A stretch of DNA of 24,988 nucleotides from a virus, in IMG/VR virus record IMGVR_UViG_3300025769_000783, positions 1 through 24,988 of that record. One strand, 5' to 3'. The notes beneath the pieces are model-generated. The model saw only the letters and a program-made list of their open reading frames with translations, was not told where the DNA came from and ran no database searches. Position numbers and translations under genes: made by a program. Below, piece after piece: positions 1 through 24,988 of the stretch (within the stretch, counting starts at the first letter, position 1; each line of letters starts with the position of its first letter).

Positions 1-415
1 TTCGGTCAAGCGAATGCCCTTCCGGTCTTGGTCCAAGGAATCGGTCAAGCCATTCGCAGAATGCCACTGGGTCATCCTTCCAACGGTAGTACATCTTAAT
101 GCCTCGACCGCCGTAGCTGTGGTAGGCACGATGGGACTTGTTATAGCACCACTGTTTTATGCTGCTCCACGCTTGGTACTGGTAGGTTCCATAATAGCCA
201 TGTTTGTAACTATTCTCTGCAAGCATTTCGCTTGATGCACACCCACAGGATTTTGATTCACCGTTCCTGAGAGTGCCCCCCCTTACCGTAGACTTGTTTC
301 CGCAGTCGCAAATACAGTCCCATCGTGCATCTCCGCTGGACGTACTGACCGGATTGCGACCCATTACGGTCCACCTCCCGATCTTCTTTCCATTCATGCT
401 GATTGCCCTACCCAT
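1..415 (-). CDS. AP2/HNH-type phage DNA-binding protein, partial (3' end outside window)
   Basis: The reading frame is open from an ATG at 413-415 leftward to the window edge, giving about 138 codons with no stop. Near residue 40 it has a compact Cys cluster (CICDCGN), then SCGC about 25 residues later. It continues with a WSSIKQWCYNK stretch, YGGRGIKM, and an ending of the GHSLDR type. This order (short Cys-rich lead, W..I..RCY, YGGRGI, W...F..WL, S.DR) is a familiar arrangement in phage proteins annotated as AP2-domain or HNH-like DNA-binding proteins. The catalytic part, if any, lies beyond the edge. The start overlaps the stop of the upstream gene as ATGGGTAG, which suggests translational coupling. 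A second in-frame ATG lies at 394-396. The family call rests on pattern memory only. Confidence 0.6.
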   Translation of the reverse strand, partial: MGRAISMNGKKIGRWTVMGRNPVSTSSGDARWDCICDCGNKSTVRGGTLRNGESKSCGCASSEMLAENSYKHGYYGTYQYQAWSSIKQWCYNKSHRAYHSYGGRGIKMYYRWKDDPVAFCEWLDRFLGPRPEGHSLDR

Positions 416-677
416 TCTCGTCCTCCTCATGTTTCTCAGGTAAATCCCATTCACTGACTAGATTCAGCCTACACCCACACGGGGTGTTTGTCTTTCTACC
501 ATCTTTCCTCTCAAGAAGCAAGCTGTCTGGAGTCGCCCGAAAGTAGAGGGCACAGCCTCGGCAATAAAAAACCGACTTCGTTGCTCTGCCGTAATAATGG
601 AAATGGTCAAACCGAAGCTGACGGTACTTCGCCCTAATCCGGTTGATCATTTCATCTCTTGAATTTTTAGCTGCCAT
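408..677 (-). CDS. Small protein with two Cys pairs, putative zinc-binding
   Basis: 89 residues. The N-terminal third is basic and helical. Cys39 and Cys42 (CRGC) and Cys67 and Cys69 (CGC) could hold one zinc ion. The C-terminus is acidic (EKHEEDENG). The gene starts one base after the stop of the 33-residue membrane peptide (TAAGATG) and its stop overlaps the next start as ATGGGTAG, so it belongs to a leftward operon read from about 1750 down to the window edge. I do not recognise a named family. The Cys spacing and basic N-terminus would suit a nucleic-acid-binding accessory protein, but that is inference. Confidence 0.6.
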   Translation of the reverse strand: MAAKNSRDEMINRIRAKYRQLRFDHFHYYGRATKSVFYCRGCALYFRATPDSLLLERKDGRKTNTPCGCRLNLVSEWDLPEKHEEDENG

Positions 678-678
678 C

Positions 679-780
679 TTACAACCCCGCTACGATGATG
701 ATGAAGAGCATTAAAATAAACACTGCGACCAACGACGCGATGTATAGCACGTCGAGGAATTTGTGGATAAACCTAAGCAT
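679..780 (-). CDS. 33-residue single-pass membrane peptide
   Basis: The frame runs from ATG at 778-780 to TAA at 679-681. A short basic/polar head (MLRFIHKF) is followed by one hydrophobic segment of about 22 residues (roughly residues 11-32, rich in Val, Ile, Leu and Phe), then a Gly-Leu end. Its start overlaps the stop of the upstream gene (ATGCTTAG) and the next gene starts one base after its stop, so it fits exactly between two neighbours, which supports it being a real gene. No known function can be assigned. A small toxin or membrane anchor is possible, and a holin-like role is possible but unsupported. Confidence 0.55.
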   Translation of the reverse strand: MLRFIHKFLDVLYIASLVAVFILMLFIIIVAGL

Positions 781-916
781 TTTTGAGAGCCTCCTTTAAC
801 TGACGTTCACGGGTCTTGTTTCGCTTGGTTCGCTTGTCAGCAAACTTGACGGCTCGACATTTTGGATTCCAGTGCCGAACACGGTTTGTGTTGCTGATGT
901 GTACTGTTCTATTCAT
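773..916 (-). CDS. Very basic 47-residue protein
   Basis: The longer open frame reaches back to 1006, but the ATG at 914-916 has a strong GGAGG ribosome site about 7 bases upstream and overlaps the preceding stop as ATGAATAG, so this start is preferred. The product has 47 residues with a dense Arg/Lys C-terminal half (KFADKRTKRNKTRERQLK) and one Cys. The charge suggests nucleic-acid contact. No family is recognised. It lies in the tightly packed leftward operon. Confidence 0.55.
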   Translation of the reverse strand: MNRTVHISNTNRVRHWNPKCRAVKFADKRTKRNKTRERQLKEALKNA

Positions 917-1352
917 AAATGAAACCTCCAGAAAGTGCGTGCTCTTCGTCGATTCTGATCTCATCGCAGTGATCGTACTCGAACTTGAGTCTGATCCGCT
1001 TGTCATCTAAGCCGTCACGCACAGGGGACATGACTGCGGCTGTGAATAAGGAAAACAGGTGTGACGAGATTGGCTTAGTGCTCGCAGGGTTGTGGGAAGG
1101 TGCTTCGAGATCGTCCTTCGAGAGACCAGCGAACATCGAGTTCAGTCGGATCAACTGCTTTGGGTCCAGCGTGATGCAGTCCTCTTTTTCGTCAACCTCC
1201 CTCCCAGCAACCTCTTCGATGTCAGACAGGAATCGATCAAGCCAGACCCATAGGCTCGAATAGCTGAACTTACCAACGGCTTCGTCGTTTCCAGCAAGCT
1301 CGAAGGTAACGGTATAGAACCGCTCGAAGAGGATGAATTCAGAGTTGTCCAT
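909..1352 (-). CDS. Hypothetical protein, 147 residues
   Basis: A longer version begins with TTG at 1416-1418, but ATG at 1350-1352 is preceded by GGAG with good spacing and gives the more natural start MDNSEF. The protein looks globular and acidic: an aromatic-rich N-terminal part (FILFERFYTVTFEL), a middle helix and loop region with KEDCITLDPKQLIRLN, and an acidic C-terminus. I do not recognise the family. With this start, a gap of about 62 bases opens at 1353-1414, and that gap carries one copy of the AGCGTGATAT motif. Its stop overlaps the next start. Confidence 0.6.
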   Translation of the reverse strand: MDNSEFILFERFYTVTFELAGNDEAVGKFSYSSLWVWLDRFLSDIEEVAGREVDEKEDCITLDPKQLIRLNSMFAGLSKDDLEAPSHNPASTKPISSHLFSLFTAAVMSPVRDGLDDKRIRLKFEYDHCDEIRIDEEHALSGGFIYE

Positions 1353-1414
1353 CGTTTTTCTCCAGTGAGTGTTAAAGCGTGATATTGGTATTCTTGCAGT
1401 ATCGGCTGTGGGTG

Positions 1415-1750
1415 TCAAGCGGAATTACGAGAACATTTACAAAAAGTCCAATATCCCCGAAAAAAGCCCTCCGCCCTTCGTTTATAGATCTCCTCGCCGC
1501 AGGCAGTGCATTCGCATGTAAGTGGCGAAAACCTCCCATGATAGGTCGTTTTCCTCACTACCCTGCCATCATAGGCTTTCCTGATCCGCTCATCGACCTC
1601 CTCTAGGCTGACCTTCGGCTTGCCCGATTTGCTTTGGCGTGGAGGTGGTGGTGGGGCGTCATCAGGCACAAACTTGCCCAACAATCTCTCCAAATCGTGA
1701 TCCGAGTACCCATCAGGGTCGTGTTTTTGGTCGAAATCAAACCCAAACAT
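1415..1750 (-). CDS. Pro-rich/Cys-rich small protein, putative zinc-binding
   Basis: An upstream TTG at 1760-1762 is in frame, but ATG at 1748-1750 has GGAG placed 6 bases before it, so it is preferred (111 residues). The N-terminal third is acidic, followed by a run of five prolines and a basic linker. The C-terminal part has CECTACGEEI and then FCKC, a four-to-five Cys arrangement typical of a small zinc knuckle. It is the first gene downstream (leftward) of the duplicated hairpin element at 1858-1928. Function unknown. Confidence 0.6.
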   Translation of the reverse strand: MFGFDFDQKHDPDGYSDHDLERLLGKFVPDDAPPPPPRQSKSGKPKVSLEEVDERIRKAYDGRVVRKTTYHGRFSPLTCECTACGEEIYKRRAEGFFRGYWTFCKCSRNSA

Positions 1751-1756
1751 AGCATT

Positions 1757-1857
1757 CTCCAAAAAAAGTTTTTACCGTGTTTTACGGTGTAAAAGTGTAA
1801 CTTACCCCCCACGAGGGGGGCAAAATCAAAAATCCTTCTTGACTTTCTACTTCTTAT
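1757..1857 (-). promoter_or_regulatory. Leader part of duplicated element, copy A
   Basis: Read on the minus strand, this lies between the 71-base hairpin and the gene starting at 1750. It holds, in order, a box AAGAAGGATTTTT placed 17 bases after the hairpin, a G/C hairpin (six C, loop, six G at 1805-1820), a small inverted repeat ACCGT/ACGGT (1774-1788), and an A-tract/T-tract joint (AAAAAC then seven T) ending at the GGAG ribosome site. The first box and the A/T joint recur in copy B at 22482-22568. No -10/-35 promoter is convincing here. Confidence 0.55.
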
Positions 1858-1928
1858 AGGTTAAACTCTCGCGTTCCGCTAACGAGTTCACCGAGTTTAG
1901 CGGTGACTCAGCGAACAGAGTTTAACCT
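1858..1928 (-). repeat. 71-base bulged hairpin, copy A
   Basis: The outer arms AGGTTAAACTCT and AGAGTTTAACCT are a perfect 12-base inverted repeat. Inside them GTTCGCT pairs with GTTAGCGGAAC, with bulges on one strand only. The apex GAGTCACCG pairs with CGGTGAACTC around a CTAAACT loop (minus-strand reading). Copy B at 22411-22481 has the same length and the same stem order. The hairpin starts 18 bases after the stop of the primase-helicase gene. A T-run does not follow directly, so a simple intrinsic terminator is unlikely. Confidence 0.75.
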
Positions 1929-1946
1929 GATAAGAGAAGGTCAGAG

Positions 1947-3983
1947 CTACTGTGCTGGCTCTTCTGGTTTCGGACAACCATCAAAGATCCACTGGTCAAG
2001 ATTCTCTTTCCAGTCATCTGTGAACTTGTATTTGCCGTAGAACGGCTTGCCGCAGATCCCGACCTGTGCAGCCATTGACAGATACTTCCCAATAGTCTTG
2101 TCTGTGGAGTCGCCGCCAAAGACCTCCTCTCGCTGTTCCTTATGGTACACGAGGCTCAGCCCATTCTTCTCGCGTTCTTCTAACCACGGTCGCAGCAGTT
2201 TGAAGTAGTGCATTCGACGCTCTTCTGCGTTGTCCTTTCGCTCTTTGCAATTCTCCGAAAAGCTGCCAGTTTTCTGGCTCCTCTGCGGCGGTATGTCGGA
2301 CTTGAACCACTTGCCATCCTGAAGGTAGGCTGAGAACGGCTCTGGGGACTTGGACGACCGTGTTACAGCCTCAACGCATACCAGTGGTTTTATCTCATGT
2401 GGCACTAGGACAAGTTGAGAATCAGCCGCCCTACTAATACTCCCAGCCCCAGAACCGATGTCGGTCACCGATTTCTCAGACTGACTCCCCTTGGATGCGT
2501 GATGCACAACAATGATCGACACATCATACACCCGACCGATGCGGTCCAGTGCATTATACAGGAGTGTCATCTGGGCATTGTCGTTCTCGCTGGTTCCCTC
2601 TGGTAGGAACCGATAGAGGGCATCGAGGACGATCACATCGTACTGACTGGCGTTGACCTCCTCTAGCATCGCCTCTAAGCCCTTTATATCGAGCCCTGAG
2701 CCACGCAGGGCGGATACCCTGAGTGACTTGCCGGCTTTGACTCCGAGTGCGTCCTCGACCGTCTTGAGCCGCCATGCGAGTTCGTTCTTGTGGAGTTCAT
2801 TGTCCACGATGAGGCAGTTCAGGTTATTCGGGCTCGTCCACCCAAGGAAATCGCCACCATTCGCTAGGGTGATTGCCAGATTGTAGACGAACCAGCTTTT
2901 ACCCGTCTTTGGGGATGCGACGATGTTCAATGTCTCGCCTTGCCGCAGAAGTCCCTCGATTACATAGGGTCGGCGTTCTGGGCATTCACTGGAAAGCTCG
3001 TCGATCGTCAACTGAGGGTAGGACTGGCTGATATCAGCACCGGAGGTCGCAGTTCCGAGAGCGAACTCGATTTCAGGCAGGTCGGTCGTCCAGCTATCGT
3101 CCCCGAAACCGCATTGGCGAAGCAGTGCTGGTAGATCTTCCCTCTTGTGACCCTCAAGCAGGCGAAACGCCTCCGATAGGGTGATCGACTCGGCTGGGAG
3201 GATGCCATCGGAGGTCGAAAAGTTCTTGAGCAGCAGGTTGCCACCCTTCGAGATTGACCGACCGAGGGTGCCCGAAATTGCGTGCGATGAGGTCCGTTTG
3301 CCAGGGCGGACAAACTCATACGATCCGTCCCCCTTCACGATCACTCGATAGCCCTTCTGTTCTAGGGCAATCTTGACGTACTGGACAGCCTCCGCAGACT
3401 TATTGAAGTCATCCAAGGGCGAACAGCCATGATTCCTCACAGTGGGCTCGATGGGCGGCTCAGGAGCCTTGGGGGCAAGCAGGTGAGCAATCTTCGGGAG
3501 CGGTGCCTCATTGACAGGCACATCCTCCGCAGAAGTCTCGATTGCATATTCCCCGCCATTGACGTGAGTCGAACCGGGTCCGATGACCTGACAACCGGCT
3601 GAGAGGAAATCAAGACCCTGATATTCCTGAACAGACTTCGGCAACTTGAGGTCCGATGCTTTCGAGAAATACAGGTGGCGACCACCAGACGGCGACTCCA
3701 CCACAAATGCAGCAACATCGAGCAGGTCGGTGCCACAGTCCTTGGACAGTCGCTCAAGTGCCTCATAGCCATTCTTAGCCGGATCATGGACATCCACGTC
3801 GATGACCAGCGTATCAGCATCAAGGACAATGCCGTACTTATCGTCATTTGGACCAAACTCGATGTCAGATGCACGCACCTGAGTCTCTGTCCACTTGGGG
3901 GTTGTCGGTCCCTTGCGACCGGCTTGGATGGGCACAACTCGTGGGTTCCATTCCTTGATCATTTCTGGGATTTGCACTGCCAT
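1947..3983 (-). CDS. Primase-helicase: Prim-Pol domain fused to RepA-like ATPase
   Basis: 678 residues. The N-terminal part (about 15-170) matches bifunctional primase/polymerase proteins: acidic metal-binding motif VIDVDVHD (60-67), SPSGGRHLYF (98-106), and GPGSTHVNGGEY (135-146). The C-terminal part (about 335-540) is an AAA_25/RepA-like hexameric ATPase with Walker A ASPKTGKSW (356-364), Walker B DVIVLDAL (449-456), and the IIVVHHASKG strand (490-499). The C-terminus looks like a winged-helix-like tail. The expected role is primer synthesis plus fork unwinding for phage DNA replication. The start has an ideal AAGGAG site and lies about 30 bases from the divergently read terminase gene. Catalytic residues appear intact. 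Confidence 0.88.
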   Translation of the reverse strand: MAVQIPEMIKEWNPRVVPIQAGRKGPTTPKWTETQVRASDIEFGPNDDKYGIVLDADTLVIDVDVHDPAKNGYEALERLSKDCGTDLLDVAAFVVESPSGGRHLYFSKASDLKLPKSVQEYQGLDFLSAGCQVIGPGSTHVNGGEYAIETSAEDVPVNEAPLPKIAHLLAPKAPEPPIEPTVRNHGCSPLDDFNKSAEAVQYVKIALEQKGYRVIVKGDGSYEFVRPGKRTSSHAISGTLGRSISKGGNLLLKNFSTSDGILPAESITLSEAFRLLEGHKREDLPALLRQCGFGDDSWTTDLPEIEFALGTATSGADISQSYPQLTIDELSSECPERRPYVIEGLLRQGETLNIVASPKTGKSWFVYNLAITLANGGDFLGWTSPNNLNCLIVDNELHKNELAWRLKTVEDALGVKAGKSLRVSALRGSGLDIKGLEAMLEEVNASQYDVIVLDALYRFLPEGTSENDNAQMTLLYNALDRIGRVYDVSIIVVHHASKGSQSEKSVTDIGSGAGSISRAADSQLVLVPHEIKPLVCVEAVTRSSKSPEPFSAYLQDGKWFKSDIPPQRSQKTGSFSENCKERKDNAEERRMHYFKLLRPWLEEREKNGLSLVYHKEQREEVFGGDSTDKTIGKYLSMAAQVGICGKPFYGKYKFTDDWKENLDQWIFDGCPKPEEPAQ

Positions 3984-4004
3984 TGGTTACTCCTTGGAAA
4001 GGCG

Positions 4005-4013
4005 TGATAAAAT
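4005..4013 (+). promoter_or_regulatory. Extended -10 promoter for the packaging operon
   Basis: TGATAAAAT fits an extended -10 (TGn plus TAAAAT) in the short divergent gap between primase and terminase. A start about 7 bases downstream would fall at 4020-4021, that is on the ATG at 4021, implying a leaderless or near-leaderless message. It contains a GCGTGATA core shared with three other regulatory gaps. No clear -35 box is seen, as often with extended -10 promoters. Confidence 0.45.
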
Positions 4014-4020
4014 GTGTTGC

Positions 4021-4506
4021 ATGGTAAGAGGACCAAAACCACGAGCGATCGAAGTTCAAGAATCATCAGGTTCATTCAAGCACGATCCGCAGAGACGCCC
4101 AACTAACATTATAAAAGCGGACTCTCGGCTTCCTGAACCACCTGATTTGATCAAGAACGACAAAACTGCACTCGCCGTTTGGCGTGATACTGTGGATATC
4201 TTAGCGTCTAGTAATATATTAAGCAAGACGGATACGGCACTTTTAACACAATATGTTGTAACTTATTCTGCGTGGACCAAATGTGCTGAACATATCATGA
4301 AGCACGGTCATGAGGATGAGAACGGAAAGACGAGCCCTCAATCGGTTGCTTTCTTCAAGTTGTCATCCGAGCATCAGAAGCTAATCGCAGAACTTGGATT
4401 GTCGCCGTCCAGTCGAGCCAGACTGTCAGTTGCGACAAGTGATCCGACAGATGCCAAGGCAAACAGCGACCTCCGCAACTTCTTAAAGGCTGCGAAGGGT
4501 GAGTAA
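4021..4506 (+). CDS. terS: Terminase small subunit, P27 family
   Basis: 161 residues beginning MVRGPKPRA, the typical RGPKP opening of P27/Terminase_4 small terminases. Further family features follow: SGSFKHDPQRRP, PEPPDLI, a Trp-containing helix (AVWRDTVDIL), LSKTDTALLTQYVVTYSAW, and a C-terminal ELGLSPSSRARL. It recognises the packaging site and feeds DNA to the large subunit. An in-frame ATG at 4012 would add MCC and has a weak GGAAAGG upstream. The family start pattern favours 4021, which would then be nearly leaderless from the promoter at 4005-4013. Its stop overlaps the next start (TAATG). Confidence 0.88.
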   Translation: MVRGPKPRAIEVQESSGSFKHDPQRRPTNIIKADSRLPEPPDLIKNDKTALAVWRDTVDILASSNILSKTDTALLTQYVVTYSAWTKCAEHIMKHGHEDENGKTSPQSVAFFKLSSEHQKLIAELGLSPSSRARLSVATSDPTDAKANSDLRNFLKAAKGE

Positions 4507-6197
4507 TGAACTTCTTTCCCTATGTCGATCGCGTCATCAATGATGACGTTGTTTGTGGCAAGTGGATCAAGCTCGTCGTCGAACGGCACGTCAACGATCT
4601 CAGCCGAGTCGATGACGACGACTTTCCGTACTACTTCGACGAAGATAAAGCTCAGTTTGCACTCGACTTCTTTCCTCAGATTCTGAAGCACTCGATCGGT
4701 GCCCATGCAGGTCAACCATTCTATCTGGAGGATTGGCAGCAGTTCTTCGTAGGCTCACTCTTCGGGTGGCAACACAAAGAGGAAGGCAGGGGGCGAAGGT
4801 TCCGGCAGGCGTTCTTGACACTTGGGCGTAAGAACGGAAAGAGCACCCTAGCGGCTGGGATTGCACTTATGTTTGCTGCAATCGACATGAACCCAGTCAC
4901 TAACGATGTTGAGCAACGTGCCCAAGTCATCCTCGCCGCAACCAAGCGTGAACAGGCAGAGAAGGTTATCTTTGCCGAGTGCCTGCGTATGCGTCATCAA
5001 GCTCCTGCTCTCCGAGCCGAGTCTGTTGTTGCAAACAAGGTGATCACGTTCAACCACAATGGCGGTAACATTCAGGCTGTCGGTTCTGACCGACCATACG
5101 ATGGGCTGAACCCTGTTCTGGTCTCCCTCGATGAGACCCATGCGTTTGGAAACCCGCATCGCAAGTTCTTCTCGACGATGGTCACTGGTTCTGGGTCTCG
5201 GGTTCAGCCATTGCTGTTGACCACCACTACAGCCGGTGACGATCAATCGCACATCTGGATCGAGCAGATCAACTTCTGCAAGCAGGTGCTCGGCGGGACC
5301 GTTGTGGAGGACTCGATCCTCCCGATCATCTATGAAATCGACGAGGAGGATGACCCGCTCGATGAGGGATGCTGGCACAAGGCAAACCCCAACCTTGGCG
5401 TATCAATCTCCTATGACTTCCTCCGAGCCCAGTCGAAGCCATGCCGATCGTCAGTTACGGCACTCAACCGATTCAAGCGATATCACGCCAACACTCTGGT
5501 CTCGTCCACAGAGCGAATCTTTAGCCTAGAGGACTTCGATAAGTGCAGGGGCTCGCTATCCGATTGGAGGCGTGATGCTGACGCATGTGCGGCTGGGATT
5601 GACTTAGGTGGGCGAGATGACCTTGCAGCATTTGCATTGGTCGCGAGGTTCCCCACGGGCGACTACCATGCGGACGATAGCCCGATCTACAGGTACGAGG
5701 GCAGAGTCTGGGCGTACATATCGAGGACTACCCATAGGGATCTAACGGAACTTCCGTTTGCCCAGTGGATTGCTGACGGCTTGATCAAGGTCACGGACAC
5801 ACCAATTGCTGACCTCCAAGCCGACTTCATAAACGAATACTGGGACAACTACTGCTTCGACGCTGCCATTGACCCCTATCAGGCACAGCAGTTCGGGGAG
5901 CAGGTTTCATCCCAAGGTGTGGTCATCGCAACGATGGCACAAACTCAGGCACATTTCAACGAACCTATCGCTGACTTTCGGCAAGCCTGTGCAGATGGGA
6001 GATTCCGCCACGATGGAAACCCATTGCTGCGTTGGTGTTTGTCGAATGCCGTTGCAGTGAAGGACAGACAAGATCGTTGGATGTTGGCAAAGGCTGCGAG
6101 CAGTCAGAAGATAGATCCCTTAGTCGCATTGCTCATGGCGTATCGTCGCTGCATGGCAGCACCTACGCGAGGTGATGGCGATGTTTTTATCACATAG
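4506..6197 (+). CDS. terL: Terminase large subunit, HK97-like (Terminase_1)
   Basis: 563 residues. The ATPase half has Walker A LGRKNGKST (106-114) and Walker B VLVSLDETH (204-212), with a coupling motif near LLTTTTAG (237-244). The nuclease half begins near residue 362 with GIDLGGRDDLAAF (metal-binding Asp366 and Asp371/372) and has a second acidic patch in AAIDPYQAQQF. The protein powers DNA packaging and cuts the concatemer. AAGGGTGAG precedes the ATG, which overlaps the stop of terS by one base. Length and motif order are normal for the family. Confidence 0.93.
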   Translation: MNFFPYVDRVINDDVVCGKWIKLVVERHVNDLSRVDDDDFPYYFDEDKAQFALDFFPQILKHSIGAHAGQPFYLEDWQQFFVGSLFGWQHKEEGRGRRFRQAFLTLGRKNGKSTLAAGIALMFAAIDMNPVTNDVEQRAQVILAATKREQAEKVIFAECLRMRHQAPALRAESVVANKVITFNHNGGNIQAVGSDRPYDGLNPVLVSLDETHAFGNPHRKFFSTMVTGSGSRVQPLLLTTTTAGDDQSHIWIEQINFCKQVLGGTVVEDSILPIIYEIDEEDDPLDEGCWHKANPNLGVSISYDFLRAQSKPCRSSVTALNRFKRYHANTLVSSTERIFSLEDFDKCRGSLSDWRRDADACAAGIDLGGRDDLAAFALVARFPTGDYHADDSPIYRYEGRVWAYISRTTHRDLTELPFAQWIADGLIKVTDTPIADLQADFINEYWDNYCFDAAIDPYQAQQFGEQVSSQGVVIATMAQTQAHFNEPIADFRQACADGRFRHDGNPLLRWCLSNAVAVKDRQDRWMLAKAASSQKIDPLVALLMAYRRCMAAPTRGDGDVFIT

Positions 6198-6206
6198 GAA
6201 TAGAAC

Positions 6207-7511
6207 ATGAAAACGATTGGAAGAGCGTATCGTGCTTTCAGCGGTCTCAAGAATCCGGCAGCATGGCTGACCGAGTTCTTTGGCGGAACGCAGAGCAAGA
6301 CCGGCATCAAAGTGACGACCGACTCAGCACTCGGGTTGGCTCCGGTCATCTATGCTGCAAACAAGATTAGCGGACACATCGCACAGCTACCCGTGCGTGT
6401 CTATGACGAGATGAGCCTAGAGAAGGAAGATCGCAGGCAGTCACCGGCTTGGAAGCTGATGAACAAGCGACCAAACAAGTTCATGACATCTTTCACCATG
6501 AAAGAGATCATGATGGTTCATGCGTTGATCAATGGGAACGGAAGGGCATACATCGTTCGCAACTCGATCGGCACTCCGACCGACCTGTTACCGATTGATC
6601 CATCCCATTGCCAAACAATCTTGGTGGACAACGAGAAGTGGCACCTCGTGATGGCGAACCCTGGGACTCCGCAGTCAGCAGTGCCCGACCGGCTGAGAAT
6701 GGGCGAATACTACAAGGTGCCCGATCGTGACATGATCCACATCATGAACACGAGCTATAACGGCGTCTGGGGGCTGCACCTCATCGAGCTTGCCAAGGAC
6801 GTGTTCGGACTGACTCAGGCATCACAGGATGCAACAGCAATCACAATGGCGAACAGCGGACGACCGGGCGTGTTGCTCGAAGCACCGACCGGCATGTTTC
6901 GCAGTGCCAAGGATGCACAAGAGTTCCTCGACAACTTCAACAAGAAACACGAGGGCATCACAAACACTGGGCGAGCAGGCTTGCTGCGTGACGGCATGAA
7001 GGCGACCACTGTGCCCATCTCGGCATCGGACGCACAGTTCCTTGAGCAGCGTAACTTCCAGCGTGAAGAGATTGCATTGCTGTTCGGCTTGGAAACGATC
7101 ATGGGCGACAACTCAGGTCAGACCTATAAGTCGATCAGCGAGCGAAACACTGCATACATCCAGAACTGCCTCCAGCGGTGGTTTGCAAAGTGGGAGTGCG
7201 AGATCGAGGACAAGCTCGTGAACCCAGCAAGACCAATGTGCGTTGAATTTGATTCGACTCCGTTGGCGAAGGGTGATCCAAACTCGCTTGCCGACTACTC
7301 GGTCAAGATGGGTCAGACTGGGGCAGTTACGATCAATGAGACTCGTGCGATGCACGGGTTTGCACCAGTCGAGGATGGGGACAAACTTCCTCACCAGATT
7401 GCACTAGATATCACCAAGGCACAGGAACCCGAGGAGGGCGAAGAGCCTAGTGACGACGATACCGAAACCGAAGAACCAAAGAAGGAAAATACCGATGAAG
7501 TTAGAGAGTAA
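6207..7511 (+). CDS. Portal protein, HK97 family
   Basis: 434 residues. The N-terminal region has VIYAANKISGHIAQLPVRVY (47-66), the hallmark of HK97/phage_portal proteins, followed by the clip/wing region (NGNGRAYIVRN, LLPIDPSHC) and the stem region with GLETIMGDNSGQTYKSISERN. It forms the dodecameric vertex through which DNA enters and to which the neck attaches. The C-terminus is a long acidic Glu/Asp/Pro tail. An AGGA ribosome site precedes ATG at 6207. The last 17 bases overlap the protease start, as is usual in this gene order. Confidence 0.92.
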   Translation: MKTIGRAYRAFSGLKNPAAWLTEFFGGTQSKTGIKVTTDSALGLAPVIYAANKISGHIAQLPVRVYDEMSLEKEDRRQSPAWKLMNKRPNKFMTSFTMKEIMMVHALINGNGRAYIVRNSIGTPTDLLPIDPSHCQTILVDNEKWHLVMANPGTPQSAVPDRLRMGEYYKVPDRDMIHIMNTSYNGVWGLHLIELAKDVFGLTQASQDATAITMANSGRPGVLLEAPTGMFRSAKDAQEFLDNFNKKHEGITNTGRAGLLRDGMKATTVPISASDAQFLEQRNFQREEIALLFGLETIMGDNSGQTYKSISERNTAYIQNCLQRWFAKWECEIEDKLVNPARPMCVEFDSTPLAKGDPNSLADYSVKMGQTGAVTINETRAMHGFAPVEDGDKLPHQIALDITKAQEPEEGEEPSDDDTETEEPKKENTDEVRE

Positions 7512-8124
7512 TCCAGAAGCAAAAACGATCACCTTCCGAGGTTTCGTTGGTGACTACGACAATGGCATTTCGGCTGACGACTTCCGAGCCGTCCTGGCAG
7601 AACACGATGGTCAGGACGTTACGATCCACCTCAACTCCGAGGGAGGCAGCGTGACCGATGGTCTGTCGATCTTCAACGCCATTTCCCAGCATGATGGCGA
7701 AGTGACTGTCCATATCGACGCACTGGCAGCGTCCATCGCCACGGTGATCTGCTGTGCGGCTGACAAGGTGATCATGAACAGCAATGCGAAGTTTATGATC
7801 CACAGGGCATGGACCGCAGCGATGGGCAACTGCGTCGAGTTCCGAAAGATGGCAAACATCATGGAGATGCTCGATGGCGATATCGCTGATGTCTATGAGA
7901 ACCGCACCGGAATTGCCAAGGAGGAACTGCTTGCCATGATGGACGAGGAGACTTGGCTGAACGCTGAGGAAGCTCTAGCGAACAAGTTCGTCGATCAGAT
8001 CCATGATGTCTCCAAGCCACGAGCCGAGGCAAAGGTCGATGTCAAAGCAATGCTGTCCCCAGCGATATCTCGGAGCCTAAAGGCTGGGATGACTCGGCGG
8101 CTCAAGCTCCGAAAAAGATCCTAA
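7495..8124 (+). CDS. Head maturation protease, ClpP-like (S14)
   Basis: 209 residues from ATG at 7495, chosen over the longer frame from 7450 because of AAGGAAA just upstream and the natural start MKLESN. ClpP-fold features are LNSEGGSVTDGLSIFNAI (46-63), catalytic Ser80 in DALAASIATV, and catalytic His103 in KFMIHRAW. A conserved acidic stretch with TWLNAEEAL (153-161) follows. It removes the capsid delta domain and scaffold during head maturation, which suits its place between portal and capsid genes. The C-terminus is basic (TRRLKLRKRS). It overlaps the portal gene by 17 bases. Confidence 0.92.
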   Translation: MKLESNPEAKTITFRGFVGDYDNGISADDFRAVLAEHDGQDVTIHLNSEGGSVTDGLSIFNAISQHDGEVTVHIDALAASIATVICCAADKVIMNSNAKFMIHRAWTAAMGNCVEFRKMANIMEMLDGDIADVYENRTGIAKEELLAMMDEETWLNAEEALANKFVDQIHDVSKPRAEAKVDVKAMLSPAISRSLKAGMTRRLKLRKRS

Positions 8125-8132
8125 CTTTAGCG

Positions 8133-8141
8133 TGATATAAT
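8133..8141 (+). promoter_or_regulatory. Extended -10 promoter before the capsid gene
   Basis: TGATATAAT is a perfect extended -10 sequence in the only real gap of the head module (8125-8184). It is embedded in CTTTAGCGTGATATAAT, which shares the AGCGTGAtAt core with three other regulatory gaps. A start near 8148 would give a leader of about 37 bases. An extra promoter in front of the most strongly needed structural gene is biologically reasonable. No good -35 box is visible. Confidence 0.6.
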
Positions 8142-8184
8142 ATCCACTTCGGGCTACGGTCCAGAAATTTGTCAACAAGGGTAA

Positions 8185-9468
8185 ATGGAGAAACCAAAAC
8201 CCATGAAGCGTATCAATGAACTAAAGGCTCGAATGGACGAAATTCTCGATATCTTCGAGGAAGTCAAGATCGAAGCCGAGGGCAGCGACCTGACCGAAGA
8301 GCGTCAGGAATTTGTCGCAGCACTGACCACTGAGTTCGACGAGGCACAAGCCGAAGTCGCCAAATTTGAGAAGCAGCAAGCAGAGATTGAGGCTCGCCTC
8401 GATATCCGCCGAGCTAGCGAAGAAATTTCAGAACCTCCACAAATCGCAGAACCCGTCCAAGAGGAAGTCAAGAACGTGATCCCCGCAGTCGCCAAAACCC
8501 AGAAGAGCAAGTTCTTCGCGTCGAACGAAGATGCTTACACCGCAGGCATGTTCCTGAACTCCCTGAGCGGCAACCGCCGAGCCAACGAGTTCTTGGCAGC
8601 ACAGTCGATCGGCACTGACGCTGACGGTGGATACCTTGTTCCAACCCCATTGGCTAACACGCTGATCAACTTGCTGGAAGAGTACGGTGTTGCTCGCCAA
8701 GTCTGTAAGCGGATCGTCATGTCGGCTGAGACTTGGAGCGTACCAAAGCTGACCGAGCACGCAACGGTCTACTACCCAGCCGAAGCTGCCTCTATCACCG
8801 AGAGCGATTTGGCATTCAGCCAGATCACCTTGACGGCGAAGAAAGTTGCAGCGTTGGTCAAGATGAGCACCGAAGTTCAAGAAGATTCGGTTATCTCTCT
8901 GGTCGATACCGTTGTGCAGTCGATTGCCTACTCATTGGCGATTGCCGAGGACAACAACTTGTTCAACGGCGTTGCTTCGGCTATTAACGCCAACGGCATC
9001 AACGATGACACCAACGTGGCTGACACTAACGTAGCAAGCGTTGCTGCCTTGGCGTTGTCTGACTTCACCGACTGTGTTGCTGCTATCGGCAACCCAATCA
9101 TCGGTGCTCGCAACGAGTGGTACATCAATGCAAGCCTGTTCCACGGTCCAGTTCGCGAACTGTTGAACGCAGCTGGTGGTAACACTCTGGCTGACCTCGA
9201 AGGTGGTCAAAGCCCACGACTGCTGGGATACCCAGTGAACTTCGTGAGCGTCCTCCCGGGTGCATCGGCATCGACCGCAGGCGACTTGCTTGCAGTGTTC
9301 GGTGACATGAGCCTCGGATGCTACTTTGGTGATCGCCGCCAACCATCGTTCAAGGTTCTGAACGAGTTGTTCGCTGTGAACGATCAAGTTGGCGTTGTCG
9401 CTACCGAGCGTATCGACATCCAAGTTGCCAACCCAGAAGTACTTGGCAAGATCACCATCACTGGCTAA
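8185..9468 (+). CDS. Major capsid protein, HK97 fold
   Basis: 427 residues. Residues 1 to about 105 are a charged, heptad-like delta domain (KRINELKARMDEILDIFEEV and similar) acting as internal scaffold. The mature part follows, with SIGTDADGGYLVPTPLANTL (141-160), the classic HK97 capsid entry motif, and a C-terminal domain with a GGQSPRLLGYPV loop and a DRRQPSFKVL strand. The expected protease cut is near 105-112. Start options are ATG 8185 (AAGGG upstream) or ATG 8203 (GGAG upstream but about 12 bases away). Both keep the delta domain. It assembles the head shell and has its own putative promoter. Confidence 0.94.
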   Translation: MEKPKPMKRINELKARMDEILDIFEEVKIEAEGSDLTEERQEFVAALTTEFDEAQAEVAKFEKQQAEIEARLDIRRASEEISEPPQIAEPVQEEVKNVIPAVAKTQKSKFFASNEDAYTAGMFLNSLSGNRRANEFLAAQSIGTDADGGYLVPTPLANTLINLLEEYGVARQVCKRIVMSAETWSVPKLTEHATVYYPAEAASITESDLAFSQITLTAKKVAALVKMSTEVQEDSVISLVDTVVQSIAYSLAIAEDNNLFNGVASAINANGINDDTNVADTNVASVAALALSDFTDCVAAIGNPIIGARNEWYINASLFHGPVRELLNAAGGNTLADLEGGQSPRLLGYPVNFVSVLPGASASTAGDLLAVFGDMSLGCYFGDRRQPSFKVLNELFAVNDQVGVVATERIDIQVANPEVLGKITITG

Positions 9469-9716
9469 TGGCTAAGTATAAATTCAAACGTGATCGGTGC
9501 GGATTCCGTGCTGGTCACGTTTTCTCCACCGGAGACCTGAGAGAGGGTCTCGTCAAGACGCTGCTTGCATTCGACGCTATTGAGAAGGTTGAAGATGAAC
9601 TGGACGCTCCGAAGAACGTCAAGCCCTCAAGCAATGGCAGTAAGTCTGGACGAAGCAAAGGATCATCTAAGGGTAGCCGGAAGCGAGCAGGACAGTCTGA
9701 TTCAGCTTCTGATTGA
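9468..9716 (+). CDS. Small head-region protein with basic Ser/Lys/Gly tail
   Basis: 82 residues. The start overlaps the capsid stop (TAATG), suggesting coupled translation. Residues 1 to about 40 are ordered (YKFKRDRCGFRAGHVFSTGDLREGLVKTLLAFDAIEKV), and the rest is a low-complexity Ser/Gly/Lys/Arg tail. The last 122 bases are shared, in another frame, with the connector gene starting at 9595. Such small genes after the capsid gene are common in this module, but I cannot name this one. The tail may simply reflect constraint from the overlapping frame. Confidence 0.55.
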   Translation: MAKYKFKRDRCGFRAGHVFSTGDLREGLVKTLLAFDAIEKVEDELDAPKNVKPSSNGSKSGRSKGSSKGSRKRAGQSDSASD

Positions 9717-10182
9717 ATCGGCAACTGAGCAAGCCGAGCGAGACACTGAAAGGTGTTTCGTTCAGGCAACGTGGCAACAGACACAATATGGTTTCCCAGC
9801 CAATGGTGGACCAATCCTTCTCAACATGAGCAAGGCTGTGTCTGTTCAGTCGATCACATATCTCGACACTAACGGTGTATCTCAGACGTTATCAACGGAC
9901 GACTACAGTCTTGACCTTGGTCGAAACGTAGTCACATGCCTGAATGATGATGACGGCTGGGCGGAAACGCTGAGTACACAAACAGAGAGAGACACAGTCA
10001 CCATCTCTTTCACATGCGGCTCGGCGGACCCAGCCACACTTCCCAGCCTGTTCAAGCACATGGTCCTGCTGGAAGTTGGCAGAGCATACTACGATCCGGC
10101 ACAAGAGAACGGCGTCAACACAAACGATGGACGCTCATATGAGAACATCGTTCGTAAGCTGATTCGGAGTTCATATCCGTAA
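9595..10182 (+). CDS. Head-tail connector, gp6-like
   Basis: 195 residues from ATG at 9595, preceded by AAGG. The opening MNWTLRRTSSPQ followed by VSLDEAKDHLRV and LIQLLIESATEQAERDTER is the typical helical N-terminus of HK97 gp6-like connectors, so this start is preferred to 9565 or 9634. The protein ends in a helical region with LLEVGRAYYDPAQEN. It forms the ring below the portal. The next gene starts on its stop (TAATG). Confidence 0.85.
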   Translation: MNWTLRRTSSPQAMAVSLDEAKDHLRVAGSEQDSLIQLLIESATEQAERDTERCFVQATWQQTQYGFPANGGPILLNMSKAVSVQSITYLDTNGVSQTLSTDDYSLDLGRNVVTCLNDDDGWAETLSTQTERDTVTISFTCGSADPATLPSLFKHMVLLEVGRAYYDPAQENGVNTNDGRSYENIVRKLIRSSYP

Positions 10183-10550
10183 TGCCAAAGGTAAGTGGAT
10201 TCAATCGAAAGCGTATCGGTCATCGCAACTATGTTGCGAAGATAGAGTCGCCGCCAACCGCAGAAGATGCGTATGGGCATGTGACCTACACGACTGGTAC
10301 GTGGACGACATTGGTTCAGAAGTGGTATTGCGAATTGATTGATGCAGCAGGCTCCGAGATCATCGAGGGATTCGCTGTGAAAGAAATGACCGAGAAGGTT
10401 GCGATTGGTGACTCAAGCCAACTGAGGAACCTGAATCTCAACACAAAGTGCAGGCTGACGATCCGAGGCAAGGTGTATGGCGTAACAGCCGTGCGTGACG
10501 TTAGCGGTGACGGCTTCACAACGAGAATAGAACTGAGGTCGATCGAGTAG
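10182..10550 (+). CDS. Head-tail adaptor / head closure protein (SPP1 gp16-like)
   Basis: 122 residues. It is a beta-rich protein with the family pattern of an early basic segment (FNRKRIGHRN), a central W..L....WYCEL stretch, and a C-terminal strand pair of the type NTKCRLTIRGKVYGVTAVRDV. The position after the gp6-like connector and before the gp10-like neck protein supports the call. It likely closes the head after packaging. The start overlaps the previous stop by one base. Confidence 0.75.
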   Translation: MPKVSGFNRKRIGHRNYVAKIESPPTAEDAYGHVTYTTGTWTTLVQKWYCELIDAAGSEIIEGFAVKEMTEKVAIGDSSQLRNLNLNTKCRLTIRGKVYGVTAVRDVSGDGFTTRIELRSIE

Positions 10551-11245
10551 TGGCAAAGAGATCAAGAAGTCAAGTCCTTCGCGAGGTTGAGCAGTTCCTG
10601 AGAGGGAAGCAGACAAAGTCCGGAGGAACTGGCAGGGCTGGATCAAAGGTCTCTTACACTAACTTGCAGAAAGACCTAGAAGGCATTACGGAAGAACTAT
10701 CAAAGAAAGTTATCCCGACTGCGGTCGCTTCGGCAGCAACGATCGTCAGAAAGGAAGCTGTTGCGATGGTTCGCAGTGGATCGAGGCAGTCGCCTTCGTC
10801 CAGTAAGAAAACAAAGACAAGAGGTCAGCCTCCACTACGCAGATACCCAACAGGGGTCGGCATGACGAATGCTGGGAAAGGGGCGTGGTGGGGAGCCGAC
10901 ATGATCACCAGACGTGGCGGACCAGGCGGACCATCGCTTGGTGCTCCTGGGACGATCATCAAGAAGAGATTAGAGAGAAAAGGGTACGGCTTGAGCACCA
11001 GCCAGAAGGTTGGTCCTCGGTACGCAAGGAACGATCCGAAGGGAAAGAACTTTGCTCATACTCATGAGCCAAAGAGTGGATCGACAGGTGCCCCAAACCA
11101 TAAGTGGTGGGGCAAGAAAGCAAAAAAGAAACTGCGTGCGAGACCATTCATGGGTCCAGCGGGCGAAAAAACACTTCCACAACAGCGGCGAGCAATCAAG
11201 TCAGCCATTGTTAAGTGGAAGATAAAGAGACCTGATTTAATATGA
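10550..11245 (+). CDS. HK97 gp10-like neck/tail component
   Basis: 231 residues beginning with GTG at 10550 that overlaps the previous TAG. It is very basic, with two Lys/Arg-rich linkers (SSSKKTKTRG, KWWGKKAKKKLRARP). The C-terminal RPFMGPAGEKTLPQQRRAIKSAI resembles the RPF..PA.E......AI..A ending of HK97-gp10-like proteins. It is longer than usual for the family because of a Gly/Lys-rich insertion around residues 100-190. Gene order agrees with a neck role. Confidence 0.7.
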   Translation: MAKRSRSQVLREVEQFLRGKQTKSGGTGRAGSKVSYTNLQKDLEGITEELSKKVIPTAVASAATIVRKEAVAMVRSGSRQSPSSSKKTKTRGQPPLRRYPTGVGMTNAGKGAWWGADMITRRGGPGGPSLGAPGTIIKKRLERKGYGLSTSQKVGPRYARNDPKGKNFAHTHEPKSGSTGAPNHKWWGKKAKKKLRARPFMGPAGEKTLPQQRRAIKSAIVKWKIKRPDLI

Positions 11246-11661
11246 GCCGACCAGTCCCACAGATCATTACACGACTCCGAGCCGATGCGACCGTTGCGTC
11301 CATCGCTGGGACGAGAGTGTTTGCAGAGCATCCTCCGCAAGACGATGTTCTTCCGATCGTTGTCATTGGCGTCGAGAGCGTTCGGGGCTTCAGCGACAAT
11401 GTTGGTCTGTGCCACCAGAAGGTGTACGTTGCATCGGTCAGCGTGGACATTATCTGTCAGACCAGAGGTCAGTCAGAGGACTTGCAGGAGGCTGTAGAGG
11501 ACTCATTGATTGGATGGGTCTCTTCAGATACAGGATATCCGATCAACGGCATCACCTCGGACGAGGGTGCGTCTTGGCAACTGATTGACCCAAAGGACGG
11601 CTCGGATGAACGAGGCTACTGGTGCGAACAAACTTACTCCGTTACTTACCAAAGGATCTAA
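11242..11661 (+). CDS. Tail terminator / completion protein (DUF3168-like)
   Basis: 139 residues. The opening helix PVPQIITRLRADATVASIAGTRVF, the following strand VLPIVVIGVES, and the central VYVASVSVDIICQTRGQSEDLQEAVEDSL match the usual outline of tail completion proteins. Its location between the gp10-like protein and the major tail protein is the standard place. It caps the tail tube at the head end. It starts within the previous stop (ATGA). Confidence 0.75.
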   Translation: MSRPVPQIITRLRADATVASIAGTRVFAEHPPQDDVLPIVVIGVESVRGFSDNVGLCHQKVYVASVSVDIICQTRGQSEDLQEAVEDSLIGWVSSDTGYPINGITSDEGASWQLIDPKDGSDERGYWCEQTYSVTYQRI

Positions 11662-11665
11662 ATAG

Positions 11666-12052
11666 ATGGCAACTCAAACTGGTTTAGGAACAACCATTTC
11701 TTTCGGCGGAACCGGTGGTTGCGTCCGAAGCGTAACTCTGCCCGAGTTCAGCCAAGAGGCGATCGACGTATCGTGCTTGGACTCAACTGGGTTCATGGAG
11801 AAAATCAAAGCAGGACTGGCTGATCCCGGTGAAGTCTCTGCGGTCGTTTTGTGGGAGGACGATTACACGCCACCAGCGATTGGCGATGCTGTGTCTGTCA
11901 CGATCACATTGCCAGATGCCTCAAACTTTGCCGGAACAGGCTGGGTCAGCGGAATCAGCTATGGGTCAGCAGAAGTTGGGTCGGTTATCGAATGTACGAT
12001 TACTGTTACGTTTGACGGTCAAACGGGACCAACCTTTACCAACCCAGCGTAG
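11666..12052 (+). CDS. Major tail protein (tail tube)
   Basis: 128 residues, short but complete. The opening MATQTGLGTTISFGG and the patterns ITLPDASNFAGTGWVSG and VIECTITVTFDG are typical of tail-tube monomers with an Ig-like beta fold. The ribosome site AAGGATC precedes the ATG by 7 bases, stronger than at most neighbours, as expected for an abundant protein. It forms stacked hexamers around the tape measure protein. Confidence 0.85.
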   Translation: MATQTGLGTTISFGGTGGCVRSVTLPEFSQEAIDVSCLDSTGFMEKIKAGLADPGEVSAVVLWEDDYTPPAIGDAVSVTITLPDASNFAGTGWVSGISYGSAEVGSVIECTITVTFDGQTGPTFTNPA

Positions 12053-12060
12053 GATAGCCA

Positions 12061-12384
12061 ATGAGTGATCGGAAAGTTGAACTCGTCCAGTTAGCCGGAA
12101 CAAATATGGCGACTGGACGGAAGCAGTATTATGAAATCTGGATGATCTACGTTACCGATGGAGAGGATCGGTATCTAGCGGGACGACTGGATTGGCATGA
12201 TGATGCAGAGATTATCTACCTCACGCGAGTCGATGCCTTCCTTCGGAAGTGGGTCGATGAGGAAGTTTCCAAACAACTGAAGCGTAAAGTCGATTCGCTT
12301 GAGTTCAAGGATGTTACTGACGTGATCGAGGAACTAGAAAGAGATAGTCTAAATGAGTTTAACGAAGAAGATCTTGCTGGCTGA
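12061..12384 (+). CDS. Hypothetical protein between major tail protein and chaperone
   Basis: 107 residues, acidic. The N-terminal half reads as beta strands (KVELVQLAG, KQYYEIWMIYVTDGEDRYLAGRLDW). The C-terminal half is a charged helix (WVDEEVSKQLKRKV, VTDVIEELERDSLNEFNEEDL). Its last 32 bases overlap the chaperone start. A tail-associated role follows from position only. I do not recognise the family. A TAGGA box precedes the start. Confidence 0.6.
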   Translation: MSDRKVELVQLAGTNMATGRKQYYEIWMIYVTDGEDRYLAGRLDWHDDAEIIYLTRVDAFLRKWVDEEVSKQLKRKVDSLEFKDVTDVIEELERDSLNEFNEEDLAG

Positions 12385-12703
12385 GTTGGTATGCTCCAAG
12401 CCTGAGAAGTTGAAAACGAAGTTGTTTGGTCATGACGTTTACGTCAAACCAGTGTCCGAGTTTCAGCGTTCACGGCGTCTCTCAGCCCTCTATGGCAAAG
12501 ATGGTGAAGTAGATCGCAGTGCCTTGCGTAAGGCACGCATCTACACAATCATCGACCACCTCTGCGACAAGGACGGCAACAACATCTTTACCGACTCCGA
12601 TGTCAAAGAACTGCTTGACCTCGACGCACTCAAACTCGATGTGCTGCAAAAGCACATCGAGGACTGGGTGGAGAAACGCGAGGGAAAGATCCAAGGCGAA
12701 TAG
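12353..12703 (+). CDS. Tail assembly chaperone (zero-frame product, gpG-like)
   Basis: 116 residues beginning MSLTKKILLAEL, with a helical body containing LFGHDVYVKPVSEFQRSRR and IIDHLCDKDGNNIFTDSDVKELLDLD. This is the usual outline of siphovirus tail assembly chaperones, which coat the tape measure protein before the tube forms. Near the 3' end the zero frame contains G GGA AAG (12682-12688), a canonical -1 slippery heptamer. A stop follows five codons later (TAG at 12701-12703). Ribosomes that slip make the longer product described in the next entry. Confidence 0.85.
   Translation: MSLTKKILLAELVCSKPEKLKTKLFGHDVYVKPVSEFQRSRRLSALYGKDGEVDRSALRKARIYTIIDHLCDKDGNNIFTDSDVKELLDLDALKLDVLQKHIEDWVEKREGKIQGE
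12682..12688 (+). promoter_or_regulatory. Programmed -1 ribosomal frameshift site GGGAAAG
   Basis: The zero-frame codons are GAG GGA AAG, giving the X XXY YYZ heptamer GGGAAAG, the same heptamer as in lambda G-GT. It lies 12 bases before the zero-frame stop, and the -1 frame stays open to 12975. Position, gene order and the content of the -1 frame all agree with the tail chaperone frameshift of siphoviruses. Confidence 0.88.
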
Positions 12704-12975
12704 ATAAGTTTGTTCAACACCTTGAACGCAACCACCGGCTGTCATGGGTGTTTTCTATTTGCCAAGATCTTGGTATCGACGACCCGATCAACTGGATGAA
12801 CAATACATCCAGCGTGGTCGTCGATTGGTGGATTGCGTACAAAATCTACAGGTCAGACCAAGAGCGTGCGGCGTATGAGAAGGTCTCTGGTAAAGAGAAG
12901 AAAACTACGTTCAGCGGAAGCGACCATGAAGGTCTCGGCAAATATCTAAGGGCTCACAATGGCGGGAAAGGATAG
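12688..12975 (+). CDS. Tail assembly chaperone, -1 frame extension (gpT-like part)
   Basis: Reached by slipping at 12682-12688, it adds about 95 residues to give a fusion of about 207. The extension reads DPRRIDKFVQHLERN, then LSWVFSICQDLGIDDPINWMNN, which matches the WxFCxxLGIxDPxxW pattern of the second half of tail chaperones, and then WWIAYKIYRSDQERAAY. A GTG at 12748 opens the frame but has no ribosome site, so independent translation is unlikely. The end overlaps the tape measure start by 17 bases. Confidence 0.82.
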   Translation, partial: DPRRIDKFVQHLERNHRLSWVFSICQDLGIDDPINWMNNTSSVVVDWWIAYKIYRSDQERAAYEKVSGKEKKTTFSGSDHEGLGKYLRAHNGGKG

Positions 12976-15187
12976 AATCGGAGCACTGTACTACGAGGTC
13001 ATTCTTGATCCTCGTGGGTTCGCTCGTGGAGTCACGTCTGTCAAAGCAGATGCGGATCTCCTTACGAGAGCAGTGCAAGGAACGACTAGCGAAATTGCCC
13101 GCATTGATGCTGAACTCCAAGCCACCATACAGAGGTCGCTCAACGCATCTGGAAAGGAGCGGGATATCCTTCGCTCCTATTCAATGGAGTTGATCCAAAA
13201 CAAGAAGGACTACTACAAAAAGGAACAGGATGCGAGGGACGCTGCGTCTGCCGCGAACATTGCACGGCAGGAGGCAGAGGACGCAAGGATAGAGAAAGAG
13301 CTTGCACGTCACCACCAGTGGCGTAGGAGGCTGATCGAGAACTCAAGGAAGCTAGAGGAGCAACAAGCCGCCGCAAAGTCGAAGCGTCGAGCCGCAAACA
13401 GGGCTAGGATTGCATCGGAGCGAAACTACTTCCAACTGTATGCTAGGGGGATGCAAGACAATATCCGAATGACGCTCAAGAGTGAGGGCGTGATGAGAGG
13501 TCTTGGTAAACTAGGAAAACAGAGTTTCGGGGGGATAAAGAACGCACTAGGCGGTGCCAGTGGCGGGCTCTCCAAGCTGGCTGGCAACTTCACCCAGATG
13601 CTTGGCTTCAGCCCGAAGGTGCAGGGTTTCGCTAGGGTGTTCGGTGCGTTTGGTCCTCACATCCTAGCAGCCGCCGCAGCAGTTGCTGTTCTTACAGCAG
13701 GGTTCGCCAAGGCGATTGGAATGGCGGATGAGTGGGCAAAGAAACAGAACCGGCTGACTGCCGTCATGCAGGGAAGGTCTGCACTTTCCAAGCAACTCGA
13801 AATGGAAATGCGTGACCTTGCATCTTCGACTGCATTCTCTCGTGACGAGTTGATGGAGTTTGCAATCAGCCTCAAGACGATGGGGGTTGCGACCAAGGAT
13901 GTCAGAGGCATCGCAGAGACTGTTGGTGCTTTGTCTGGTGGCGACAACCAAAAGATGAAGTTCATCCAGAAGGCATACACCGATGTGTTGACGAAAGGTC
14001 GCCTGATGGGTCAGGAGGCGTTGCAACTCGCCAACCAAGGTGTTCCCATTTACAAAGCCCTTGCAGGCACGATGGGCATTTCTGCTGCCGAGGCTCAGAA
14101 GCTGGCTGAGAATGGGAAGATCAGTGCTGAACAATTCCAGAAGGCAATGGTGTACCAAGCCAATCAGGTTGGTGGCTTGGCTGCGATGGAAAAAGGTATG
14201 TGGACCATCTCTGGTCAGTGGGAGCAGATCAAGGAAGCCGTGGGCGATGTGTTCCTAGCCATTGGAGAGGATCTACAGCCAGCAGTGGTTGGAATCATGT
14301 TTGCTCTAAGGGTTGGAGTGGAAGCACTGGCAACGGCATTCAAGTTCATGTGGAACGCAGTCGTCGAGCCAATCAAGTTCATCCTCAAGGTGCTTACATT
14401 CGACTTCACCGGTGCCGTGGATATGATCATCGGTAAAGAGGAGGCTCTGAGCCAGGAACTGGACGAGCAGCGTGAGATCGTTCTTGCAAGACTTGCTGAA
14501 GAGGAAAAACTATATAATGATCAGATCGAGTTCGCTGAGGACTTGATGAAGAAAGAGCGTGAGCGGCTCATGACTCAAGAGGAGCAGGCACGGCGTAAGC
14601 ATCAAGCACAACTGAACCAGTTGATCATGGAGAAGAAGATCACCAAGGAGCAGGCTCTACAGGTCGTTCGAGAACGTGCTAGGGTTGACGCAGAACTCAA
14701 GCGGCGTAAAGAGGAAGAGGAAGCAGCAGAAGCCGAGTACGACAAGAGAGAGGCTGACTGGGCTGCGTGGAACGAACAGCAAAAGGCTGACGAAGAAAAG
14801 CTCGCGGAGCTAAAGAAGGATGCGTTCGACAACGAGGAAAAGCTGCGTGAAGATGCGATCAAGCTGGCTGAGAAACAGCATGCTGAAGAGATCAAGCGGA
14901 TCGACGATGCACTTGCTAAAAAGATAAGCGATCGTGATTCTGCCGACTCGTCTGCGGGGGCATCCTTTGAAGCAGGCAGTGCTGAAGAGTTTGCTTTCCT
15001 TCGCGAAATGGAAATGCAAGCACGCAGAGATAAGCAGCAGGAGCAGTGGGAGCTTGATGCTGCGGCACAACGCACCCAAGCCAACACTCATCTCACACAG
15101 ATGGTTGCAAACACAAACGCAATGGCGAACGCAGCCAAGCGGGATATTTCTCAAAAAGACAGTCTCTCAGATTTTGGATACCCATAA
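12959..15187 (+). CDS. Tail tape measure protein
   Basis: 742 residues. The N-terminal third is helical and charged with coiled-coil character (about 85-150). A hydrophobic Ala/Val segment lies at 233-256. The tape-measure N-terminal domain covers about 285-400, with STAFSRDELMEFAISLKTMG and GRLMGQEALQLANQGVPIYK. The C-terminal 500-690 is a long Glu/Lys/Arg coiled coil. It sets tail length; the usual ratio of about 0.15 nm per residue implies a tail of roughly 110 nm. AAGGG precedes the ATG. Confidence 0.93.
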   Translation: MAGKDRIGALYYEVILDPRGFARGVTSVKADADLLTRAVQGTTSEIARIDAELQATIQRSLNASGKERDILRSYSMELIQNKKDYYKKEQDARDAASAANIARQEAEDARIEKELARHHQWRRRLIENSRKLEEQQAAAKSKRRAANRARIASERNYFQLYARGMQDNIRMTLKSEGVMRGLGKLGKQSFGGIKNALGGASGGLSKLAGNFTQMLGFSPKVQGFARVFGAFGPHILAAAAAVAVLTAGFAKAIGMADEWAKKQNRLTAVMQGRSALSKQLEMEMRDLASSTAFSRDELMEFAISLKTMGVATKDVRGIAETVGALSGGDNQKMKFIQKAYTDVLTKGRLMGQEALQLANQGVPIYKALAGTMGISAAEAQKLAENGKISAEQFQKAMVYQANQVGGLAAMEKGMWTISGQWEQIKEAVGDVFLAIGEDLQPAVVGIMFALRVGVEALATAFKFMWNAVVEPIKFILKVLTFDFTGAVDMIIGKEEALSQELDEQREIVLARLAEEEKLYNDQIEFAEDLMKKERERLMTQEEQARRKHQAQLNQLIMEKKITKEQALQVVRERARVDAELKRRKEEEEAAEAEYDKREADWAAWNEQQKADEEKLAELKKDAFDNEEKLREDAIKLAEKQHAEEIKRIDDALAKKISDRDSADSSAGASFEAGSAEEFAFLREMEMQARRDKQQEQWELDAAAQRTQANTHLTQMVANTNAMANAAKRDISQKDSLSDFGYP

Positions 15188-16167
15188 TGGCTTTTTCGGT
15201 TGTATGGACGAAGGAAACGTCCGGTTCATCGTTCTCTGTCAGTGGCAGTGTTGCTGACGGCAGATCGAAGGTGAGCCAATCCATGACAAGGACTTTTCTT
15301 GTACTTACATCGGCAACAGACTTTCATGATGTCAGTGAAGTCCAAGTTGGTTGCTTGTCATCACTGCCGGTCGTAAACCAGTCAACATGGGTTTCGCCGG
15401 ACGGTCTGCTGTTCATGCCGTTTGCAGTATGCAGGTCCAAGTCGGTTTCAAGAAACAGTTCAAACCCATTCCTGTTTGAAGTTACTTGCGAGTACGAAAC
15501 TGGAGACTCCGATGGAGAGCAATGTGCGGCAGTCCCTCCAACGACAATAGATGAGATTGCACCACAAGTCACAGCCAATGTTGGCAGCTATGACAGGGTG
15601 TTGTATACCGACAAGGCTGGGAAACAGTGCTGGCAGTTTGAGGGTACTGGCACTCCATTCTCGAACCCAGTGATGGAAAAGATACCGACACTTCAGTTGG
15701 TCATCGAGCAGTTTGAAGCATCCATCACTTATGAGCAAATGCTTGAGCGTTCGTTCAAGACGAACAGTTCAACCTACAGGAACAAGGGCAAAGGTCTCTG
15801 GCTAATCGGTGCCGTCAAAGCAGTCGAGCAAACCGTTCAGTTGGCTGGAGGTGAAGCGAATGTGGTCAAGGTTACTTATCCAGTGTCATTGTCTGAACGG
15901 TTCTTCTATCCACCGGGCAAGGCGGTGGCTGAGGGCAATAAAACGATCTACGGTCACGAAACGGTTGTACCATTGGTTGACACATCCTACTTTGAGAACG
16001 GCGAAGTCCTTCCAAGATTCTCAGAGAATGGCGGCAAGGTGATTAGTGGGTATATCAACGAAGATGGCACCAAGCGTGAACCAGCTAACGATATAGATAA
16101 GCGACCAGACTACTTGAGGTTCAAGTCGTTCGACTCGATCAACTTCGGATCATTCTTGCAGGCATAA
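15187..16167 (+). CDS. Putative minor tail protein
   Basis: 326 residues, start overlapping the tape-measure stop (TAATG). Mixed beta-rich sequence with several Cys and no repeats or clear catalytic motifs. Features include FLVLTSATDFHDVSEVQVG, a MPFAVCRSKSVSRN strand region, YRNKGKGLWLIGAVKAVEQ, and KVTYPVSLSERFFYPPG. Its place directly after the tape measure gene is where distal tail or baseplate proteins sit. I do not recognise a named family, so the role is inferred from position. Confidence 0.6.
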   Translation: MAFSVVWTKETSGSSFSVSGSVADGRSKVSQSMTRTFLVLTSATDFHDVSEVQVGCLSSLPVVNQSTWVSPDGLLFMPFAVCRSKSVSRNSSNPFLFEVTCEYETGDSDGEQCAAVPPTTIDEIAPQVTANVGSYDRVLYTDKAGKQCWQFEGTGTPFSNPVMEKIPTLQLVIEQFEASITYEQMLERSFKTNSSTYRNKGKGLWLIGAVKAVEQTVQLAGGEANVVKVTYPVSLSERFFYPPGKAVAEGNKTIYGHETVVPLVDTSYFENGEVLPRFSENGGKVISGYINEDGTKREPANDIDKRPDYLRFKSFDSINFGSFLQA

Positions 16168-16168
16168 C

Positions 16169-16486
16169 ATGGACCCTAGAGTCGTAATCCGAGACTACAT
16201 GATCCAGAAGGATCAAAGAACTGCATCGCTAGATGGAAGGTTTGATGGGTCCACTGGGTTCCTGATGAAAACACAGTCTGCCGGTATCCCAGCTAGGAGT
16301 GGGACAACGGCTGGGTCAGGCAATGCCAAGTTCTGCTACATGAAGAACGATGGCGAGATCGTGACAACCACAATCGAGATGAAAGTTCTTAACCCATTCT
16401 CCGAGCCAATCGGATCTGAAACGTACATTACAGTCAAAGTAATCAACGGTACTCAACTCGTTGTTGATGCCGAAGATTGCCAATAA
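16169..16486 (+). CDS. Hypothetical small tail-region protein
   Basis: 105 residues starting one base after the previous stop. Features: YMIQKDQRTASLDGRFDGSTGFLMK, a Gly/Ser/Ala-rich loop around residues 37-52, and a C-terminal strand pair (TYITVKVINGTQLVVDAED). It could be a small beta-fold tail protein. No family is recognised. The next gene has a strong AAGGAGAAGG site 3 bases before its ATG, so translation restarts well after this gene. Confidence 0.55.
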   Translation: MDPRVVIRDYMIQKDQRTASLDGRFDGSTGFLMKTQSAGIPARSGTTAGSGNAKFCYMKNDGEIVTTTIEMKVLNPFSEPIGSETYITVKVINGTQLVVDAEDCQ

Positions 16487-16498
16487 AGGAGAAGGCAA

Positions 16499-17119
16499 AT
16501 GCCTTTCTACACAACGGGGTATGCCAGCGAGTCAGCCGGAACCGAGATCGTCTCCATCTGCCCTCCAAACGGGGACATGGTTCCTGTCCTTCGTGGGTTC
16601 AGGTATCGGGCAGGAGCTTCTGCCCACAACCTGTACGTCATGTCGCCTCTTGGCATGACCAAGACGATCGAGTTTTCTGCATCGGGTGCGACAACGCTTG
16701 AGTTGGCACGAGACGATCCGGGCAAGACAACGGCAGGCGTTGCTCAGAGTTTGGCGACCGCCGACTGGATTGCATACCGCACAAGAAGCGGTGCGGTCGA
16801 GGCACGCAAGATCACGCTCTCTGGCACGACAGCAACGGTTGCAGCCATTGGCGAAGATGTTGACGTTGGTGCCGATGTCTGGGCGTTCTATGGAACGGGC
16901 GACCACGGTGCAATCAATCTGATTGCCGAATTAAGCTCCACAACGGAGTACGATGGACTCCACGTCCAAGGCGGCATTCCAGCCCAGCGTGGACTCGATG
17001 CACCTGTCTCTGGATCTGGAATGCCATTGTTGATCCTTTCGGACAACATTACCAATGCTGGCGAATTTGACTACGTTCAGTTCGAGTGGATTCCTGCGAG
17101 CGAAGATTTCATCTCCTAA
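16499..17119 (+). CDS. Tail-region protein, paralogue 1 of a tandem pair
   Basis: 206 residues with a strong ribosome site (AAGGAGAAGG). Beta-rich, with the N-terminal pattern GTEIVSICPPNGDMVPVLRGFRYRAGAS and a C-terminal GMPLLILSDNITNAGEFDYVQFEW. Both blocks reappear in the next gene (17119-17844), showing a gene duplication with divergence. This type of small beta-rich protein could be a tail-tip or decoration subunit; that is inference. Stop and next start overlap (TAATG). Confidence 0.65.
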   Translation: MPFYTTGYASESAGTEIVSICPPNGDMVPVLRGFRYRAGASAHNLYVMSPLGMTKTIEFSASGATTLELARDDPGKTTAGVAQSLATADWIAYRTRSGAVEARKITLSGTTATVAAIGEDVDVGADVWAFYGTGDHGAINLIAELSSTTEYDGLHVQGGIPAQRGLDAPVSGSGMPLLILSDNITNAGEFDYVQFEWIPASEDFIS

Positions 17120-17844
17120 TGTTTTCGGTCAGCAACCTAACTGAAACGGTGGGCACCGACATCATTGCGGTCTGCCCATCGAGGGGAACAGACATCCCAG
17201 TTCTTGTCAGGTTCAGGGCAACTGCCGGTGCAAGCCCTGATCCGCAAAAGCTGTATGTCTGTTCTGCGGTTGGGACTGTTGAAAACAGAAAGAAGATCCA
17301 AGCAGGATCAACCTCTGCTGAGCTAACGTCACCAACGTCAAGCAATGGTGACTTTGCAGCCGGCGACCTGTTCCTAGCCGTGAACCGTTCGGGCGGCTAT
17401 GAAGTCTTGGAGATCGACTCGATTACCGGAAACGATGTAACATGGGTGACAGGACCATCGGAGCCTATCCTTACGAGGTCACTACTGTATGCGTTCTACC
17501 GCTCGTCTGGGGAGCCGGAACCCCCATTCCCGACCTTCCCTCCTTCTCACACAGTGTCGAATATTACGACCCCATTCTACGAGATAGCACCAAGCACGAC
17601 TCTGAATCGAGTTGTCTACCAACCTGCTGGCAGAGACCCGCAGATCAGTGGTTCAACCGATGCCTTTGATTCCGAGGGCTGTCCGATGATGCTGATCCTT
17701 ACGAACAACGATGCTGCAAGCACGCTTGATCTTGCAGAGTTCGACTGGGTTGACAGGACTCAGAGCGTTGCAAAACGCTCAGGCATTGCGTCAGAGGATG
17801 CAGAACGAGGCGGAACCGGACCTATTATCTTCCCAAAACCATAA
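17119..17844 (+). CDS. Tail-region protein, paralogue 2 of a tandem pair
   Basis: 241 residues from ATG at 17119. The longer frame from 17086 adds only residues that shadow the previous gene. GTDIIAVCPSRGTDIPVLVRFRA matches the N-terminal block of paralogue 1, and GCPMMLILTNNDAASTLDLAEFDWV matches its C-terminal block. Between them is a Pro-rich insertion (EPEPPFPTFPPSH) absent from paralogue 1. Function unknown; position suggests tail or adsorption apparatus. Confidence 0.65.
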   Translation: MFSVSNLTETVGTDIIAVCPSRGTDIPVLVRFRATAGASPDPQKLYVCSAVGTVENRKKIQAGSTSAELTSPTSSNGDFAAGDLFLAVNRSGGYEVLEIDSITGNDVTWVTGPSEPILTRSLLYAFYRSSGEPEPPFPTFPPSHTVSNITTPFYEIAPSTTLNRVVYQPAGRDPQISGSTDAFDSEGCPMMLILTNNDAASTLDLAEFDWVDRTQSVAKRSGIASEDAERGGTGPIIFPKP

Positions 17845-17846
17845 CG

Positions 17847-20129
17847 ATGAAACACTCCCCTGGTTGCAAGTGCTGCAAGTCTTGCCGACGAATACCACTG
17901 AAATGGGTTCCATCGAGCCCATACGACCGTGGCGAGTACACTGACGACGACCAGTGGAAACCATACACCGAGTACCTACAGTTTGAGACGTTCTGGGCAC
18001 AGGCAACTGACCGCAACGGGGACGTCCAGAAGTTTCTCTACCAAGCACCAGTGACCATGTTCTCTGGTGGTGGCTGGACGAATGCAGAGGAACAGAGGTA
18101 TGTCAAACTGCGTGGCATCTCGTACTACGATCGCCTCGATGACTTCTATCTCGTTGGTGACAGGTGGGCGAGCGATGAAATCGAACTCCACGAGTATCTT
18201 CAGGAAAGGAAGCTGACTGAGGGGCAAGGGATTGTTTCGGTCAAGCAACACATCGAGAAGGACTACTATGTCTCGTGGTATCCCAGCCTGAACTCGACAG
18301 AGCAGTACGATAGCTACGACATGCCGTCACTGCACATCGACATTCAAGCATTGTGCAACGTCGATCATGACCCAGACTCGGAACTCATGCCGACGAGTGG
18401 GTTGCTCAGTTCGATCAAAAAGGCGTTGCCAGAGGAGCGGTTCCAAGGTCCGTACCCAGAGAACTGTATCCCATCATGCAGTGCATTGACCGAAACAATC
18501 TGGAACCCAGACGATCCAGCCTGTGGCAACAAGCCTCCCCACAGCATCGAGATGGTTGCGAGGCATGGGACACTGACCGACTCAGTGGAGGATCTAAGCG
18601 ACCACTACAGGAACGTCAACAATTCACTTGCACAGGCGAGATCGTTTCAGCCGCAGAATGGTGCGGTGACCGAAACGCTTGACATCGAGGCGGAGCTTGC
18701 TGCATCTGGCGAAACTGCTGTCAACCTTCACGGCAATAGGACATGGGCAGGAGAGTACGCAAGGCTGTCAAACAGGAAGGGGAATCCATACCTGCAAAAC
18801 CAAGTCATGGTTGTGACAACGGCTGGGAAGGTGCACACTGGGGAAACAGTTGTTGACCTTGAAGCCGGTGATGTTATCCGCATTGATGACTTCACAAAGG
18901 TTGGCGAGAACCTTGACGCAGCGTTCGAGATCATCAAAGCGGTTGACATTGTTGAATCAGAGAGGACTCACCTGTTTGTCACAAGAAACCACTGGGAGAG
19001 AGTCTTTGACAACACGAGCATAGAGCGACAAATGAACTTGTCTGCGTTCACTGGGCGGCGTGTTGCTTTCCTCGTCAAAGACTTTCGGGACGATGACTTC
19101 ACAAGGACGTTGAACGGGGACTACTCGGTAAAGTTCGGTCCAACCGTATGCACAATCGAGGATGCAGCAACGGTCAGTAACCCGACTTGCCGAAAGGTGC
19201 CTGCATGGGAATGCGAGTGCGAAGAACTGTCGCTGTTGATAGCGACACCGGCAGAGATTGATGCCGCATGGAAGTATGAGTATTGCCGACCATTTGACGG
19301 TGCGATACAAGATCCAGAACCCTTTGATGTCTGGACAAGGGCGTCCGACTCTGGTGGTGCGGTCTGGACTCCACCAAGTGCGGTGGCAACTGTTCCCAGC
19401 AAGTGCTTCGCTAGGGCGTCAGAACTGGCTATTGCACATGCTTGGATGGTGCAGGACTTTGGGCAGCGTTTTGACGGCAAACAGTTTGCTGCGACTTTCC
19501 AAGCTAGGATGAACGTCACGGCAGTATTCCAGTATTCAGAGGCAAGGATATTTGATTGCATCGGCAAGCAAGACAAGGCTGTGATGTCACGATCCGCCAC
19601 TGTCTACATAAACACAACTGCCGACTCCATTGACGGTTTGCTTGGCAATGGAGCAATCAGCGGGACAATTGAAGAAATGGAGGCATTGGCTGTCGAGGCG
19701 GTTGGGAAGCAACGCACGTTCATGGGTACGTTGCTGAACGCAATGATCTGCAACAATTACTTCGGCTTCAATGACGACATGACGGTGTGGGAACAGCGGC
19801 TGGGAATGGTGGAGAATCGAATCACTCTGGATGGTGGTGGATTTGCAGGCTTCAACTGGACAAACGCATTTGTCACAAACGTGACTCCGCTCACGATGGA
19901 ACTAGCGAGAGGCGTGGGCTCCTCCTGCTCCAACGTGATCAGCCAAAACTTCCACCCAGATAGGTCGTCTGCATTCATCGACGAGGCAAAAATAGAGCAA
20001 GAGTTCAAGTTTATCGACTTCTGCCCATCCATTGGAGGCATCCCTGAATCGCAAAACCCAGAAGCAATCTCGTTGCCAAATGAACCAACGGTTCTGGCGA
20101 CAATCGTATCTGGAGCCCCAGTGCTATGA
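17847..20129 (+). CDS. Large Cys-rich tail protein, probable tail-tip/baseplate component
   Basis: 760 residues. It opens with GCKCCKSC (residues 6-13), an unusual Cys cluster, then a Trp/Tyr-rich region (PLKWVPSSPYDRGEYTDDDQWKPYTEYLQF). Cys residues recur through the chain (for example in CRKVPAWECECEEL), and the C-terminal half has long helical and Gly-rich stretches. No enzyme motif was identified. It is the largest protein of the late region after the tape measure, which fits a tail tip or receptor-contact protein. There is no ribosome site before the ATG, so translation is probably coupled to the gene ending 2 bases upstream. Confidence 0.6.
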   Translation: MKHSPGCKCCKSCRRIPLKWVPSSPYDRGEYTDDDQWKPYTEYLQFETFWAQATDRNGDVQKFLYQAPVTMFSGGGWTNAEEQRYVKLRGISYYDRLDDFYLVGDRWASDEIELHEYLQERKLTEGQGIVSVKQHIEKDYYVSWYPSLNSTEQYDSYDMPSLHIDIQALCNVDHDPDSELMPTSGLLSSIKKALPEERFQGPYPENCIPSCSALTETIWNPDDPACGNKPPHSIEMVARHGTLTDSVEDLSDHYRNVNNSLAQARSFQPQNGAVTETLDIEAELAASGETAVNLHGNRTWAGEYARLSNRKGNPYLQNQVMVVTTAGKVHTGETVVDLEAGDVIRIDDFTKVGENLDAAFEIIKAVDIVESERTHLFVTRNHWERVFDNTSIERQMNLSAFTGRRVAFLVKDFRDDDFTRTLNGDYSVKFGPTVCTIEDAATVSNPTCRKVPAWECECEELSLLIATPAEIDAAWKYEYCRPFDGAIQDPEPFDVWTRASDSGGAVWTPPSAVATVPSKCFARASELAIAHAWMVQDFGQRFDGKQFAATFQARMNVTAVFQYSEARIFDCIGKQDKAVMSRSATVYINTTADSIDGLLGNGAISGTIEEMEALAVEAVGKQRTFMGTLLNAMICNNYFGFNDDMTVWEQRLGMVENRITLDGGGFAGFNWTNAFVTNVTPLTMELARGVGSSCSNVISQNFHPDRSSAFIDEAKIEQEFKFIDFCPSIGGIPESQNPEAISLPNEPTVLATIVSGAPVL

Positions 20130-20500
20130 TCTGCACCGAATGCCAACGAAACGTCATAGGCAGCGAGAAATGCCCCCTGTGCAACGCAGAGACAAAGGCG
20201 GCTGTTGTGTCGAGAGAAACTCAGGCAACACGCAGAGGTCGCCCTGGGACCGCTCTCGCTAGGTTAATCCCAGCATGGGCAAAGGCTAACAAGGGCAAGT
20301 GTTCCTGCAAGGACTATCAGGCGAAGATGGACCGTTGGGGAACCGATGGGTGCAGGCAGCACTATGATGAGATTGTTAGCCACCTGATGAAACAAGAAAC
20401 CCATCTGATATCTCCGCTAAGAAAGATACCAGACAGGTTCAAGTTAATGCTCGCCAAAGGTCTCGTGACTTGGGCGATCAACAAATCAGTTGAGGATTGA
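20126..20500 (+). CDS. Small zinc-ribbon protein with C-terminal Cys motif
   Basis: 124 residues, start inside the previous stop (ATGA). Cys3, Cys6, Cys16 and Cys19 form a CxxC...CxxC zinc ribbon. A basic linker with RRGRPG follows. A second motif KGKCSCKDYQAKMDRWGTDG continues with CRQH (Cys59, Cys61, Cys76). I have seen this second pattern as a stand-alone Cys motif in uncharacterised proteins of phage and planctomycete type, but cannot name it. The 3' end overlaps by 15 bases the convergent gene on the other strand. It is the last gene of the late operon. Confidence 0.6.
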   Translation: MICTECQRNVIGSEKCPLCNAETKAAVVSRETQATRRGRPGTALARLIPAWAKANKGKCSCKDYQAKMDRWGTDGCRQHYDEIVSHLMKQETHLISPLRKIPDRFKLMLAKGLVTWAINKSVED

Positions 20501-21001
20501 AATCGGGATGATCTGCTGGAAGTCCTCAACGCACAGGAACGACAATTCGCAGCCTAGATACTGGAGTTCGTCGTTCGCATCATCCCAGCCGCTATTGTCG
20601 GCAAACAGGGAGTACAGGTGAGAAAGGTTGTGGGAGGTCACGAGTTCGCATACGACCGATCGAACGATCATCGCTGCGGCTTCCTCCCAGTCCTCACCGA
20701 CCCGATCCCTGCATAAGATCGGATCAATGACCTTGATCCTACAGGTTGCGTTTACCGCTACGGGAGAGTCATCGGCAGTTGTCATCCGTTGGAGACCGCA
20801 GTCGATGGGCACTTCGCACCTCGGGAAATATTGCACTGGAGTGAGAGCAGGGCAGTGCAGTACAGGGAGACCCGAGGTGCGAGGTCCGGTAATCATCGAA
20901 TCCACCACCAGAAACTCATTCGACTGAGGTCTGCGAGCGAGGCGGGGAAACAAGTCGAGGAGCGGTTCTAGGAAACTCCCCACGAGGTCAAATAGGCTCA
21001 T
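20486..21001 (-). CDS. SPFH/band-7-like domain protein (tentative)
   Basis: 171 residues. The centre (about 68-130) reads GLQRMTTADDSPVAVNATCRIKVIDPI, then EAAAMIVRSVVCELVTSHNLSHL. This resembles the SPFH/prohibitin pattern (T.DG..V.V.....+.V.DP, then helices ending in a short ...L..L). An N-terminal amphipathic or hydrophobic stretch (MSLFDLVGSFLEPLLDLFPRL) could lie on the membrane. Such domains form membrane-associated scaffolds; what a phage uses one for is not known. The start overlaps the upstream gene (ATGA). The call is based on pattern only. Confidence 0.45.
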   Translation of the reverse strand: MSLFDLVGSFLEPLLDLFPRLARRPQSNEFLVVDSMITGPRTSGLPVLHCPALTPVQYFPRCEVPIDCGLQRMTTADDSPVAVNATCRIKVIDPILCRDRVGEDWEEAAAMIVRSVVCELVTSHNLSHLYSLFADNSGWDDANDELQYLGCELSFLCVEDFQQIIPISILN

Positions 21002-21273
21002 CTCTTTCTACTCCTGAATCGTGTTTTCTTCCGGCTGATCGAACGGGCAAATCTCCGCTCGTTGTATTGGCGTGGATCAAAGTCATAATCCAGCCGTTGG
21101 TGTTTCTTGGCACGATGGTCTGATACCCTGATGATCATCCTTCGGTTGCCATTAAACGCCCTCACATAGCGGCTGAGGCTCCTCGGGGAGCGAGAGGTCA
21201 GGACAGTCCAACCCCTCTGCTTGAGGACGCTACAGACGCTGTTGACCACCCTAGCGATGGCGTGGTGGTTCAT
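20998..21273 (-). CDS. Basic hypothetical protein, 91 residues
   Basis: Starts inside the stop of the phosphoesterase (ATGA). The N-terminal half is helical (AIARVVNSVCSVLKQRGWTV), followed by SRSPRSLSRYVRAF and MIIRVSDHRAKKHQ. The C-terminus is almost entirely Arg/Lys (RSISRKKTRFRSRKR). The combination of a helix, SRYV...RISDH-like strand and basic tail is seen in small phage proteins of unknown role. The charge suggests nucleic-acid binding. No function is claimed. Confidence 0.55.
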   Translation of the reverse strand: MNHHAIARVVNSVCSVLKQRGWTVLTSRSPRSLSRYVRAFNGNRRMIIRVSDHRAKKHQRLDYDFDPRQYNERRFARSISRKKTRFRSRKR

Positions 21274-21938
21274 AGAAGCATTGGCTCAAAGATTGGGGTT
21301 GTGCCGTCGATCACGATTCCACACCCGATGATCGGCTTTCGTGAATACTTGATTCCATAATCTTGCTGGTGGTGCTTCCAATCAGCCCCCGACCCAACCT
21401 GCATCCCGAATACACGATGATTTCTGTTGGCAACAAACTCTATCCCAGCCTTCGAGTGGTGATGACCTTGTACAACGCTCTGAAACTCGTCCTTGGCGTT
21501 CAGGGCGGCGGAGGAGCGACCTCGATCGCCATGCTGATAGATCACGCCGTCGATCTCTAACTGGGCATAGCGGGCGTGTACGGTCCATGTATCTGGCAAG
21601 CCAAAGATGCTACCAAAGTCCTTCATCATCTCCTCTGGGATTCCGACCTCGTTCGCCCAGCGATATGGCAGGACATCGTGGTTCCCGATCATGAGGTCTA
21701 CGGCTGGGAAGTAGTGAGTCAGGATTTCGACCTGCTCCATTGCCTGCTCGAACTCTCTGATTGGGTCTTTTTGCTTTGGCTTTTTCAGGTGGAAAGAGAG
21801 GGCACAGTTGTCCACGAGATCACCAATATGGACGACTCGATCACAGTCCCATGACTCATAGCAGTCCCACAAAAAGTCTGGATACTCAGCCAACATGCAT
21901 GGGGCGTGCGTATCCCCGATCACTAGTACTCTGGACAT
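21270..21938 (-). CDS. Calcineurin-like metallophosphoesterase
   Basis: 222 residues with all expected metal-binding motifs in order: GDTHAP (Asp9, His11), GDLVDN (39-44), GNHD (85-88), YQHGD (His136), and GHHHS (158-162). It is a compact phosphoesterase that hydrolyses phosphodiesters or phosphomonoesters. The substrate in phages of this kind is not established. It is preceded by GGAGAGAG, overlaps the resolvase stop (TAATG), and lies in the leftward early-type operon with a resolvase and an SPFH-like protein. Confidence 0.9.
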   Translation of the reverse strand: MSRVLVIGDTHAPCMLAEYPDFLWDCYESWDCDRVVHIGDLVDNCALSFHLKKPKQKDPIREFEQAMEQVEILTHYFPAVDLMIGNHDVLPYRWANEVGIPEEMMKDFGSIFGLPDTWTVHARYAQLEIDGVIYQHGDRGRSSAALNAKDEFQSVVQGHHHSKAGIEFVANRNHRVFGMQVGSGADWKHHQQDYGIKYSRKPIIGCGIVIDGTTPIFEPMLL

Positions 21939-22381
21939 TATTCTCTCTCCATGTAAACGTCGATAGTAACGTACCCACTCTTCAACTCACTACGCTGTGA
22001 ATCGCATTGTAGCCCGTGGACGAATTTGATGTACTTCGGTGAATCATCACGAGCTACACCAGCCTCGATCAGGCTGTCCACCAATTGCTTGGCGTTGCCT
22101 CGAAGCACTGAATCAGCATCCCACAGCCGCTGTCCTTTTCCCAGCCACCTCGTGACCACAAGTCCCTGCAAGCCGTCAGGGGCACCACAGGCTAGATAGG
22201 AGTCGAGGTGAAACTCGGTCCCATTCTTCGAGATCACATAGGCGTTCGCCAAGGCGTTCACCCATGCCTTTCTCTCTTTGTGGGATGCTGACCAATGTTT
22301 CGACTGACCATTGTTGGAGTTCTTCAACTCCTTGTCCACAACTATCCTGTACTCTTTCTCAAAGCCGTGCATGACACTCAT
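21938..22381 (-). CDS. RusA-like Holliday-junction resolvase
   Basis: 147 residues. Features of the RusA family are the early NNGQSKHWSASHKERKAW region and the conserved acidic core WDADSVLRGNAKQLVDSL, then EAGVARDDSPKYI (Asp88, Asp90, Asp102, Asp112/113). The protein cuts branched DNA intermediates, which in phages helps replication and packaging. First gene of the leftward cluster, facing the 278-base regulatory gap. In-frame Met at residue 4 is an alternative start. An inverted repeat (GGAGTT/AACTCC at 22316-22331) lies inside the gene. Confidence 0.75.
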   Translation of the reverse strand: MSVMHGFEKEYRIVVDKELKNSNNGQSKHWSASHKERKAWVNALANAYVISKNGTEFHLDSYLACGAPDGLQGLVVTRWLGKGQRLWDADSVLRGNAKQLVDSLIEAGVARDDSPKYIKFVHGLQCDSQRSELKSGYVTIDVYMERE

Positions 22382-22410
22382 CTGTTCACCGCCCGTTTGT
22401 TTTGGTTGGT

Positions 22411-22481
22411 AGGTAAGCTCTCGTTTGCTGAGTTCTCGCCAGCTGCGTTGAACTCGCTAGCGATACGCAAGAGCTTAACCT
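22411..22481 (+). repeat. 71-base bulged hairpin, copy B
   Basis: The outer arms AGGTAAGCTCT and AGAGCTTAACCT pair over 11 bases with one bulge. The middle stem contains GCT/AGC and CGT/ACG pairs with bulges on the 3' side, and the apex pairs GAGTTC with GAACTC. The same length as copy A (1858-1928 minus strand) and 49 of 71 positions identical without gaps; GAACTCG(C/T)TAGCG is almost unchanged. An A-T pair of copy A is a G-C pair here, which keeps the stem. It lies about 30 bases upstream of the leftward resolvase start and upstream of the rightward promoter. Confidence 0.75.
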
Positions 22482-22568
22482 CCCAAACCGGAAAATGCAA
22501 GGAGGATTTTTTATTGCAACCCCAAATCGAGGTTTTGTGCTGAAAAACAGGGAAAAAAGTTTTTTTGG
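22482..22568 (+). promoter_or_regulatory. Leader part of duplicated element, copy B
   Basis: Starting 17 bases after the hairpin, as in copy A, there is AAGGAGGATTTTTT, a strong ribosome-site-like box with no ATG at a normal distance. It is followed by a weak hairpin (AACC/GGTT near 22518-22534) and the A/T joint AAAAAAG plus seven T (22553-22566). A 28-codon ATG frame (22495-22581) and a 9-codon TTG frame pass through it, but neither is conserved in copy A. Purpose unknown. Confidence 0.5.
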
Positions 22569-22586
22569 AATTTCACGCTAAAGCCA

Positions 22587-22614
22587 TTGCCACACATGTG
22601 GCGATCTGTATAAT
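22587..22614 (+). promoter_or_regulatory. Rightward early promoter with internal operator-like palindrome
   Basis: TTGCCA (22587-22592) and TATAAT (22609-22614) are separated by 16 bases. The spacer holds GCCACACATGTGGC (22589-22602), a 6-base inverted repeat with a 2-base centre that overlaps the -35 box, where a repressor could act. Transcription would begin near 22621 and give a leader of about 40 bases before ATG 22660. This is the best consensus promoter in the window. Confidence 0.65.
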
Positions 22615-22659
22615 GGGGGCATCGAAGCAAACAACACCCGCCAACACGAAGGCAAAACA

Positions 22660-22887
22660 ATGACCAGCGAACAAGCAGAACGATTTGAAGCATCCCTTCG
22701 GGCAACACACGCCCGAATTGACCGCAGACTCAACAGAGTGCGTGAGCAACTCGACAAAGGGCGATACTCGCTTTCCGACACTGTGTTCGGGAAACTGCTG
22801 GGGCAGCGTGACGAGCTGGCTAATGCAAGTAACGACCTCGAACTGCTGCGATCCGAGTTCGAGCTTTTTAAACAGGGGGTTCTGTAG
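22660..22887 (+). CDS. Small helical early protein, 75 residues
   Basis: Preceded by GAAGGC and the promoter at 22587-22614. Almost entirely alpha-helical and charged (EQAERFEASLRATHARIDRRLNRVREQLDKG and LGQRDELANASNDLELLRSEFELF), probably a coiled coil that forms dimers. No family recognised. First gene of the rightward early operon that leads to the Sak4-type ATPase. Confidence 0.65.
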   Translation: MTSEQAERFEASLRATHARIDRRLNRVREQLDKGRYSLSDTVFGKLLGQRDELANASNDLELLRSEFELFKQGVL

Positions 22888-22888
22888 A

Positions 22889-22975
22889 ATGACCACTTGC
22901 TACAACGAAGCGGAAACGCTAAACTACATTATCGAGTTACTGAAGTCCGAAAAGAAAACAGGAGTAAAGAGATGA
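22889..22975 (+). CDS. 28-residue peptide
   Basis: ATG at 22889 begins one base after the previous stop, and the stop TGA overlaps the next ATG (ATGA at 22972). The sequence is MTTCYNEAETLNYIIELLKS plus eight more residues, a plausible single amphipathic helix. Its fit between two neighbours suggests a real small gene or a coupling leader. Function unknown. Confidence 0.45.
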   Translation: MTTCYNEAETLNYIIELLKSEKKTGVKR

Positions 22976-23268
22976 GCTTTGATTCAAAAAACAACAAAGG
23001 TGGCGTTCAAGGTCACTCACAGGGCGAGTACTTCCCAGCCACGATCAAGACCATCGGTGACCACTCAGGCTCCGAGCCTGTGTACACTCATGTGGTTCTG
23101 TACGGCGGCTTAGAGTCCAGCCGGTTCGATTCCTTCGCAGAGGCAGAGGATTTTGCTAGGACGATCCGGCGGCTACTCGACGATGGCGACGACGATGCCG
23201 CCAAGCTACTCGTCAATCTGATTCGGGTGCTTGCGGGGATTGATCCGTTTACATTGGGTCCACGCTAG
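22972..23268 (+). CDS. Hypothetical early protein, 98 residues
   Basis: Start chosen at ATG 22972 because GGAG lies 8 bases upstream; the longer frame from 22897 shadows the previous peptide. The N-terminal part is Gly/Asn/Lys-rich and flexible (SFDSKNNKGGVQGHSQGEY). The core has THVVLYGGLESSRFDSFAEAEDFARTIRRLL and an acidic loop DDGDDDAAKLL. The C-terminus is hydrophobic. No family recognised. The stop codon lies in the left arm of a strong RNA hairpin (23264-23293). Confidence 0.6.
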   Translation: MSFDSKNNKGGVQGHSQGEYFPATIKTIGDHSGSEPVYTHVVLYGGLESSRFDSFAEAEDFARTIRRLLDDGDDDAAKLLVNLIRVLAGIDPFTLGPR

Positions 23269-23293
23269 CACTGGCAACGTGGCTGGTGCTAGC
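23264..23293 (+). promoter_or_regulatory. Strong RNA hairpin spanning a stop codon
   Basis: GCTAGCACTGGC (23264-23275) and GCTGGTGCTAGC (23282-23293) pair over 12 bases as RNA, with two G-U pairs, around a six-base loop AACGTG. The stop codon of the upstream gene lies inside the left arm. A six-T run appears about 24 bases later next to the ribosome site of the gene at 23339, too far for a normal intrinsic terminator. It may regulate message stability or translation of the next gene. Confidence 0.55.
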
Positions 23294-23338
23294 AGTCGGG
23301 TTTCTGACAACAATCTTTTTTGGAGAGAGGCTGAAATA

Positions 23339-23923
23339 ATGTTATTGACACTGAAGCAATGGAACAAGGCTGTGAGTTCGCTTACACGCAAGTGCGACAA
23401 GCGGCTGATCAAGTCGATTCAGACGAAGCACCAGCGTGTTGAGCGGCACTTCGAGACCGATTACTCTAATGCACAGGGAGTGCATGAACTGGGCTCCAAG
23501 CCGGTAGCCTTGTGGGTTGCTCTTGACATATTCCAGAATCCTAGTAAACTGGGGCACTATGACGGCAAGATTCCTATCGCAGACGTTCTTGAAGTTACGC
23601 CACTGGTTGAACTTGAGAATGGCGAGACTTTATCTGACGTTGAGGCGACAGAGGGTCTGGGATCGTTCTTACCAAGTTTGGTCGAACCAGCAAAAACAAA
23701 GGTGCGTGATGGATGGAAGGACAGAGTTCCAGGTGCGAGAATTGGAGTTACAAACAATTCTAGAGCTTCGGGCAAGGTGCGTGCATCTACTGGAGAGGGC
23801 GGAGTTTCAGATCGAGAGGGGCAACCCCTCACTCGGAGAAGTCCTTATCAATATTGCTGCCGAAACGCCAAAGGATGTGGAGAGTATTGTCACGAGGATG
23901 ATCCGAGACTGGGCGAAGATTGA
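23339..23923 (+). CDS. Hypothetical early protein; 3' part overlaps next gene
   Basis: Start ATG 23339 has GGAGAGAGG upstream; the longer frame from 23231 is a shadow. Up to about residue 125 the sequence looks real (LTLKQWNKAVSSLTRKCDKRLI, SKPVALWVALDIFQNPSKLGHYD, IPIADVLEVTPLVELENGETL). After that, where the next gene runs in another frame, it turns into low-quality Ser/Arg/Gly sequence (TNNSRASGKVRASTGEGG). It may be a long overlap, a frameshifted fusion with the gene at 23709, or an error in the sequence. Function unknown. Confidence 0.5.
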   Translation: MLLTLKQWNKAVSSLTRKCDKRLIKSIQTKHQRVERHFETDYSNAQGVHELGSKPVALWVALDIFQNPSKLGHYDGKIPIADVLEVTPLVELENGETLSDVEATEGLGSFLPSLVEPAKTKVRDGWKDRVPGARIGVTNNSRASGKVRASTGEGGVSDREGQPLTRRSPYQYCCRNAKGCGEYCHEDDPRLGED

Positions 23924-24089
23924 TGACCTTCACGAGATCTACAGTGAGATGTACGAGCAGGTTGACACGCTTCAGAATAGTGTTATAGTCTGGTCTGAAA
24001 TATTCTCAAGGGGTTCTGACAACCCATTTGAATTGATCGAAGAATTGGTGGATGAAGTAAACATCTGTTTTGCAGAGGAGAGCGAATGA
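23709..24089 (+). CDS. Hypothetical helical early protein, 126 residues
   Basis: ATG 23709 is preceded by AAAGGTG. The sequence is well behaved and helical (TEFQVRELELQTILELRARC, NPSLGEVLINIAAETPKDVE, IYSEMYEQVDTLQNSVIVW) and acidic at the end (LVDEVNICFAEESE). It overlaps the previous frame by 215 bases, unusual for this genome, so the start could be wrong and the protein may be the C-terminal half of a fusion. The last 4 bases overlap the Sak4-type gene (ATGA). No family recognised. Confidence 0.6.
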   Translation: MDGRTEFQVRELELQTILELRARCVHLLERAEFQIERGNPSLGEVLINIAAETPKDVESIVTRMIRDWAKIDDLHEIYSEMYEQVDTLQNSVIVWSEIFSRGSDNPFELIEELVDEVNICFAEESE

Positions 24090-24799
24090 GTTATTTGGAT
24101 GCAGTGACGAGGGGCAGAAAGATTGTCCCTCGTCGGACACTGATCTACGGATCACATGGTGTGGGGAAAACGACTTGGGCTGCGAAGTGGGACAATCCTG
24201 TTCTGCTGCCAACCGAGGACGGCTTTCACCATATCGACGTTGCGAGCGGTCCGCTGATCAAAACATCGGCTGGGCTGAAGCAGGCAATCAAGGACGTTCG
24301 AGAGAGCGACTTTGGTACGATTATCCTCGACTCGATCGACTGGGCTGAGAAGATTTGTTCCGAGGAGCTGGACGCTTCGTCCTTCGATCAGAGTTGGGGA
24401 AAGGGTGCGGTCGAACTTGGTCATCGAATTGCGTCCATCCTTCGCGAATTGGAGTTGTGCCGAGATGCAGGCAAGCACATCGTGTTGGTTGGTCACGAGC
24501 AGATTACCAAGGTCGTCCGTCCAGACGGCAAGGAGTATGGAACGAGATCGGTCAAGCTCAGTAAGCACGCAAGCCGAGTCGTGTGCGAATGGTGCGATGA
24601 AGTGTTGTACGCTGAGTGCGATTATCTCGTGAAGTCCTCCGATGGAAAGTTCGGCGGGATTGCAGTTGACAAAGGCACTCGCAGCCTATACACTGCCAAC
24701 TCGCCGTTGCACGAGGCGAAGAATAGAATTGTTGGACTGCCCGAAAGGTTCGAGTTGTCCGATTTCGATAGTTACTTTAGTTACGTTAAGGGAGAGTAG
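24086..24799 (+). CDS. Sak4-type RecA-fold ATPase (AAA_24)
   Basis: 237 residues. Walker A GSHGVGKTT (22-30), Walker B TIILDSID (78-85), and a strand HIVLVGHEQI (131-140) with a polar end give the compact RecA-like fold of phage ATP-binding proteins such as Sak4. These act in single-strand annealing or recombination with a single-strand DNA-binding partner. The following gene is of DUF669 type, the typical neighbour. No N-terminal extension or helicase domain is present, so it is not a full RecA. Confidence 0.85.
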   Translation: MSYLDAVTRGRKIVPRRTLIYGSHGVGKTTWAAKWDNPVLLPTEDGFHHIDVASGPLIKTSAGLKQAIKDVRESDFGTIILDSIDWAEKICSEELDASSFDQSWGKGAVELGHRIASILRELELCRDAGKHIVLVGHEQITKVVRPDGKEYGTRSVKLSKHASRVVCEWCDEVLYAECDYLVKSSDGKFGGIAVDKGTRSLYTANSPLHEAKNRIVGLPERFELSDFDSYFSYVKGE

Positions 24800-24804
24800 T
24801 AGTT

Positions 24805-24988
24805 ATGCCTTTGAATCTAAACCCAAACGAGATCGAAACCAAGGAAATTTCCACCCTGATCCCAGCCGGTAAGTACACTGCGTTGGTCCATTCGATCCGC
24901 GACGAGGATCGGGTTTCTGGCGAGAACGCCAAGACACCCGGTGCGAAGTACGAACAGCTCTCGATTCGCTTCGAGCTGGTCGGCGGGG
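24805..24988 (+). CDS. DUF669-type protein, partial (runs off the right edge)
   Basis: ATG 24805 has GGGAGAG about 8 bases upstream. About 61 residues are visible: MPLNLNPNEIETKEISTLIP then AGKYTALVHSIRDEDRVSG and a YEQLSIRFELVGG strand. This is the recognisable opening of DUF669 proteins (L..N......F..IPAG.Y.A.I), which commonly follow Sak4-type ATPases in phages and are thought to be single-strand DNA-binding. The C-terminal part, including any acidic tail, is outside the window. Confidence 0.75.
   Translation, partial: MPLNLNPNEIETKEISTLIPAGKYTALVHSIRDEDRVSGENAKTPGAKYEQLSIRFELVGG

Follow-up and report, generated by a model that had tools for sequence, protein, structure and literature searches.

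A bulged stem-loop conserved at two places in related viruses: a proposed pair of matching replication start sites

Results

Genes around the two sites

The DNA analysed here (the window) is a virus record of 24,988 bases, probably a genome fragment. It belongs to an HK97-type siphophage, with a terminase at 3895-6197 and a capsid protein at 8185-9468, and the phage probably infects a host among the Planctomycetes and their kin. The genomes with which the window was compared are all metagenomic contigs, mostly fragments. A primase-helicase gene lies on the minus strand at 1947..3983, and its product combines a Prim-Pol with an AAA_25 (RSF1010 RepA-like) helicase. The helicase part matches RSF1010 RepA in both sequence and fold (1g8y, E=4e-5; 1nlf, TM 0.72 by target length), and no SF3 helicase domain was found in this replication protein, which carries the AAA_25/RepA-like domain instead. 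The clade 3 primase-helicase contains the Pfam winged helix HTH_24. The window protein gave no match to a Pfam winged helix, and a C-terminal winged helix is weakly supported there by a model showing a winged-helix-like order of elements (matches weak, best PDB E=0.49).

Further along the same strand, at 1415..1750, is the gene for a small Cys-containing protein, which has DPDGY as an N-terminal motif and matched no Pfam or PHROG family. Homologues of it follow the corresponding hairpin in several related loci, and none was found in L003, L004, L008 or L009. At the other end of the window, a RusA-like Holliday junction resolvase is encoded on the minus strand (21938..22381), and a Sak4-like single-strand annealing protein (24086..24799, plus strand) lies in an operon that runs in the opposite direction. 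A strong inverted repeat, GCACCTCGGG...CCCGAGGTGC, was also seen at 20805-20895, within the minus-strand gene at 20486-21001.

Two copies of a bulged hairpin

Hairpin A (1858..1928, minus strand; outer stem AGGTTAAACTCT/AGAGTTTAACCT) is located directly 3′ of the primase-helicase gene, and hairpin B (22411..22481, plus strand) is located between the RusA-like gene, whose start is 30 nt away, and the Sak4 operon, which begins beyond it. As described in the initial annotation, both are 71 nt long, start with AGGT, end with TTAACCT and are identical at 49 of 71 positions without gaps. Both fold as bulged single hairpins with energies well below those of dinucleotide shuffles, either as RNA (−32.0 kcal/mol, z −5.4 for A; −30.0 kcal/mol, z −3.8 for B) or as single-stranded DNA (−20.7 kcal/mol, z −6.1 and −17.8 kcal/mol, z −4.3), and the paired change between their outer stems proved to be real. 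The stem of each copy reaches past the 71 nt: in A (1853..1934 with the extension) CTTAT/ATAAG closes the stem after a one-base bulge, and in B (22403..22488) the extension is GGTTGG/CCcAAACC, so that the extension sequences differ between A and B yet pair.

The likeness of the two copies is also wider than first noted, covering approximately 170 nt at 67% identity (E=6e-13) and reaching approximately 95 nt 3′ of the hairpin. This flank holds a conserved tail motif, AAAGTCAAG in A (1838..1846, minus strand) and AAATGCAAG in B (22493..22501, plus strand), whose core (TCAAG and GCAAG, respectively) begins 15 nt 3′ of the hairpin. It also holds an A/T-rich block, TAAAACAcGGtAAAAACTTTTTTTGGA, represented by TAAAACACGGTAAAAACTTTTTTTGGA in A (1758..1784, minus strand; common to A, B and L119) and by AAAAACAGGGAAAAAAGTTTTTTTGGA in B (22543..22569, plus strand; common to A and B). 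The two sites thus lie on opposite strands, one per strand, approximately 20 kb apart with structural genes between them, and both hairpins are sense to the operon that follows, an arrangement that an RNA leader would also give.

When a covariance model built from A and B was run on the window, only A and B were found. Neither copy matched any Rfam family above its gathering threshold. When the A/B core was scanned for as an exact pattern in viral and genome contigs, the single match was a contig identical to the window, and blastn of B against annotated phages gave no match. No clear switch in GC skew was seen at A or B, and neither is followed by a T run.

Stem-loops 3′ of primase-helicase genes in relatives

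In relatives whose primases are 41-70% identical, a bulged hairpin is likewise located directly 3′ of the primase-helicase gene, and the hairpin sequences are unrelated between clades. The folding of the 3′ regions of 43 primase loci was compared with that of 182 control 3′ intergenic regions. The result showed that the primase loci are far more structured (median z −3.2 versus −1.5, p=5.6e-13, with loci that are partly non-independent and a z that corrects for GC only); stem-loops are enriched 3′ of this gene family, and the Prim-Pol/helicase gene is the commonest stem-loop neighbour. Some of these stem-loops may be terminators; the clade 3 hairpins end in a T run. The motif [TG]CAAG occurs 2-15 nt 3′ of 13/16 hairpins, compared with 13% of background 40-nt windows, and a GTG motif is found by the hairpin in some clades only. 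Many of the 43 loci are on contigs labelled Planctomycetota, Lentisphaerae, Kiritimatiellae or Candidatus Kuenenia.

Several other features were observed at such loci. In bacterial contigs, some primase-helicase genes are directly followed by very long stem-loops (L146:8887-9000, L126:11027-11150, L123:7463-7580 and L138:11273-11420), and three of these contigs (L126, L123 and L146) share the motif TAGGTACT further 3′ of the stem-loop. Iteron-like repeat units, TTGCCTGAACCTTACC, are found beside the stem-loop after a primase gene at L058:2202-2560. In clade 3, there may be another hairpin approximately 1.25 kb downstream of the first, in the same orientation and with 3′ sequence in common (L009:13667-13760); it is weak and was left out of the counts. 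Hairpin-like matches in L079, L084 and L085 were dropped, as no comparable hairpin fold was present.

The second site and within-genome matching

A 38.6-kb contig, G011, whose primase is 49% identical to that of the window, also has a copy at each of the two syntenic places, on opposite strands, at about 2.6 kb (A′) and about 22.7 kb (B′). B′ is flanked by RusA and the Sak4 operon, as B is in the window, and is 69% identical to A′. Hairpins are also present at site B in L163, L282 and L287. The L282 and L283 contigs were searched for a primase that would locate their A site, and none was found on those contigs; L283 has a hairpin upstream of RusA, which was excluded because the gene order there is different. 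In clade 3, no second copy was found upstream of RusA. Between L163 and L159 the MPE proteins are 98% identical, the adjacent RusA proteins are 63% identical and the B hairpin has diverged, marking a recombination boundary near site B. A covariance model built from relatives only, with A and B excluded, found B of the window on the expected strand (E=3.6e-6) and did not find A, and A is therefore tied to the family by its position and its likeness to B.

Local alignment showed that the two sites are strongly alike within a genome (z 23.3 for A and B of the window; z 23.7 for the two G011 copies), whereas the same site is only weakly alike between genomes (z 2.5 for A versus G011 A; z 3.3 for B versus G011 B). 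This difference implies that change at one site of a genome goes with change at the other, and it suggests that a single recogniser is common to both. The B copies of different genomes resemble each other within one clade, suggesting that the coupling is slow. Gene conversion is less likely as its cause, given that the copies are just 67-69% identical.

Covariation and the question of DNA or RNA

In the eight elements of clade 2, four pairs of one ten-pair helix show compensatory change, with seven changed cells, and none of 500 shuffles reached the observed covariation score. The outer stems of relatives also co-vary. The expectation of a conserved, covarying structure and of constraint on both copies is supported, and the compensatory pair changes in relatives show selection on a folded strand, whether this is RNA, single-stranded DNA or cruciform DNA.

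Strand-biased fold stability was considered as evidence for RNA and rejected: among 32 primase-linked hairpins the sense and antisense strands were equally stable when folded (17 of 32, p=0.70), showing no sense bias. No sigma70-like promoter was found upstream of A or B on the hairpin strand, although the promoter type of the host may differ. The best rightward promoter (TTGCCA-16-TATAAT, 22587..22614, plus strand) lies downstream of B, as the initial annotation had said, and in L287 a similar promoter (TTGACA-16-TACAAT) is likewise located downstream of the B-site hairpin. These promoter positions, the absence of a sense-strand stability bias and the position of A next to the primase-helicase gene, like that of the stem-loop of plasmid pRN1, favour DNA over RNA as the acting form.

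Discussion

A proposed pair of replication-initiation sites

Among the three options raised in the initial annotation, namely a put-like RNA, a leader regulator and a DNA element such as an origin, the best fit is the origin, given that the Prim-Pol/helicase gene has A directly on its 3′ side, the position that the experimentally required stem-loop takes in pRN1. We propose, with a probability of roughly 0.6, that replication is initiated at A and B, which would form a matched pair of stem-loop sites acting as DNA and recognised by the phage's own Prim-Pol/helicase. The Prim-Pol/RepA-like protein would recognise the folded hairpin together with the nearby 3′ motif AAA[GT][TG]CAAG, then assemble its helicase and prime at the hairpin, near that motif. 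A would be the site adjoining the gene of its recogniser, as in pRN1, and that protein would also use B, on the opposite strand and beside the resolvase and annealing genes. Points against this reading are that B is not adjacent to the primase gene, that GC skew gives no clear switch at either site, that the model from relatives missed A and that clade 3 has no second copy upstream of RusA. B could prime the other strand, as ssiA and ssiB do in RSF1010. Alternatively, it could be a second origin or a fork-stalling site when replication switches to concatemers, a role like that put forward for SPP1. That the Prim-Pol/helicase recognises the sites, that they act as origins and that A and B divide the work between them are inferences.

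A more specific version is put forward tentatively, at somewhat less than even odds: a two-site stem-loop replication system of tailed phages, in which matching hairpins on opposite strands, about half a genome apart, co-evolve with one fused Prim-Pol/RepA-type protein, and in which each site starts one strand, or one starts replication and the other stalls it for the concatemer switch.

Alternative explanations

A and B may instead be cis-acting RNAs, put-like antiterminators or leaders, that head two early operons and act on their transcription or translation. Phage HK022 provides the precedent, since its putL and putR are antiterminator RNAs that act on host RNA polymerase and, like A and B, are two related structured elements of approximately 70 nt, one per early operon (PMC9378689). 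The orientation of the hairpins agrees with such a role, G-U pairs preserve the helix on the hairpin strand at a few positions, and a gene in L282 begins shortly 3′ of the hairpin. However, each put element has two stem-loops and is transcribed from an upstream promoter, whereas A and B are single bulged stem-loops, and in the window and L287 the good promoter lies downstream of the B-site hairpin. No Rfam family matched, and sense and antisense folds were equally stable. The sequence is matched within genomes rather than conserved between them, which would be surprising if an RNA bound host polymerase with no help from a phage factor. Thus, the parallel with put is not supported, and an RNA role in general appears unlikely. 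The matching within genomes calls for no more than some shared trans-acting factor. A and B may instead be binding sites, rather than priming sites, for another phage protein that couples the early operons or recombination; candidates are a repressor, RusA if it acts on a cruciform extruded from the DNA, and the small Cys-containing protein. RusA-like and Sak4-like genes flank B, and the small-protein homologue follows A in several clades. On the other hand, RusA is far from A, no homologue of the small protein was found in clade 3, where the hairpin is kept, and the commonest neighbour of the stem-loops is the Prim-Pol/helicase gene, making this explanation distinctly unlikely.

An ordinary role at the ends of early transcripts, with the hairpins serving as transcription terminators or RNA processing sites, is very improbable. 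A does follow a gene end and the clade 3 hairpins have their T run, but A and B have none, B stands between genes that diverge and so call for no terminator, and the likeness of A and B spans the loops and 95 nt of flank, which is unexpected for terminators or RNase III sites. Least credible of all is a recombination substrate, a folded attC-like or inversion site, kept by gene conversion. The copies are inverted, and bulged folded sites resemble attC in outline. Nevertheless, no integrase or invertase was found among the proteins scanned near the sites, no attC boxes were seen when sought by eye, and the identity of the copies is low for homologous conversion.

Relation to known systems

Start-site choice by phages with Prim-Pol replication proteins is little known, and the stem-loop model for it is based on the genetics of pRN1 and a single example from a phage. 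The hairpins described here form a natural series linked to one enzyme family, many of them in Planctomycetes and their kin, and their matched pairs are directly testable. Whether a primase of the archaeo-eukaryotic type reads DNA shape, sequence or both could be tested by swapping hairpins and proteins across clades. Stem-loop origins 3′ of Prim-Pol-helicase genes are already known in outline; a literature search at the level of titles and abstracts, a thin test, found no matched stem-loop pair at two conserved sites.

In the Sulfolobus plasmid pRN1, replication depends in cis on a stem-loop 3′ of orf904, an element conserved in structure but not in sequence; a similar stem-loop lies 3′ of the replication gene of phage BIP-1/BPP-1 (PMC4234260). 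In the phages studied here, as in these systems, an AEP Prim-Pol-helicase gene is directly followed by a stem-loop of approximately 55-120 nt, which is conserved in structure and flanking motifs and not in sequence. The phages studied here differ in having a RepA-like (AAA_25) helicase in place of SF3 and a second matched copy approximately 20 kb away on the opposite strand.

The ssiA and ssiB sites of RSF1010 are single-strand initiation sites used with the RepB′ primase and the RepA helicase (PMC4434180). They resemble A and B in combining a hairpin with a short 3′ motif, in lying one per strand, and in occurring alongside an AEP primase and a RepA helicase. However, they are 40-nt sites within one plasmid origin that also has iterons and RepC, whereas A and B are approximately 20 kb apart; the motif is GTG there and [TG]CAAG here, and the phage primase-helicase is one fused polypeptide.

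In the Bacillus phage SPP1, with oriL and oriR, a second origin has been proposed to take part in the concatemer switch (PMC6316719). The arrangement proposed for A and B parallels that of SPP1, in which two origins, organised alike and separated by kilobases, are bound by a single initiator, and one of them is tied to the initiator gene; resolvase and annealing genes take part in the concatemer switch of SPP1. Its sites, in contrast, consist of direct repeats and an AT-rich element with no stem-loop, and its initiator is gp38, working with a DnaB-type helicase and host DnaG.
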